Part shown: in pieces, positions 1 to 64,000 of the stretch
Numbering within the stretch: the first letter of the stretch is position 1
Layout of the letters: every line of letters starts with the position of its first letter
NCBI GenBank assembly: GCA_001664005.1
Contig: CP016093.1
Location: forward strand, 3,463,031-3,527,030
Direction of reading: 5' to 3'
Length of the DNA: 64,000 nt
From: Rhizobiales bacterium NRL2
GTDB lineage: Bacteria; Pseudomonadota; Alphaproteobacteria; Minwuiales; Minwuiaceae
Translations under genes and position numbers: made by a program
The notes under the pieces: model-generated
Database searches by the model: none
Told to the model about the DNA's origin: nothing
Seen by the model: the letters and a program-made list of their open reading frames with translations, nothing else

Positions 1-2
1 AC

Positions 3-1035
<1,033 letters not shown>

Positions 1036-1043
1036 TTTGGAGC

Positions 1044-1541
1044 GTGGAACGCGACGAACCTGATCTGGAAGTCTGGCGCGTCGAAGTCCGAGCCGGCAAA
1101 AAGCATTTGAAAGACGTCTACAACATCCGAACGCTGGACGACTTTGAAAATAGCATTGGCGATACAATATTAAACAACCTGAACCACATCCGATACGTGT
1201 CCGAAGTCCAAACTGATAGCAATATTACTCGCCGCACTCTTCATCCAATATGGCAATCTGCACTCAAAGCCGCGTCAGGCAACTTACTCGAACACCAATC
1301 TGGACTCACATCGGATCAAATTCGCCATGTTGACAGAACCGGGACCGCATCTCGATATGAGCAGCAAACCATCGGTAACGCAATCGGACTCGCACTATCC
1401 CTCGGAATAAGTTCCACCAACCTGGACGCACTTCACCCAGATCTCATCGCCAATCGCCTGCGTCGGATAATAAGAAACGACAAAACGTCATTTACAAACG
1501 CTGCAAATCGCGCTGCCAACCGCCTTCATTTTAAGAACTAG
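1044..1541 (+). CDS. Hypothetical protein, probably a 5'-truncated gene of the integrated cassette
   Basis: A 165-codon frame opens at GTG 1044, only 9 bp past the 45-bp repeat; the in-frame codon at 1032-1034, inside the repeat, is a stop. No Shine-Dalgarno sequence is evident, and the protein starts abruptly in what looks like mid-domain (EVWRVEVRAGKKHLKD). A missing N-terminus removed at the att junction is therefore likely. The text is faintly reminiscent of C-terminal parts of plasmid or ICE replication/mobilisation proteins, but I cannot assign it. The region is clearly AT-richer than the chromosome to the right. It converges on the radical SAM gene and overlaps its 3' end by 11 bp. Confidence 0.5.
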   Translation: MERDEPDLEVWRVEVRAGKKHLKDVYNIRTLDDFENSIGDTILNNLNHIRYVSEVQTDSNITRRTLHPIWQSALKAASGNLLEHQSGLTSDQIRHVDRTGTASRYEQQTIGNAIGLALSLGISSTNLDALHPDLIANRLRRIIRNDKTSFTNAANRAANRLHFKN

Positions 1542-2748
1542 GGCCATCCTCATAACTGTAAATCTTGTTTCCATTATCATCCAATTTCCCTGTATCCATG
1601 ACTTTCCAAAAACTAGTTGGGCCACCGCGCCAAGAAGGAGCATTCCACTTTTTCTTCAAAAAGTCTAACCACCTATCTGATCCGCTCGCTGCCGGACCCA
1701 GATTCGACCGGGAACGCGAATTCAAATAATTGTCTAACGAATATTCCGACAACCTATTTTCCTCGACAATAAATCTCATGTCTTTCAACCATTTTGACCG
1801 CCGCAATATACCTAGCAAGTTGGTATCAAAAAAACTAGCTTCTCTCAAAAACAGATCCGCGCCATTACAGCATGACAAGAATTCATTGCGAAGCAAAAAT
1901 TCATTATCTGCATGTCCATAGTGAATATCATGACTTCTGGCTACTTCGCACAAATAATCGTGGCCTGATATTTTTTCTTCTGCCGGCAAAATAAATTCTC
2001 GACCATTCCGTGTCGCGCTATGCAGTTTAAAATATTCACGAATATTTGGCAGCTCCCTATCAAGAATTTTTGCTTGCGTAGTTACTCTTTCCATCGGGAG
2101 CTTGAGATACTCTACAGAAACATGGCGGACCCCAACTCTAGCAGCCTGAAGCATCAATCTCTCAGCGCTCTCCTCATGCCCTGGAATTAAGGGTTGGAGC
2201 CGCGCTGAAATTGGAACGCCCACACTGGCCAAGGCCTCAATCGCCGACAGACGGCAAGCCAGATCCCCTACACCGGCCTCAAGTCTCTGTGCCAGCTGTG
2301 GCTCCGCACCAGTAAAGGACACTCGTATGTAAAAATTTCCACGTTGCAACACATCTACATACTCGGTCATTCCAAAAATCGAGCCTTTTGTGCTAATTAT
2401 CGTCGGATAATCGAACTTTTTAAGAATTTCTAGCAAATATAGGGAGATTCTATGCTCTAATTCCCACTCGCTAAAAGGGTCTGTCATTCCACCGAATTGA
2501 ATAGGAATTCTATTCATTAAGAAATAATCTAATGCACTATTTATTTCTCCCCTTGATACACGCTCTAATCGAGCCCTTAAAGAGTCTGGATTTGCCATTT
2601 TCAACTTGGTATTCGGGAAATTTCCCCCTCTACTTTTGGCGAAACAATAAACACAGCCAAATTGACATGCATTATAGGAGTCTAAACGCAGGGGCGTACT
2701 ACAAAAAGGCAATTGACTCGTAACCGATAAGTAATATTTATAGCTCAT
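1531..2748 (-). CDS. Radical SAM protein, SPL/DNA-photolyase-like superfamily
   Basis: A 405-aa protein with the radical SAM cluster motif C28-x3-C32-x2-C35 (ACQFGCVYC) that binds [4Fe-4S] and S-adenosylmethionine. It then shows elements typical of the COG1533-like group: GGMTDPFSEWE at 86-96, ISTKG near 118-122, VSFTGAEPQ near 143-151 and RLQPLIPG at 183-190. The last 150 residues carry further cysteines (C267 and the pair C293-C294) beside a GHADNEF motif, perhaps a second metal site. It is translated after the membrane protein gene, whose stop overlaps this ATG by 4 nt, so the two are coupled. Base composition is AT-rich and the operon lies between two copies of the tRNA-fMet 3' half, so it is imported. 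The substrate is unknown; DNA repair, nucleotide modification or defence are all open. Confidence 0.8.
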   Translation of the reverse strand: MSYKYYLSVTSQLPFCSTPLRLDSYNACQFGCVYCFAKSRGGNFPNTKLKMANPDSLRARLERVSRGEINSALDYFLMNRIPIQFGGMTDPFSEWELEHRISLYLLEILKKFDYPTIISTKGSIFGMTEYVDVLQRGNFYIRVSFTGAEPQLAQRLEAGVGDLACRLSAIEALASVGVPISARLQPLIPGHEESAERLMLQAARVGVRHVSVEYLKLPMERVTTQAKILDRELPNIREYFKLHSATRNGREFILPAEEKISGHDYLCEVARSHDIHYGHADNEFLLRNEFLSCCNGADLFLREASFFDTNLLGILRRSKWLKDMRFIVEENRLSEYSLDNYLNSRSRSNLGPAASGSDRWLDFLKKKWNAPSWRGGPTSFWKVMDTGKLDDNGNKIYSYEDGPSS

Positions 2749-3521
2749 CTATTCATCATAAAATACTGTATTATTGAGTATATGTTCTGTCCGACTGCAA
2801 ACGCAAATAACAACACCGCTACGACCATAAGAATCCAAACTAAATTACGTGATATCGGCCTACTTCCAGACAGCTTTCCAAACAATTCCCAAAATATATC
2901 TCCAACAACATCATCTTTTTCCCCCTCCTTTAAGCACACCTCATAGCTACTCGACAGTGTGCCGAAAACCCAAACAGTCCCCCGTTTCGCGACTACAGGC
3001 TCGTGGCTAAAATTACCCACTTTTGGGATAGAATCTAGCGGTTTTGCGTATCCTTTGGCCTTCAGTCTCTCCAACAATCCCTTTTTATCGCCAATAATCT
3101 GCCATGCATAATATAATTCCCAAACAATCCAACGAGCAGAATGCTTGCTTTCTGAATATATTCCATAACTACCATACTTTTTTATGAAACCAGGACATCT
3201 AATAACATAAATTGAAAGGGACATAGCATATAGAAAAGATGATAACCATAATATTTCCCAGTTAAATGGAAGTGTTGTCTTAATAGTATGGGCGTTATTA
3301 GAAATTAATATCTGAATTTCTGAAGGAATCTCAGATAGTGCGTGGGCAACAATTGGAACAAGGGCAAACCACGACACAAAAAAACGAATCGCAGATAGTT
3401 TGAAAAAGGCAGCCAGTTCCTGCCAGTGACCGCGAACCCTTGTCCACTGTTCCCAAATAGTCGTAATTTGCTGGCAAACATTAATCATTTGGAGGACGTT
3501 TCGATCTCTCTCAATCCACAT
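2745..3521 (-). CDS. Unknown membrane protein, partner of the radical SAM gene
   Basis: A 258-aa protein I do not recognise. Hydrophobic segments are visible at about 43-62, 87-107 and 227-250, with a mostly soluble, charged stretch of about 115 residues between the second and third. The C-terminus is a short tail (YFMMNR) straight after the last membrane segment. It is the first gene of a two-gene AT-rich operon; its TGA overlaps the radical SAM ATG. No strong Shine-Dalgarno precedes ATG 3521, and ATG 3488 is an alternative start that leaves the membrane segments intact. The coupling suggests that both proteins act in one pathway, perhaps with the radical SAM enzyme at the membrane. Function is unknown. 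Confidence 0.65.
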   Translation of the reverse strand: MWIERDRNVLQMINVCQQITTIWEQWTRVRGHWQELAAFFKLSAIRFFVSWFALVPIVAHALSEIPSEIQILISNNAHTIKTTLPFNWEILWLSSFLYAMSLSIYVIRCPGFIKKYGSYGIYSESKHSARWIVWELYYAWQIIGDKKGLLERLKAKGYAKPLDSIPKVGNFSHEPVVAKRGTVWVFGTLSSSYEVCLKEGEKDDVVGDIFWELFGKLSGSRPISRNLVWILMVVAVLLFAFAVGQNIYSIIQYFMMNR

Positions 3522-3742
3522 TCAGATATTGTACTGAATTCATACCTGTCTTGACCAAAATTGCACTCCGTTCTCACGTCATCATAAGGCGATGGCACTA
3601 GGGAAGCGCGCGCCATTGGTCATACGCTGCGACCGCACACCACTGATTCCACATGATGACTATCGTGCATTTCCGGGAGCAAATTTCCAACGGCGAACAT
3701 TGTTGGATTGAGAGAGACGCTCCAGACTGCTTCCGGAAACGA

Positions 3743-3778
3743 ATCAAGGGGTCACGCGATTTCGCGTAACCCCTTGAT
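3743..3778 (-). terminator. Rho-independent-like terminator downstream of tRNA-fMet
   Basis: Near-perfect inverted repeat: arm ATCAAGGGGT at 3743-3752 pairs with ACCCCTTGAT at 3769-3778, and inner arms ACGCGA (3754-3759) and TCGCGT (3762-3767) extend the stem. It lies 5 bp beyond the tRNA 3' end and is followed on the minus strand by a short T-containing run. The rest of 3522-3742 shows nothing I can support. Confidence 0.7.
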
Positions 3779-3782
3779 ATTG

Positions 3783-3860
<78 letters not shown>

Positions 3861-3927
3861 TCAGTGGTGCGGAGCGCTGATATAGACCCTGGCAGAGGGC
3901 TTGTGAACCCCTCTGACCCGAAAAATC

Positions 3928-4896
3928 CTACAGTCCCGTGACACCGCCCCGGCGGCCGCGGAAACGCTGCGTCAAGCGGTCGAAGGCGGGCACCACGCCC
4001 TCGGGCGCCAGCATGATCAGGGCGATCAGGACGAAGCCGTAGAGCGGGAAAGCGACGTAGCTCGAGAGCGATGCCGACAGCGACGAGACCGCGGCCAGCA
4101 CCACCGCGCCGGCGAAAGCGCCCCTGAGCGTGGCGATGCCGCCGGCCACTGCCCCGATCAGCAGACTGATGGAGAAGAAGACCGAATAGGCGTCCGGGGC
4201 CACGAAGTCGGTCAGCAGCCCGCCCAGCGCCCCGGCAATGCCGGTCACGGCGCCCGACAGCCCGAACGCCAGCGAGCGCCAGAGCGTCACGTGCAGCCCC
4301 ATGGTCGAGGCCGCGAGCGGATGGTCCTTCACCGCCCGGAAGGCGCGCCCGAAGCGACCGTCGACCACATTGCGCAGCAACCAGAAGACGACGCCCGTTG
4401 TGGTCAGGGCGACGAACCACCACCACTGATCGTCGCTGAGCCCCAGCCCCGCCGGCGCGGCCGGCCGCTCCAGGTAGATGCCCTGCACCCCACCCGTCCA
4501 CGGCGCCAGGATGTCGGACTTCAGCAGCCGCGGCATGGAGACGGCGAGTCCCCAGGTCAGCAGGGCGAGATGCACCGGGCCCAGCCGCGCCGCCGGCCAG
4601 CCGAACAGGAATCCGACCGCGAAACCGCTCAGGCCGGCCAGCGGAATGGCGAGATAGGGGGAGATCCCGGCCTCGACCCCTGCGACGCCCACCGTGTAGG
4701 CGCCCAGGGCGAAGAAGGCGCTGTGCCCGATGGAGAACAGCCCGGCGACCCCGGTCAGCAGGTTGAGGCCGGCGATGGCGATAGCCATGACCAGAAGCTG
4801 CGTCAGGCCATAGAGCGTATAGCCCTCGACCAGGAACGGCACGATGCAGGCGGCGGCGAGACCGCCGGCGAGCCCGATGCGGGCGGTTTGGCTCAT
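3928..4896 (-). CDS. livM: Branched-chain amino acid ABC transporter permease (LivM-like)
   Basis: A 322-aa polytopic membrane protein with the LivM signature GLNLLTGVAGLFSIGHSAFF near residues 43-62 and multiple hydrophobic segments. LivM pairs with LivH to form the inner-membrane channel of HAAT-family importers for leucine, isoleucine, valine or related compounds. No livH, livG, livF or binding-protein gene lies in the window. Upstream on the same strand there is only a VOC-domain relic and then an acyl-CoA ligase, so this is either an orphan or the remnant of a rearranged cluster. It begins at ATG 4896, about 20 bp after the relic's stop. Family call secure; substrate unknown. Confidence 0.9.
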   Translation of the reverse strand: MSQTARIGLAGGLAAACIVPFLVEGYTLYGLTQLLVMAIAIAGLNLLTGVAGLFSIGHSAFFALGAYTVGVAGVEAGISPYLAIPLAGLSGFAVGFLFGWPAARLGPVHLALLTWGLAVSMPRLLKSDILAPWTGGVQGIYLERPAAPAGLGLSDDQWWWFVALTTTGVVFWLLRNVVDGRFGRAFRAVKDHPLAASTMGLHVTLWRSLAFGLSGAVTGIAGALGGLLTDFVAPDAYSVFFSISLLIGAVAGGIATLRGAFAGAVVLAAVSSLSASLSSYVAFPLYGFVLIALIMLAPEGVVPAFDRLTQRFRGRRGGVTGL

Positions 4897-4917
4897 GGCG
4901 CGCTCAGCCGCCGCCGA

Positions 4918-4998
4918 TCATCGGGCGCAGAAATCCGCTGTCGCCTCGATGGCGGCGACGGTCAGCACCAGGTGGTCGAGCCGGTCGATGGCGATCAT
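4918..4998 (-). pseudogene. Relic of a VOC (glyoxalase/bleomycin-resistance) family gene, N-terminal fragment
   Basis: A 26-codon minus-strand frame starting at ATG 4998 reads MIAIDRLDHLVLTVAAIEA and continues TADFCAR before a TGA. This closely follows the usual VOC-family opening (DHLVLTV..I..T..FY) and then stops, where a real protein would run on for about 100 residues. I read it as the start of a deleted gene. It sits directly upstream of livM, consistent with a deletion scar. A chance match cannot be excluded for so short a frame. Confidence 0.45.
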
Positions 4999-5072
4999 GC
5001 GGGCGCGCCCCTCCTCCGGGCGGCGGGAGACTTACACCGCCCCGCCGCGCGCCGCAATCGCAGGACCGCGGA

Positions 5073-6632
5073 TCAACTCACCTGCTTGCCCCGGCCTTCC
5101 CAGAAGGGCTTGCGCAGCTCCGTCTTCAGGATCTTGCCGGCGCCGGACAGCGGCATCGGTTCGTCGCGGAAGGAGACGCTGCGCGGGCACTTGTAGTTGG
5201 CGATCAGCTCGTGACAGAAGTCGATGATCTCGCGCTCGCTCGCGCTCCGGCCCTCGTGGCAGCGGACGATGGCGTGGACGCGCTCGCCCCACTTGTCGTC
5301 GGGCACGCCGATCACCGCGCACTCGACCACCGCCGGGTGCTGGTAGACCGCGTTCTCCACCTCCGCCGAATAGACGTTCTCGCCGCCGGAGATGATCATG
5401 TCCTTCACGCGGTCGACGATGTAGACGAAGCCGTCCTCATCCATGTAGCCGCCGTCGCCCGTGTGGACCCAGCCCCCGCGCAGGGTTTCGGCAGAAAGCT
5501 CGGGCTTGTTCCAGTAGCCCTGCATGACGTTCGGCCCCCTGGCGCAGACCTCGCCTACCGTGCCGCGGGACACGTCGTTGTCGTTCTCGTCCCTGATCGT
5601 CAGTTCGATGCCGATGGCGGCGCGGCCCACGGACTTGGCCTTGCCCTGGTCGTCGAAGGTGTGCAGGTGCGGCTTCAGGATCGTCAGCAGCGGCGAACAT
5701 TCCGTCTGGCCATAGGCGTGATAGAAGCCGACCGAGGGGATCAGCTCCATGGCCTTGCGGATCACCGCCTCCGGCATGGGCGAGGCGCCGTAGAGGATGC
5801 CGCGCATGCTGGAGAGGTCGCGCTTCGCAATGTCGGGATGGTTGACGACCATGTTCATCATCGTCGGCACGAACAGGCCGTTGGTCACCCGATGCGTCTC
5901 GATGGCCGCCAACGCCTCGCCGGGGTCAAACTTCGGGATGAAGCGGTGGCTGCCGCCCAGCATGGTGGCGGCGAAGGTCGCCGTGCCGTCCGCCAGGTGG
6001 AACATCGGCGCGGAATGCAGCCAGATCATGTCCTCCTGGAAGTCCATCTCCGGAATCACGTGCAGGGCGTTGGAAACGAGGTTGCGGTGGCTCAGCATCA
6101 CGCCCTTGGAGACGCCCGTGGTCCCGCCAGTATAGAACAGCCCGGCCAGATCCTCGCCGGCGCGGCCGGCGTCTTCCATCGGTGCACTGCCCTCGATCAG
6201 GCTCTCGTAGTGGACCAGCCCGTCCGGCGCCTCCCCGTCGCCGACATAGACGATGGTCTCGACCGAGGGCATCTGGCCCTCCAGCCGCGGCAGGAAGGGC
6301 AGGAAGTCGTCGTCGATGAACAGCACCCGGCTTTCCGAATCGCCCAGCCAGTAGGCGACCTCCGGCGGCGCGAGCCGGGTGTTGACGGGCACGAACACCG
6401 CCCCCGCCCAGGGCACGGCGAAGAAATACTCCAGATAGCGGTCGGAGTTGTTGGCCAGCAGCGCCACGCGGTCGCCCTCCCCGACGCCCAGGCCGCGGAT
6501 GCCCGCCGCCAGCCGGGCGATGCGGTCCCAGAACGCGCTCCAGCTGCGGGTGCGGTCGCCGAACACCGTGGCGGCGTCGTTGCGCCGGACCTGGGCGGCG
6601 CGGCGGATGAATTGCGTCAGCGCCATCTGCAT
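5073..6632 (-). CDS. Long-chain acyl-CoA ligase (AMP-dependent synthetase)
   Basis: 519 aa of the ANL adenylating superfamily, which activates a carboxylic acid with ATP and then forms the CoA thioester in the cytoplasm. The phosphate-binding motif YTGGTTGVSKG is near residue 168, followed by HAYGQTE, the hinge region GDGGYMDEDGFVYIVDR, then KDMIISGGENVY, and the C-terminal catalytic lysine in GAGKILKTEL. Length is normal for the family. A GGGGAGG Shine-Dalgarno lies upstream of ATG 6632. The acid substrate cannot be read from sequence; fatty or aromatic acids are both possible. Confidence 0.9.
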   Translation of the reverse strand: MQMALTQFIRRAAQVRRNDAATVFGDRTRSWSAFWDRIARLAAGIRGLGVGEGDRVALLANNSDRYLEYFFAVPWAGAVFVPVNTRLAPPEVAYWLGDSESRVLFIDDDFLPFLPRLEGQMPSVETIVYVGDGEAPDGLVHYESLIEGSAPMEDAGRAGEDLAGLFYTGGTTGVSKGVMLSHRNLVSNALHVIPEMDFQEDMIWLHSAPMFHLADGTATFAATMLGGSHRFIPKFDPGEALAAIETHRVTNGLFVPTMMNMVVNHPDIAKRDLSSMRGILYGASPMPEAVIRKAMELIPSVGFYHAYGQTECSPLLTILKPHLHTFDDQGKAKSVGRAAIGIELTIRDENDNDVSRGTVGEVCARGPNVMQGYWNKPELSAETLRGGWVHTGDGGYMDEDGFVYIVDRVKDMIISGGENVYSAEVENAVYQHPAVVECAVIGVPDDKWGERVHAIVRCHEGRSASEREIIDFCHELIANYKCPRSVSFRDEPMPLSGAGKILKTELRKPFWEGRGKQVS

Positions 6633-6753
6633 GGCCGTTCTCCTCCCCTGTGTATTCGTTGCGCGAAACTCTAGAACAGTCGCCGGGGCCGTGTCAGCGG
6701 GTCTCCGCCGCAGATCAGGCCAGCGGCGCAGCGTCGGCCAACGTTGTCCGCGG

Positions 6754-8034
6754 TCAGTCCTGCGCCGGACCGAAGCGGGCTTCCCGCCAGGCGGTCGGGG
6801 ACTTCGGCAGGACGATCAGCGCAGTGGCGATCAGACAGAGGATCGCGCCGACCATGATCGGCCACTGGTAGGTGCCGAAGATGTCGTAGAGATAGCCTGC
6901 GATCGCCGGCCCGAGCAGCGCGCCCAGCGCGACCGATGCATAGACATTGCCGACGATGCTGCCGATATGGCCGACGCCGAAATAATCGGCGAGGACCGTC
7001 GGCGACAACGCGACGAAACCGCCGTAGAGCGTGCCGAAGGCGATGGAGAAGGTCATCAGCTCGATGAAGGTGGTGGCGAAGTTCCAGCCCACGAAGCCGA
7101 CGGCCAGCCCGAGATAGAGAAAGGCGAGCACCGGCTGGCGGCCCCAGGCCTGAGCGACAGGGCCCAGCGCCATGCGGCCGAAGATGGAGCCGATGCCGAC
7201 ACCGCTGAAGACCGTCGCCGCCTCCGCGGGCGACAGGCCGAGGTCCAGCGCGAAAGGCACCAGATGGCCGAAGGGCACGAAGAGACCGATCGAGATCGTC
7301 GAGGCGCTGACCAGGATCATCCAGAACGGAAGGGTCCGCCGCGCTTCGCGCACACTGAGCGACGGGCCGCCCTCGGCGCCGCCCGGCGCACGGTCGGCGC
7401 CGTCCGGGAACTGGCCCCGGGAAGCGGGCGAATTGACCAGCACCGCGCCCGCCGCCACGCCCAGCACGGCGACGACGACCGCCAGGCCCACATAGGCCGT
7501 TCGCCAGTCCGACACCACGATCAGCTCGTGCGCGACCAGCGGCCCGAAAAAGGTGCCGACGCCGATGCCGGTGATGGCCAGGCCCGAGGCGGTGGACCTT
7601 TTCCGCGCGAACCAGCGCTGCACCACGCCGACGGCCGGTACGTACATGCAGCCAACGCCGACGCCGACGCCCAGGCCATAGCCCCAGTAGACCTGCCACA
7701 GCGACTCCGCGCGGGAGGCCAGCAACAGCCCGGCCGCGCAGACCAGGGTGCCGAAAATCACCACCGGGCGCGCGCCGATGCGGTCGCTCGCCGTGCCGCT
7801 CCAGAGCCCCAGAAAGAAGTAGAGAAAGCCGGAAATCGACAGGATCATCGAGGTGTCGCCGCGGCCGGCGGCGAACTCGCTGGCTAGAGGTTCGAAGAAG
7901 ACAGGGAAGCTGTAGGCCGCGCCGAATCCGGCCATCATCACGACGAACGCCGCCACCACCATGTACCAGCCGTGAAACGGCCGGCGTCCGGTTTCGCGCC
8001 GTTCTCCCGTCAGTTCGATCGCGGAATCCGCCAT
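6754..8034 (-). CDS. Major facilitator superfamily transporter
   Basis: About 426 aa with roughly twelve hydrophobic segments, starting at ATG 8034 behind a strong GGGAGGGGGGAG Shine-Dalgarno; the longer upstream frame has no such signal. The opening (HGWYMVVAAFVVMMAGFGAAY) and the paired-domain layout resemble the oxalate/formate-antiporter-like and monocarboxylate branch of MFS. A small organic acid is thus a likely substrate. It is divergent from the ThDP decarboxylase genes at 8119, suggesting that the carrier and enzyme serve one pathway (inference). Confidence 0.85.
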   Translation of the reverse strand: MADSAIELTGERRETGRRPFHGWYMVVAAFVVMMAGFGAAYSFPVFFEPLASEFAAGRGDTSMILSISGFLYFFLGLWSGTASDRIGARPVVIFGTLVCAAGLLLASRAESLWQVYWGYGLGVGVGVGCMYVPAVGVVQRWFARKRSTASGLAITGIGVGTFFGPLVAHELIVVSDWRTAYVGLAVVVAVLGVAAGAVLVNSPASRGQFPDGADRAPGGAEGGPSLSVREARRTLPFWMILVSASTISIGLFVPFGHLVPFALDLGLSPAEAATVFSGVGIGSIFGRMALGPVAQAWGRQPVLAFLYLGLAVGFVGWNFATTFIELMTFSIAFGTLYGGFVALSPTVLADYFGVGHIGSIVGNVYASVALGALLGPAIAGYLYDIFGTYQWPIMVGAILCLIATALIVLPKSPTAWREARFGPAQD

Positions 8035-8118
8035 TGTCTCCCCCCTCCCGGCGGTCAGTCTGGGTGGACGCGCGCAAATCCGCAACTATCATCCCGCAGG
8101 CTTGAGGGGAGGGTCGAA

Positions 8119-8631
8119 TTGGACGACTGGCAGGACGGAATCTATCGCGAACTGAAGAATGCCGGGGTCCGGCAGGTGGCCTATGTGCCCGATGCCGGGC
8201 ATCGCAGCCTGATCGACGCCTGCCGCGCCGACGGCGACATGGCGGCCATTCCCCTGACCACGGAAATGGAAGGGCCGGCGGTCCTGGCCGGCGCCTGGCT
8301 GGGCGGCGAGAAGGGCGTGCTGCTGATGCAGTCGAGCGGTGTCGGCAACTGCCCCAACATGATCGCGACCGCCGTGACCTGCCGCTTTCCGCTGCTGATG
8401 CTGGTGACCATGCGCGGCGAACATGGCGAGTTCAATCCATGGCAGTTGCCCATGGGCGGAGCCGCGGGGCCGATGCTGGAGCAGATGGGCACGCGCGTCT
8501 TCCGCGCGGAAACGCCCGGAAGCGTCGCCGAAACCGTGCGCGCCGCTGCCGGCATCGCCTTCGAGGGGCTGATGCCCGTCGCGGTCCTGCTGGCGCAGAA
8601 GCTGATCGGCACCAAGACATTCGGGAAGTGA
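8119..8631 (+). CDS. ThDP decarboxylase alpha subunit (sulfopyruvate/phosphonopyruvate decarboxylase type)
   Basis: 170 aa from TTG 8119, chosen because GAGGGGAGGG ends a few bases upstream and because the protein then begins at the usual place for this family. It is the N-terminal pyrimidine-binding half of a split ThDP enzyme: VPDAGHRSLIDAC, then the catalytic-glutamate region LTTEMEGPAVLAGAW and the stretch MQSSGVGNCPNM. The 3' end lies 4 bp before the beta-subunit ATG. In coenzyme M synthesis the pair ComDE decarboxylates sulfopyruvate; in bacteria such pairs also act on phosphonopyruvate or related acids. No comABC or phosphonate genes are seen nearby, so the substrate is open. Confidence 0.85.
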   Translation: MDDWQDGIYRELKNAGVRQVAYVPDAGHRSLIDACRADGDMAAIPLTTEMEGPAVLAGAWLGGEKGVLLMQSSGVGNCPNMIATAVTCRFPLLMLVTMRGEHGEFNPWQLPMGGAAGPMLEQMGTRVFRAETPGSVAETVRAAAGIAFEGLMPVAVLLAQKLIGTKTFGK

Positions 8632-8635
8632 GGCC

Positions 8636-9244
8636 ATGAACGAACGCGCCAACGATTATCCGATTCGCCGCCGCGAACTGGCCGCCGCCATCATGGCCGA
8701 CAACCCGGACGCCCTGTTTATCGCCGGACTCGGCGCCACGGCCTGGGACCTGACGGCTGCAGGCGACCGGCCGACGACCTTTCCGCTGTGGGGCGCGATG
8801 GGCGGCGCGGCGGCGATGGGGCTGGGTCTCGCCCTGGCCCAGCCGGACAGGCGCGTCATCGTTGTCACCGGCGACGGCGAGCAGCTCATGGGTCTGGGGG
8901 CGCTGGCGACGATCGCCGTGCAGCGGCCCGCCAACCTGGCCGTCGTTGTCTTCGACAACGAATCCTATGGCGAGACCGGCATGCAGGCGACCCACACCGC
9001 CGCCGGGGTGGACCTCGCCGGCGTGGCCCGCGCCGCGGGCTTCCCTCTGGTGCGGACGGCGGCGACGCCCGAGGACGCCCGGGCGGTGCTGCCCGACATC
9101 CGGGCGGGCCGCGGCCCGGTCTTCGCAGCGTTCAAGGTGCGCGCCGAAGTTCTGCCCTTCGCCCTGCCGCCCAAGGACGGCGCCTGGTTGAAGGACCGCT
9201 TCCGCCGCGCGCTGCTGGGTCCGGCCGCCGTGGGCGAGACGTGA
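8636..9244 (+). CDS. ThDP decarboxylase beta subunit (sulfopyruvate/phosphonopyruvate decarboxylase type)
   Basis: 202 aa, the diphosphate-binding half of the split enzyme. The ThDP motif begins at GDGEQLMGLGALATIA and ends about 28 residues later with the Asn in FDNESYG; GAMGGAAAMGLGLALAQP precedes it. It forms one transcription unit with the alpha subunit (4-bp gap). An active site forms where the alpha and beta chains meet. A fusion ancestor is common in this family, but here the two halves are separate. Confidence 0.87.
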   Translation: MNERANDYPIRRRELAAAIMADNPDALFIAGLGATAWDLTAAGDRPTTFPLWGAMGGAAAMGLGLALAQPDRRVIVVTGDGEQLMGLGALATIAVQRPANLAVVVFDNESYGETGMQATHTAAGVDLAGVARAAGFPLVRTAATPEDARAVLPDIRAGRGPVFAAFKVRAEVLPFALPPKDGAWLKDRFRRALLGPAAVGET

Positions 9245-9329
9245 CCGCGGCGACAGCCGCAGCCCCTTGGCGCATCGGCGCACTGCCGTTAGTTTCGGCG
9301 CGATTTCCCGGAACGGACAAGAGAGCATC

Positions 9330-11162
9330 GTGAGCGGCGACAAGGACGACAAGAGCGGGCGCCCGAAGACGCGGAAGATCGGCGCGCTCAAGCAACTCTG
9401 GCCCTTCGCCAGACGCTACAAGGTGCTCATCGGCTTTGCCGGCTTTGCGCTGGTGGGCGCCGCGGGCGCGACGCTGGCAATCGGGCAGGCCGTCCGCCGC
9501 ATGGTCGACTACGGCTTCGGCGGTCCCGGCGATGCCCCCGCCGGCTATCTGGACGAGTATTTCCTAGCGCTGTTCGGCGTCTTCGCGCTGCTGGCGGCCT
9601 TCACCTTCGCGCGCTACTGGTCGGTGACCTGGCTGGGTGAGCGGATGGTCGCCGACATCCGCGACGCGGTCTACCGCCACGTGCTCAGGCTGGATCCGGC
9701 CTTCTTCGAGAACACCAAGACCGGCGAGGTGATGAGCCGTCTCACGGTCGACACGGAGCTGATCCAGACCGTCGTCGGGTCCAGCGCATCCATGGCTCTG
9801 CGCAACCTGCTGATGTTCATCGGCGGCCTGGCGATGCTGATCGTCACCAGCCCGAAGCTCGCCGGCATGGTGCTGGCCATCGTGCCGATCGTGATCATCC
9901 CCATCATCTTCTTCGGCCGCCGCCTGCGCGGTCTCTCCAGAACCAGCCAGGACCGGGTCGCCGCCGTCAACGCCCGCGCCGAGGAAAGCCTGAACGCGGT
10001 GCAGACGGTCCAGGCCTTCACCCAGGAAGCCTATGAGGAGAAGCGGTTCTCCCAGGCTGTCAGCGACACGCTCACGGTGGCGCGCAAGCGCATCCACGTA
10101 CGCGCCTGGCTGACCGCGGTGGTGATCCTGCTGATCTTCGGCGCCATCGACGTGGTGCTCTGGCTCGGCGCGACGGACGTGGCGACCGGCGCCATGACCT
10201 CGGGCGAGCTGACCGCCTTCGTCTTCTACGCCATCGTCGTCGCCGGCTCGGTCGGCACGCTCTCGGAGATGTGGGGCGATCTGCAGCGCGCCGCCGGGGC
10301 AACCGAACGGCTGATGGAACTGCTCACCGTGAACGCCTCGATTGCGGTGCCCGAAAATCCAGTGCCCCTGCCGGAGCGCTCGGAGGGCCGGATCGAGTTC
10401 GACAATGTCGTCTTCCGCTATCCCTCGCGCCCGGAGATCGCCGCACTGGACGGCTTCAGCCTGGCGGTGAGCCCGGGCGAGAAGGTCGCGATCGTCGGCC
10501 CCAGCGGCGCCGGCAAGTCCACGGTCTTCCAGTTGATGCTGCGGTTCTACGACGCCGAGGCGGGGCGCATCCTGGTCGACGGCGCCGACATCATGCAGGC
10601 GGACCCGGTGGAAGTCCGCCGCCGCTACGGCCTGGTCGCCCAGGATCCGGTGATGTTCGCGGCCACGGCCATGGAGAACATCCGTTATGGCCGACCCGAG
10701 GCGAGCAACGAGGAGGTCTTCCGCGCGGCACAGGCCGCCGGCGCGGCGGAGTTTCTGGACCGCCTGCCGGAAGGCTATGACACGCCGCTGGGCGAGCGGG
10801 GCCAGCGTCTCTCGGGCGGCCAGCGCCAGCGCATCGCCATCGCGCGGGCGCTGCTGCGCGATCCCTCGATCCTGCTGCTCGACGAAGCCACCTCCGCCCT
10901 CGACGCCGAATCGGAACGCATGGTGCAGGGCGCGCTGGAACTGCTGATGCAGGGCCGCACCACGCTGGTGATCGCCCATCGCCTCGCCACGGTGCTGAAG
11001 GCCGACCGCATCATCGTCATGGACCAGGGCCGCGTGGTCGCCTCCGGTACGCACAAGGAACTGATGGCCCAGGAAGGGCTCTACGCCCGTCTGGCGAAAC
11101 TTCAGTTCGACACCGGCCGCGACGCCCTCGGCGCCGAGCAGCCGGCCGATGCGGCCGAGTAG
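9330..11162 (+). CDS. ABC half-transporter, fused permease/ATPase (ABCB/MsbA-like exporter)
   Basis: About 610 aa. GTG 9330 is preferred over the ATG 63 bp upstream because that extension reads as non-coding and the protein then opens with a charged leader before LKQLWPF. An N-terminal domain with about six membrane segments (residues 25-330) is followed by a nucleotide-binding domain with Walker A GPSGAGKS, signature LSGGQRQR, Walker B ILLLDEATSALD and the switch His in IAHRLAT. It is expected to work as a homodimer in the inner membrane, exporting lipid or hydrophobic compounds. The downstream L,D-transpeptidase-like gene overlaps its 3' end by 14 bp. Confidence 0.92.
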   Translation: MSGDKDDKSGRPKTRKIGALKQLWPFARRYKVLIGFAGFALVGAAGATLAIGQAVRRMVDYGFGGPGDAPAGYLDEYFLALFGVFALLAAFTFARYWSVTWLGERMVADIRDAVYRHVLRLDPAFFENTKTGEVMSRLTVDTELIQTVVGSSASMALRNLLMFIGGLAMLIVTSPKLAGMVLAIVPIVIIPIIFFGRRLRGLSRTSQDRVAAVNARAEESLNAVQTVQAFTQEAYEEKRFSQAVSDTLTVARKRIHVRAWLTAVVILLIFGAIDVVLWLGATDVATGAMTSGELTAFVFYAIVVAGSVGTLSEMWGDLQRAAGATERLMELLTVNASIAVPENPVPLPERSEGRIEFDNVVFRYPSRPEIAALDGFSLAVSPGEKVAIVGPSGAGKSTVFQLMLRFYDAEAGRILVDGADIMQADPVEVRRRYGLVAQDPVMFAATAMENIRYGRPEASNEEVFRAAQAAGAAEFLDRLPEGYDTPLGERGQRLSGGQRQRIAIARALLRDPSILLLDEATSALDAESERMVQGALELLMQGRTTLVIAHRLATVLKADRIIVMDQGRVVASGTHKELMAQEGLYARLAKLQFDTGRDALGAEQPADAAE

Positions 11163-11745
11163 GCGGCCCCGGATCTTCCACGTCTTCGCCGACGGATTCA
11201 TGATCGTGGACGGTCGCCGCCTGCCCTGCGCCCTGGGCCGCGGCGGCGTCCGGACCGACAAGCGCGAGGGCGACGGCGCGACGCCGGCGGGCCTGTTCCC
11301 CCTGCGCTGCGTGCACTATCGCACGCACCGCGCCGGGACGCCGCTCACCGCGCTGTCCCGCCAGCCGATCCTGCGCAGCCATGGCTGGTGCGACGATCCC
11401 GCCTCCCCGCTCTACAACCGGCTCGTCCGGCTGCCCTTCCCGGCCCGCCACGAACGGCTCTGGCGGCAGGACAGGCTCTACGACGCCCTTGTCACGATCG
11501 GCCACAACGACCGTCCCGCCCGACCGGGGCGGGGCAGCGCGGTCTTCATCCATATAATGCATCCCGAAGGGGAGCCCACCGATGGCTGCGTGGCGCTGCG
11601 GCCCCCCGACATGCGCTGGCTGCTCCGGCGGACGAAGCCCGGCGATATGGTGCGCATCGCGCCGCCGGAGCGGAAATCGCCCGGCCTGCCGCTACGGCAG
11701 GACTTGCGGAAGCGCCGGCCTTGTGCTGGCGTTGCGATTAACTGA
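11149..11745 (+). CDS. L,D-transpeptidase (YkuD-domain) family protein
   Basis: 198 aa. The catalytic region reads FIHIMHPEGEPTDGCVAL, matching the YkuD pattern of a histidine followed by S/T-x-G-C-V, with the Cys as nucleophile. An earlier conserved stretch, GDGATPAGLFPL, is typical of the DUF-type L,D-transpeptidase relatives. Members crosslink peptidoglycan or attach proteins to it, but this subfamily often lacks a clear signal peptide, as here, so periplasmic action is not assured. It overlaps the preceding ABC gene by 14 bp, so the two are probably co-transcribed. Confidence 0.8.
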   Translation: MRPSRRPRIFHVFADGFMIVDGRRLPCALGRGGVRTDKREGDGATPAGLFPLRCVHYRTHRAGTPLTALSRQPILRSHGWCDDPASPLYNRLVRLPFPARHERLWRQDRLYDALVTIGHNDRPARPGRGSAVFIHIMHPEGEPTDGCVALRPPDMRWLLRRTKPGDMVRIAPPERKSPGLPLRQDLRKRRPCAGVAIN

Positions 11746-11768
11746 CCGGCATTCAGCAGGAGATGACA

Positions 11769-12071
11769 ATGGCTACGCTGGAAGAGATCACCGAGGGCAT
11801 GCGTCAGCGGGTAGGCGACGATTCGGGTCTCGACGCCACGCTGAAGTTCGATTTCGGCGATGACGGGGTGATCTATGTCGACGGCGAATCCACGCCGAAC
11901 ACCGTCTCCAACGAGGACAAGGAGGCCGACTGCACCATGAAGATCTCCAAGGAGAACTTCCTGAAGATGGTGAACGGCGAACTCGATGGCACCACCGCCT
12001 TCATGATGGGCAAGCTGAAGATCGAGGGCAACATGGGCGTGGCGATGAAATTGCAGAGCGTCCTGAAATAG
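11769..12071 (+). CDS. SCP2 sterol-binding domain protein
   Basis: About 100 aa, one SCP2 domain: a helical opening (LEEITEGMRQRV), a beta strand with KFDFGDDGVIYVDG, DCTMKISKENFLKMVNGEL, then TTAFMMGKLKIEGNMGVAMKL. Such proteins bind fatty acyl chains or sterol-like lipids in a hydrophobic tunnel. AGGAG at 11758-11762 abuts an ATG at 11763 but is well placed for ATG 11769, which I use. A standalone domain of this length is normal in Alphaproteobacteria. Confidence 0.9.
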   Translation: MATLEEITEGMRQRVGDDSGLDATLKFDFGDDGVIYVDGESTPNTVSNEDKEADCTMKISKENFLKMVNGELDGTTAFMMGKLKIEGNMGVAMKLQSVLK

Positions 12072-12103
12072 TTCGGGAGCGCTGACCGCTTCATCGGCCT
12101 TTG

Positions 12104-12204
12104 TGCAAAGAGAAAGGGCGGCCTGGGGAGGAGACGGCCGCCCTTTCCTTGCATTCGAGCCGAGCGCCATTTTGGGGAGGAGACGCGACCTTGTCGGCTC
12201 GAAA
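12104..12204 (-). ncRNA. Candidate cuckoo-type sRNA: two hairpins with anti-Shine-Dalgarno loops
   Basis: Two hairpins lie in tandem. One has a perfect 12-bp stem (12112-12123 with 12136-12147) whose loop is exactly TGGGGAGGAGAC. The other has a 10-bp stem (12154-12163 with 12194-12203) that carries the same 12 bases at 12173-12184. On the minus strand each loop reads GTCTCCTCCCCA and so contains CTCCTCCC, an anti-Shine-Dalgarno motif. Alphaproteobacterial cuckoo RNAs (CcsR, alpha-r14) are known for hairpins exposing CUYCUCCC. The last hairpin on the minus strand is followed by a T-rich run and could also be the terminator. No promoter is certain. If instead read on the plus strand, the first hairpin would terminate the SCP2 gene and GGA-bearing loops could bind CsrA-type proteins. 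Confidence 0.55.
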
Positions 12205-12285
12205 CCGGCGATGTTCTAAAAACGAATCAATTCAGCTACTACAAAGTCTGACGCAAGAAAATCCAAAAACCAACCCGAACGTATT

Positions 12286-12315
12286 TTGCGCCGCAGCACG
12301 TTTGCTGCACCGCAA
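12286..12315. other. Hairpin in the intergenic region before the dehydratase gene
   Basis: Imperfect inverted repeat: TTGCGCCGCAGCA (12286-12298) and TGCTGCACCGCAA (12303-12315) around a 4-nt loop, with one mismatch and one wobble. It lies 100 bp upstream of the dehydratase start. No T-tract follows, so a terminator role is weak; it may be a protein-binding or leader structure. The rest of 12205-12414 is AT-rich and holds no gene that I can see. Confidence 0.35.
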
Positions 12316-12414
12316 CAATTAAGCAGGCGCCCTTCCCCTGTCAAGCACCGGGCACTGGAAAATTTCCGCATCTGCGTATATCGAGGTCGCCCCCGGCCGC
12401 GCGGAGACCAGAAC

Positions 12415-13365
12415 ATGACGGACGTCACACTTGCCGACATCGAGGCAGCCGCCGACCGCATCCGCGGCGCGGTGCGGCGCACGCCGCTGTTCCGTCCCGA
12501 CCCGGTGGCGGGCCGCCAGGCCGGCTGCGCCCTCCACCTGAAACTCGAGAACCTGCAGCTGGCCGGCTCCTTCAAGGCGCGCGGCGCGGCCAACACCGCG
12601 CTCTCGCTGCCGCCGGAGGAACTGCGCCGGGGGCTGGTCACGGCCTCGGGGGGCAATCACGGGCTGGGCGTGGCGGCGGCGGCGAAGGCCGCCGGCATCC
12701 CGGCCGCGATCTATCTCTCGTCGAACGCCACGCCCGACAAGATCAGCCGCCTGGAGAGTTTCGGCGCGGAGGTCATCGTCGAGGGCGAGGTCTGGGATGA
12801 CGCCAACGCCCTGGCGCTGGCCCGCGCGGAACGCGACGGGCGGACCTATGTCCATCCCTTCGCACAGGCTTCGGTCATCGCCGGTCAGGGCACGGTGGCG
12901 CTGGAACTGCTCGAGGATCTGCCGGACGTCGAGACCGTCGCCATCGCCATCGGCGGCGGCGGGCTGATTTCCGGCGTCGCCACTGCGCTGAAGGCCCGCA
13001 ACCCAGGTATCCGCATCATCGGCGTCGAGGCCGAAGGTGCGCCGACCCTGAAGCGTTCGCGCGACGCCGGCGCTCTGGTCACGCTGGAGAAGATCACCAC
13101 ACGCGTCGCCACGCTCGCGCCGCGGCGCTCCGCCCAGATCAATCTCGACATCGTCTCCCGCCTGGTCGACGACATCGTCCTGGTGTCGGACGAGGAGATG
13201 ATCGACGCCGCGCGCTGGCTCTGGTCGCAATGCGCCATCGCCGCGGAGATGGCTGGAGCCGCCGGACTCGCCGCCGTGCTGCAGCGCCGCTTCGCCTTCC
13301 GCGCGGACGAGAAGGTCGGCGTCCTGGTCTGCGGTGCCGGCACCGACGGTCTTCCCCGCCGCTGA
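12415..13365 (+). CDS. PLP-dependent threonine/serine dehydratase family protein
   Basis: 316 aa from ATG 12415; the frame extends 43 codons further upstream but without coding character. The PLP-binding lysine is in LAGSFKARGA, followed by TASGGNHGLGVAAAAK and the phosphate-binding glycine loop IGGGGLISG, all typical of fold-type II threonine ammonia-lyase. The C-terminal regulatory ACT domain of biosynthetic IlvA is absent, so a catabolic or hydroxyectoine-utilisation-type (EutB-like) enzyme is more likely. It is followed 18 bp later by an amidinotransferase gene with a strong Shine-Dalgarno, making a two-gene unit. Substrate not certain. Confidence 0.85.
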   Translation: MTDVTLADIEAAADRIRGAVRRTPLFRPDPVAGRQAGCALHLKLENLQLAGSFKARGAANTALSLPPEELRRGLVTASGGNHGLGVAAAAKAAGIPAAIYLSSNATPDKISRLESFGAEVIVEGEVWDDANALALARAERDGRTYVHPFAQASVIAGQGTVALELLEDLPDVETVAIAIGGGGLISGVATALKARNPGIRIIGVEAEGAPTLKRSRDAGALVTLEKITTRVATLAPRRSAQINLDIVSRLVDDIVLVSDEEMIDAARWLWSQCAIAAEMAGAAGLAAVLQRRFAFRADEKVGVLVCGAGTDGLPRR

Positions 13366-13383
13366 TTCCCGGAGGTGACGTCA

Positions 13384-14496
13384 ATGAGCCAACCGACCGT
13401 GGTCGAAAGCTGGAACGAATGGGACCCGCTCCGTCACGTCATCGTCGGCCGCGCCGACGGCGGCTGCATTCCCCCGCCCGAACCGGCGCTGGACGCCAAG
13501 GTGCCCGAGGACAGCGACATGCGCGGCCAGTGGGGACCGCGACCGCAGGAGACGGTCGACCGCGCCAACGAGCGGCTCGACGCCTTCGCGAGGCTTCTGG
13601 AACAGCGCGGCGTCCGCGTCGACCGGCCGACGCCGATCGACTTCAACCAGCCCATCGCCACGCCGGACTGGCGCACCGAGAGCATGTTCGGCTGCATGCC
13701 GCCGCGCGACGTGCTGCTGACCGTCGGCAAGGAGATGCTGGAAGCCACCATGTCCTACCGCTGCCGCTGGTTCGAATATCTCTGCTATCGCCCACTGCTG
13801 CAGCGCTACTTCGAAGAAGATCCGGGCATGCGGCACGAGGCGGCGCCCAAGCCCCGGCTCACCGACGCCGACTACCGGTCGGACTATCTGTCGGAGCGGA
13901 TAGGCGTCGAGCAGCGGCTGAAATGGACGGCGGAGAAACACTTCGTCACCACCGAGGAAGAGCCGCTCTTCGACGCCGCGGACGTGCTCCGCTTCGGCCG
14001 CGACCTGGTGGTCCAGCATGGCTTTACCACCAATCTGAAGGGCATCGACTGGCTCCGCCGCCACTTCCCCGACCACCGGGTCCATGCGGTGAACTTCCCC
14101 GGCGATCCCTACCCCATCCACATCGATGCGACCTTCACACCGATCCGTCCCGGGCTGATCCTGAACAATCCGGACCGCCGCCTGCCCGATGACCAGCGCG
14201 GCCTGTTCGAGCGCAATGGCTGGGAGATCGTCGACGCCGCGCGGCCGGCCCACAACAGCCCGCCGCCGCTCTGTTATTCATCCGTGTGGCTGTCGATGAA
14301 CGTCCTCGTGCTCGACCCGAAGACGGTCTGCGTCGAGGCCACCGAGGTCCACCAGATGGAGCAGCTCGACCGGCTGGGCATGGAAGTGATCCCGGTCGAT
14401 CTGCGCGACGCCTACGCCTTCGGCGGCGGCCTGCACTGCGCCACGGCCGATGTCCGCCGCGAGGGCGTCCGCGAGGACTACTTCCCGAAGGGATGA
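13384..14496 (+). CDS. Amidinotransferase, glycine amidinotransferase (AGAT)-like
   Basis: 370 aa starting at ATG 13384, six bases after GGAGGTG. It opens with WNEWDPLRHVIVGRA, the hallmark of the AGAT/StrB family, which moves the amidino group of arginine to an amine such as glycine. All three residues of the human AGAT triad have counterparts at matching spacing: D197 in PLFDAAD, H246 in PIHIDAT and C352 in GGGLHCATADVRREG. Length fits a cytosolic bacterial member without a targeting peptide. It pairs with the upstream PLP dehydratase. The acceptor amine cannot be told: glycine (guanidinoacetate), beta-alanine or a natural-product amine are possible. Confidence 0.85.
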   Translation: MSQPTVVESWNEWDPLRHVIVGRADGGCIPPPEPALDAKVPEDSDMRGQWGPRPQETVDRANERLDAFARLLEQRGVRVDRPTPIDFNQPIATPDWRTESMFGCMPPRDVLLTVGKEMLEATMSYRCRWFEYLCYRPLLQRYFEEDPGMRHEAAPKPRLTDADYRSDYLSERIGVEQRLKWTAEKHFVTTEEEPLFDAADVLRFGRDLVVQHGFTTNLKGIDWLRRHFPDHRVHAVNFPGDPYPIHIDATFTPIRPGLILNNPDRRLPDDQRGLFERNGWEIVDAARPAHNSPPPLCYSSVWLSMNVLVLDPKTVCVEATEVHQMEQLDRLGMEVIPVDLRDAYAFGGGLHCATADVRREGVREDYFPKG

Positions 14497-14608
14497 CGCC
14501 GGCAGAAAATACGCGTTCGACCTTACGTGGCGGTAAACCGTTTGCCTTGAAGACACCGTAGGAATGGGCAACATTGCCCTCACAGAACAACACCCGGGAG
14601 ACGCCGTC

Positions 14609-15814
<1,206 letters not shown>

Positions 15815-15861
15815 TTTCCCGTGCTTGAGGGGACCAGGAAGTGATGGAATCACTTTGGCGT

Positions 15862-15925
15862 CCCGGGGCTTGACCCCGGGATCCAGTTCTTCGGTTCACT
15901 GGGCGCCGGGATCAGGTCCCGGCGC
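15862..15925. repeat. Mosaic palindromic intergenic element (copy 1), likely bidirectional terminator
   Basis: Three stem-loops in 64 bp: CCCGGGG/CCCCGGG around CTTGA (15862-15880), a CCAGT/ACTGG stem, then GCGCCGGGA/TCCCGGCGC around TCAGG (15903-15925). The same three-hairpin plan recurs at 25977-26046, and a related element lies at 40243-40317. All three lie between converging genes. Confidence 0.75.
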
Positions 15926-15955
15926 GGGCATGAGAGGCGGGCCCGCTTCAGACGC

Positions 15956-16390
15956 TCAGCCGCCGGTCCACTTCCGGGCTTCGGCGAGGATGGTGTCGTT
16001 GAGCGGGATCGGCCCGTTGGCGTCGAGGAAGACCACCGTGCCGGTGGCCGTGGCGACGCAGACGCCGTCCTTGAAGATGCCCTGGCCCACGGTCATCGAG
16101 GTCCGACCGATCCGCGCGATGCGGGTGCCGATCTCGATCTCGCCGGGATAGTGGGTCTCGCGCAGGAAGTTCACGGTCACCGAAGCGGCGATGAAGCGCT
16201 CGCCCGGCCCGCAGAGCGGGTGGATATGCCTGCGCATCAGGTCCAGGCGGCCCGTCTCGGCATAGGCGGCGTAGGCCACGTTGTTGACGTGGTTGGCCAT
16301 GTCGGTGTCCGAGAACCGGATCCGGTCGGTGATCCAGTGGGTATAACCGGACCGGTCCGTCAGGTCCGGCAGCCCCTCGGGACGGTTCAT
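15956..16390 (-). CDS. Acyl-CoA thioesterase, hotdog fold (4-hydroxybenzoyl-CoA thioesterase type)
   Basis: 144 aa with the hotdog active-site region FSDTDMANHVNNVAYAAYAE, in which the Asp is the usual catalytic residue of the 4HBT/FadM group, followed by SVTVNFLRETHYPGEI. These enzymes hydrolyse acyl-CoA esters. The start codon overlaps the korB stop by one base (TGATG), so it is translated with the KorAB operon. Why a thioesterase is coupled to a 2-oxoacid oxidoreductase is not obvious; release of CoA from product acyl-CoA is one possibility. Confidence 0.85.
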   Translation of the reverse strand: MNRPEGLPDLTDRSGYTHWITDRIRFSDTDMANHVNNVAYAAYAETGRLDLMRRHIHPLCGPGERFIAASVTVNFLRETHYPGEIEIGTRIARIGRTSMTVGQGIFKDGVCVATATGTVVFLDANGPIPLNDTILAEARKWTGG

Positions 16391-17412
16391 CAGACCGTCC
16401 AGGTGGAACCGGAGTTCAGCAGTTCCTCGATCGAGTTGATCTTCGCCGAGGATTTCGCCACCTTGAGCTGCTCGCTCACCGCAGCGTCGTAGGTTTTCTC
16501 GGCCGGATTGTCGTAGAGCACGCCGATGGCCACGGGGAAGTCCGGGCGGTCCATCGCCGCCAGCATCTGGGCCAGCATGTGGTTGGTCTGGTCGTGCACC
16601 AGGATATCGTCCTCGGTGACGCCGTCCTTGCCGAGCTCGGCGACGGAGAGCTTCAGCGTCTTCGGATCGAGACGCAGGCCCTTGTCGTTGTCCTTGCCGA
16701 ACAGCAGCGGTTCGCCGTGGCGGACATGGATCTGGGCGTCGCCGGCGATCGCCTTGTCGGTGATGTCGCCGAAGACCTCGTCGTTGTAGACGATGCAGTT
16801 CTGCAGGATCTCCACGAAGGACGTGCCCTTGTGGGCATGGGCCTGCTGCAGGATGCCGGGCAGCTCCTTCTGGCCGCGGTCGATGCCGCGGGCGACGAAG
16901 CGCGCGCCGACCCCCAGCGCCATGACGCAGGCCGACAGCGGCGCGTCGATGGACCCGGCCGGCGTCGACGGCGAGCGGGTGCCGAGGCGCGAGGTCGGCG
17001 AGGCCTGGCCCTTGGTCAGGCCGTAGATCTCGTTGTTGAACAGCAGGAAGTTCACGTCGACGTTGCGCCTGAGCATGTGCATGACGTGATTGCCGCCGAT
17101 CGAGAGCGCGTCGCCGTCACCGGAGACGATCCAGACGTCCAGTTCCGGATTGGACAGCTTGATGCCCGTCGCGAAGGCCGGCGCGCGGCCGTGGATGGTG
17201 TGGAAGCCGTAGGTCTCGATGTAATAGGGGAAGCGCGCGGCGCAGCCGATGCCGGAGACGAAGACGGTCTTCTCCCGCGGCGTGCCGATGTCGGCCAGCG
17301 CCTTCTGGACGCCCTTGAGGATGGCGTAGTCGCCGCAGCCCGGACACCAGCGCACTTCCTGGTCGGTCGCGAAGTCCTTGGGCGTCAGCTTGATGGCTGT
17401 CTGCTCGTTCAT
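16390..17412 (-). CDS. korB: 2-oxoglutarate:ferredoxin oxidoreductase subunit beta
   Basis: 340 aa from ATG 17412, which follows GAAGGAG; longer starts overlap korA. It holds the cluster-binding CPGCG motif near the N-terminus, further cysteines in GIGCAARFPYY and LQNCIVYND, and the ThDP motif GDGDALSIGGNH...FNNEIYGLTKGQ. With KorA it oxidises a 2-oxoacid, most likely 2-oxoglutarate, to the CoA ester and reduces ferredoxin, an oxygen-sensitive alternative to the 2-oxoglutarate dehydrogenase complex. The gap to korA is 4 bp. The substrate assignment within the 2-oxoacid oxidoreductase family is inferred from the overall similarity. Confidence 0.88.
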   Translation of the reverse strand: MNEQTAIKLTPKDFATDQEVRWCPGCGDYAILKGVQKALADIGTPREKTVFVSGIGCAARFPYYIETYGFHTIHGRAPAFATGIKLSNPELDVWIVSGDGDALSIGGNHVMHMLRRNVDVNFLLFNNEIYGLTKGQASPTSRLGTRSPSTPAGSIDAPLSACVMALGVGARFVARGIDRGQKELPGILQQAHAHKGTSFVEILQNCIVYNDEVFGDITDKAIAGDAQIHVRHGEPLLFGKDNDKGLRLDPKTLKLSVAELGKDGVTEDDILVHDQTNHMLAQMLAAMDRPDFPVAIGVLYDNPAEKTYDAAVSEQLKVAKSSAKINSIEELLNSGSTWTV

Positions 17413-17416
17413 CTTC

Positions 17417-19297
17417 TTACGCTCCTTCGCCATCAAGCGCGCGGCGGATGGCGGCTTCGATCTCGCGGATCTTGAAGGGCTGGCCCTGCACCTTGGTCAG
17501 GGGCTCCACGTCGAGCACGTACTCGGCGCGCAGCACGGTGGAGAGCTGCCCGGTGTTCAGTTCGGGACAGATGACCTTGTCGAAACCGCGCAACAGATCG
17601 CCAAGATTGCGCGGCAGCGGCCAGATGTGGCGCAGGTGGGCGTGAGCCACCTTGTAGCCCTGCTCGCGCATGTTGCTGACCGCGCGGGAAATGGCCCCGA
17701 AGGTCGAACCCCAGCCGACGATCACCAGATCGTCGTCCGCCTCGCCCTGCTCCAGCGCCTGTTCAGGAATGAAGTCGGCGACACGGGCGATCTTGTCGTG
17801 GCGCACGTCGGTCATGCGCTGATGGTTCATCGCATCGTAGGAGATGTGGCCCGAATCGTAGTCCTTCTCGATGCCGCCGATGCGGTGCATCAGCTCGGGC
17901 GTCCCGGGCACCGCCCAGGCGCGCGCCAGGGTCTCCTTGTCACGCAGATAGGGCGAAAAGCCTTCCGCCTTCTCGTGGAACTTCACCGGAAACTTCTCGT
18001 AGGTGGAGAAGTCCGGAATCTGCCAGGGTTCGGCCGCGTTGGCGATGTAGCCGTCGGTCAGCAGCATGACGGGCGTCATGAACTTCACCGCCAGCCGGCA
18101 GGCCTCGATCGCGGCATCGAAACAGTCGCCCGGGCCGTGCGCCGCCACCACCACCAGCGGGCTGTCGGCGTTGCGGCCGTAGACGGCCTGATAGAGATCG
18201 GACTGCTCGGTCTTGGTCGGCATGCCCGTCGAGGGGCCCGCGCGCTGCGAGTTCACGACCACCAGCGGCAGTTCGACCATGATGGCGAGGCCGATGGCTT
18301 CGGTCTTCAGCGCGATGCCGGGCCCGGAGCTGGAGGTGATGCCGAGCTGTCCGGCATAGGAGGCGCCGATGGCCGAACAGACGGCCGCGATCTCGTCCTC
18401 CGCCTGGAAGGTGGTGATGCCGAACTGCTTCAGCCGCGAGAGGGTGTGCAGCAGCGACGACGCCGGCGTGATCGGATAGGAGCCGAAGAACATCGGCAGT
18501 TCGGCGAGCTGCGCACCGGCGACCAGGCCCCAGGCCAGCGCCTCGGCGCCGGCGACGTTGCGGTACCGGCCCGGCTCGATCTTCGCCTGGGGCACCTGGT
18601 AGCCCAGGATCTCGCCCGGCAGCTCCACGGTCTCGCCATAGGCGTGCCCGGCGTTCAGCGCGGCGATATTGGCCGCCGCGGTCTCGGGCTTGGACTTGAA
18701 CTTGTCCTCGAGCCAGTCGATCGACGGCTGGCGGTCGCGGCCGTAGAGCCAGTAGATCAGCCCCAGCAGCCACATGTTCTTGCAGCGCAGGCCGTCCTTG
18801 TTGCCCAGACCGAATTCCTTCACCGCTTCCAGCACCAGCCGCGAGACGTCGATCTCGATGACCTCGTAGCCGTCGAGGGAGCCGTCTTCCAGCGGATTGC
18901 TGTCATAGCCGGCCTTGCGCAGGTCGCGGTCCTTGAAGGTGCCGGCGTCGACGATGACCAGCCCGCCATCGCGCAGGCCGTCCAGGTTCACCTTCAGCGC
19001 CGCCGGGTTCATCGCCACCAGCACGTCGGGCTGGTCGCCGGCTGTCAGGATCTCCCGGCCGCCGAAATTGATCTGGAATGCCGAGACGCCGAAGGTGGTG
19101 CCGGCCGGAGCGCGAATCTCTGCCGGAAAATCCGGAAACGTCGCAAGGTCGTTGCCCGTCAGCGCCGTCGAATGGGTGAACTGCGAGCCTGTGAGCTGCA
19201 TGCCGTCACCGGAGTCGCCGGCGAAACGCACGACGACCGATTCCAGTACCTCGCGCTTACCGCCGCGCGGCTCGATGATCTCTGCCGTATTGGACAT
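17417..19297 (-). CDS. korA: 2-oxoglutarate:ferredoxin oxidoreductase subunit alpha (gamma-alpha fusion)
   Basis: 626 aa. Residues 20-200 form the gamma domain (VVRFAGDSGDGMQLTGSQF), fused to the alpha, pyrimidine-binding domain from about residue 225 (FGSYPITPASSLLHTL, then TSSSGPGIALKTEAIGLA and SQRAGPSTGMPTKTEQSD). This two-subunit KorAB architecture, without separate gamma and delta chains, is typical of aerobic and facultative bacteria. It is the first gene of the korA-korB-thioesterase unit. The 19298-19515 gap to the divergent rluB holds no clear element. Confidence 0.9.
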   Translation of the reverse strand: MSNTAEIIEPRGGKREVLESVVVRFAGDSGDGMQLTGSQFTHSTALTGNDLATFPDFPAEIRAPAGTTFGVSAFQINFGGREILTAGDQPDVLVAMNPAALKVNLDGLRDGGLVIVDAGTFKDRDLRKAGYDSNPLEDGSLDGYEVIEIDVSRLVLEAVKEFGLGNKDGLRCKNMWLLGLIYWLYGRDRQPSIDWLEDKFKSKPETAAANIAALNAGHAYGETVELPGEILGYQVPQAKIEPGRYRNVAGAEALAWGLVAGAQLAELPMFFGSYPITPASSLLHTLSRLKQFGITTFQAEDEIAAVCSAIGASYAGQLGITSSSGPGIALKTEAIGLAIMVELPLVVVNSQRAGPSTGMPTKTEQSDLYQAVYGRNADSPLVVVAAHGPGDCFDAAIEACRLAVKFMTPVMLLTDGYIANAAEPWQIPDFSTYEKFPVKFHEKAEGFSPYLRDKETLARAWAVPGTPELMHRIGGIEKDYDSGHISYDAMNHQRMTDVRHDKIARVADFIPEQALEQGEADDDLVIVGWGSTFGAISRAVSNMREQGYKVAHAHLRHIWPLPRNLGDLLRGFDKVICPELNTGQLSTVLRAEYVLDVEPLTKVQGQPFKIREIEAAIRRALDGEGA

Positions 19298-19515
19298 GAA
19301 GACTGTCTGCCTGGTTCCTGATGATCACTCGCGTCCTCCCCGACGCGATTAGCGGTACCGAACATGTCGTGGCTCGGCCCGGACCGCAAACATAAGGCTA
19401 TGGGGTTCGTGCGGCAACGGTTGCGGTCAACAAACCGCCGTGCGCGCCCCGCATGGCGCCGGTCCGGGCAAATTGCCGCTGGGAAGTGCGCCCGTTCGGA
19501 CATAGGGTCCGGCGC

Positions 19516-20274
19516 ATGGATGACAAGGAGCGGATCGCCAAGCGTCTGGCCCGGGCGGGCATCGCCAGCCGCCGGGAGGCCGAACGCATGATCGAGGCCG
19601 GCCGGGTGAAACTGAATGGTCAGGTACTGAAGTCGCCCGCGGTCAATGTCGGGCCCGATGACACGATCGAGGTCGACGGCAAGGCGGTCGGCGAACCCGA
19701 TTCGATTCGTCTCTGGCGCTATCACAAGCCGGCGGGCCTTCTGACGACGGCGCGCGACGACCTGGGACGGGCCACGATCTACGATCACCTTCCGAAACGC
19801 CTGCCCCGGGTGGTGCCGGTGGGCAGGCTGGACCTGAATTCGGAGGGGCTGCTGCTGCTCACCAATGACGGCGGCCTGAAGCGCGGTCTGGAACTGCCCG
19901 GCAATGCCTGGACGCGCACCTACCGCGTGCGCGCTTACGGCGCGGTGAAACCGGAATTGCTGGAAGACCTGAAACGGGGCATCACCGTCGACGGCGAGAA
20001 GTTCGGCGCCATCGAGGTCACTGCGGAACGCAGCGGCGGACGCAACACGTGGCTCACGGTCTCCCTCAACGAAGGCCGCAACCGGGAGGTCCGCCGCGCC
20101 CTGGACGCCGTGGGCCTGACGGTGAACCGGCTGATACGCACCGCCTATGGCCCCTTCCGTCTGGGCGAACTGGGCAGCGGCCAGGTGGTCGAGGTGCCGG
20201 GCAACGAACTGCGCCGGGCCGCGCGCGGTCTGGTCGACATGCCGAGGACGCGGGATGCGGATCGTCGGCGGTAG
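19516..20274 (+). CDS. rluB: 23S rRNA pseudouridine synthase (RluB/RsuA family)
   Basis: 252 aa. An N-terminal S4 RNA-binding domain (KRLARAGIASRREAERMIEAGRVKLNG, residues about 7-33 in part) precedes the synthase domain with the catalytic motif GRLDLNSEGLLLLTNDG, in which the Asp attacks the target uridine, and a C-terminal GRNREVRRALDAVG motif. It modifies a uridine in large-subunit rRNA. ATG 19516 gives the standard N-terminus. Its 3' end overlaps the rsmD start by 20 bp, a common gene pair. RsuA or RluE cannot be fully excluded on motif alone, but the S4 domain and length favour RluB. Confidence 0.9.
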   Translation: MDDKERIAKRLARAGIASRREAERMIEAGRVKLNGQVLKSPAVNVGPDDTIEVDGKAVGEPDSIRLWRYHKPAGLLTTARDDLGRATIYDHLPKRLPRVVPVGRLDLNSEGLLLLTNDGGLKRGLELPGNAWTRTYRVRAYGAVKPELLEDLKRGITVDGEKFGAIEVTAERSGGRNTWLTVSLNEGRNREVRRALDAVGLTVNRLIRTAYGPFRLGELGSGQVVEVPGNELRRAARGLVDMPRTRDADRRR

Positions 20275-20821
20275 TTTCCGCGGGCTGACGCTGGCGGAGG
20301 TGGATGCCGGCGGCATCCGTCCGACCTCCGACCGCAGCCGGGAGGGACTGTTCAACATCTTGGCGCACAACCCCGCCTATGCGGGCGAAAACGGCCCCGC
20401 CCCGGCCGGGCTGGACGTGCTCGACGTCTTCGCCGGCACCGGCGCGCTGGGCCTGGAGGCGCTCTCGCGCGGCGCGGCCAGCGTCGCATTCATGGAGAAC
20501 GCGCCCGCGGCGCTGAAGATCCTGCGGGCCAACATCGCCCGCGCCGGCGCTGGCCCCGCAACCCGCGTGCTGGAGGCCGACGCCACCCGGCCCGGCCGGG
20601 CGCGCGGGACGTTCGGCCTGGTCCTGATGGACCCGCCCTATGGCGTAGGTCTGGCGGCAACGGCGCTCGTGGCGCTGCAGGACGGCGGCTGGCTGGCGGA
20701 AGCCGCGCTGGCGGTCATCGAGACGGACCGGCGCGAGGAGCTGACATTGCCCGACGGCTTCGAGAAGCTCGACGAGCGCGTCTACGGCCGCGCCCGCCTG
20801 CACTTCGCCCGGCGCGGATAA
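20255..20821 (+). CDS. rsmD: 16S rRNA (guanine966-N2)-methyltransferase
   Basis: 188 aa starting at ATG 20255 inside the end of rluB. Opens MRIVGGSFRG, the RsmD signature, then RPTSDRSREGLFNIL, the SAM-binding DVFAGTGALGLEALSRGA, and the catalytic LMDPPYG. It methylates a guanine of 16S rRNA during 30S assembly. The overlap with rluB suggests translational coupling of two rRNA-modifying enzymes. Confidence 0.92.
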   Translation: MRIVGGSFRGLTLAEVDAGGIRPTSDRSREGLFNILAHNPAYAGENGPAPAGLDVLDVFAGTGALGLEALSRGAASVAFMENAPAALKILRANIARAGAGPATRVLEADATRPGRARGTFGLVLMDPPYGVGLAATALVALQDGGWLAEAALAVIETDRREELTLPDGFEKLDERVYGRARLHFARRG

Positions 20822-20911
20822 GTCGCATCAACCACATCGCTTCCGGACCCCACCTGTCGGGTCAAGCCGCCACGCACGCGCGGTGATCGACAAGAACAAG
20901 GGAGTAGTCAA

Positions 20912-21121
20912 ATGAGCGACGCTGTGTATCGCCGGATCGAGGTCGTCGGATCGTCCACCAAGAGCGTCGAGGACGCCATCCAGGGCGCCGTCGCCCGCGC
21001 CAACGAAACCCTGCGCCATGTCGACTGGTTCGAGGTGGCCGAAACCCGCGGCCATGTCGAGAACGGCAAGATCGCCCACTATCAGGTGGTGGTGAAGGTC
21101 GGCTTCCGGATGGACGAGTGA
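20912..21121 (+). CDS. Dodecin family flavin-binding protein
   Basis: 69 aa, the standard dodecin length. The sequence opens with YRRIEVVGSSTKSVEDAIQ and continues through VARANETLRHVDWFEVAETRG; the Trp is the residue that stacks on the flavin in dodecins. Twelve copies form a hollow sphere that stores riboflavin or FMN. It is transcribed alone and ends at a compact hairpin (21133-21152). Confidence 0.93.
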   Translation: MSDAVYRRIEVVGSSTKSVEDAIQGAVARANETLRHVDWFEVAETRGHVENGKIAHYQVVVKVGFRMDE

Positions 21122-21132
21122 CCCGGGAAAGC

Positions 21133-21152
21133 GGGGCGGGCTTTCCCGCCCC
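21133..21152. terminator. Hairpin terminator between dodecin and the acetyltransferase gene
   Basis: Perfect 8-bp stem GGGGCGGG/CCCGCCCC with loop CTTT, between two converging genes. There is no long T-run on either side, so it is a weak or bidirectional terminator. Confidence 0.5.
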
Positions 21153-21164
21153 CTGTCCCGCCGG

Positions 21165-21755
21165 TCAACTGAAGTCGGGCCGGGGATCGCCTTCCAGGAT
21201 GGCGAACAGCAGGTGGTCGCGCCAGCGGCCATCGATCCTGAGATATTGCCGCGCATAGCCTTCCTCGGAGAATCCGCACTTGCGCAGCAGGTCGCTGCTC
21301 GGCTCGTTCTCGGGCAGGCATGCGGCCTCGACGCGGTGAAGCCCCATCTCGCCGAAGGCCCAGTCGACGACAAGCGTGAGCGCCGCGGCCATGTAGCCCC
21401 GGCGGGCGAAGCGCCGGCCCATCCAGTAGCCGGCGGAGGCCGACTGGGTAACGCCGCGGCGCACGTTCGACAGGGTCAGCCCGCCCAGAAGCTGGTCGTC
21501 GTCAAGGGAGAAGATGAAGAAGGCATAGGCCTGATCGGCGCGCGCATCGCGCTGATAGAGCCTCACGCGGCGGCGGAAGCTGAGCCGCGAGAGCGCGTCG
21601 GCGGGCCATGTCGGTTCCCACGGCTCCAGGAAGGCGCGGCTTTCGGCCCGGACCTCGGCCCACATGCGCCAGTCGTTCGCTATGGGCGGCCGCATGTAGA
21701 TCCGCGGCCCCTTCAGAACCGGTCGCGCGTCCTCGCTCGACATGCCCGCGAACAT
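21165..21755 (-). CDS. GNAT acetyltransferase, RimJ-like (ribosomal protein alanine N-acetyltransferase family)
   Basis: About 196 aa from ATG 21755, with GGAGGAGG upstream. It shows the acetyl-CoA-binding stretch YWMGRRFARRGYMAAALTLVVDWAF and the RimJ-type ending HRVEAACLPENEPSSDLLRKCGF. RimJ acetylates the N-terminus of ribosomal protein S5; related GNATs modify other proteins or small molecules, so the exact target is not proven. An upstream extension to 21797 is glycine-rich and unlikely. Confidence 0.8.
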   Translation of the reverse strand: MFAGMSSEDARPVLKGPRIYMRPPIANDWRMWAEVRAESRAFLEPWEPTWPADALSRLSFRRRVRLYQRDARADQAYAFFIFSLDDDQLLGGLTLSNVRRGVTQSASAGYWMGRRFARRGYMAAALTLVVDWAFGEMGLHRVEAACLPENEPSSDLLRKCGFSEEGYARQYLRIDGRWRDHLLFAILEGDPRPDFS

Positions 21756-21826
21756 CGGTCCGCCGCCTCCTCCGTCAAGTGCGGTATCGTACCACAAACG
21801 GTGCGGACTGAACCTGCAATGCGGGT

Positions 21827-23089
21827 CTACCGGAACCGCGCCCTGAGCCGGTCATGGTCTTCCAGCCGGGCCGGGCCGATCGCCGCGACCGCCGGATCGG
21901 GCGCATGCTCGAACAGGCGGTGCGCCACACGGCGCACGCCGGCGGCGTCCACCGCATCGACGCGGGCCAGCCATTCGCCGACGTCCTGCGGCGCGCCGTA
22001 GATCAGCACCTGCCGGGCGAGCTGCTCCAGCCGCGCCGCCGAGCTTTCCAGCGACATCACCATGCCGGCCTTGATCTGGGCGCGGGACCGGGCGGTTTCC
22101 TCCTCGGCGGCATCGTGGGCGACGCGGCGGATCTCCTCGGCCAGCACCGGCACCAGTTCGCCGAGCTGCTCGGGATCGGTGGCGGCGTAGACGCCGATCA
22201 TGCCGCCGTCGACCATGGAGCCGGCGAAACTGAACACCGAATAGGCCAGGCCGCGGCGTTCGCGCACCTCCTGGAAGAGACGCGAGGACATGCCCCCGCC
22301 CAGCAGGTTCGACATCACCTGAACGGCCGTGAAGTCGGCGTCGTGGTAGTCGACACCGTCGATGCCGAGCGCCAGGTGGACCTGCTCGATCTTGCGCTCG
22401 TCGACCATCGATCCGCCGTGCCAGCGGGCGGGCTCCGGCGGCGCCATCGTCCGGGCCGGCACATGCCCGAAACGCGCTTCGGCCAGTTTCAGGAAATCGT
22501 CGGGATCGACCGCGCCCGCGGCGGCGACCACCAGGCGGGAGGCGTCGTAGCCCCGGTCCATGAATGTCCGCAGTTCATCGCGGCGGAACGCGCCGACGCG
22601 CTCGGGCCGGCCCAGGATGGAACGGCCGACGGCCTGGCCGGGAAAGGCAGCCGCCTGCAGATTGTCGAAGATCACGTCGTCGGGCGTGTCGTTGACCTGT
22701 GCGATCTCCTGGCGGATCACGTCGCGCTCGCGGCGAAGTTCCTCCTCGGGAAAGGTGGAGGCCAGAACGATGTCGGCGATCAGGTCGACGGCGAGTTCCA
22801 GGTCGTCCTTCAGCACCCGGGCGTAATAGGCGGTCTGTTCCCGGCTGGTATAGGCGTTGATGTAGCCGCCCGCCCCCTCGATCTCCTCGGCGATCTGCAG
22901 CGCCGAGCGGCGCGCCGTGCCCTTGAAGGCCATGTGTTCCAGCATGTGGGCAAGGCCGTTCTCCTCCTCGCGCTCGTGGCGGGCGCCGATATCGACCCAG
23001 ACGCCGACGGAAGTGGTCTCGACATGCGGCATGGGCGCGACGGCCACGCGCAGCCCGTTCGAAAGCGTGTGCATCGTCTCCTCGGTCAT
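21827..23089 (-). CDS. M16 family zinc metallopeptidase (processing-peptidase-like)
   Basis: 420 aa. The inverted zinc motif H48-x-x-E51-H52 (HMLEHMAFKGT) is complete, with a downstream glutamate-rich helix (FPEEELRRERDVIRQEI) that supplies the third ligand. This is the alphaproteobacterial form related to the mitochondrial processing peptidase beta subunit, cytosolic by sequence (no signal peptide). Its ATG overlaps the thrC stop by 4 nt; thrC with an M16 peptidase is a frequent alphaproteobacterial pair. Confidence 0.9.
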   Translation of the reverse strand: MTEETMHTLSNGLRVAVAPMPHVETTSVGVWVDIGARHEREEENGLAHMLEHMAFKGTARRSALQIAEEIEGAGGYINAYTSREQTAYYARVLKDDLELAVDLIADIVLASTFPEEELRRERDVIRQEIAQVNDTPDDVIFDNLQAAAFPGQAVGRSILGRPERVGAFRRDELRTFMDRGYDASRLVVAAAGAVDPDDFLKLAEARFGHVPARTMAPPEPARWHGGSMVDERKIEQVHLALGIDGVDYHDADFTAVQVMSNLLGGGMSSRLFQEVRERRGLAYSVFSFAGSMVDGGMIGVYAATDPEQLGELVPVLAEEIRRVAHDAAEEETARSRAQIKAGMVMSLESSAARLEQLARQVLIYGAPQDVGEWLARVDAVDAAGVRRVAHRLFEHAPDPAVAAIGPARLEDHDRLRARFR

Positions 23090-24489
23090 GCGGCGATCCG
23101 CGCCCGCTCGCCGATGAATTTTTGCAGGGTCGCCAGGTCATTGGGCAGATCGGCGGCCCGCTCGGGCCGCTCCATCAGGTCGCCCAGCCGCTCCGGCAGG
23201 GCCGGCCGGAAGCCGACGGCGCGCTCGACGGCGTCGGGAAATTTCGCCGGATGCGCGGTCGCCAGGCTGATCAGCGGCGTCTCGGCTGGCACGTCCCCGG
23301 CGGCGCGGGCCTTGCGCGCAGCCGCCGTCCCCACGGCGCTGTGCGGGTCGAGGACCTCGCCGGTCTCGGCGTGCATGCGCCGCATCTCGGCCAGTGTCTC
23401 CTCCTCGTCGATGCGGGCCGAGGCGAAGCCCGCCTGCACCTGCGCCAGGGCCGCGGGCGGAATCTCGAAGCCGCCCGACTGCCTCAGACTGTCCATCATG
23501 GCGCGGACGCGCAGGCCGTCGCGGCCGGTGATCTCGTAGAGCAGCCGCTCGAAATTGGAAGCGACCTGGATGTCCATGGACGGGCTCATGGTCGGAACCA
23601 CGCCCTGCCGGCGATAGGCGCCGGTCTCGAAGAAACGATGCAGGATGTCGTTGACGTTGGCGCCCACGACCAGGCGATCCACCGGCAGACCCATGCGCCG
23701 GGCGATATGGCCGGCGAAGACATTGCCGAAATTGCCCGACGGCACCGAGAACGCGACAGGCCGCCGGCCCTCCCCCAGCGCCATGACGCCGTGGACGTAA
23801 TAGACGACCTGCGCGGCGACGCGGGCCCAGTTGATCGAGTTCACCGCCGAGAGGTTCATGCGGTCGCGGAAGGCGAGATCGCCGAAGGCCGCCTTGACCA
23901 GGGCCTGGCAGTCGTCGAAGTCGCCGTCCACGGCGATGGCGTGAACGTTCGCGTCCTCGACGGTCGTCATCTGCCGGCGCTGCACGTCGGACACCCGCCC
24001 CTTCGGGAACAGGATGAAGATGTCGACGGCGTCGCGGCCGCGGCAGCCCTCGATCGCCGCCGAGCCCGTATCGCCGGAGGTCGCGCCGAGGATGGTGACG
24101 CGCTCGCCGCGGCGCTTCAGGGCGTGGTCGAACAGCCGGCCCAGGGCCTGCAGGGCGAAATCCTTGAACGCCAGCGTCGGACCGTGGAACAGCTCCATCA
24201 GCCAGTCGTTGGGGCCGATCTGCTTCAGCGGCGCGATCGCCGCGTGATCGAAGACGGCATAGGTGTCGCGCGTCAGGCGTTCGAGATCGCCGCGCGGCAT
24301 GGCGTCGTCGACGAAGGGCGCCAGCACCGCCGCCGCGAGGCCTGCATAGTCCAGGCCGGCCAGCCCGTCCGTGCCCAGCGCCGGCACGGATTCGGGCACA
24401 TAGAGCCCACCATCACGGGCCAGCCCCGTCAGCAGGACATCCTCGAAATTCAGATCGGGGGCCTCGCCCCGCGTGCTCACATAGTTCAA
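23086..24489 (-). CDS. thrC: Threonine synthase
   Basis: 467 aa. TTG 24489 is chosen as start because it gives the family's usual opening NYVSTRGEAP; the frame upstream is arginine-rich non-coding text. The PLP lysine is in HGPTLAFKDFALQ, followed by LGATSGDTGSAA and SVPSGNFGNVFAGH. The enzyme converts O-phosphohomoserine to threonine. No good Shine-Dalgarno is visible before TTG 24489, so GTG 24480 remains possible. Coupled to the M16 peptidase gene by a 4-nt overlap. Confidence 0.92.
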   Translation of the reverse strand: MNYVSTRGEAPDLNFEDVLLTGLARDGGLYVPESVPALGTDGLAGLDYAGLAAAVLAPFVDDAMPRGDLERLTRDTYAVFDHAAIAPLKQIGPNDWLMELFHGPTLAFKDFALQALGRLFDHALKRRGERVTILGATSGDTGSAAIEGCRGRDAVDIFILFPKGRVSDVQRRQMTTVEDANVHAIAVDGDFDDCQALVKAAFGDLAFRDRMNLSAVNSINWARVAAQVVYYVHGVMALGEGRRPVAFSVPSGNFGNVFAGHIARRMGLPVDRLVVGANVNDILHRFFETGAYRRQGVVPTMSPSMDIQVASNFERLLYEITGRDGLRVRAMMDSLRQSGGFEIPPAALAQVQAGFASARIDEEETLAEMRRMHAETGEVLDPHSAVGTAAARKARAAGDVPAETPLISLATAHPAKFPDAVERAVGFRPALPERLGDLMERPERAADLPNDLATLQKFIGERARIAA

Positions 24490-24638
24490 GACGCTCTCAC
24501 TCCGTCGCCGCCGCGCCCTTCTAGTGCAATTGCGCCGCGGGCGAAACCACGCGCGAGCGGCGCGTGCGCCGCTGCCGTGCTGCTGATAGTCTGCCGCGCT
24601 GTATCGACGAAGAACGACAACAAGAGGGAGTGGTTCCG

Positions 24639-25964
24639 ATGACCTACCAGCCATCCGTTCCCAACGATCTGGACGCCTTCTGGCTGCCCTTCACGCCCAA
24701 CCGGCAGTTCAAGAAAGAGCCCCGCCTCGTGGTGTCGGCGAAGGACATGCACTACACTTCCGCCGACGGTCGCCGGATCCTGGACGGCTCCGCCGGTCTC
24801 TGGTGCGTCAACGCCGGCCACGCCCGCGAGAGGATCGTGGACGCCATCAAGCGCAGCGCCGAGACGCTCGATTTCGCGCCGTCCTTCATGTACGCGAACC
24901 CGATGGCGTTCGAGCTGGCGACGAAGATCGCCGAGCTGACGCCGGACCCGCTGAATCGCATCTTCTTCACCAACTCGGGTTCCGAGGCCGTCGACACGGC
25001 ACTGAAGATCGCACTGGCGTATCACCGCGCCCGCGGCGAAGGACAGCGCACCCGGCTGATCGGGCGGGAGCGCGGCTATCATGGCGTCGGCTTCGGCGGC
25101 GTCTCGGTGGGCGGCATCGTCAAGAACCGCAACGTTTTCGGTTCCCTGCTGACCGGCGTCGATCACCTGCCCCACACCCATCTGCCGGCGAAGAACGCCT
25201 TCACGAAGGGCGAGCCGGAGCACGGCGCCGAACTGGCCGACGAACTGGAGCGGATCGTGCAGCTTCACGACCCGTCCACCGTCGCCGCTGTGATCGTGGA
25301 GCCCATGGCCGGCTCCACCGGCGTGCTGGTGCCGCCGAAGGGCTATCTGAAGCGCCTCCGGGAGATCTGCGACCGTCATGGCATCCTGCTGATCTTCGAC
25401 GAGGTCATCACCGGGTTCGGCCGTCTGGGCACCGCCTTCGCCGCCCAGTGTTTCGGCGTGACGCCGGACCTGATGACCATGGCCAAGGGCCTGACCAACG
25501 CCGCCGTGCCGATGGGCGCGGTCGCCGCGCGCGACGACATCTACGAGACCTTCATGACCGGGCCGGAGCACGTGATCGAGCTGTTCCACGGCTATACCTA
25601 TTCCGCTCATCCGATGGCCTGCGCGGCCGGCATCGCCGCCCTCGACCTCTACAAGGAGGAGAAGCTGTTCGACCGGGTCGCCGGACTGGAGGACTACTGG
25701 CAGGAAGCCGTCCACGGCCTGGCCGACGCGCCCAACGTCATCGACATCCGCAATATCGGCCTGGTCGGAGCCATCGAGCTGAAGGCGAAGGAGGGCGCGC
25801 CGGGCAAGCGCGGCTTCGACGCCATGGTGCGCGCCTTCGAGAAGGGCGCGATGATCCGGGTGACCGCCGACATCATCGCGCTGTCGCCGCCGTTCATCAT
25901 CTCGAAGGATCAGATCGACGAACTCATGGCGACCGTCCGCGAGGTGCTGGAGGACGTCGAGTAG
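24639..25964 (+). CDS. Class III aminotransferase, omega-amino acid:pyruvate type
   Basis: 441 aa from ATG 24639 (GAGGGAG upstream). Fold-type I, class III features: FFTNSGSEAVDTALKIA, GRERGYHGVGFGG, LIFDEVITGFGR, and the PLP lysine in TMAKGLTNAAVPMG. The opening NDLDAFWLPFTPNRQFK is characteristic of beta-alanine/omega-amino acid:pyruvate transaminases, which use pyruvate as amino acceptor. Substrates may include beta-alanine, gamma-aminobutyrate or taurine-like amines. It is expressed alone and ends at mosaic palindrome copy 2. Confidence 0.88.
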   Translation: MTYQPSVPNDLDAFWLPFTPNRQFKKEPRLVVSAKDMHYTSADGRRILDGSAGLWCVNAGHARERIVDAIKRSAETLDFAPSFMYANPMAFELATKIAELTPDPLNRIFFTNSGSEAVDTALKIALAYHRARGEGQRTRLIGRERGYHGVGFGGVSVGGIVKNRNVFGSLLTGVDHLPHTHLPAKNAFTKGEPEHGAELADELERIVQLHDPSTVAAVIVEPMAGSTGVLVPPKGYLKRLREICDRHGILLIFDEVITGFGRLGTAFAAQCFGVTPDLMTMAKGLTNAAVPMGAVAARDDIYETFMTGPEHVIELFHGYTYSAHPMACAAGIAALDLYKEEKLFDRVAGLEDYWQEAVHGLADAPNVIDIRNIGLVGAIELKAKEGAPGKRGFDAMVRAFEKGAMIRVTADIIALSPPFIISKDQIDELMATVREVLEDVE

Positions 25965-25976
25965 AACACCTGACCG

Positions 25977-26046
25977 CCCCGGGACTCGATCCCGGGGCCC
26001 AGTCGCTCGAACGCTCGTACTGGGTACCGGGGTCAAGCCCCGGTAC
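25977..26046. repeat. Mosaic palindromic intergenic element (copy 2)
   Basis: CCCCGGG/CCCGGGG (25977-25997), a CCCAGT/ACTGGG stem (25998-26024) and GTACCGGGG/CCCCGGTAC around TCAAG (26024-26046). Same order and spacing logic as copy 1 at 15862-15925, again between converging genes. Confidence 0.75.
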
Positions 26047-26082
26047 GGGCCAGCAGTTCACATGCGGGCATGACTACGAAGA

Positions 26083-27339
26083 TCAGGGATCCAGCGACGG
26101 GCGGCTGTTCAGCGTCTCCACGTCGAAGCCGGCAGTCATCTTGTATTGCCTGGCCGTCTCGGCCAGTTCGTCCTCGCCGATGACGTCATGGACGTCGGCG
26201 AAGCCTTCCGGTGCACGTTCCTCGACCAGTTGCATCACCTGCTCCGGCCCGTTGCCGCGGTTCGCCAGGACGATGGCCGAGGCCGGCGGGCGGCGTTCGG
26301 CGTCATAGGCCGCGAGAGCCGCCACGGGGTCCTCCCTGCGCGCCAGCTCCAGCGCCAGCACACGGGCGTCGATGATGGCCTGCGACGCGCCATTGGAGCC
26401 GATGGGATACATCGGATGGGCGGCGTCGCCCAGCAGCGTGACCCGGCCGAAGCTCCATTGCGGGACGGGATCGCGATCGACCATGGGGTATTCGTATATC
26501 GCCCGCGCGCCGCGGATGATCTCCGGCACGTCGAGCCAGCCGAAGTCCCAGCTCTCGAAGGCGGGCAGGAACTCCTCGATCCGGCCGGGCCGGTTCCAGT
26601 CCTCGCGCCGCCAGGGCGGGTCGGTGGGATAACGGATCTCGGCGATCCAGTTGATCAGCGCGCGGCCCTCGTCCAGATGCCTGCGCGAGATCGGGTAGCA
26701 GACGAACTTCTGGTTGGCATGGCCCGCCATGACCATGGAGCGGCCCGTCAGGTAGGCCGGTCCCTCCGTGGTCGCCCGCCAGAGCACGCACCCGTTCCAG
26801 ATCGGCGCGCCCTCGTCCGGATAGAAGCCGGCGCGGACCGCCGAATGGATGCCGTCGGCGCCGATCAGGATGTCGCCCTGCACCTCGTCGCGCGCCGCGC
26901 CGCCCGCGCGGCTGCGGAAATGCGCGGTGACGCCGGCGCCGTCCTGCTCGAAGCCCGTCAGCTCGTGATCGGTCTTCAGCCGCGCCGCGCCAAGACGTTC
27001 GATCACAGCGTCGCGCAGGATCACCTGCAGCTCACCCCGTGAGATCGAGAACTGCGGCCAGTTGTAGCCCGCGTCCCGTCCGCGCGGCTCGCGCCAGATG
27101 CGCTGGCCGTGGCGGTTGGCGTAGATCAGTTCGGCTGTCGGGATGGCGGCTGTCTCGAGCCTTTCCGCCAGACCGAGCTCGGTCAGTTCGCGCACGGCGT
27201 GCGGCAGCAGGTTGATGCCGACGCCCAGCGCCTGGATCTCGGGCACCGCTTCGAACACCGCGCAGTCGATACCGGCCCTGTGCAGGCTGAGCGCCGTGAC
27301 CAGGCCGCCAATGCCGCCGCCCGCGATCAGTACCTTCAT
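26083..27339 (-). CDS. FAD-dependent aromatic monooxygenase (PhzS/salicylate-hydroxylase-like)
   Basis: 418 aa from ATG 27339. The dinucleotide-binding motif GGGIGGLVTALSLHRAG begins the protein, the DG motif reads IGADGIHSAVR, and the second FAD motif is LLGDAAHPMYPIGSNGASQAI, all as in group A flavoprotein hydroxylases. EYPMVDRDPVPQWSFGRV just before the last motif resembles PhzS-type flavin-dependent oxidoreductases. These enzymes hydroxylate aromatic or heteroaromatic acids with NAD(P)H and oxygen. Its ATG overlaps the stop of the SH3 gene by 4 nt, though the two products have no obvious shared role. Confidence 0.85.
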   Translation of the reverse strand: MKVLIAGGGIGGLVTALSLHRAGIDCAVFEAVPEIQALGVGINLLPHAVRELTELGLAERLETAAIPTAELIYANRHGQRIWREPRGRDAGYNWPQFSISRGELQVILRDAVIERLGAARLKTDHELTGFEQDGAGVTAHFRSRAGGAARDEVQGDILIGADGIHSAVRAGFYPDEGAPIWNGCVLWRATTEGPAYLTGRSMVMAGHANQKFVCYPISRRHLDEGRALINWIAEIRYPTDPPWRREDWNRPGRIEEFLPAFESWDFGWLDVPEIIRGARAIYEYPMVDRDPVPQWSFGRVTLLGDAAHPMYPIGSNGASQAIIDARVLALELARREDPVAALAAYDAERRPPASAIVLANRGNGPEQVMQLVEERAPEGFADVHDVIGEDELAETARQYKMTAGFDVETLNSRPSLDP

Positions 27340-27845
27340 TCCCTGACCTCTCCCGCCGCTTCGCCGTCGTTCTCGCCGCCATAGATCGCCGCCCCCGGCA
27401 TCCATCCGGCGCGGCCGTCGATGCTGAGGCGGCACCAGCCGGCGCGGCACAGTTCCAGCGTGCCGATGATGCGGCGCTCAGCATAGAGCACGATTTCGGC
27501 CGCCGGCGACGGCTCCCGTTTCAGCGGCGTCAGATCCTGCATCACCATCGCCGTGCGCCGGCCCGACAGCAGGCTCTTGTGCAGCCAGCCTTCCCCGCCC
27601 CAGGGATCGCGCACGGCGCGCCAGTGGCCCCATTCGTCGACGATCTGCACAGGCAGGTGCTCGCGGCGGTAGACCCAGCGCACGGGATAGTCGGTGCCCG
27701 GGCCCGCGCGCAGGTTCGCCCTGTCCGCCTTCACGGAGACGAAGCGCGGCAGGGGCAGGCCGGTTTCCGGTCCGGTCCCGGCTGCCAGCGCGGCCAGCGG
27801 CAGCAGGCCGACAAGAAGAAGGAGGACGATCCGGGCGCACAGCAT
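27336..27845 (-). CDS. Secreted SH3-domain protein
   Basis: 169 aa. A signal peptide is clear (LLLLVGLLPLAALAAG, residues about 7-22). A bacterial SH3 domain follows: VKADRANLRAGPGTDYPVRW, then VYRREHLPVQIVDEWGHW and GWLHKSLLSG; a second, weaker SH3-like repeat occupies residues 100-155. Such periplasmic proteins bind cell-wall peptides or scaffold envelope enzymes. It starts 5' of, and overlaps, the flavoprotein gene. Confidence 0.85.
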   Translation of the reverse strand: MLCARIVLLLLVGLLPLAALAAGTGPETGLPLPRFVSVKADRANLRAGPGTDYPVRWVYRREHLPVQIVDEWGHWRAVRDPWGGEGWLHKSLLSGRRTAMVMQDLTPLKREPSPAAEIVLYAERRIIGTLELCRAGWCRLSIDGRAGWMPGAAIYGGENDGEAAGEVRE

Positions 27846-27888
27846 CAGCCTTGATGGTCCGATTCGGACGCCCGGTCAAAAGGCGGCG

Positions 27889-28167
27889 TCAGTCCTTCGG
27901 TTCCCGCATGCGCTCCAGCACACGCCGGGCGATGCGCCCGGCCCTCTCGGTGCGGGGCGTCTCGGGCGCGGCCGTGATCTCGACGAAGTCAATGTCGGCG
28001 CGCAACGCCTCCGACTGGCGGCGTACGGTCTCCCCGGTCCGGCGGGCAGCGCCGCGGGCCGCGGGAAGTACATGGTCGCGCGTCACTTCTGCCGCCTTCG
28101 CGCGGATGGCCGGATCGCTGGCGATCCGTCTCGCGGCGTGAAACAGCAGGCTTCGAACGAAAGGCAT
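27889..28167 (-). CDS. Conserved-looking small hypothetical protein
   Basis: 92 aa, highly charged and alanine/arginine rich, predicted mostly helical (AEVTRDHVLPAARGAARRTG, then RIARRVLERMREPKD). No signal peptide or motif that I recognise. It lies upstream of the SH3 gene on the same strand with a 43-bp gap and could start that operon. The codon pattern looks coding and there is no competing frame. Confidence 0.6.
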   Translation of the reverse strand: MPFVRSLLFHAARRIASDPAIRAKAAEVTRDHVLPAARGAARRTGETVRRQSEALRADIDFVEITAAPETPRTERAGRIARRVLERMREPKD

Positions 28168-28366
28168 GACCCCACTCCGAATCGATGCTTGTCTTCAGCG
28201 GTCACTATAGCGTCCGTCACGTCAACGGCGAACACTCACCGAACTCTCTGTCACATAAGGCAATCTGCGGTTCAATCCGCAAGGTTCGTCGCTATATAAG
28301 CCAGTCGAGGGGAGCGCATCGCGCAATGCCGATCGCCAGAAAAATGGACCGGGAAGCCAGCAACGC

Positions 28367-29347
28367 ATGATGTATCTGATGGTCGCCGCGGGCCTGATCC
28401 TGCTCCTGCTGGGTGGCGAGGCGCTGGTCCGCGCCGCCGTGACGCTGGCCGACCGTCTGGGGGTTTCCAAGCTGATCATCGGACTGACCGTGGTCGCCTT
28501 CGGCACCTCGGCGCCGGAACTTCTGGTCTGCGTCCAGGCGGTGCTGGATGACGCCCCGGCCATCGCCATCGGCAATATCGTCGGCTCCAACATCGCCAAT
28601 ATCCTGCTGGTCGTCGGCGCGCCGGCGCTGATTGCGCCGTTCTTCTGCGAACGCTCCACGATGAAGCGGGAAGGCGTGGCCATGTTCGGCGCAACCGTCA
28701 TCCTGATCGGCGTGATGGCGTTCGACGCCCTGATGTTCTGGGGCGGGCTGGGCCTGTTCGTTCTGCTGATCGTCTTCCTCACCAGCGCCTACCGCAGCGC
28801 CCGGAAGTCGGGCGCCGGCGAGTTCGCCGAGGAAGTCGAGGAACTGAGCGAAGGCGTGCCCCGTTCCGGGATGGCCATCGCCGCCCTGCTCGTCCTCGGG
28901 CTGGCCGGTCTGGTCGCCGGCTCCGGTCTGCTCGTCGACGGCGCGCGCGATATCGCGCTGGCCGCCGGCCTGTCGGAAACGGTCATCGGCATCACGCTGG
29001 TCGCCCTCGGAACATCCCTGCCGGAGCTGGCGACATCCATCGTCGCCGCCATGCGCCGCCACGGCGACGTCGCCATCGGCAATGTCATCGGTTCGAACCT
29101 GTTCAACATCCTGGGTATCCTGGGGATTACCGCCATGGTCGCGCCCGTGCCGGTGCCGCCTCAGGTGATGCTGTTCGACGTCTGGGTGATGCTGATCTGC
29201 GCCGTGCTGCTGTTCCCGCTGGCCTTCGCGCGGCTACCGATCGGACGCGCGGCGGGCGCTGTCTTCCTCCTCGGCTACGGCGGTTATATGTGGGCGCAGT
29301 TCGCCGGCCTCTCCGGCATGCCGATCGACAAGATGGCGGGGGGCTGA
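28367..29347 (+). CDS. Calcium/sodium antiporter (CaCA family, YrbG-like)
   Basis: 326 aa inner-membrane protein with about ten hydrophobic segments in two inverted halves. The alpha-repeats read GLTVVAFGTSAPELLV with AIGNIVGSNIANI in the first half, and GITLVALGTSLPELATS with AIGNVIGSNLFNI in the second; the acidic residues bind the cation. Exchanges Ca2+ for Na+ or H+. Start ATG 28367 or the adjacent ATG 28370. A TATATA box at about 28294-28299 may be its -10. The SDR gene overlaps its stop by one base. Confidence 0.92.
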   Translation: MMYLMVAAGLILLLLGGEALVRAAVTLADRLGVSKLIIGLTVVAFGTSAPELLVCVQAVLDDAPAIAIGNIVGSNIANILLVVGAPALIAPFFCERSTMKREGVAMFGATVILIGVMAFDALMFWGGLGLFVLLIVFLTSAYRSARKSGAGEFAEEVEELSEGVPRSGMAIAALLVLGLAGLVAGSGLLVDGARDIALAAGLSETVIGITLVALGTSLPELATSIVAAMRRHGDVAIGNVIGSNLFNILGILGITAMVAPVPVPPQVMLFDVWVMLICAVLLFPLAFARLPIGRAAGAVFLLGYGGYMWAQFAGLSGMPIDKMAGG

Positions 29348-30117
29348 TGACGACGGCGGGCGCGGCCCTGATCACCGGCGCCGCGAAACGGATCGGCCGC
29401 GCCATCGCCCTCGCTCTGGCCGCGGACGGCCGCCCCGTGGCGGTCCACTACAACGGCTCGCAGGCGGAGGCCGAGGCCACGGTGCGCGAAATCGAGGCGG
29501 CTGGCGGCCGCGCGGCGGCGCTGCAGGCCGATCTGGCGGATCACGACGCGGTAACCGGCCTGGCGGCTGCCGCGGCGGCACGGCTCGGCTGCCCGGTCGA
29601 GGTGCTGGTCAACAACGCCTCGCTGTTCGAAAACGACAACATTCGCAGCGTCAGCCGTGAAAGCTTCGATCGCCACATGGCGGTCAACCTGCGTGCGCCG
29701 CTGTTCCTGGCCCAGGGCTTCGCCGCGGCCCTGCCGGAAGACCGCAGGGGCAATATCATCAACCTGATCGACATGCGGGTCTGGAAGCCGACGCCGGGCT
29801 TCATGTCCTATACCCTCAGCAAGTCGGGTCTGGAGATGCTGACCCGCACCCTGGCCATGGGCCTGGCGCCCAGGATCAGGGTGAACGCCATCGGGCCGGG
29901 TCCCGTACTGGCCAACGAACGCCAGACCGATGCGCAATTCGAGCGGCAATGGCGTTCGACGCTGCTCCGCCGTGGCGCCGAGCCGGAGGAAATCGCCGAG
30001 GGCGTCAGGTTCATCCTCTCGGCGCCCTCGTTGACGGGACAGATGATTGCGCTCGACGGCGGCCAGCACATTCCGTGGCCGCCGGCGCGGGCCGGCGACG
30101 ACAGCCTGGACGGCTGA
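29347..30117 (+). CDS. SDR oxidoreductase with pteridine-reductase (PTR1/FolM-like) active site
   Basis: 256 aa. The cofactor motif is TGAAKRIG (TGxxxRIG), as in pteridine reductases, rather than the common TGxxxGIG. The active-site serine of ordinary SDRs is replaced by D142, with Y155 and K159; the D-to-Y spacing of 13 and Y-to-K of 4 equal those of PTR1. An NADPH-dependent dihydropterin or dihydrofolate reductase is therefore likely. ATG 29347 shares its first base with the TGA of the antiporter gene, so the two are translationally coupled. Confidence 0.8.
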   Translation: MTTAGAALITGAAKRIGRAIALALAADGRPVAVHYNGSQAEAEATVREIEAAGGRAAALQADLADHDAVTGLAAAAAARLGCPVEVLVNNASLFENDNIRSVSRESFDRHMAVNLRAPLFLAQGFAAALPEDRRGNIINLIDMRVWKPTPGFMSYTLSKSGLEMLTRTLAMGLAPRIRVNAIGPGPVLANERQTDAQFERQWRSTLLRRGAEPEEIAEGVRFILSAPSLTGQMIALDGGQHIPWPPARAGDDSLDG

Positions 30118-30473
30118 AGCGCGCCTGCGCGGCGAATGTGACAGCAGTGAAATCTTTGTCTTTTCGCGGAAGGTTCCGGTTGACACAGGCGGAATTCTTT
30201 CACACCGACGTTGCCCTTCCCGCCAAACCCGCGGAATCCCGGCGATCACGCCACAATCGCGTCATATTCCCCCTTCTCGATAAAATTTATCCAATAATAT
30301 CAATATGTTATTTTGATTGCATATTTTTTGTGCAACGTAGGGAAAGCGCAATAAAATCGGTGTGATAGTGGAGCGCCCCGAAAACCGCCAACAGGGTTAT
30401 CCACAGAATTGGGGGATACTGGCGGGTCGCTTTTTCTGTTGCATGCCTGTCATACTGGCATCCGGCCCGGCGT
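30118..30473. other. AT-rich convergent intergenic region with DnaA-box-like sites
   Basis: 356 bp with no gene that I can support. It is much AT-richer than its surroundings from about 30280 to 30355. It contains one perfect DnaA-box consensus, TTATCCACA (30397-30405), and a 7/9 match, TTATCCAAT (30287-30295), on the same strand exactly 110 bp apart. Both flanking genes end here, so no promoter is needed. It could be a protein-binding site, a terminator zone or an unannotated small RNA. Confidence 0.4.
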
Positions 30474-31355
30474 TCAGCGGATCTCCCGCAGCCAGCCGGC
30501 CAGCGCCTGGCCGATCTCTTCGGGGCTGTCCTCCTGGACGAAATGGCTGCCCTTGACGGTGACTTCCCTCTGGTTCTTCCAGCTTCGGCAGAACTCGCGC
30601 TGCGCCCCGATCAGGATCGCTCCGGGCTCGGCATTGACGAAAAGCTTCGGCAGCTCGTTCGCGGCCATCCAGTCCGCATAGTCGCCGACGATGGCGACCA
30701 CGTCCTCTGGTTCGCCGTCGAGCGGAATCTGCCGCGGCCAGGTCAGCGTCGGCCGCCGACCCTCGCCGGGCTCCGCGAAGGGCCGGCGATAGACGGCCAT
30801 TTCGTCCTCAGTCAGGCCGCGCAGCACCGATCCGGGCAGCACGCGTTCGACGAAGGTGTTCTTGTCCAGCACCATCTTCTCGCCGGCCTCCGAACGGAAA
30901 CCTTCGAAGACCGGACGAGCGTCTTGGTTGAACTCGTCCCAGTCCATGGGGCGCACGATGGCCTCCATGTAGCAGATGCCCTGCACCGCCCCGCGATGGC
31001 GGTTGGCCCAGTCGAAACCCAGCGCCGAACCCCAGTCGTGAATGACGAAGACCGCGTTGCGCTCAACGCCCACGGCCTCGAGGAAGCCATCCAGATACCG
31101 GCGATGCTCCACGAAGCGGTAACGGTCGGGTCCGGAGTCAGGCAGCTTCTCGGAATCGCCCATGCCGATCAGGTCCGGCGCGATGCAGCGGCCCAGCCCG
31201 GCGGCGTGGGGCATGATGTTCCGCCAGAGATAAGAGGATGTCGGATTGCCGTGAAGAAAGACGATCGGATCGCCTTCGCCCATCTCCACAAATGCCATCT
31301 TGCGGCCATGGACAGTGACCGACTGCTTCGGATGTTCGTCTGCCGATGGCGCCAT
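30474..31355 (-). CDS. Haloalkane dehalogenase (HLD-II, LinB/DhaA-like)
   Basis: 293 aa alpha/beta hydrolase from ATG 31355, behind AGGAGGG. The catalytic set of subfamily HLD-II is complete and within one position of LinB numbering: N37 in HGNPTSS, nucleophile D107 and halide-binding W108 in HDWGSALGF, E131 in YMEAIV, and H271 in GSHFVQED. The enzyme cleaves carbon-halogen bonds of haloalkanes to alcohols in the cytoplasm. It is a single gene; no transposon or degradation cluster surrounds it. The natural substrate is unknown. Confidence 0.92.
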   Translation of the reverse strand: MAPSADEHPKQSVTVHGRKMAFVEMGEGDPIVFLHGNPTSSYLWRNIMPHAAGLGRCIAPDLIGMGDSEKLPDSGPDRYRFVEHRRYLDGFLEAVGVERNAVFVIHDWGSALGFDWANRHRGAVQGICYMEAIVRPMDWDEFNQDARPVFEGFRSEAGEKMVLDKNTFVERVLPGSVLRGLTEDEMAVYRRPFAEPGEGRRPTLTWPRQIPLDGEPEDVVAIVGDYADWMAANELPKLFVNAEPGAILIGAQREFCRSWKNQREVTVKGSHFVQEDSPEEIGQALAGWLREIR

Positions 31356-31438
31356 GATCTCGTCCCTCCTGAGCGTTCGATCTGACAACTCGTGCGTCCT
31401 GCGCCGGAGGTCAAGCCGGACCGCGGCGAACAGCCAGG

Positions 31439-31487
31439 AAAAAAAGGGCGGATGCCAAGGGTTCGGAGGGAGGGATGGCATCCGCCC
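31439..31487 (-). terminator. Rho-independent terminator of the small secreted-protein gene
   Basis: Perfect 12-bp stem, GGGCGGATGCCA (31446-31457) with TGGCATCCGCCC (31476-31487), followed on the minus strand by seven T (31445-31439). A textbook terminator 55 bp beyond the stop at 31543, which supports the small gene as real. Confidence 0.9.
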
Positions 31488-31542
31488 AGTTCCGGAACGG
31501 ATTCGATCGCGTTCCGGCAGGGGACCGGTGATCGGGAACAGG

Positions 31543-31755
31543 CTACATGGCGCCGACGGCCATCGCCGGCCGGTAGCCGATGAACTGGCCGGTGGGATCC
31601 TGGACCATGGTCTGGGCGGCGCGCGGGGTCATGACCCGCTCCTTCGCCGAGGCCGTGCCCACGGTGTCGTCGCAGGCCGAAGCGACGCCGAGGCCAGCGA
31701 ACATGACGCCGGCGATCAGCCACAGACCCAGATGTTCAGCAACGATGCGCTTCAT
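31543..31755 (-). CDS. Small exported protein, unknown function
   Basis: 70 aa from ATG 31755 with GAGGGT upstream. N-terminal positive residues and a hydrophobic core (LGLWLIAGVMFAGLGVASA) form a signal peptide with likely cleavage after ASA; the mature part is about 43 residues ending in YRPAMAVGAM. It has its own Rho-independent terminator. A GCGGGCC-TTCG-GGCCCGC hairpin at 31769-31786 sits in its 5' leader, 13 nt upstream of the start codon. AT-rich sequence at about 31820-31860 (TTGTGT and TATATA-like boxes on the minus strand) could be its promoter. I do not recognise the family. Confidence 0.65.
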   Translation of the reverse strand: MKRIVAEHLGLWLIAGVMFAGLGVASACDDTVGTASAKERVMTPRAAQTMVQDPTGQFIGYRPAMAVGAM

Positions 31756-31908
31756 TCTACCCTCGCTCGCGGGCCTTCGGGCCCGCTGGTTAATCCGTCG
31801 ATAACCGCGATATGGGTGGGCGAAATAGCAAATCAATATATATCGAAATGATATAATGACACAATTTTGTGAGCAGGCCGTCAGCCCGCTCTGAGGCGCC
31901 TGAACAGA

Positions 31909-32670
31909 TCAGCCGCGGCCTGTCCGGAGGACGTGGGCGTGATTGGCGTCGTAAAGCGCGGAATCCCTGAAGCCGTGGGCTGCGAGCGCCGGCCCGACCA
32001 GGATCAGCGCCGTGCGCGTGATCTTGGCCGCCCGCACCTTGGCGCGGATGTCCGCCAGGGTGCCGTGGATGAACTGCTGGTCCGGCCAGCCCACGCGATA
32101 GGCGACGACGACGGGGCAGTCGGCGCCGTAATGCGGCGTCAATCGCGCTTCGACCTCGCGCAGATTGCGCACGGATAAATGGATGGCCAGCGTCGCGCCG
32201 GTGCGGCCGATGGTGTCCAGATCCTCCCCGGGCGGCATCGCCGAGGCCTTCATCGACGTCCGGGTCAGCACCACCGTCTGGGCGATCTCCGGCACCGTCA
32301 GTTCCTTGCCGATGGCGGCGGCGGCGGCGGCAAAGGCCGGCACGCCCGGGATCACCTGCCAATCGATGCCGAGTGCGTCGAGGCGGCGAATCTGCTCGGC
32401 GATGGCGCCGTAGAGCGACGGATCGCCGGAATGCACGCGGGCGACGTCCTCCCCCCTTTCGTCGGCCGCCTGCAGCTCGGCGACGATCTGATCCAGTGTC
32501 ATGGGCGCGGTATCCATCACCGCTGCCCCCTCGGGCGCGGCTTCGACGACCGCACGCGGCACCAGCGAACCGGCATAGAGGCAGACCGGGCAGGACCGGA
32601 TGAGCCGCAGGCCCTTGACGGTGATGAGTTCCGGATCCCCGGGACCGGCGCCGATGAAGTAGACGGTCAT
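31909..32670 (-). CDS. cobM: Precorrin-4 C11-methyltransferase
   Basis: 253 aa tetrapyrrole (uroporphyrinogen-III C-methyltransferase type) enzyme. GAGPGDPELITVKGLRLI at the start, VHSGDPSLYGAIAEQ and VIPGVPAFAAAAAAIG are the SAM- and substrate-binding motifs that identify CobM. It methylates C-11 in corrin-ring synthesis. Last gene of the six-gene minus-strand cob operon; its ATG overlaps the cbiG-cobJ stop by 4 nt. Confidence 0.93.
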   Translation of the reverse strand: MTVYFIGAGPGDPELITVKGLRLIRSCPVCLYAGSLVPRAVVEAAPEGAAVMDTAPMTLDQIVAELQAADERGEDVARVHSGDPSLYGAIAEQIRRLDALGIDWQVIPGVPAFAAAAAAIGKELTVPEIAQTVVLTRTSMKASAMPPGEDLDTIGRTGATLAIHLSVRNLREVEARLTPHYGADCPVVVAYRVGWPDQQFIHGTLADIRAKVRAAKITRTALILVGPALAAHGFRDSALYDANHAHVLRTGRG

Positions 32671-34451
32671 GCGCTTTCCTCCTTGGCGGCATAGCCGCGC
32701 GGTGTGTAGACGCGCGTCCGGCCGGCGGCGCGATAGGTCCGGCTGGCCGTGGAGCCGACAAGCACGACGGTCAGCATGTCGACCTCGTCGACGCTCAGCG
32801 CCCCCAGCGTGGTGACGCGGACGGCTTCCGCCGGGCGGCCCAGGTCGGTCGCCAGAACGACCGGTGTCTCCGGCGGGCGGCGGGTCAGCAGGATCTCGCG
32901 CGCCTCGGCGAGCTGATGGCGGCGACGGCGCGAGACGGGATTGTAGAAGGCGACGACGAAGTCCCCGGCGGCGGCGGCCTCGACGCGGGCGCGGATCGTC
33001 GCCCAGGGCGTCAGCAGGTCCGACAGGGAGACGGTGCAGAAGTCATGGCCCAGCGGCGCCCCGATCCGGGCGGCCGCGGCCTGCAGCGCGGAGATGCCCG
33101 GGCTGACATGCACGGCGACCCGGCGGGCGGCGTCGGAGACCTTCCCCTCGGCCACCAGTTCCTCCACCAGCGCCGCCATGGCGTAGATGCCGGCGTCGCC
33201 AGACGAGACCAGCGCCACCCGCCGGCCCTTCCCCGCCTGTTCCAGGGCCCAGGCGCAGCGCGCCGTCTCCTCGCCCAGCGGGAAGGCGGTCATGCGGGCG
33301 CGCGGCGCAATGTCGGCGATGAGGTCGAGATAGAGGCCGTAGCCGACGATTTCGTCGGCGGCGGCGATCAGGCGGACGGCCTCCGGTGTCCGCCAGGCCG
33401 GCGTGCCCGGCCCGATGCCGACGACGTCGAGCCGGCCCGGCGGGCGGCCGATCCGGTCAGCGTCCAGCGCCGCCGGCGCGCGGGCGACCGCGACCGTGGC
33501 GTTCGCCGATTTCCGCTTCTCGACCACCAGAATGCCCTCGGGTCCCGCGCCGGCCAGGGCCGCGGCCTCGGCGACGCCGTGACAGCCGACCTCGGCGAAC
33601 ACGACGTCGGAGGGGTTGGCAAGGCGCGGCGTCTCGGCCTCCAGCGTGGCCGCGTCGAAAAGCCGGAATGGCCGGTCGAGTTCGGCCGCCAGCGCCAGGA
33701 TCGCCGCCTCGTCGGCCTTGATATCGATGGAGGCAATGCAGGCCGCCGCCCCCGAGGCGACCTCCGCGCCGGCCAGGGCCGACACCACCAGATCGCGCAG
33801 TTCCTCTGGCGGGCAGTCCCGGGCGCAGCCGACGCCGATCACATGCCGCTGCGGATGGTAGACCAGCGTCCGGTCGTCACCGGCCACCGGGGCGTGGGTT
33901 CCGATCAGCCGCACGGCATCGCCGGCGGGGATGGCGTCGGCTGGCCAGGGCAGCTCGCCCTCGACGGCCGCGCCGCCGCCGGCCACGAGCGCCGCCATCA
34001 CGCTCTTCGCGTTTGCCGGATTGCCCAGCCGCCAGCCCGCAGGCGGCGCGTCCAGCGCCACGCCGAAGGCGGCCTCCCCCGCCGTGGTCAGTGCCGCGTG
34101 ACCGCCGACCACCCCGGCGATCCGACGGGCCAGTTCGTTGGCGCCGCGGTGACCGCCAAGCAATGGGACGACGCTTGCCCCGTCGCCGGAGACGGCCAGC
34201 ACGGGGGGCTCCGCGCGTTTGTCCGTGAGGTGCGGCCCGAGGGCGCGGATCAGGATGCCGGCGGCGCAGACTCCGATCACGGGCCGGCCGGCGAGAAAGA
34301 GCGCAGCGACGTGTTCGGCCACGCGCTCGAACCGGTGATCGGCCTCGGCAACGCGGCCTGCCAGCCCGTGGACCTCAGCCCCGAGCTGGGCCGCCAGCCG
34401 CCGGGCCAGCGCCGCGCCATTCTCATCCAGCACGATGATGGCAGGAGTCAT
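32667..34451 (-). CDS. cobJ: CbiG-CobJ fusion: cobalt-precorrin-5A hydrolase domain plus precorrin-3B C17-methyltransferase
   Basis: 594 aa made of two enzymes. Residues 1-about 325 match CbiG in full: an N-terminal domain (AGILIRALGPHLTDK, VVPLLGGHRGANELARRIA), a linker, and a CobE/CbiG-C domain (GVGCARDCPPEELRDLV). From about residue 340 the CobJ methyltransferase begins (VVGIGPGTPAWRTPEAV, then LVSSGDAGIYAMAALV). CobJ methylates C-17 with ring contraction; CbiG opens the lactone in the cobalt-early pathway. Presence of the complete CbiG rather than only CobE is notable. Coupled by 4-nt overlaps at both ends. Confidence 0.9.
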   Translation of the reverse strand: MTPAIIVLDENGAALARRLAAQLGAEVHGLAGRVAEADHRFERVAEHVAALFLAGRPVIGVCAAGILIRALGPHLTDKRAEPPVLAVSGDGASVVPLLGGHRGANELARRIAGVVGGHAALTTAGEAAFGVALDAPPAGWRLGNPANAKSVMAALVAGGGAAVEGELPWPADAIPAGDAVRLIGTHAPVAGDDRTLVYHPQRHVIGVGCARDCPPEELRDLVVSALAGAEVASGAAACIASIDIKADEAAILALAAELDRPFRLFDAATLEAETPRLANPSDVVFAEVGCHGVAEAAALAGAGPEGILVVEKRKSANATVAVARAPAALDADRIGRPPGRLDVVGIGPGTPAWRTPEAVRLIAAADEIVGYGLYLDLIADIAPRARMTAFPLGEETARCAWALEQAGKGRRVALVSSGDAGIYAMAALVEELVAEGKVSDAARRVAVHVSPGISALQAAAARIGAPLGHDFCTVSLSDLLTPWATIRARVEAAAAGDFVVAFYNPVSRRRRHQLAEAREILLTRRPPETPVVLATDLGRPAEAVRVTTLGALSVDEVDMLTVVLVGSTASRTYRAAGRTRVYTPRGYAAKEESA

Positions 34452-35146
34452 TTCGGGCCGCTCCGATGCGCGATGATCAACGCGAAATAGGGCAGGGTCT
34501 CATCCGTCCACTCCGCCAGCGGGACGATCTTCTCGGCCGGCATCGACGCCTCCAGCACCGCCACCGCACCTTCAAGCATGCCGGTCTCGGCCAGCGCGCG
34601 GCGCACCTTGTCCAGGTGGCGGCCGGTCTTCAGGATCGCGGCGCAATCCGCCACCGCCAGCCGCGCGGCGAGCTCGGGTTCGGCCAGGGTGGCGGGGATC
34701 AGCGTCAGGACCTCGTTTCGACGCACCAGCGGCAGGCGCGCCGCGGCCGCTGCAGCGACTATCGAGGGCAGGCCCGGCACGATCTCCACCTCGCAGCGCC
34801 CGGCGAGACGATCCATGAACTGGATGAAGGAGCCGTAGAGCAGCGGGTCGCCCTCGCACAGCAGCGCCACGTCGGTCCCGCGCTCCAGAATGTCCGCGAT
34901 CCGTTCCGCTGCCTTGTCGTAGACCGCGGCGGCCGCTTCGGGCTCGGGCCGCATGGGCAGCGCGAAGGCGATCTCCTCGACGTCAATGGGAACCGCCGGA
35001 TCGGCCGTCATGCGGGCCCTGGAAGGGCGGCCCTCCGCATGGACGAAGGCCACCACCGCACACGCGGCGATGACATTATGCGCGCGGAAGGTCATCAGGT
35101 CCGGGTCGCCCGGGCCGACGCCGACACCGTAGAGCCGCCCCGTCAC
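34448..35146 (-). CDS. cobI: Precorrin-2 C20-methyltransferase
   Basis: 232 aa from GTG 35146, whose GTGA overlap with the cobL stop matches every other junction in this operon; a longer frame to 35191 lacks support. Motifs: GVGVGPGDPDLMTFRA, LLCEGDPLLYGSFIQF, IVPGLPSIVAAAAAARLPL. Transfers a methyl group from SAM to C-20 of precorrin-2 (or its cobalt form). Confidence 0.93.
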   Translation of the reverse strand: MTGRLYGVGVGPGDPDLMTFRAHNVIAACAVVAFVHAEGRPSRARMTADPAVPIDVEEIAFALPMRPEPEAAAAVYDKAAERIADILERGTDVALLCEGDPLLYGSFIQFMDRLAGRCEVEIVPGLPSIVAAAAAARLPLVRRNEVLTLIPATLAEPELAARLAVADCAAILKTGRHLDKVRRALAETGMLEGAVAVLEASMPAEKIVPLAEWTDETLPYFALIIAHRSGPK

Positions 35147-36348
35147 CGTTTCACCGCCGACCACTGCATGACCGGCATGGCCGGCCGCCAACCGGTCATG
35201 GTCCCGACCGGCGCGGCGCGCTCGACGGCGATGCGCACCAGCTCGCCGCCATGGTCCCGGAAGGCGCGCTGCAGTTCGGCCTGTCCTTCCAGCGTGACCG
35301 CGTTGGCCACGATCCGCCCGCCCGCCGCCAGCGCCTCCCGGCAGGCGGGGATCACTGCGGGGTCCGAGACCCCGCCGCCCACGAATATCGCGTCGGGCCG
35401 TGGCAGGCCCGCCAGCGCAGCAGGCGCGCGACCGTCAATCAGTTCGAGTTCGGGCACACCGAGCGCGATGGCGTTGTCCGCGGCCATGGCCCGACGGCCG
35501 GCGTCGGGCTCCAGCGCGACCGCTCTCGCCTCGGGCGCGGCGCGCATCCACTCGATGGCGACCGAGCCGCAGCCGGCGCCCACGTCCCAGAGCAACGCAT
35601 TCCGATGCGGCGCGAGCTTCGCGAGCGTGATCGCGCGGACCTCCCGCTTGGTCATCTTGCCGTCGTGACGGAACAGATCGTCGGCGAGGCCCGGCGTGCG
35701 CGGCACGGGCGCAAGGCCCTGATCGGCCACGCATTCGACCGCCATGGTGTTGAGGTCCGGGATGGCCGGTCCCCATTCGGCGGCGAGCGCCTCGTTGCGG
35801 CTCTCCCTCGGCCCGCCGACATGGCCGAACACAGTCATGCGGCTCCGGCCGTAACCCGCCTCTGCCAGCATCTTCGCGACCTGCGGCGGCGTCTCCGCAT
35901 CGCCCGAAAGCGCGATGATCCTGAGCCCCGGAGCGGGCCAGGCGCGGAAACGGTCGGCAGGGCGGCCATGCAGGCTGATGCACTCGACGTCCGGCAGCGA
36001 CCAGCCCATGCGCGCGGCGATCAGGCTGAAGGCCGACGGCGACGGCGCGATCACCATCTCCTCGATCGGCACATGCCGCAGCAGCTTGGCGGCAACGCCG
36101 AAGTTGAGCGGATCGCCTGTCGCCAGCACGGCCACACGGCGGCCGCGGAACTCGCCGATGCGTTCGGCCAGATGCTTCAGCGGGCGGGTCCAGGTCAGAC
36201 GTTCCCGGCCATCCTCGGGAAACATGGCCAGATGCCGTTCGCCGCCGATCAGCACCTCGGCATCATCGACCAGGCGCCGCGACGACGGTGGCAACGCGGC
36301 CGTGCCTTCCTCGGTGACGCCGACGACGGAGAGCCAGGGCGCGGTCAT
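35143..36348 (-). CDS. cobL: Precorrin-6Y C5,15-methyltransferase (decarboxylating), CbiE-CbiT fusion
   Basis: 401 aa. The N-terminal half is CbiE-like (LIGGERHLAMFPEDG, ATGDPLNFGVAAKLL), the C-terminal half CbiT-like with a class I SAM fold (LLWDVGAGCGSVAIEWMRAAP). The fused form is the CobL of the aerobic-type pathway; it adds two methyl groups and removes the acetate carboxyl on ring C. Overlaps cobI and cobH by 4 nt each. Confidence 0.93.
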   Translation of the reverse strand: MTAPWLSVVGVTEEGTAALPPSSRRLVDDAEVLIGGERHLAMFPEDGRERLTWTRPLKHLAERIGEFRGRRVAVLATGDPLNFGVAAKLLRHVPIEEMVIAPSPSAFSLIAARMGWSLPDVECISLHGRPADRFRAWPAPGLRIIALSGDAETPPQVAKMLAEAGYGRSRMTVFGHVGGPRESRNEALAAEWGPAIPDLNTMAVECVADQGLAPVPRTPGLADDLFRHDGKMTKREVRAITLAKLAPHRNALLWDVGAGCGSVAIEWMRAAPEARAVALEPDAGRRAMAADNAIALGVPELELIDGRAPAALAGLPRPDAIFVGGGVSDPAVIPACREALAAGGRIVANAVTLEGQAELQRAFRDHGGELVRIAVERAAPVGTMTGWRPAMPVMQWSAVKR

Positions 36349-36989
36349 GGCCGCGCCGCCAGGATGGCGAGCGCGTTGACGGCCGCCGAGGCCATGGCGC
36401 TGCCGCCGCGCCTGCCGTGCAGCATCAGGAACGGGGCACCGCGCGGGTCACGCGCCAGTTCGGCCTTCGATTCGGCCGCGCCGACGAAGCCGACCGGAAA
36501 GCCCAGGATCGCGGCCGGCCGCGGCCAGCCCTCGTCCAGCAGTTCCAGCAGGTGGAACAGCGCCGTCGGCGCGTTGCCGATGGCCACCACCGCGCCCTCG
36601 ATCCGGGGCCGCCACAGCTCAACCGCCGCAGCCGAGCGGGTATTGGCGATTTCCTTCGCCCGCGCAGGGGTTTCGGGCGCGGCGATCGTCGTCAGCACCT
36701 CGTTCTCCGCCGGCAGAAGGCGGCGGATGACACCGGCGCGGACCATCTCGCAATCGCAGAGCACCGGCGCACCGCGGCGGAGCGCTGCCGTGGCGCGCTC
36801 CACCAGGTCATCAGAGCCCTCTATATCGGGCACGATCTCGACCATGCCGCAGGCGTGGATCAGACGCACCGCGACCGGCCGGAGCGCCGCCGGCAGCCCG
36901 GAGAGATCGGCCTCGGCCTCCACGGTGGCGAAGGAACGGTCGTAGATCGCCTGCGGGTCCCGCTCGTAGTCGAGCGCCACGATGCTCAC
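36345..36989 (-). CDS. cobH: Precorrin-8X methylmutase
   Basis: 214 aa. The catalytic histidine lies in VRLIHACGMVEI, followed by VLCDCEMVRAGVIR and LGFPVGFVGAAESKAEL, the family signatures. Moves a methyl group from C-11 to C-12, giving hydrogenobyrinic acid or its cobalt form. Second gene of the operon, with 4-nt overlaps to cbiX and cobL. Confidence 0.94.
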   Translation of the reverse strand: MSIVALDYERDPQAIYDRSFATVEAEADLSGLPAALRPVAVRLIHACGMVEIVPDIEGSDDLVERATAALRRGAPVLCDCEMVRAGVIRRLLPAENEVLTTIAAPETPARAKEIANTRSAAAVELWRPRIEGAVVAIGNAPTALFHLLELLDEGWPRPAAILGFPVGFVGAAESKAELARDPRGAPFLMLHGRRGGSAMASAAVNALAILAARP

Positions 36990-38017
36990 CCCGTCTTCTT
37001 CATGCTGCGCGGCCCCAGCGGGTGATCGGCATGGGGATAGGGGTGATGATGGCCGTGGTCATGCGAATGGCCGTGATCGTGGTCGTGATCATGGGCGTGT
37101 TCGTGATGGTGGTGATGTCCGCCGCCGTCGCCGGAACCGATCCCCTCGACATGGTGGTGGTGGCTTTCCTGCGGCAGGCCGACCTCCGCCTCGAAACCCA
37201 GCACCTGCGCGCGGTACTTGCACATCTGACAGTTCATGAGGTTGGCGCCGTCGACGATCTCGTGGACCCTGTCGACGAAGGTGTCGATCACCTTCGGATG
37301 GTCGTTGAGATAGCCCGCCTTGACGAACTCGATGCCGGGATGGCGCGCCGCGACCTGGTCGGTGTAGCCGTAGATCCGCTCCACCAGGATGCCGGTGAAC
37401 AGGAAGTACGGGAAGACGACGATTCGGCGATAGCCGAGCTTCACCGCGTGCTCCAGGGCCGGTTCGACCAGCGGGAAGGTAACGCCCGAATAGGCGACCT
37501 CGCACCAGCCGAAGCCCATGCCTTCCCAGAGCATCCGGGCCATCTTGGCGACGTTGGAGTTGGCGTCCGGATCGGAGGCGCCGCGGCCGACCACGACCAG
37601 CAGCGTCTCCTCGCGCGGGACATCGCCGCCCGCCGCAGCCAGCGCTTCGGCCACGCGGTCGCCGGCGGCCTGCAGCATCTTCAGATCGACCGCCAGTTCC
37701 CGCCCATAGGCGATCTCCAACCCGTTCTGCGCGGCGTAGGTGTTCAGGACAGACGGGATATCGTTCTTGGCGTGGCCGGCCGCGAACAGCATGCCGGGCA
37801 CCGCCAGCACCCTTTCGACGCCGCGTTCGCGCAAGGCGTCCAGACCGTCGCGGATCACCGGGGTGGCGAACTCCAGATAGCCATAGTCCACGGGCGTGTC
37901 GGGAAACCGCTCCCGCAGGCGGTGGGACAGCTGGGCGAACTCGTCGACGGCGCGCTGATCGCGGCTGCCATGGCCGCAGATCATGATCCCGGTCTTGTCC
38001 GGCAGAGTGCTGGTCAT
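36986..38017 (-). CDS. cbiX: Sirohydrochlorin cobaltochelatase, long form (CbiX-L) with Cys motif and His-rich tail
   Basis: 343 aa from ATG 38017; the upstream frame is proline/arginine-rich and overlaps the leader. Opens with MICGHGSRDQRAVDEF, the chelatase motif with the metal-handling His, and a second chelatase-like half follows (LLVVVGRGASDPDANS). An M-x-C-x-x-C motif (MNCQMC, 261-266) matches the [4Fe-4S] site described for CbiX-L, and a tail rich in histidine (about 286-332) probably stores Co2+. It inserts cobalt early, into sirohydrochlorin. First gene of the minus-strand cob operon. Confidence 0.92.
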   Translation of the reverse strand: MTSTLPDKTGIMICGHGSRDQRAVDEFAQLSHRLRERFPDTPVDYGYLEFATPVIRDGLDALRERGVERVLAVPGMLFAAGHAKNDIPSVLNTYAAQNGLEIAYGRELAVDLKMLQAAGDRVAEALAAAGGDVPREETLLVVVGRGASDPDANSNVAKMARMLWEGMGFGWCEVAYSGVTFPLVEPALEHAVKLGYRRIVVFPYFLFTGILVERIYGYTDQVAARHPGIEFVKAGYLNDHPKVIDTFVDRVHEIVDGANLMNCQMCKYRAQVLGFEAEVGLPQESHHHHVEGIGSGDGGGHHHHHEHAHDHDHDHGHSHDHGHHHPYPHADHPLGPRSMKKTG

Positions 38018-38062
38018 AACGATCGTCCCCTTCCCGCGGTTCACGGACGCCACGGGCGGGGA

Positions 38063-38178
38063 CCGGCCCGCTTCACGGGCCGGCTGACAGCTGGACGGTT
38101 CCGGACTTGGCCCCCTGATTGGGTCGACCGCACCGGAGTCGTTTCCAGCCCCTGCCGGGGCGCCATCCGAGCGCCCCT
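38063..38178 (-). promoter_or_regulatory. Degenerate cobalamin-riboswitch-like leader of the cbiX-cob operon
   Basis: On the minus strand, 45-160 nt upstream of cbiX, a hairpin (GGGGCGC...GGCGCCCC, 38157-38177) is followed by GGAAACGACTCCGGTGCGG, a loop, CCAAGTCCGGAACCGTCC and AGCTGTCAGCC. This resembles the core of alphaproteobacterial cobalamin riboswitches (GGGAA..CCGGTGCGG..CCGGA.CTGTCC..ACTGT). A strong 8-bp hairpin (38063-38083) lies next. The usual B12 box (AGCCAGGAGACC-like) is not found, so it is either a variant or eroded. No covariance model was run. Confidence 0.4.
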
Positions 38179-38283
38179 CATAACGGAGCCGGCCCCGTGC
38201 TGGCAAACGCAATCCGGGCGGCGGCGGCGATTGTCGAAGATATCGCATTGACCGGAACCGGCCGCGCGCGCTTCAAGACAGCC

Positions 38284-39261
38284 ATGGGCAGGCGGGAACA
38301 TGGCGGGGACCTTGCGGCGGCGATGGCGCGCTTCGGCGGCGGCCGGGCCGACTGGCTCGATCTCTCGACCGGCATCAATCCGAATCCCTGGCCGATGCCC
38401 GAAATCCCGCAGCGCTTTCTCACGGCCCTGCCCGAACGGGCCGACGTCGAGACGCTTGTCGCGGCGGCGCGCACGGCCTATGGCGTCCACTCCGGCAACC
38501 GCATCGTCCCGGCAGGCGGCGCACAGGCCCTGATCCAGATCATGCCGGCTCTGGCGGAAGGCCGCGATGCGCGCGTTCTCGCGCCGACCTACAACGAGCA
38601 TGCCGGCCGCTTCGCCGACAGCGGCCGGGCGCCGCGGGACGTCGCGGACGTGGCGGATCTGGAGGGCGCAGACGCCGCCGTGCTGGTCAATCCCAACAAC
38701 CCCGACGGCCGACGGACGAAACCGGCGCGGCTGCTGGATCTGGCCGGCCAGGTCGGCTTCCTGGTGGTCGACGAATCCTTCTGCGACGTCACGCCGGCGC
38801 TGTCTCTCTGTCCGGAGAAATTGCCGGAGAACGTCATCGTGCTCCGTTCCTTCGGCAAGTTCTTCGGCCTCGCCGGGCTCAGGCTCGGCTTCGCCGTGGC
38901 GGCCGAAGACGCAGCCGAGCGGCTTGCGCGCACGCTGGGGCCCTGGGCGGTATCCGGGCCGGCGCTGTTCGCGGGCGCCGCCGCCCTGGCCGACACCGCC
39001 TGGATCGAAGCAACCCGGCGTGATCTCGCGGCGGCAATGGCGCGGTTCCGGAACCTGCTGGAGGACGCGGGTTTCGAGATCGTCGGCGGCACTGACCTGT
39101 TCGTCACCGCAAGGTCCGGCGACACCGGCGGCTGGCTGACCCGCTTCGCCGCGCATCACGTCCACGTCCGCCCCTTCGGCTACGCGCCCGACTGGCTCCG
39201 TTTCGGCCTCCCGCCCGACGAAGCCGGCTGGCGCCAGATCGAGACGGCTCTCACGTCATGA
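38284..39261 (+). CDS. cobC: Threonine-phosphate decarboxylase/CobC-like aminotransferase-fold enzyme
   Basis: 325 aa from ATG 38284. Fold-type I PLP protein: REHGGDLAAAMARFGG opening and LDLSTGINPNPWP are typical of CobC/CobD, NPNNPDGRRT holds the aspartate-aminotransferase-like Asn, VVDESFCD the Asp, and the PLP lysine is in RSFGKFFGLAGLRLG. It supplies the aminopropanol linker moiety of cobalamin. It is divergent from cbiX and overlaps cobD by 4 nt. The start lacks a strong Shine-Dalgarno; a longer form from 38119 would run across the putative leader. Confidence 0.88.
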   Translation: MGRREHGGDLAAAMARFGGGRADWLDLSTGINPNPWPMPEIPQRFLTALPERADVETLVAAARTAYGVHSGNRIVPAGGAQALIQIMPALAEGRDARVLAPTYNEHAGRFADSGRAPRDVADVADLEGADAAVLVNPNNPDGRRTKPARLLDLAGQVGFLVVDESFCDVTPALSLCPEKLPENVIVLRSFGKFFGLAGLRLGFAVAAEDAAERLARTLGPWAVSGPALFAGAAALADTAWIEATRRDLAAAMARFRNLLEDAGFEIVGGTDLFVTARSGDTGGWLTRFAAHHVHVRPFGYAPDWLRFGLPPDEAGWRQIETALTS

Positions 39262-40199
39262 GCGATCCCGGCCATATCCTGCTGCTGCTCGCCATCGCGC
39301 TGGCCCTGGACGCCGCGCTGGGCGAACCGGAATGGCTGTGGTCGCGGATCATGCACCCCATCGTCGCCGTCGGGCGGGTCATCGGCTGGCTCGACTGGCG
39401 GTTGAACCGCCCGTCGGATGCACCGCGCCAGCAGAAGATCGCCGGGATCATGGCGACGGCGCTGATCGTCGCCGGCAGCGTCATGCTGGGTCTGGCTCTC
39501 GAAACCCTGCCACTCGCGGACATCATCGCCGCCGTCTCCGCCGCGATCCTCATGTCCCATCGCTCGCTCATGAACCATGTCGGCGACGTCGCGCGTGGCC
39601 TTGACCGGGGGCTGGACGAGGGACGCGCCGCAGTCGGCCGCATTGTCGGGCGCAGCCCCCAGAGCCTGGATGAAGCCGGCGTGGCGCGCGCCGCGGTCGA
39701 GAGCGGCGCGGAGAACTTTTCCGACGGCGTCATCGCGCCCGCCTTCTGGTTCATTGTCGGCGGCCTGCCCGGCCTGATCGCCTACAAGGCCGTGAACACC
39801 GCCGACAGCATGATCGGCCACCGCAATACCAAATACCGCGATTTCGGCTGGGCCGCGGCGCGGCTGGACGACGCCATGAACTTCATTCCCGCGCGGCTGA
39901 CGGCGGCGCTGTTCGCGCTGGCCGACCTCAAACTGCGGGGATTGAAGGCCGCCATCCGCGACGCGCGCGGACACCGCTCCCCCAACGCCGGCTGGCCGGA
40001 GGCGGCGGCGGCGAGAATACTGGGCCTCGCCCTGGCCGGGCCGCGCACCTATGCGGGGCAGTTCATCGACGATCCGTGGATGAACCCGGAGGGCCGTCAG
40101 GAAGCCACGCCCCGGGACATCCGGGAAAGCCTCGACCTCTACTGGCGCGCCTGGGCGATCCTGCTGGCGTTCGCGATCCTGGGGGCGTTGATCCTGTAG
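39258..40199 (+). CDS. cobD: Adenosylcobinamide-phosphate synthase (CobD/CbiB)
   Basis: 313 aa membrane protein with about four to five hydrophobic segments. Signature stretches: LDAALGEPEWLWSRIMHPIVAVG, ARAAVESGAENFSDGVIAPAFW and YKAVNTADSMIGHRNTKYRDFG. It joins (R)-1-amino-2-propanol phosphate or its precursor to the corrin ring. Coupled to cobC by a 4-nt overlap; its end faces the mosaic palindrome at 40.2 kb. Confidence 0.92.
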   Translation: MSDPGHILLLLAIALALDAALGEPEWLWSRIMHPIVAVGRVIGWLDWRLNRPSDAPRQQKIAGIMATALIVAGSVMLGLALETLPLADIIAAVSAAILMSHRSLMNHVGDVARGLDRGLDEGRAAVGRIVGRSPQSLDEAGVARAAVESGAENFSDGVIAPAFWFIVGGLPGLIAYKAVNTADSMIGHRNTKYRDFGWAAARLDDAMNFIPARLTAALFALADLKLRGLKAAIRDARGHRSPNAGWPEAAAARILGLALAGPRTYAGQFIDDPWMNPEGRQEATPRDIRESLDLYWRAWAILLAFAILGALIL

Positions 40200-40242
40200 C
40201 TACGCAAGTGATCCAGAGAGCAGACTCCTGCCGGTGTATGTC

Positions 40243-40317
40243 ATCCCCGGCTTGCCCGGGGATCGAGAGAAGGCGTACCGGAGACTTCCACATGCCCGAT
40301 CCCCGCGCGCTGGCGGG
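40243..40317. repeat. Palindromic intergenic element (copy 3)
   Basis: ATCCCCGG/CCGGGGAT with loop CTTGC (40243-40263) and CCCCGC/GCGGGG (40301-40317), in the 176-bp gap between converging cobD and the phosphomannomutase gene. The first stem is of the same type as hairpin A of copies 1 and 2; the middle stem is absent. Confidence 0.65.
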
Positions 40318-40375
40318 GAAGACACATGAAAGGTGCGCTCCCCGTTCGGGATGACGGCGGTCGGCCGACAGAGAC

Positions 40376-41761
40376 CTACAATCCCTTCGGAGCCTCGACG
40401 CCGCTCTTCGACAGCTGCTCGACCAGCAGCGCCTTGAGGCGGCCCAGGCCGTCCTCGCTGGACGCCTCGCAGCGGGCGACAAGGACCGGTTGGGTATTGG
40501 AGGCGCGGATCAGCCACCAGCCGTCGTCGGTTATCACCCGCGCGCCGTCGACATCGGAGAACTTGATCCCGCCCTGCCGCAGGCGGCCGACGATCTCCTC
40601 GACCACGGTGAACTTGCGCACGTCATCGCAGTCGAAGCGGAGTTCCGGCGTGTTCACGGTGGCCGGCATGGCGCGGCGCAGGTCGGCCAGCGTCGTCTGC
40701 TGCTTCGCCAGCACGGCGAGGAACCGCACGCCCGCATAGAGCGCATCGTCGAAGCCATACCAGCGGTCGGCGAAGAAGATGTGCCCAGACATCTCGCCGG
40801 CCAGCGGGCTCTTCAGTTCAGCCATCTTCGCCTTGATGAGCGAATGGCCGGTCCGGTACATCAGCGGCTTGCCGCCGGCCTCGGCGATGCCGTCGAACAG
40901 CACCTGGCTGGCCTTCACGTCGGCGATGATGGTCGCGCCCGGCCGCTCGGCCAACACGTCACGCGCCAGCAGCAGCAGGATCTGGTCGCCCCACAGCACC
41001 TCGCCCTCATTGTCGATCACGCCGACGCGGTCGCCGTCGCCGTCGAAGGCAATGCCGAGATCCGCGCCGACGCCGCGCACGGTCGAGCGAAGCTGTGTCA
41101 GGTTCTCAGGCACTGTCGGGTCGGGGTGGTGGTTCGGAAAGGTGCCGTCGACCTCGCCATAGAGGACCACGTGGCGGCCCGGCAGACGGCGCACGATCTC
41201 GTCGATCACCGCGCCGGCGGCCCCGTTGCCACAGTCCCAGACGACCGAAAGCTGGCGTTCGCCAACGAAGGCGGCCACGACTTCCTCGACATAGGCGGCC
41301 GAGACGTCGCGCGGGCCGACCGCACCGGCGCCTGTTTCCCAGTCGGCAGCCGCCGCCAGTTCGCCCAGCTTCTGGATGTCGTCGCCGAAGAAGGGCTTGC
41401 CGGCCATCATCATCTTGAAGCCGTTCATGTCCGGCGGGTTGTGCGAACCGGTGACCATCACCCCGGCGTCCGCCGGCAGGTGAAAGGGCGCGAAGTAGAG
41501 CATCGGCGTCGGGCCCAGTCCGATGTCCGTGACATCGCAGCCGGTGGAGGCCAGCCCTTCGATCAGCGCCGCGGCAAGGGCCGGCGAACTGATCCGCCCG
41601 TCGCGGCCAACGGCGACATGGCTGCCCCCGCCGCGCCGCACCAGGGTGCCGAAGGAGCGGCCCAGCGCCCGGGCGTCCGCCTCGGTCAGGCTTTCGCCCC
41701 AGGTTCCGCGGACATCGTACTCGCGAAGGGTCGTGGGATTGAAACGGTGTCCCGCGGCCAT
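40376..41761 (-). CDS. Phosphomannomutase/phosphoglucomutase (AlgC-like)
   Basis: 461 aa alpha-D-phosphohexomutase. Motifs in order: REYDVRG (sugar/phosphate contact), the phosphoserine loop VTGSHNPPDMNGFK, the metal loop FDGDGDRVGVID, and the C-terminal phosphate-binding RASNTQPVLVAR. Converts glucose or mannose 6-phosphate to 1-phosphate for sugar-nucleotide synthesis. Third gene of the galU-ugd-mutase unit, 3 bp after ugd. Confidence 0.92.
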   Translation of the reverse strand: MAAGHRFNPTTLREYDVRGTWGESLTEADARALGRSFGTLVRRGGGSHVAVGRDGRISSPALAAALIEGLASTGCDVTDIGLGPTPMLYFAPFHLPADAGVMVTGSHNPPDMNGFKMMMAGKPFFGDDIQKLGELAAAADWETGAGAVGPRDVSAAYVEEVVAAFVGERQLSVVWDCGNGAAGAVIDEIVRRLPGRHVVLYGEVDGTFPNHHPDPTVPENLTQLRSTVRGVGADLGIAFDGDGDRVGVIDNEGEVLWGDQILLLLARDVLAERPGATIIADVKASQVLFDGIAEAGGKPLMYRTGHSLIKAKMAELKSPLAGEMSGHIFFADRWYGFDDALYAGVRFLAVLAKQQTTLADLRRAMPATVNTPELRFDCDDVRKFTVVEEIVGRLRQGGIKFSDVDGARVITDDGWWLIRASNTQPVLVARCEASSEDGLGRLKALLVEQLSKSGVEAPKGL

Positions 41762-41764
41762 GGC

Positions 41765-43087
41765 TCAGTCCTCCGCCCGGACTTCGGATCGGCCGATGCT
41801 GACATAGCGGAAACCCGCCGCGCGCATCTCGTCCAGGGTGTAGATATTGCGCAGGTCGACCATCACCGGACGCTTCAGCAGTTTCTTCACCCTGTCGAGG
41901 TCGAGCGCGCGGAAAATATTCCACTCGGTCAGGATGGCGACCGCGTCGGCGCCCTCCATCGCGTCATAGGCGTCCTCGCACCACGTGACGCCGTCCAGCA
42001 GCTTCGCCGCCTCGTCCATGCCTTCCGGATCGTAGGCCCGGATCATGGCCCCAGCCCGCTGCAGCGCCGGAACGATGTCCAGGCTGGGGCTCTCGCGCAT
42101 GTCGTCGGTATTGGGCTTGAAGGTCACCCCCAGGACCGCGACGGTCCGACCCGCGAGGTCGCCGTCCAGCGCCCGGGCGATCTTGTCGGCCATCGCCTTC
42201 TTGCGGCTCTCGTTGACGTCGTTGACGGCGTCGACGATGCGCAGCGGCGCGCCATGGTTCTCGGCTGTGGCCGCCAGCGCGCGGATGTCCTTCGGAAAGC
42301 AGGAGCCGCCGAAGCCCGGACCGGGGTGCAGGAACAGGTTGCCGATCCGCTTGTCGAGCCCGATGCCCCGGGCGACCGCCTGGACGTCGGCGCCGACCTT
42401 CTCGCAGAGGTCGGCCATCTCGTTGATGAAGGTGATCTTCGTCGCCAGGAAGCAATTGGCGGCGTACTTGATCAGTTCCGACGATTCCAGGGTCGTGAAG
42501 ACGATGGGCGTCTCGTTGAGAAACAGTGGACGGTAGAGTTCGCGCATGACCTGCCGCGCATGCTCGCTGTCGACGCCGCAGACGACGCGGTTGGGCCGCA
42601 TGAAGTCCTCGATCGCCGCGCCCTCGCGCAGGAACTCCGGGTTGGAAACGACGTGGAATTCCACTGCCGGATTGGCCTCGGCCAGAATGCGTCTCACCGC
42701 CGCGCCGGTGCCGACGGGCACCGTCGACTTGGTCACCACCACCTTGCGGCCGCCGGATGCAGCGGCGATATCGCGGGCGGCCTGGTGGACATAGCTCAGA
42801 TCCGCCTCTCCGCCCCCCCGGCGGCTGGGCGTGCCGACGGCGATGAAGACAGCCTCCGCAGGCCCCACGGCAGCGGCCAGATCGGTAGTGAAGGACAGCC
42901 GTCCCGCCTGCACGTTCTTCTCGACCAGTTGTTCGAGCCCCGGTTCGAAGATCGGGATATCGCCCTTCTCCAGCCGGCCGATCTTCGAAGGATCCACGTC
43001 GACGCAGATCACCTCGTGGCCGAACTCGGAGAAACAGGCGCCCGAGACCAGGCCGACATAGCCCGCGCCGATCATTGCGACTTTCAT
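41765..43087 (-). CDS. ugd: UDP-glucose 6-dehydrogenase
   Basis: 440 aa. An N-terminal Rossmann fold (GAGYVGLVSGACFSEFGHEV), the catalytic cysteine in PGFGGSCFPKDIRAL near residue 265, and the C-terminal domain with VLGVTFKPNTDDMRESPS. Oxidises UDP-glucose to UDP-glucuronate with two NAD+. Follows galU after 20 bp and precedes the mutase; together they make UDP-glucose and UDP-glucuronate for envelope polysaccharide. Confidence 0.94.
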   Translation of the reverse strand: MKVAMIGAGYVGLVSGACFSEFGHEVICVDVDPSKIGRLEKGDIPIFEPGLEQLVEKNVQAGRLSFTTDLAAAVGPAEAVFIAVGTPSRRGGGEADLSYVHQAARDIAAASGGRKVVVTKSTVPVGTGAAVRRILAEANPAVEFHVVSNPEFLREGAAIEDFMRPNRVVCGVDSEHARQVMRELYRPLFLNETPIVFTTLESSELIKYAANCFLATKITFINEMADLCEKVGADVQAVARGIGLDKRIGNLFLHPGPGFGGSCFPKDIRALAATAENHGAPLRIVDAVNDVNESRKKAMADKIARALDGDLAGRTVAVLGVTFKPNTDDMRESPSLDIVPALQRAGAMIRAYDPEGMDEAAKLLDGVTWCEDAYDAMEGADAVAILTEWNIFRALDLDRVKKLLKRPVMVDLRNIYTLDEMRAAGFRYVSIGRSEVRAED

Positions 43088-43107
43088 GTAATTTCAGTCC
43101 CGTCGAT

Positions 43108-43986
43108 CTAGAGGGTGGCGGCCAGTTCGCCGAGATGGGCCTTCAGACCGTCGCCGATCTCCCGATGGGCCAGACCGAAGGCGATCGTGGCCTGCAGGAA
43201 ACCCAGCTTGTCGCCGCAGTCGAAGCGCCGGCCCTCGAAGGCGATGGCGAAGAAGGGCTGACGGCCGATCAGGGCGGCCATGGAATCGGTAAGCTGGATC
43301 TCGTTGCCGGCCCCCGGCCCCTGACGCTCCAGCACCTCGAAGACCTCGGGCTGCAGGATGTAGCGTCCGATGATCGCACGGTTCGACGGCGCCTGATCCG
43401 GCTTCGGCTTCTCCACCAGCGCCGTCACCTCGATCAGGTTGCCGTGCTGGAAGCCCGGCGAAATGATGCCGTAGCGGTCCGTATGCGCCGCAGGCACGTC
43501 CATCGCCGCGATCATGTTGCCGCCCTGGCGCGCCTGGGCATCGACCATCTGTTTCAGACAGGGGGTCCGGGCCTGGATCAGGTCGTCGGCCAGAAGCACG
43601 GCAAACGGCTCGTCGCCGACCAGATTGCGCGCGCACCACACCGCATGACCCAGGCCGAGCGGCTCCTGCTGGCGGGTATAGGCGATGGTGCCGGCCCTGG
43701 GCATCATGGAGGTCGCGATCTCCAGCATGTCCTGCTTGCCGCGCTCCTCCAGCATCGACTGCAGTTCGAAGCTGTGATCGAAATGATCCTCGATCGCCGT
43801 CTTGCCGCGGCCGGTGACGAAGATGAACTCCTCGATCCCGGCGGCGATCGCCTCCTCGACGGCGTACTGGATCAGCGGCTTGTCGACGACGGGCAGCATC
43901 TCCTTGGGCAGGGCCTTGGTCGCCGGCAGGAACCGCGTGCCCATGCCGCCGACCGGAAATACGGCCTTTCTCACTCTTCTGCCCAT
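43108..43986 (-). CDS. galU: UTP-glucose-1-phosphate uridylyltransferase
   Basis: 292 aa nucleotidyltransferase. Opens with the nucleotide loop FPVGGMGTRFLPATKALPKE and PVVDKPLIQYAVEEA; LLADDLI and VTALVEKPKP follow. Makes UDP-glucose from glucose 1-phosphate and UTP, feeding Ugd encoded next to it. Starts the three-gene unit. Confidence 0.94.
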   Translation of the reverse strand: MGRRVRKAVFPVGGMGTRFLPATKALPKEMLPVVDKPLIQYAVEEAIAAGIEEFIFVTGRGKTAIEDHFDHSFELQSMLEERGKQDMLEIATSMMPRAGTIAYTRQQEPLGLGHAVWCARNLVGDEPFAVLLADDLIQARTPCLKQMVDAQARQGGNMIAAMDVPAAHTDRYGIISPGFQHGNLIEVTALVEKPKPDQAPSNRAIIGRYILQPEVFEVLERQGPGAGNEIQLTDSMAALIGRQPFFAIAFEGRRFDCGDKLGFLQATIAFGLAHREIGDGLKAHLGELAATL

Positions 43987-44062
43987 GTCACCGCTTCCGT
44001 CTTTTCCAACTTGTTATCGCGGGTTTTCTGCCACGCGGCGGCGGGCGCGACAAGCGCGCGCC

Positions 44063-44800
44063 TTACCGCTCCAGCAGCGCGTCCTTGGCCTCGTTCAGCT
44101 TGGCGGCGTACCACGCCGAGCCGCCCTGATCGGGATGGTACTTCTTCATCAGGCGCCGATAGGCCTCGCGCACGTCGTCATCCGAGGCGTCGTCGGGCAG
44201 TTCCAGGATCTCCAGCGCCTCGTGAACCGGCATGGCACCGGCCCGGCGCGCGCCGGCTTCCCGGCGCTCGCCGCCCGACGACCGGGCTTCTTCTCCACCG
44301 CCGGCTTCGCCGGGATGGGCGCGGGCCATATAGGCCTCGACCAGCCGGGCCGAATCGTCGTCCTCCATCCGGCAGGTCCGCAACAGATCGTCGAGTTCCC
44401 CGAATCCGAGCTCTGACAGCCGCCGGCCTTCGAATGGTCCCTCGCGCACCAGGCCGTCCATCTCGCCGGTGCTGTGGTCCAGCGTCATGTCGAGAAACCG
44501 CGTGCGCACGTCCGATGCGCCCTGGCCGGACGCGGAACCGCTGCCGAGACCCGGAATGCCGAGGCCCGGCATCCCCTGCCAGCCCAGACCCCGCGCCAGC
44601 AGCATCAGGCCGAACAGCCCCACCGGACCGCCCACGACGAACAGGCCGCGCAGCGTCAGCAACAGGCCGACGGCGCCCAGCACCACACCGCCGCCCAGGC
44701 GGATCGCCTGGGCGATGGTCTTCGGGTCTGCCTTCAACAGCGCCTTGCCCGCCAGCGCCGCGGCCAGCAGCACGCAGAATCCCAATACAAGCCAACTCAC
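44063..44800 (-). CDS. Membrane-anchored J-domain protein (Pam18/Tim14-like layout)
   Basis: 245 aa from GTG 44800 (GGAGGG upstream). Two hydrophobic stretches at about 2-22 and 33-70, a glycine-rich linker, a middle acidic domain (LDMTLDHSTGEMDGLV), and a C-terminal J-domain with the HPD motif at 222-224 (KKYHPDQGGS). J-domains stimulate Hsp70 ATPase. The C-terminal J-domain on a membrane anchor parallels mitochondrial Tim14/Pam18. It sits upstream of galU with a 76-bp gap; the partner Hsp70 is not in the window. Confidence 0.8.
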   Translation of the reverse strand: MSWLVLGFCVLLAAALAGKALLKADPKTIAQAIRLGGGVVLGAVGLLLTLRGLFVVGGPVGLFGLMLLARGLGWQGMPGLGIPGLGSGSASGQGASDVRTRFLDMTLDHSTGEMDGLVREGPFEGRRLSELGFGELDDLLRTCRMEDDDSARLVEAYMARAHPGEAGGGEEARSSGGERREAGARRAGAMPVHEALEILELPDDASDDDVREAYRRLMKKYHPDQGGSAWYAAKLNEAKDALLER

Positions 44801-44892
44801 CTGCGACCCTCCGCGAACGGCTTCGCCTGTCGGCCCAAGACTGACAAGTCTTCCATCTCCCGTATATAGGATGCGGCAAACGGGATTGGGAG

Positions 44893-45483
44893 TTGAGGTT
44901 GACGGGGAGCCCGGAGGACCTGACGGCGCTGAAGAAGCGCCTGCGCGCGGATCTGCTGCGCCGCCGGGCGCACCGCGGCGGCAAGGGGCGCGCGCGGGCG
45001 GCGCTGAACCGCTGCCTGGCCCTCCGTGCCAGCTGGGCCGGCGTCCGCGTCGGCGTCTATCTCGGCTTCGGCCACGAACTGGATCCCCTGCCGCTGGTGC
45101 GGGCGCTGGTCCGCCGCGGCGCGGTGGTCGGCCTGCCGGTCGTTGTGCGCAACCGCCATCCACTTGTCTTTCGCCGCTATTTGCCCAATGTGCTGATGCA
45201 GCAATCGGGGTTCGGCATCTCCGAGCCCGGCGTCCGGGCCCGGCCGATCCGGCCGGATCTGGTGCTGGCGCCCCTGGTGGGGGTCGACCGGACCGGCACG
45301 CGGCTGGGCTATGGCGGCGGCTTCTACGACCGCACGTTCGAGCGGTGGCGGCGGCGCGGCCATCACCCCGAGATCATCGGGCTGGCCTTCGAAGCCCAGT
45401 TCGTGCCAAGGCTGCCGGCCGGCCGCCATGACGTCAGACTGCACGGCCTTATCACAGAGGCCGCATTCAGGAGATTCACGTGA
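44893..45483 (+). CDS. 5-formyltetrahydrofolate cyclo-ligase
   Basis: About 195 aa. The family signature LGYGGGFYDRTFERW (ATP/folate-binding glycine loop) and ALKKRLRADLLRRR near the start are clear. Converts 5-formyl-THF to 5,10-methenyl-THF with ATP. The start is uncertain: TTG 44893 and TTG 44899 are both possible, with only GGGAG/GAGG nearby. Its TGA overlaps the GTG of the downstream YmdB gene by 4 nt. Confidence 0.88.
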   Translation: MRLTGSPEDLTALKKRLRADLLRRRAHRGGKGRARAALNRCLALRASWAGVRVGVYLGFGHELDPLPLVRALVRRGAVVGLPVVVRNRHPLVFRRYLPNVLMQQSGFGISEPGVRARPIRPDLVLAPLVGVDRTGTRLGYGGGFYDRTFERWRRRGHHPEIIGLAFEAQFVPRLPAGRHDVRLHGLITEAAFRRFT

Positions 45484-46298
45484 AGGTCCTTTATCTGGGA
45501 GATCTCGTCGGACGCCAGGGACGCGACGCGGCGGTCGCGCGGATCCCCGAACTCCGTAAACGGCTCGCACTCGATTTCGTGGTCGTCAACGGGGAGAACG
45601 CCGCCGGCGGCTTCGGCATCACGCCGCCGATCTGCGACGAGCTGTTCGCCGCCGGAACCGACGTGATCGTCACCGGCAACCACGTCTGGGACAACCGCGA
45701 CATCCTTCCCCATTTCCAGCGCGAGAACCGTCTGCTGCGGCCGGCGAACTTTCCCGAAGGCGCCCCGGGCCGCGGCGTCGGCGTCTATGACGCGCCCGGC
45801 GGGCGGCGCGTCGCCGTCGTCCAGGTGATGGGCCGGGTGTTCATGGACCCGCTCGACTGCCCCTTCCGCGCCGCCGACAAGGCCATCGAGGCCCATCCGC
45901 TGGGCCGCGCCGTCAGCTTCACACTGGTCGACATCCACGCCGAGGCGACCAGCGAGAAGATGGCCATGGGCCACCACATGGACGGCCGCGCTTCGCTGGT
46001 GGCAGGCACCCACAGCCACGTGCCGACCGCGGATCACCAGATCCTGCCGGGCGGCACCGCCTACATGACCGATGTCGGCATGTGCGGCGACTACAATTCC
46101 GTGATCGGCATGGACAAGCAGGAGCCGCTCCGCCGCTTCATGCAGAAGACGCCCGGCGGCCGCTTCTCCCCCGCAGGCGGCGAGGCGACGGTCTGCGGCG
46201 TCTATGTCGAGAGCGACGACCGTACGGGCCTCGCCCGCCGTGTTGAACCGCTCCGCATCGGCGGCCGTCTGGCCGAGGTCGTACCCGCCATCGCGTAG
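45480..46298 (+). CDS. YmdB-family metallophosphoesterase (TIGR00282 type)
   Basis: 272 aa starting at GTG 45480. Metal-binding motifs: YLGDLVGRQGRDA, VNGENAAGGFG, TGNHVWDNRDI, VDIHAEATSEK and GTHSHVPTADHQIL. Homologues hydrolyse 2',3'-cyclic or cyclic mono/dinucleotides and influence gene expression in Bacillus and Mycoplasma. Pairing with 5-formyl-THF cyclo-ligase is common in Alphaproteobacteria. Confidence 0.9.
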   Translation: MKVLYLGDLVGRQGRDAAVARIPELRKRLALDFVVVNGENAAGGFGITPPICDELFAAGTDVIVTGNHVWDNRDILPHFQRENRLLRPANFPEGAPGRGVGVYDAPGGRRVAVVQVMGRVFMDPLDCPFRAADKAIEAHPLGRAVSFTLVDIHAEATSEKMAMGHHMDGRASLVAGTHSHVPTADHQILPGGTAYMTDVGMCGDYNSVIGMDKQEPLRRFMQKTPGGRFSPAGGEATVCGVYVESDDRTGLARRVEPLRIGGRLAEVVPAIA

Positions 46299-46390
46299 GC
46301 GCCACAGCCCGACATGTTAAATGGTCCGTTAACCTGACCGGACGTAATCTCCGGACGGCGGCAGCTCCCGTCGGGCTGGTGGAACGGGCA

Positions 46391-48145
46391 ATGAAGGCGA
46401 ACAACGTCCACTACGAAATTCTCGGACAGCGCGGCACCACCTGGACCATCCTGGCGGTCGCGGACGACCAGGACGAGGCGATCGCGAAGGCCAAGGAGGT
46501 CCGGGCCTCCTATCGCGCCGTCAAGGTCATGCGGGAGCGTTTCGACAAGGCGAGCAACACCTACCGCGCCGGCCAGATATTCTTCTCGGGCGCCCAGGCC
46601 AAACCGTCGAAGTACAATTCCGAGGAAGTGCCCAGCGTCTGCTGGAAGGTCGAGGACTTCTATTCCTACGAAGGCCGCCGCGCGATCAACCGCCTGCTCC
46701 GCACCGAACTGGTCGAATGGGGCATCACGGCGACCGAACTGATCCACTCCCTCGACCACGTCGAGAAGCTGCAGGACAACGGCACGTCGCTGCAGCGCGC
46801 GGTCCAGCAGACCGCCATCGCCCAGATCCGCGAAACCGGCCAGGGCGTGCAGGAGCGGATCAAGCAGATCTACGAACTGATCGACAAGGGCGTGAAGATC
46901 CTGCGGCGCGAGGCGCCCGCCTTCCCCGAGATCGGGCCCGACGGCCTGGACGGCGTGATCGAGCGCGTCCGGGATCAGGAAAGTCGCTCGTTCATGCTGC
47001 ACGCCGCCCTGGTCCGCCATCTGACCAGCGCGACGACCTATGCCGAGAAGATGACCCGGCTGCTGGGCATGCTGCGCACCGACCACCCCGCCTGGGTTCA
47101 CGAGGTCGCGGACAGCTTCGTCGCCGAACTGCTGTCGCTCGGCCGGGTGATCCACCTGCTGGTCGGGGAACGGAAGAACCTGAAGGAAGAACTCGCCGCC
47201 GCGGCGTCCCTGGTCATCGGCAGGGCCGATCCGGAGGACACGCTCTACACCGCCGAGGCGCGCATGGTGAGCCGGCTGATCGCCGCCGGCAAGCTGCCCA
47301 ACACGCAGCAGTCGCTGACCCGCTACCTGATCGAGAACCTGAAGGGCAAGAAACGGCTGGTCGACGGGGATGTGGCCCAGGAAAGCACGGCCGTGCGGGA
47401 ACTGGTCGGCACGCTGAAGAAGCCCGACGGCAGCTGGATCGGCGAAGTGCCGATGATGGAAGCCGCGGGACAGCGCTGCGCCCGCTGGCTGCATCCGGAA
47501 GCGGTCTCGGAATATCTTGCGCCGGTGGATACGCCGGACGGCAAGGCGGACCTGCTGCTGCAGCTGGAAGGCAACATCGTCGGCAACGCCAACCGCCGCA
47601 AGCTGGCCGAGTTCCTGGTGCCCATCATCATCTCGCCCCAGGGCGAGCTGTTCCTCACCCGCGAGGGCGGCTCGGTGACCGAGCGGCTCGTCAGGCTGCG
47701 CGCGTTGCAGGTACAGGTGCTGCACAGCACCCTGCAGGACATGCACCGCCGCAAGCTCGCCGAAAAGCTGGACGACTACGCCTGCAAGGTGATCCGCAAT
47801 GCCAAGCTGATCGAGCGCGTGACGTCGGGCGACGGCCCGATCGTGGAGAAGTGCTTCCGCCTGCTCCGGATGCTGGTGGAGAACTACTTCACCCTGGGCA
47901 AGGCGACGGTCCTCGTGCGCGACGCCATCCGCCGCTGCCTCGCCACGCCCGATTTCGTGAGCGACTTTCTCGCCTCGACCCCGTCGAAGCAGGAAAAGCT
48001 GGTCAAGCTCGAGGCGCTGCAGAAACTGTTGCGGCAGGCCGGCATCGACGACATGGAGCCGGGCGGGCCAGCGCCGCCCCCGGAAACCGAGAACGACGGC
48101 GAAGCCGGGGAACCGGACGCCGAGAGCGCCGCCGCCGGCGGCTGA
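46391..48145 (+). CDS. Large conserved-looking protein of unknown function
   Basis: About 584 aa from ATG 46391 (GTG 46379 is an alternative). I cannot assign it. The first 60 residues look like a compact beta-alpha unit (NVHYEILGQRGTTWTILAVA, then DDQDEAIAKAKEVRASYRAV), like a small sensor or adaptor fold. The remainder is almost all alpha-helical, with no membrane segment or signal peptide, and ends in a disordered acidic/proline-rich tail (about 555-584). There is no catalytic motif that I recognise. Codon use is that of its neighbours, so it is not recent. It stands alone between the YmdB gene and a convergent oxidoreductase. Confidence 0.75.
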   Translation: MKANNVHYEILGQRGTTWTILAVADDQDEAIAKAKEVRASYRAVKVMRERFDKASNTYRAGQIFFSGAQAKPSKYNSEEVPSVCWKVEDFYSYEGRRAINRLLRTELVEWGITATELIHSLDHVEKLQDNGTSLQRAVQQTAIAQIRETGQGVQERIKQIYELIDKGVKILRREAPAFPEIGPDGLDGVIERVRDQESRSFMLHAALVRHLTSATTYAEKMTRLLGMLRTDHPAWVHEVADSFVAELLSLGRVIHLLVGERKNLKEELAAAASLVIGRADPEDTLYTAEARMVSRLIAAGKLPNTQQSLTRYLIENLKGKKRLVDGDVAQESTAVRELVGTLKKPDGSWIGEVPMMEAAGQRCARWLHPEAVSEYLAPVDTPDGKADLLLQLEGNIVGNANRRKLAEFLVPIIISPQGELFLTREGGSVTERLVRLRALQVQVLHSTLQDMHRRKLAEKLDDYACKVIRNAKLIERVTSGDGPIVEKCFRLLRMLVENYFTLGKATVLVRDAIRRCLATPDFVSDFLASTPSKQEKLVKLEALQKLLRQAGIDDMEPGGPAPPPETENDGEAGEPDAESAAAGG

Positions 48146-48158
48146 GGCACATGGCCGG

Positions 48159-49118
48159 TCAGGTCCGGCCGGCTTCCTTCGCCACCCTTTCGGCGACCAG
48201 ACGCGCCGCGGCGAGATCCTCCAGCGCCGCGCCCACCGACTTGAACAGGGTGATCTGTTCCGCCCCCTCCCGTCCCGGGTGACGGCCCCCGCACAGCTCA
48301 AAGAGGTCGGCGGCGATGTCATCGGCCTTGAAGACGCCGTCGGCGACGGGGCGGACGATGTCGCCGCCTTCCTTGGTGGCGCCGGGACGGGTGTCGACGA
48401 AGACGCTGGCACGCCGCAGCGCCTCGTCGTCGCTCTCCCGCATGTCCGGGCGGAAAGCGCCCACCAGGTCCAGGTGCGCGCCGGGCTTCAGCCATGCGCC
48501 CCGGATGATCGGCTCGGTCGACAGCGTCGCGCAGGAGATCAGGTCCGCGCTCCGCGCCGCCTGCTCCAGATTCTCAGCCGCCTCGGCCGCCACGCCTTCC
48601 CGCGAAAGTTCCTCCGCCAGTGCCGCCGCCTTGTCCCGGTTGCGGTTCCAGATGCGCACCCGCGCCAGCGAAGGCCGTGCCGCGCGGTGCGCGCGGATCA
48701 GCATGGGCGCCAGCGCGCCGGCGCCGACCATCAGCATCTCGGCGGCGTCCTGCCGCGCCAGAAAGCGCGCCGCCAGCGCCGAAGCGGCGGCGGTGCGCCA
48801 GACGGTCAGCCGCGTACCGTCAATGATCGCCTGCGGCCGGCCCGTGCCGGCATCCAGCAACAGGTATTGCGCCATCACTGCCGGCAGGCCGCGGTCATTG
48901 TTGCCGGGAAAGACAGTCGCCACCTTGACGCCCAGCGCATCGCCCGGACGCCAGGCCGGCATCAGCAACAGGGTGGCATTGGCCTCGCCCGGCACGGCGA
49001 CGTCGTGATGATGGCGCACGGGCTGCTCGCAGCCGTCCCGGAACATCGCCTCCAGCGCGTCGGCGACCGCGGTCTCGTCCAGCACACGGTCCACCGCCGC
49101 CGCGTCGATGACCTCCAT
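48159..49118 (-). CDS. Ornithine cyclodeaminase/mu-crystallin family protein
   Basis: 319 aa. N-terminal substrate domain with LLLMPAWRPGDALGVKVATVFPGN (catalytic Lys region), then the Rossmann domain LMVGAGALAPMLIRAH and SCATLSTEPIIRGAWLKPG. Members are NAD(P)-dependent ornithine cyclodeaminases, alanine dehydrogenases or ketimine reductases; the exact activity cannot be read. It shares one base with the end of the LapA-like gene, so they are co-translated. Confidence 0.85.
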   Translation of the reverse strand: MEVIDAAAVDRVLDETAVADALEAMFRDGCEQPVRHHHDVAVPGEANATLLLMPAWRPGDALGVKVATVFPGNNDRGLPAVMAQYLLLDAGTGRPQAIIDGTRLTVWRTAAASALAARFLARQDAAEMLMVGAGALAPMLIRAHRAARPSLARVRIWNRNRDKAAALAEELSREGVAAEAAENLEQAARSADLISCATLSTEPIIRGAWLKPGAHLDLVGAFRPDMRESDDEALRRASVFVDTRPGATKEGGDIVRPVADGVFKADDIAADLFELCGGRHPGREGAEQITLFKSVGAALEDLAAARLVAERVAKEAGRT

Positions 49119-49453
49119 CAGGCCGCCTTCGGCTTCTGCAGCGCCGGCCGTTCCACCCGCTCGCCATCACCGCTCTGCCTGACCTCGCGCTCCAGGTCGT
49201 GGGCGCGGTGCTCGGCCTGGCGGGCGCGCCGCCGCACGCGGCCATCGCGCAGCCACATCGCCAGCGCGCCGATCAGAAGGCCGGCGAACATGGCAGCAAA
49301 GATCACGACGAACAGCGGCAGGTCGATGGCGTAGGGCACGGGCTCCAGGCGCAGCTCGACGGCCTGGCGGTTGGAAAGCCCGATGGAGACGCCGATCACC
49401 AGAACCGCGAGAAAAAGCAGAATTTTCAGAAACTTCAAGACGTTACGCTCCAC
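49118..49453 (-). CDS. LapA-like inner-membrane protein (DUF1049)
   Basis: 111 aa from GTG 49453. Two membrane helices (about 7-26 and 45-68) joined by a short periplasmic loop, followed by a basic cytoplasmic region and a coiled coil (RRRARQAEHRAHDLEREV), as in LapA, which with LapB controls LPS synthesis in enterobacteria. It lies directly downstream of ihfB, the conserved order in many proteobacteria (ihfB-lapA). TTG 49438 is an alternative start. Confidence 0.82.
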   Translation of the reverse strand: MERNVLKFLKILLFLAVLVIGVSIGLSNRQAVELRLEPVPYAIDLPLFVVIFAAMFAGLLIGALAMWLRDGRVRRRARQAEHRAHDLEREVRQSGDGERVERPALQKPKAA

Positions 49454-49469
49454 TGTCCGGCCGGGAGGC

Positions 49470-49781
49470 TCAGTCGGTGTTCAGGCGTTCCCTGAGTTCC
49501 TTGCCGGTCTTGAAGAAGGGCACGTACTTCTCCTGCACCTCGACCGATTCGCCGGTGCGCGGATTGCGCCCGACGCGCGCCGGCCGCCGCTTGACAGAGA
49601 AGGCGCCAAAGCCACGCAGCTCCACCCGATCCCCGCGCGACAGCGCCGCGGTAATCTCGTCGAAGACGGTCGATACGACGCGTTCGAAATCCCGATGGCT
49701 GAGCTGCCTTTCCGGATCCTCGTCGACATGGCGACGCCGGTGACGTTCAGCAATGCGATTGATCAGTTCCGACTTGATCAT
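49470..49781 (-). CDS. ihfB: Integration host factor subunit beta, with a short N-terminal insertion
   Basis: 103 aa DNA-bending protein. The core matches [16 protein letters not shown] at the start, [32 protein letters not shown] and [15 protein letters not shown]. Compared with the E. coli subunit (94 aa) there is an extra segment of about ten residues, rich in Arg/His/Asp ([14 protein letters not shown]), between helices 1 and 2. IHF shapes promoters, origins and recombination sites. First gene of ihfB-lapA-OCD. Confidence 0.92.
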
Positions 49782-49997
49782 GCGCGGCCCGATCCAGGTT
49801 GTTCAGCCCAATTCCGAAGCATGCCAAAGACCGCGCGAAACCGTCAAGCGACGGTCTCGCCGCGCATGCCCGGAAATTCCAGTCTGCCACTACTAGCCTT
49901 CTCCGAAGCCCGCAGCCACATTTTTCGCTTCCGGAACATGGATTGCCGGGGCGCCAGAACGATTCCAGCCGGTCCGGATTTGCTCTAGTCTCGCGCC

Positions 49998-51398
49998 ATG
50001 AACGGCGACATGTCACGGGAACGGCGGCCCTCGATCCGGAACAGCCTGTCGTCGCGGCTGCTGATCCTGACCGTCATCTTCGTCATGCTGGCGGAAGTGA
50101 TGATCTTCGTGCCCTCGGTGGCGCGCTATCGCGTCAGCTATCTGGAACAGATGCTGGCGGAGGCCAATCTGGCGGCGCTCTCGGTGCTGGCGGCCCCCGG
50201 CAACACGATCTCGCGGGATCTGGAACACCGCCTGTTGCGTGCGGTCGGCGTCAACGGCGTGGTCATGAAGCTGCCCCAGCGGCGCATGCTGCTGCTGGCC
50301 GAAGAAATGCCGCCGGCCGTGGACGCGACCTACGACCTGCGCGGGGCGGAACCGATGGAACTGATCGGCGACGCGCTCAGGACCATGATCATGGCCGACG
50401 GGCGGACGCTCAGGATCATCGGCGACGCCCGCAACGCCGAGGACGCCTATGTCGAGATCATCATGCCGGAGGCGTCGCTGCGTGCGGCGTTGCTGGACTA
50501 TGGCTGGAACATCTTCAGCTTGAGCCTGTTCATCTCCATCGTCAGCGCCACGCTGCTGTTCCTGACGCTGCGCTGGATGCTTGTGCGGCCGATGCGCCGG
50601 CTGACGGCGAACATCCTGGCCTTCCGCCGCAATCCGGAAGCGGCGCATCTGCCCGAACTGCCGACCGGGCGCGGCGACGAGATCTCGCTGGCCGCGCACG
50701 AGCTGGCAGAGATGGAGCGCGACCTGCGCCAGGCCCTGGTGCAGAAGAACCACCTCGCCGCCCTGGGCGCCGCGGTCAGCAAGATCAGCCACGACCTGCG
50801 CAACATCCTGGCGACCTCGCAGGTGATTTCCGAACTGCTCTCCGATTCCCTCGACCCGACCGTCAAGCGCCTGGCGCCGCGGCTGATCCAGTCCCTGGAC
50901 CGCGCCATCGAGCTCTGCCAGCGCTCGCTGAAATACGGCAGCGCCGACGAACCGCCGCCCCGGCCGGCCCGGTTCCGTCTGCGGAGCCTGGTCGCGGAGG
51001 TCGGCGACACGCTGACTCTGGACGCCAGCCAGTCGCCTGTGTGGAAGAACCTCGTGGCCGACGAGCTGGAGGTCCATGCCGACCGCGACCAGCTCTACCG
51101 GGTGCTGATGAACCTGGGCCGCAATGCCGCCGAAGCCGCCGGCGAGGAGGGGGAGGTCCGCGTCAGCGCCCATGAGCAGGACGGCCATGTCGCCATCCGC
51201 GTCTCCGACAACGGTTCCGGCGTGCCGGAAAAGGCCCGCGAGAACCTGTTCCGTCCCTTCGTCAGCTCGGCGCGGGAAGGCGGCACCGGCCTGGGCCTCA
51301 CCATCGCCCGCGACCTGGTGCAGGCCCATGGCGGGACGCTGGAACTGGAAAGCACAGGCCCTTCGGGCACCTGCTTCCGGATATTGCTGCCGCTCTAG
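49998..51398 (+). CDS. Membrane sensor histidine kinase (orphan)
   Basis: 466 aa. Membrane helix at about 20-40, a periplasmic sensor of about 125 residues, second helix at 170-192, a HAMP-like linker, the phosphoacceptor H265 in SKISHDLRNIL, then the ATPase domain with NLGRNAAEAAGEEG (N box), VSDNGSGVPE (G1) and REGGTGLGLTIAR (G2). It autophosphorylates and passes phosphate to a response regulator, but no regulator gene lies in the window. Start ATG 49998; ATG 50010 is also possible. Confidence 0.9.
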   Translation: MNGDMSRERRPSIRNSLSSRLLILTVIFVMLAEVMIFVPSVARYRVSYLEQMLAEANLAALSVLAAPGNTISRDLEHRLLRAVGVNGVVMKLPQRRMLLLAEEMPPAVDATYDLRGAEPMELIGDALRTMIMADGRTLRIIGDARNAEDAYVEIIMPEASLRAALLDYGWNIFSLSLFISIVSATLLFLTLRWMLVRPMRRLTANILAFRRNPEAAHLPELPTGRGDEISLAAHELAEMERDLRQALVQKNHLAALGAAVSKISHDLRNILATSQVISELLSDSLDPTVKRLAPRLIQSLDRAIELCQRSLKYGSADEPPPRPARFRLRSLVAEVGDTLTLDASQSPVWKNLVADELEVHADRDQLYRVLMNLGRNAAEAAGEEGEVRVSAHEQDGHVAIRVSDNGSGVPEKARENLFRPFVSSAREGGTGLGLTIARDLVQAHGGTLELESTGPSGTCFRILLPL

Positions 51399-51438
51399 AG
51401 TTTACGAATTCTCAGCCTTTGAGGCGTTAGCTGTCGGC

Positions 51439-51735
51439 ATGTCGAAGACGCTCGCCATCGCCATTATCGGATTCGCTCTCGCAGCCTGCGAGGCGAGACT
51501 GTTCGACGAGCCGCCGCCCATCACCGCGACGGACTACGTGGCCGATGTCTGCGAGGGCGCCGGAACCGACTCCCAGTCCTGCCGTGACGCGGGGCAGTTG
51601 CTGGCGCTGCGCTGCTTCCGGACCATCGGAACGGTGGACTGCTACCTGTCGGAGAACCCCTTCGGCACCAGCACTTCCGGGCGTTTCTTCGTCACGCCCG
51701 TCGACAGGCGTCAGCCGACACCCTCCCCCGGCTGA
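51439..51735 (+). CDS. Small lipoprotein, unknown function
   Basis: 98 aa from ATG 51439. The lipobox LAAC at 14-17 ends a short signal sequence (TLAIAIIGFALAAC), so Cys17 should be lipidated. The mature part has four further cysteines (VCEGAGTDSQSC, LRCF, DCYL), compatible with two disulfides, and a proline-rich end. It lies 40 bp after the histidine kinase gene and could be part of its operon. No family recognised. Confidence 0.7.
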   Translation: MSKTLAIAIIGFALAACEARLFDEPPPITATDYVADVCEGAGTDSQSCRDAGQLLALRCFRTIGTVDCYLSENPFGTSTSGRFFVTPVDRRQPTPSPG

Positions 51736-51803
51736 TTCGCAATTGTCGGAATCGCGCCCGCGCCTCTAAGCTCCCTGCTCCGGTCAGGAGGGTGGATTAA
51801 GTC

Positions 51804-52430
51804 ATGGACGGCGCGATTCTCGCAATCGCCCAGCAGAAGGGCGGCGCGGGCAAGACCACGCTCACGATTCAGCTCGGCGTGGCCCTCGCCACGCTTGGCC
51901 GCCGCGTCGCGCTGGTCGACATCGATCCACAGCAAAGTCTGACCGCCTGGCACGCATTGCGCGCCCGCCGCGACGACGTCGCCGCCATCGAGATGCGGCA
52001 GGTCTCCGGCTGGCGCACAGGCAGCGAAGTCGGACGGCTGCGCCGCGATTTCGACGTCGTGCTGATCGACAGCCCGCCGCATGGCGAAACCGACACCAAG
52101 TCGGCGGTCCGCGCCGCCGACCGCGTGCTGATGCCGATCCAGCCCAGCCCCATGGACTACTGGGCGGCGAAGAACACCGTCGACCTGGCCGAGCGGGAAA
52201 AGCGCGACTTCCTGCTGGTGCTCAACCGCGTGCCCGCCCGCAGCCGCCTTTCGGACCGGATCCGCGCCATGATCGCCGCAGACGGCCTGGCCGTCGCCGA
52301 GACCACGCTGGGCAACCGTCAGCCCTTCGCTTCGACGATCCTGGAGGGCCGCGGCGTCGCCGAGGCGCAGCCGAACAGCCAGGCGGCGCGGGAAATCGTT
52401 TCACTGGCGCGGGAGGTAGCGCATGTCTGA
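51804..52430 (+). CDS. ParA/MinD family ATPase (orphan)
   Basis: 208 aa. Deviant Walker A K12-GGAGKT, with the signature Lys before the GG; LVDIDPQQSLTAW and LIDSPPHGETDTK follow. These ATPases position DNA or protein complexes on nucleoid or membrane. No parB, par site or replication gene is nearby, and the protein is shorter than chromosomal ParA, so a role in positioning a protein cargo is likely. Its 3' end overlaps the CoA-transferase gene by 8 bp. Confidence 0.88.
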   Translation: MDGAILAIAQQKGGAGKTTLTIQLGVALATLGRRVALVDIDPQQSLTAWHALRARRDDVAAIEMRQVSGWRTGSEVGRLRRDFDVVLIDSPPHGETDTKSAVRAADRVLMPIQPSPMDYWAAKNTVDLAEREKRDFLLVLNRVPARSRLSDRIRAMIAADGLAVAETTLGNRQPFASTILEGRGVAEAQPNSQAAREIVSLAREVAHV

Positions 52431-53607
52431 AGGTTCCAGGCCCCGGCCGATGGAGGGCCTGACCGTGGTCGACTTCACGGCCTTCGTCGCGGGCCCCTAC
52501 GCCACGCGGCTGATGGCCGACATGGGCGCCAACGTGATCAAGGTGGAACCGCCCGAAGGCGAAACCCTGCGCGGCACGCCGCCCCAGGTGAACGGCATGA
52601 GCGGCTTCTTCTCCCAGCTCAATTGCGGCAAGAAGAGCGTGACGCTCAATCTGAAGTCGGCGCAAGGGCGCGAGCTGGCCGCCGACCTGGCGGCGAAAGC
52701 GGACGTGCTGATCGAGAACTTCCGTCCCGGCGTCATGCAGCGGCTGAATCTGGACTACGAGAGCCTGTCGGCGCGCAACCCGCGGCTGATCTACTGTTCG
52801 ATCTCGGGCTACGGACAGACCGGCCCGGACGCGCAACGCCCGGCCTTTGCGCCGATCATCAACGCGGCCAGCGGCTACACCATGGCGGAGTTCCGCTATC
52901 AGCGCGCGACCGACAAGCCCGAAAGCTCCCGCACCCTGGCGGCCGACGTGCTCGGCGCGAATCACGCGCTGATCGCGATCACCACCGCGCTCTACCGCCG
53001 CGAGATCACGGGCGAGGGCGACCGTATCGACGTCGAGTTGCTCGCCGGGCTGATGAACATGATCCCGTTCGAACTGCAGGAGGCGCAGTTTCCGATCGAG
53101 AAGCTGAACATTCCGGTCTTCGACCCGATCAAGGCGCAGGACGGCTATTTCGTCGTCGCCCCGGTGACGGTAAAGAACTTCGCCGCCCTGGCGGAGGCCT
53201 GCGGCCATCCGGAATGGCTGACCGATCCGCGGTTTTCCACCACCGGCGAGCGCATGGCGCACTGGATGGAGCTGTTCGGCGAGGTCGAGAAATGGGCCGC
53301 CGGGAAGAGCGCCCAGGACGCGGCGCGAACCATCGAGGCGGCGGGCTGCCCGGCGCGGCGCTACCTGACGCCGAAGCAGGCCCTGGAAAATCCGCACATG
53401 CTGGAGCGCGGCAGCATCGTCGAGGTCAACGATCAGATGGGCCGCCACAAGGTGGTCAACACGCCCTTCCGCTTTGCCCGGGCCGAGGCCGGCGTCAGCG
53501 CCGGCGCGCCGAGCCTGGGGGCGCAGACCGACGGCGTGCTCGCCGAGGTCCTCGATCTGGACCCGGCAGAGATCGAAAGGCTGCGCGGCGACGGGGCGCT
53601 CGGATAG
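52423..53607 (+). CDS. CaiB/BaiF family CoA-transferase
   Basis: 394 aa class III CoA-transferase. N-terminal VVDFTAFVAGPYATRLMADMG and VIKVEPPEGE, then KKSVTLNLKSAQGRELAADL, and the catalytic Asp region LAADVLGANHALIAITTALY. Moves CoA between carboxylic acids. It begins within the ParA gene; the functional link is not evident. Confidence 0.9.
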   Translation: MSEGSRPRPMEGLTVVDFTAFVAGPYATRLMADMGANVIKVEPPEGETLRGTPPQVNGMSGFFSQLNCGKKSVTLNLKSAQGRELAADLAAKADVLIENFRPGVMQRLNLDYESLSARNPRLIYCSISGYGQTGPDAQRPAFAPIINAASGYTMAEFRYQRATDKPESSRTLAADVLGANHALIAITTALYRREITGEGDRIDVELLAGLMNMIPFELQEAQFPIEKLNIPVFDPIKAQDGYFVVAPVTVKNFAALAEACGHPEWLTDPRFSTTGERMAHWMELFGEVEKWAAGKSAQDAARTIEAAGCPARRYLTPKQALENPHMLERGSIVEVNDQMGRHKVVNTPFRFARAEAGVSAGAPSLGAQTDGVLAEVLDLDPAEIERLRGDGALG

Positions 53608-53622
53608 AGCGCCCCCGCCCGG

Positions 53623-54561
53623 CTACTCCAGCAGCTTGATGCGGACCGCGTCCATGCCGTGGCGACCGTTGGCGTTGACCATACGGAAACCGTCGAAGGG
53701 ATCGCGGAACCCATTGTCGATCAGGTTGAACTTCTCGACGCCATCCACCCAGACCTGCATGCGCCCGTTCTCGGACCGCCGCCAGCGCACATCGTAGGGC
53801 TCGGGGCGGGTTGAATTGGCCACGGCGGCAGGGAACGTGAAGTCCGCCTGACGCAGCGTCGCGATAGAGCTGCCGACCCGGACCAGGCGCATCCAGCCCT
53901 CCTCAGAGAACTGGAGCCGGTAGCCGTTGCGGCCATCGCTGCCCTGATAGACGCCGATCTCCAGCAAGCCTTCGGCGCCGCTGAAGAGCCGCGTCTCCAG
54001 ATCGAAGGCGTTGGAGATGTCGTGCGTCAGGAAGATCGAGGACGCGACGTTGACGGCGCGGCCGCCCTCGCGCCCCTCCCGGCCCCGGTTGTTGCCCAGC
54101 AGCCCCTCGAAGAGACGCTTTATGCCCTCCTCCGGCGTCGCGCTGCGCGAAACATCGACATGAGAAGCCAGTTGATTCTCCCGGGTCACGAACCATTCGC
54201 CCTGGGCGACGGTCCAGGCCGGATCGGCGGTGAAGTTTCCGTCCGAGAAGTCGTCGGCGATCTCGGGATAGGTCACGGCGCGGCCGTTACGGCCGGCCCC
54301 CTGCGCCAGGCGGTTGTCCGCCGCCTCGTGACGCTGCAGGGCCTCACGCAGATCCCGGAGGAAGCCCGGACTCGCCGCCCGGTCGCGCTCGGCCTGGCGA
54401 ATCAGGTCATTCAGCTGTTCGACCAGGCGTTCCGTATGTTCTGGCGTCTCGTAGCCGCCGCGCCAGCGCTCATAGCGCCGGTCGTCGTCATTCTGGGCGA
54501 ATGCGGGAAGACTGAGGCTGAGCACGGCCGCAGATACCGTGGCGATCATCAGGCGTTTCAT
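53623..54561 (-). CDS. Secreted protein with a concanavalin-like beta domain
   Basis: 312 aa. A signal peptide is clear (VSAAVLSLSLPAFAQ, cleavage after AFA). A charged helical region (about 25-90) is followed by a beta-rich domain that starts DDFSDGNFTADPAWTVAQGEW and contains LETRLFSGAEGLLEIGVYQ and WVDGVEKFNLIDNGF. This pattern resembles the jelly-roll of LamG/3-keto-disaccharide-hydrolase-like (DUF1080) proteins. No catalytic motif is seen. Probably periplasmic and possibly carbohydrate binding. Confidence 0.7.
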   Translation of the reverse strand: MKRLMIATVSAAVLSLSLPAFAQNDDDRRYERWRGGYETPEHTERLVEQLNDLIRQAERDRAASPGFLRDLREALQRHEAADNRLAQGAGRNGRAVTYPEIADDFSDGNFTADPAWTVAQGEWFVTRENQLASHVDVSRSATPEEGIKRLFEGLLGNNRGREGREGGRAVNVASSIFLTHDISNAFDLETRLFSGAEGLLEIGVYQGSDGRNGYRLQFSEEGWMRLVRVGSSIATLRQADFTFPAAVANSTRPEPYDVRWRRSENGRMQVWVDGVEKFNLIDNGFRDPFDGFRMVNANGRHGMDAVRIKLLE

Positions 54562-54659
54562 GGGGCCACCCTCTCGTTGTTCTTGTTCTCAACGATATGG
54601 GGTAGCGTCCGGATACCGGCAATGGCGGCGGATACGTCGCGGTCAGGGCCGGGCCCGGC

Positions 54660-55133
54660 TCAGAGCCACTTCACCTCGAGAATTTCATAGGATTTTTCGC
54701 CGCGCGGGGTCTGGACGTCGACGACGTCGCCTTCGGACTTGCCGATCAGCGCCCGCGCAATGGGCGAGGTGATGGAGACCAGGCCGCTGTCGATGTCCGC
54801 CTCGTCCACACCCACGATCTGGTAGGTGCTTTCCTCGTCATTGTCGACATCGGCCAGCTTGACGGTGGCGCCGAAGCGCACGGTGTCCCCGGACATCTGC
54901 GAGGAATCGATCACCTCCGCCCGTCCGAGCGCGCTCTCCAGTTCCATGACGCGGCTCTCGATAAAGCCCTGCTTCTCCTTGGCGGCGTGATACTCGGCGT
55001 TTTCCGACAGGTCGCCGTGAGCGCGCGCCTCGGCGATCGCCTGGATCACCGCCGGGCGCTCGACGGACTTCAAATTCTTCAGTTCAGCCTCGAGTCTCCT
55101 GTGGCCCCGAAGCGTCATTGGCACGCGTTCCAT
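54660..55133 (-). CDS. greA: Transcription elongation factor GreA
   Basis: 157 aa from ATG 55133. N-terminal coiled coil (LRGHRRLEAELKNLK ... HGDLSENAEYHAAKEKQG, with the DLSEN acidic tip that reaches the polymerase active site) and C-terminal FKBP-like domain (SPIARALIGKSEGDVVDV). Rescues backtracked RNA polymerase by stimulating transcript cleavage. It follows carB by 82 bp on the same strand, a common carAB-greA order in Alphaproteobacteria. Confidence 0.94.
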   Translation of the reverse strand: MERVPMTLRGHRRLEAELKNLKSVERPAVIQAIAEARAHGDLSENAEYHAAKEKQGFIESRVMELESALGRAEVIDSSQMSGDTVRFGATVKLADVDNDEESTYQIVGVDEADIDSGLVSITSPIARALIGKSEGDVVDVQTPRGEKSYEILEVKWL

Positions 55134-55215
55134 AGCGCTCACCCCGTTTGTTTCCGGCAGATGGCTGGAAATAGCTGCGCCGGTCGCTTTCAGAGCAACC
55201 GGCGCTTGGTGTCCA

Positions 55216-58464
<3,249 letters not shown>

Positions 58465-58470
58465 CGGCGG

Positions 58471-59661
58471 TCAGCCTTCCTTTCCGTCGATGAAGTCCGT
58501 GAAGCGGCGGAACAGGTAGTGACTGTCCTTCGGTCCCGGGCTCGCCTCCGGGTGGTACTGGACGGAGAAGACCGGTCGATCCTTCAGCCGGATGCCCTCC
58601 AGCGTGCCGTCGAACAGCGACCGATGCGTCTCCTCGACCGTCTCCGGCAGGCTTTCCCGGATCACGCGGAAGCCGTGGTTCTGGCTGGTGATCTCGACCT
58701 TGCCGGTGGTGAAGTCCTTGACCGGCTGGTTGGCGCCGCGGTGGCCGAGCTTCATCTTCTCGGTGTCGCAGCCAAGCGCCAGGGCCAGCAGCTGGTGGCC
58801 GAAGCAGATGCCGAAGACCGGCTTGCCCGCATCCACGATCTTCCTGATTTCCGGCACGGCGTAGCCGGCGCTGGCCGCCGGATCGCCCGGTCCGTTGGAC
58901 AGGAAGACGCCGTCGGGCTCGTGCCCCAGCACCTCTTCGGCGGTGGCGGTGGCGGGCACGACGGTGACCTCGCAGCCGAGATCGGTCAGGCAGCGCAGGA
59001 TGTTGCGCTTGGTGCCGTAGTCGATGGCGACGACCTTGCGCGTGGCGGGCACCGACTTGGCGTAGCCCTGGCCCAGCGTCCAGCCGCCCTCTTTCCAGCG
59101 ATAGGTCTGATGACAGGTGACGTCGCGGGCGAGGTCCATGCCCTTCAGGCCCGGGAACCCGCGGGCCTGTTCGACCAGCGCGTCGATGTCGAACTTCCCG
59201 TCCGGGCTGTGCGCGACGACGCCGTTGGGCGGGCCGCCGTCGCGGATCCGGCGGGTGAGCGCACGCACGTCGACGCCGGCGATGCCGGGCAGGTCGTAGG
59301 ATTTCAGCCACTGGTCCAGATGGCGCGTCGCGCGCCAGTTGGATGGCTCGGTGATGTCCATGCGCAGGATCACGCCGCGGGCCGCGGGCGTGGTGCTTTC
59401 CAGATCCTCCTCGTTCGCGCCCACATTGCCGATGTGGGGGAAGGTGAAGGCGATGATCTGGCCGGCATAGGAAGGATCGGTGACGATCTCCTGGTAACCG
59501 GTCATGGAGGTGTTGAAGCAGAGCTCCCCCACCGCCGTGCGCGCGGCGCCGATTCCGATGCCGTACGTCACGGTGCCGTCGGCCAGCACCAGCGCAGCCG
59601 TGCTGGACGACGCCCCGCCGGTCGGTGTCGGCGGCGCGGTCATTTTTTCATTGTCTGCCAT
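58471..59661 (-). CDS. carA: Carbamoyl-phosphate synthase small (glutaminase) subunit
   Basis: 396 aa. The N-terminal CarA domain (FNTSMTGYQEIVTDPSYAGQ) precedes the class I glutaminase domain with the catalytic Cys in FGICFGHQLLALALG and the His-Glu pair in VQYHPEASPGP. Releases ammonia from glutamine for CarB. ATG 59661 is used; no strong Shine-Dalgarno is visible, and ATG 59643 is an alternative. Confidence 0.94.
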   Translation of the reverse strand: MADNEKMTAPPTPTGGASSSTAALVLADGTVTYGIGIGAARTAVGELCFNTSMTGYQEIVTDPSYAGQIIAFTFPHIGNVGANEEDLESTTPAARGVILRMDITEPSNWRATRHLDQWLKSYDLPGIAGVDVRALTRRIRDGGPPNGVVAHSPDGKFDIDALVEQARGFPGLKGMDLARDVTCHQTYRWKEGGWTLGQGYAKSVPATRKVVAIDYGTKRNILRCLTDLGCEVTVVPATATAEEVLGHEPDGVFLSNGPGDPAASAGYAVPEIRKIVDAGKPVFGICFGHQLLALALGCDTEKMKLGHRGANQPVKDFTTGKVEITSQNHGFRVIRESLPETVEETHRSLFDGTLEGIRLKDRPVFSVQYHPEASPGPKDSHYLFRRFTDFIDGKEG

Positions 59662-59819
59662 GAGTCTACGGCTTGATAAGTCGGAGGTAAGGTGCGCCCG
59701 CAGAGGGTCCGCCGACGCGCAAATTGCCGGGAACTTAATGTCTCGCGGCAAAGGGGTCAAGCCGCGCCCCGAATGTAAAAATAATTAAAAATCAACAACT
59801 TAGTTCCTGGATTTACTTT

Positions 59820-59848
59820 TTGCCACACCCCCGTATTTGGACTATGTT
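59820..59848 (+). promoter_or_regulatory. Probable sigma-70-type promoter of the YqeY gene
   Basis: TTGCCA (59820-59825), 17-bp spacer, TATGTT (59843-59848), 33 bp upstream of the YqeY start, just after an AT-rich stretch (59776-59820). It would start transcription near 59855. Confidence 0.55.
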
Positions 59849-59880
59849 GCGCGCCCTCACATTGGGCGTGGGTGGCAGGA

Positions 59881-60336
59881 ATGCTGAAACAGAAGCTGAA
59901 TGACGATCTGAAGGACGCGATGCGCGCCAGGGATTCGCGCCGCGTCGCGACGCTTCGCCTGATCGCCGCCGCGATCAAGGAGCAGGAAATCAGCAACCGC
60001 GGCGAGGCGGACAGCCAGGGCCTGTCCGACGAGGCCATCATCCAGATCCTGTCGAAGATGGTGAAACAGCGCCGCGAGTCGATCCGCCTCTACGAGGAGG
60101 GCGGCCGCGTCGACCTGGCCCAGCAGGAACAGGGCGAGATCGCCATCATCGAAGGCTATCTGCCGAAGCAGATGGACGCCGCCGAGATCCGGCAGGTCTG
60201 CAGCCAGGTGAAGTCGGAACTCAACGCCTCGGGCCTGAAGGACATGGGCCGCTGCATGGGCGTCATCAAGGACCGCTATGCCGGCCGCATCGACATGGGC
60301 GAAGCCAGCAAGACCATGAAGTCGGAGCTGAGCTAG
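59881..60336 (+). CDS. GatB/YqeY domain protein
   Basis: 151 aa. Opens with LKQKLNDDLKDAMRARDSRR, then VATLRLIAAAIKEQEI, and ends with a helical tail (MKSELS), the whole length of the family. The domain is related to the tRNA-binding tail of the GatB amidotransferase subunit; the role of stand-alone YqeY is not settled. It is divergent from carA. It usually precedes dnaG and rpoD in related genomes, but here faces a ThDP-enzyme gene instead. Confidence 0.92.
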   Translation: MLKQKLNDDLKDAMRARDSRRVATLRLIAAAIKEQEISNRGEADSQGLSDEAIIQILSKMVKQRRESIRLYEEGGRVDLAQQEQGEIAIIEGYLPKQMDAAEIRQVCSQVKSELNASGLKDMGRCMGVIKDRYAGRIDMGEASKTMKSELS

Positions 60337-60450
60337 GCCGTTCCACGAAGAGACTGAATCACCCGGCGTCCTGCGCGGCGGAATCGAGAGGCGGGGCAGC
60401 CGGTTCAGAAGGCGTGCGAGCCAGCCATGCCACCCTTCGCGCCCGACCGG

Positions 60451-62043
60451 TCATCCTCTCATCGCCTCGAACTGACCGCCATAGCCCGACGGGTCGATCC
60501 TGATATCGATCAGCTTCGGCAGATCGTACGTCGCCAGCAGATCCAGCGCCGGCTGCAGCCTGTCCAGCCGGTCGACCGTCGCCGCGGCCCAGCCGAAGGC
60601 CCGCGCCATCGCCGCGAAGTCGAAGGTTTCCGAGGCGACGCCCGCGCGCGGGCGCTGCTGATTGCGCTGCTTGACGTCGATCAGCGACAGCGCGGAATCG
60701 TTCAGGATCACATAGGTGAGGTCAGCGTTCAGTTCGGTGGCGGTGGCGAGTTCGCCCAGGCACATCATCGCGCCGCCATCGCCGGTGATCGCGACCACCG
60801 GCCGGTCCGGTTCGGCGCAGGCGCTGCCGATCGCCGCCGGCAGGGCGTAGCCCATCGTGGACAGCCCGTTCGACTTGAGCACGCCGGCGGGCTCGCGGGC
60901 GATCCACTGCGCCAGGGTCGGGATCATGTGCGCGCCCGCATCGACCGCCAGCCGGGCCGAAGGGTCGGAAGCGGTCTGGAGCATGCGGACGGCATCGTCG
61001 GGGGAGACGCCTTCGACCGCCGGATAGGCGACGCGCGCCCGGTAGGCCGCGCGATGACCGGCGATGGCCTCGTCCCAGTCCGCGCCCCGCGCCGTCCGCG
61101 CAAGCTCCACGGCCATCGGGCCGATGTCGCCCACGGCCATGATTTCCGGCGCCGGATGCCCGCCGGCCGCGGCCCAGTCCCAGGCCGAGAGCGCCAGCAC
61201 CGGCGCATCGTACATCCAGCGGCCGGGAATGGCCTCGACCGGGTCGTGGCCCACCAGCAGGATCAGGTCGGCGTCGTTGAGGATCGCCGCCTCTGCCGTA
61301 CCGCCGGTGAAGGTGGCGACGAAATGACTGTCGTCGTCGGCGATGGTGCCCTTGGCCTTGTAGGTGGTCAGGCAGGCTGCGTTCAGCGCCCGGGCCAGGG
61401 CGCGCACCGGCTCGCCCGCATGGCGCGCCTGCAGGCCGACGATCATCGCCACCCTGCACGATCCGTCGAGACGTTCGGCGATGCGGGCGATCTCCGGCGG
61501 CGGGCCAGCATCCTGCTCCGCCGGCCCCGGAACGGCATCCTCGAAGGGCAGGCCGGCCTCGGCGGCGGTCATGTCGACATGGACAGGCCCCTGTGGATCG
61601 GCGGTCATCATGTCCATCAGAGCCGCGATCTCCGCCCCCGGTGTCGACGGAGTCAGCCAGGCCGCCGCCTTGGCGACGGGGCGGAACATCGCTGGCTGGT
61701 CGAATTTCTGGTGCCAGCTCGGCCGGTTCGGATCCTCGGGCACCCGGTCGGTGAACAGCATCGCCGGCGCGCGCTCCAGCGCGCAGTAGGCCATGCCGTT
61801 GACGGCGCTCGCCGCCCCAGGGCCGACGCCGGCCAGCGCCGCGCCCGGCGCGCCGGTAATCTCCGCGGTCGCCGCCGCCGCCAGCATGGCCGCCGTCTCG
61901 GTCCGCGTCAGCACGAAGCGCACGCCCAGCTTCCCGCAGGCCTCGATCAGGTCAAGGCTGGAGCCGCCGCCGGGCACCCCGAACAGGTGCCGCGTCCCCC
62001 GCTCACGCAACGCGCCGACCAGCGCCTCGGCGAATGTCGTCAT
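60451..62043 (-). CDS. Thiamine diphosphate-dependent enzyme, acetolactate-synthase-like
   Basis: 530 aa with the usual three-domain layout. The catalytic glutamate is in TRTETAAMLAAAATAE, the central domain holds IVGLQARHAGEPVRALARAL, and the ThDP-binding motif runs from GDGGAMMCLGELAT to the Asn of ILNDSALS. The closest types are acetolactate synthase and benzoylformate/sulfoacetaldehyde-like members; no small regulatory subunit is adjacent, so a catabolic carboligase or decarboxylase is likelier than IlvB. It lies 82 bp downstream of the cyclase gene. Confidence 0.82.
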   Translation of the reverse strand: MTTFAEALVGALRERGTRHLFGVPGGGSSLDLIEACGKLGVRFVLTRTETAAMLAAAATAEITGAPGAALAGVGPGAASAVNGMAYCALERAPAMLFTDRVPEDPNRPSWHQKFDQPAMFRPVAKAAAWLTPSTPGAEIAALMDMMTADPQGPVHVDMTAAEAGLPFEDAVPGPAEQDAGPPPEIARIAERLDGSCRVAMIVGLQARHAGEPVRALARALNAACLTTYKAKGTIADDDSHFVATFTGGTAEAAILNDADLILLVGHDPVEAIPGRWMYDAPVLALSAWDWAAAGGHPAPEIMAVGDIGPMAVELARTARGADWDEAIAGHRAAYRARVAYPAVEGVSPDDAVRMLQTASDPSARLAVDAGAHMIPTLAQWIAREPAGVLKSNGLSTMGYALPAAIGSACAEPDRPVVAITGDGGAMMCLGELATATELNADLTYVILNDSALSLIDVKQRNQQRPRAGVASETFDFAAMARAFGWAAATVDRLDRLQPALDLLATYDLPKLIDIRIDPSGYGGQFEAMRG

Positions 62044-62125
62044 CTCTCCCCTCCCCCCGAAAGAAGAAGGGGGCCGAAGCCCCCTTCCCCGTCATCCGGC
62101 ATGATGCGTCAGATCGGACCGTCCG

Positions 62126-63070
62126 TCACCACAGGGCGACGGGGTTGATGATCATCTGCACCGCGCCCTTCACGCGCGCCTGGCCGAGCACGAACATGAA
62201 CTCCTGCACGCCCTGTGACACCAGCGGACCGGTGTTCATGGTCTCCAGGATGTAGATGCCGTTCTCCTTCAGGAAGGTGACATGGCCATAGAAGACCTTG
62301 TCGCCCTTCGCCGGCGGCACGGCTTCCACGCCCCAGGTGTCGGCGCCGACAGCGACCGGGTTCTTGTCCGCCAGCCAGACGGCGGCGGCGTTGTTCAGAC
62401 CCGGCTCACCGCTGACCCAGGCCTTGGGATCGCTTTCCAGCTTGGCGTCGGTCCAGCCCGTATGCACCAGGATGATGTCGCCATCCTTGAAGGTGACGCC
62501 CTGCGCCTTGGAGGCGGCCTCGAGATCCTCCGGCGTGATCGCCTCGCCGGCGGCCATCGTTTCGACGCCCCTGTGCTTGGCCATGTCGATGATAACGCCA
62601 CGGCCGACCAGCGGCGGGACGTTGTGGATACCCAGCTTCTTCAGGCCGGTGACGAAGGCGATATCCGCAGGCGAGTTGCAGTTGTAGTAGGTGCCTTCAC
62701 CCAGATGGCCGAGGCCGTCGAGCTGCGGGCCGATACCGAACCAGAGCTGGGCGACATCGTCGTTGTAGATCGAGCTCCAGCCGAAGTCCTGAGCCAGATC
62801 GCGGCCGCCCTGCTGTCCGGGCGAGACGACCTGCAGCATCATCCCGCGCGGCGGGAAGGCCGGCATGTTGGGATCGATCACGATGCCCAGCGGGTGGGTC
62901 ATGCCCTGTTTGACCAGGCCGGCGGCGGCCTTCACCCGCTCCGGCGTGATCAGGTTCGCGGCGCCGATCTCGTCGTCCGCGCCGTATTTCGACGGCTGGC
63001 ATTCCTGCGCCAGCACGGGGCCGGCGGCAAGCGCGAGCCCGAGTGTCGCGCCAATCAGCAGTCTCTTCAT
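62126..63070 (-). CDS. Secreted cyclase-family (kynurenine-formamidase-like) metal-dependent hydrolase
   Basis: 314 aa from ATG 63070, behind GGAGGAG. Signal peptide LIGATLGLALAAGPVLAQ, cleaved after VLA. The mature protein has the cyclase-family pattern: ANLITPERVKAAAGLV, the metal-binding region QLDGLGHLGEGTYYN, GVIIDMAKHRG and DIILVHTGWTDA. Family members are amidohydrolases with Mn/Zn sites. Periplasmic location is inferred from the signal peptide. Upstream lies an AT-rich region with two palindromes (63224-63257). Confidence 0.85.
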   Translation of the reverse strand: MKRLLIGATLGLALAAGPVLAQECQPSKYGADDEIGAANLITPERVKAAAGLVKQGMTHPLGIVIDPNMPAFPPRGMMLQVVSPGQQGGRDLAQDFGWSSIYNDDVAQLWFGIGPQLDGLGHLGEGTYYNCNSPADIAFVTGLKKLGIHNVPPLVGRGVIIDMAKHRGVETMAAGEAITPEDLEAASKAQGVTFKDGDIILVHTGWTDAKLESDPKAWVSGEPGLNNAAAVWLADKNPVAVGADTWGVEAVPPAKGDKVFYGHVTFLKENGIYILETMNTGPLVSQGVQEFMFVLGQARVKGAVQMIINPVALW

Positions 63071-63223
63071 GGTGACGTCTCCTCCGTGTCTTCTTGCAAC
63101 GCCGACCGATAGCCGGCGCCAGCCCCCCTTGTTGGGAAGGTCACGGGAGGAATGATCGGAAGTCACTCGCCAACATTGCAAGGAATTTCTTGCGCCACGT
63201 AACTCTGTTACATGGAGAGCGTG

Positions 63224-63257
63224 ATGTTATTACGTTGTATATGTAATAACATTACAT
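63224..63257. promoter_or_regulatory. Overlapping palindromes, probable operator upstream of the cyclase gene
   Basis: Two perfect inverted repeats overlap: ATGTTATTAC/GTAATAACAT (63224-63233 and 63243-63252, 9-bp spacer), and ATGTAAT-AAC-ATTACAT (63241-63257). No GC-rich stem or T-run is present, so this is not a terminator. It reads as binding sites for a dimeric repressor, 155 bp upstream of ATG 63070. Confidence 0.55.
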
Positions 63258-63274
63258 GAAACGCGATGCCGGGT

Positions 63275-64000
63275 TCATGTGCGGGGCGGTTTCAGCCCGG
63301 CCAGCGAGCAGACATGGTCGAGCAATGCCGAGAAGTCCCGGCCCGCAAAGGCCGCGTCGCCCTTGGCCAGGGCCAGCGATTCACGCACCGCCGCGCCCGC
63401 GAACATGGGGATGCCGGCCTCCCGCGCCGCCTCCAGCGCCAGGCTGACGTCCTTGTGGGCCAGCGCAATGCGGAAGCCGGGCTCGGTGTCGCCTTTCAGT
63501 ACCTTGTTCGGCCAGGCGCTGACCAGATGGCCGTTGGTGGCCGTGGTGCCGTTGATCACATCCAGCGTGGTGGCGATGTCGAGCCCGAAGGCCTGAGCCA
63601 GGGAAATCGCCTCCGCGTCGATCTGGCAGACGGCGATCGCGATCAGGTTGTTGACCAGCTTGGTGCGGATGCCGGCGCCGGGCCCGCCACAATGGTGGAT
63701 GGTCGATCCCATCGCTTCCAGCAGCGGTTTCACGCGGCCGAAGTCGTTGCCCGAAGCGCCCACCATGAACAGCGACTCGCCGGCGATGGCGTGGGCGACC
63801 AGGCGGCCCACCGGCGCGTCGACGAAGCCGATGCCGGCCTCGTGGAGCTCCCGGGAGAGCCTGTCGGTCGTCGCCGGCGCGATGGTCGACATGTCCATCA
63901 GCAGCTGATCCGGCCGGCCGTGGGCGCGCAAACCCTCTGCGCCCAGAACGACCGCCTCCACGTCCGGCGAATCCGGCAGCATGGTGACGATGATGTCGGC
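63275..64000 (-). CDS. 3-Hydroxyisobutyrate dehydrogenase-like oxidoreductase (5' end outside window)
   Basis: The last about 242 residues of a beta-hydroxyacid dehydrogenase; the open frame runs through the window edge, and the N-terminal Rossmann motif is off-window. Visible motifs: substrate-binding LLMDMSTIAPATTDRLS, VDAPVGRLVAHAIAGES, the catalytic Lys in GIRTKLVNNLIAIAV, and LAHKDVSLALEAA near the end. Candidates are 3-hydroxyisobutyrate, tartronate-semialdehyde or gamma-hydroxybutyrate dehydrogenases. Next gene downstream on the same strand is the secreted cyclase. Confidence 0.88.
   Translation of the reverse strand, partial: ADIIVTMLPDSPDVEAVVLGAEGLRAHGRPDQLLMDMSTIAPATTDRLSRELHEAGIGFVDAPVGRLVAHAIAGESLFMVGASGNDFGRVKPLLEAMGSTIHHCGGPGAGIRTKLVNNLIAIAVCQIDAEAISLAQAFGLDIATTLDVINGTTATNGHLVSAWPNKVLKGDTEPGFRIALAHKDVSLALEAAREAGIPMFAGAAVRESLALAKGDAAFAGRDFSALLDHVCSLAGLKPPRT

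Follow-up and report, generated by a model that had tools for sequence, protein, structure and literature searches.

Among radical SAM enzymes with a role in immunity, viperin is to our knowledge the best known, and a dedicated membrane partner is not known to be among its features. In spore photoproduct lyase (SPL), C140 is the hydrogen donor and has a catalytic role, while SuiB, SkfB and anSME have a two-gene layout of a radical SAM maturase and a partner substrate. Here we describe two adjacent genes of Rhizobiales bacterium NRL2, encoding a membrane protein and a radical SAM protein, which probably form an undescribed two-gene, membrane-bound radical SAM module directed against phages, a function that we infer from inheritance, distribution and surroundings.

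The window, meaning the whole stretch of DNA that was analysed, has 64,000 nt (CP016093.1:3,463,031-3,527,030), and positions are window positions unless a locus is named (Table 1). In the pair the membrane gene comes first and the radical SAM gene next, and the two overlap by four nucleotides (ATGA at 2745-2748). Their GC content is 41.6%, against 67.7% in the remaining window, so the overlap and the AT-richness reported in the preliminary description of this DNA are both present.

The likeness to prokaryotic viperin (pVip) would be that of a radical SAM enzyme in defence, and fold matches to viperin reach Z of about 12-13. Membership in this family was rejected (NF038283 11.1 bits, E 0.16, cut-off 180), and pVip was the only PADLOC match of the window pair, at 11.6 bits and E 0.034. 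SPL is the best fold match in the PDB, whereas the window protein has no counterpart of C140, carries about 125 extra C-terminal residues and has a membrane partner. The maturases SuiB, SkfB and anSME are fold matches of the second tier; they differ from the pair, in which the partner is a membrane protein of 241-275 aa across loci and not a short peptide, and no SPASM model is matched. The nearest curated sequence families are PA0069 (NF033668) and Rv2578c (NF038135), which cover residues about 10-250 and have the same CxxxCxxC core; membership in Rv2578c was rejected at 47.3 bits against a cut-off of 430. Homologues that are PA0069-like by inference occur widely, in 58 of 398 genomes of the phylum besides the two carriers, whereas the pair is rare. 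No named two-gene system of this kind was found in the model libraries searched or in the openly searchable literature (few subscription papers, no preprints), which is consistent with what had been said of the pair before.

Table 1. Positions of the gene pair and of the features at its integration site in the window.
Feature	Position	Strand	Basis
Recombinase, C-terminal part	1..1034	+	Zn_ribbon_recom 55.3 bits; serine type by reading
Direct repeat, left copy (copies part of tRNA-Met), 49 nt, 1 mismatch	987..1035		Repeat search
165-aa ORF between left repeat and pair	1044..1541	+	Pfam scan, plasmid search
Radical SAM protein, 405 aa, SPL-like fold	1531..2748	-	ORF, Pfam, fold search
Three-helix membrane protein, 258 aa	2745..3521	-	ORF, hydrophobic segments
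Direct repeat, right copy, extends into tRNA-Met gene	3780..3828		Repeat search
tRNA-Met (CAT), integration site	3784..3860	-	tRNA call; occupant differs in relative G291

The radical SAM protein and its membrane partner

The Pfam Radical_SAM model matched residues 25-194 of the window protein with 36.4 bits (cut-off 29.5), and the CxxxCxxC motif (C28, C32 and C35) was invariant in the six pair-type sequences aligned and present in 32 of 32 more distant homologues. With the domain above cut-off and this motif, the protein belongs to the radical SAM superfamily. In the fold search with its structure model (pLDDT 75, pTM 0.75), the top six rows were all SPL (Z 15.4-15.8 over 228-235 residues, rmsd 3.1-3.2, TM-score by target 0.49-0.50), which places the radical SAM domain in the SPL-like fold, as had been read from the letters before. 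The second tier comprised NifB (Z 14.2), SuiB (Z 13.8), Mmp10 (Z 12.9), SkfB (Z 12.7) and viperin (Z 12.7). We predict that the second protein of the pair is a radical SAM enzyme of the SPL fold which carries a [4Fe-4S]/SAM site. There is no cysteine between residues 36 and 164, so that C140 of SPL, which is named in the PDB titles of C140 mutants, has no plausible counterpart, as judged from the sequence and not from a residue-level superposition. SPASM and Twitch models of Pfam and NCBIfam gave no match. Among solved structures, the single window sequence found no homologue at E 1, and the profile found one marginal match (8vpo, E 0.02). The radical SAM protein of one further locus (L055:1480-2721) showed a weak match to PADLOC RTasDUF1848 (RT-associated DUF1848, DRT; E 0.0012, 16.7 bits), and the window protein matched Pfam DUF1848 at E 0.15.

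An extra C-terminal cysteine cluster, C267 with C293-C294, had been proposed in the preliminary description. Its second half stood: C293-C294 is kept in five pair-type sequences, the sixth (L052) ending before this position. C267 varies among the pair-type sequences, and C16, which had not been named, is kept in all six; the check was repeated on four full-length pair-type sequences. Among the 32 more distant homologues aligned, which are PA0069-like by inference and without a model scan, a cysteine is present at the C16 column in 0, at the C293 column in 0 and at the C294 column in 10, unlike the pair type. Therefore C294 is not special to the pair, and C16 and C293 are the distinctive residues. 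In the model, residues 1-19, 31-47 and 292-303 score below 50 pLDDT; C16 and C293-C294 fall in these low-confidence parts, so a second cluster is a guess, and the three cysteines could hold such a cluster or could bind the substrate.

The membrane protein has hydrophobic segments at residues 44-62, 89-107 and 226-244. All three are common to the five homologues, and in the L055 protein a fourth one follows near the end. The window protein was matched by no Pfam, NCBIfam or PADLOC model, in agreement with its earlier description as an unrecognised three-helix membrane protein. Its structure model (pLDDT 74.6, pTM 0.64) found nothing at E 0.001 with Foldseek, and the membrane profile found nothing below E 0.11 among solved structures. 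VIA fold matches reached Z 7.7 and were not used, because rows such as TRPV3, BAR domains and pannexins indicate a helical-bundle background.

The long segment between helices 2 and 3 contains 16-22 lysine and arginine residues and the short loop 0-1, therefore residues about 108-225 are probably cytoplasmic; this signal is limited in that the long segment is simply longer and that in L052 it has equally many acidic residues. Within it lies the motif H127-S128-x-R130-W131-x-x-W134-E135-x-Y137 (HSxRWxxWExY), invariant in the five homologues, and 11 of the 25 invariant residues of the protein are concentrated in the 32 residues 109-140. The first protein of the pair is predicted to be an inner-membrane protein in which some 115 residues form a cytoplasmic domain that carries this motif.

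Co-inheritance and distribution of the pair

The search for further loci started from the radical SAM side only (protein or alignment), which leaves the partner free of selection; relatives were accepted when clearly closer than the PA0069-like background. Five were found, four alphaproteobacterial and one acidobacterial: Nitratireductor sp. XY-223 (L049, also reached as G875 and G948), Mesorhizobium sp. YM1C-6-2 (L050, genome G599), Rhizobiales bacterium isolate R129_N (L051), a Candidatus Sulfotelmatobacter MAG of the Acidobacteriota (L052), and genome G853 in the G599 family (L055/L056). Rare adjacency of the two genes elsewhere, or a common housekeeping gene usually found alone, would speak against a coupled unit; neither was observed. 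The membrane gene lies immediately upstream of the radical SAM gene in all six loci, and the pair is rare. The two genes meet in ATGA in the window, L050 and L052, overlap by 1 nt in L049 and abut in L055. Two of the six loci are incomplete: in L051 the membrane ORF is broken in two and the radical SAM gene runs to the contig end, and in L052 the radical SAM ORF ends after 129 aa near the contig end.

FastTree trees of both genes (six taxa, L051 and L052 partial) had the same unrooted topology. All three internal splits were common, with supports of 0.917-0.997, and such agreement by chance corresponds to 1 in 105 six-taxon topologies. A Mantel co-divergence test on the distance matrices was not significant (r 0.385, reached by 56 of 720 permutations). 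No membrane gene without its partner was found in the scans made: the membrane profile detected the known carrier only in 199 genomes of the G599 order, and the single membrane sequence detected itself in 289 genomes of the class, together with three short weak matches (E 0.002-0.007, 52-90 residues) which look like chance and were dropped. That the pair is a co-inherited, tightly coupled two-gene unit is well supported by these data.

The pair is very rare and patchy in its distribution. At a threshold of 1e-25 it was found in 1 of 289 genomes of the class, which is the window's own copy. At full length it was found in 2 of 398 genomes of the phylum (the window genome and G599), the further 58 genomes and a second match in the window genome being 25-35% identical over part of the radical SAM protein. 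The G599 family gave 3 of 297, the genera of two carriers 1 of 33 and 1 of 4, and the phylum of L052 only the known carrier among 247. A scan of the genome_contigs collection returned four loci, a count that is too low because the scan needs exact peptide patterns.

No copy was confirmed in viral contigs scanned with five alignments and two single proteins. The membrane protein had no match in plasmids (three homologues as queries) or in phages (window protein as query); sequenced mobile elements thus do not carry it often. For the radical SAM core, the window protein matched 23 plasmid records and the L055 protein 10, and three phage records matched as well; all were below 60% identity and none covered 80% of the query, hence they were not counted as the pair.

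Integration site and neighbouring defence genes

The 49-nt repeat copies part of tRNA-Met, so that the pair and one small ORF fill a 2.7-kb segment between attachment-like repeats. The recombinase frame apparently starts left of the window (L017:19378), and its end falls inside the left repeat. The small ORF of 165 aa had four plasmid matches with 26-35% identity, including hypothetical proteins on large alphaproteobacterial replicons, one of which is encoded about 1 kb away from the gene of a replication initiator; the ORF is probably a remnant of a mobile element. In the relative G291, whose right flank is 95% identical, other sequence occupies the same tRNA-Met, and ORFs resembling ParA and VirD4/TraG were recognised there by reading. 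The tRNA-Met thus looks like an integration hot spot, and the coupled operon placed there by the preliminary description is borne out by the partner at every locus and by the different, mobile-element-like ORFs of this sister genome.

About 35 kb directly left of the window is bounded by a 20-nt exact repeat match (L018:5608-5627) and the left repeat. Eight of the 13 proteins scanned in this region match PADLOC (7/9 and 1/4), among them DrmD (821 bits) and DpdE (663 bits), while in a control 1 of 10 host genes, an ABC-type protein, matched at E 1e-5; the flanking ORFs scanned were the analyst's choice and the PADLOC matches include generic domains. The island (L017:60-15305 and L018:5779-17124) also contains DruE-like, DrmMI/type IIG-like, LmuB-like, HNH, McrB/McrC-like (by sequence reading) and PD-Lambda-2_B-like genes. 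As an observation apart from the pair, DrmD, DpdE and DruE-like genes occurring together in one island may represent an unusual DISARM/Dpd/Druantia hybrid.

In G853 a Pycsar-type operon (PycC 613, E1-E2 704 and PycTIR 304 bits) stands some 0.6 kb from the pair, and seven of nine flanking proteins match PADLOC. A nucleoside 2-deoxyribosyltransferase-like gene (L056:8883-9362) is located between this operon and the pair; it and the radical SAM gene are convergent and share 4 nt. In L050 the pair is part of an AT-rich stretch flanked by a Phd/PIN toxin-antitoxin pair and uvrA (by reading); here the two genes are the only substantial ORFs, the others overlapping them. The spot beside uvrA (L050:8311-14187) was seen to vary within the genus. 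Congener G804 (L081) has there a RelA/SpoT-domain gene matching the defence candidate PDC-S33 (330 bits) and an unrecognised 210-aa ORF, G723 (L082) has an unrecognised 487-aa ORF, and G864 (L083) has neither a toxin-antitoxin pair nor a recognisable insert.

Defence surroundings, as island or exchange site, were therefore counted at three of the six loci (window, L056 and the L050 site; raw counts). Neighbours at the other three were weak or none: in L049 the pair adjoins an HNH gene that weakly matches type IV restriction, in L052 a DUF4145 protein about 6 kb off is weakly similar to PD-T7-4, and in L051 the pair adjoins uvrB (Pfam) and no defence neighbour was seen. Of the pair proteins themselves, the window pair, the L050 pair, the L052 and L055 membrane proteins and the L055 radical SAM protein were compared with PADLOC, and none had a convincing match to a known anti-phage system; the L050 pair and the L052 and L055 membrane proteins had none at all.

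Proposed function and rival explanations

Co-inheritance, horizontally patchy distribution and defence surroundings at half of the loci make together the pattern of an undescribed defence-type cassette. We consider the chances about even that the pair is a mobile two-gene accessory module, most likely acting against phages or plasmids. The role in phage defence had been a guess before, and the defence neighbourhoods strengthen it as a candidate role. Repair and nucleotide modification had been guessed alongside it, and either may apply. The radical SAM enzyme would dock on the cytoplasmic domain of the membrane protein and act at the membrane, and its radical chemistry would either activate the membrane protein or yield a product which the membrane protein uses. 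On infection, phage growth might then be blocked or the membrane damaged. Two features, the one-to-one pairing of the proteins and the clustering of invariant residues in the motif, speak for a reaction at or on the membrane protein.

A bolder version, which we regard as rather unlikely, is that the two proteins work as one machine of an undescribed immune class, in which infection-triggered radical chemistry on the partner, or its product, makes the partner the effector. Such radical-SAM-gated membrane immunity would be distinct from viperin. The known defence chemistry of bacteria would be broadened by another radical SAM immune module that is unrelated to viperin and works together with a membrane protein. 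The pair is compact (2 kb), is found in Alphaproteobacteria and Acidobacteriota, and is simple to clone and assay in laboratory strains.

The rival that survives best, and which we hold as a tentative possibility, is that the enzyme is a maturase which modifies HSxRWxxWExY of the membrane protein post-translationally, the modified protein then acting as a pore, a sensor, an exclusion factor or a bacteriocin-like product. The partner gene precedes the enzyme gene, and the two overlap or abut at each of the five junctions that could be read; this points to a maturase, as do the clustering of invariant residues around this motif, the peptide-modifying SuiB, Mmp10 and SkfB in the second fold tier, and C16 and C293, conserved in the pair type and missing at those columns in all 32 distant homologues. 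However, NifB and viperin, which do not modify peptides, match the fold as well or better, SPASM/Twitch models are not matched, and the motif is equally possible as a docking site.

The pair might also serve the integrative element itself, for example by exclusion of competing elements, with no benefit to the host. Its place between attachment-like repeats in the window, together with a recombinase and a possible mobile-element remnant, is in favour of this. In L050, however, no other substantial ORF shares the AT-rich stretch with the pair, and looking for repeats in 8700-11900 gave no flanking repeat pair resembling attachment sites. The viral contigs, plasmids and phages scanned gave no copy of the pair; we regard this explanation as improbable.

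A little less credit still is given to a DNA-repair or stress-tolerance cassette, in which a membrane-tethered lesion-reversing enzyme would be a relative of SPL. The best fold match is SPL, and two of the six copies adjoin uvr genes (uvrA in L050, uvrB in L051), for which chance, a hot spot or function are all possible explanations; this keeps repair alive as a minor rival. But C140 has no plausible counterpart, and a membrane protein would be an unusual partner in DNA repair. The spot beside uvrA also varies, being occupied by a defence candidate in a congener, and the uvr adjacency was spotted post hoc.

Finally, it is highly improbable that the radical SAM gene is just a duplicated member of the PA0069 housekeeping family with an unrelated membrane gene next to it: rSAM_PA0069 is indeed the closest curated model, but membership was rejected at 71.9 bits against a cut-off of 360, the partner is present in all six loci, and the window genome and the three other carriers tested each own a second, more distant homologue which is PA0069-like by similarity.
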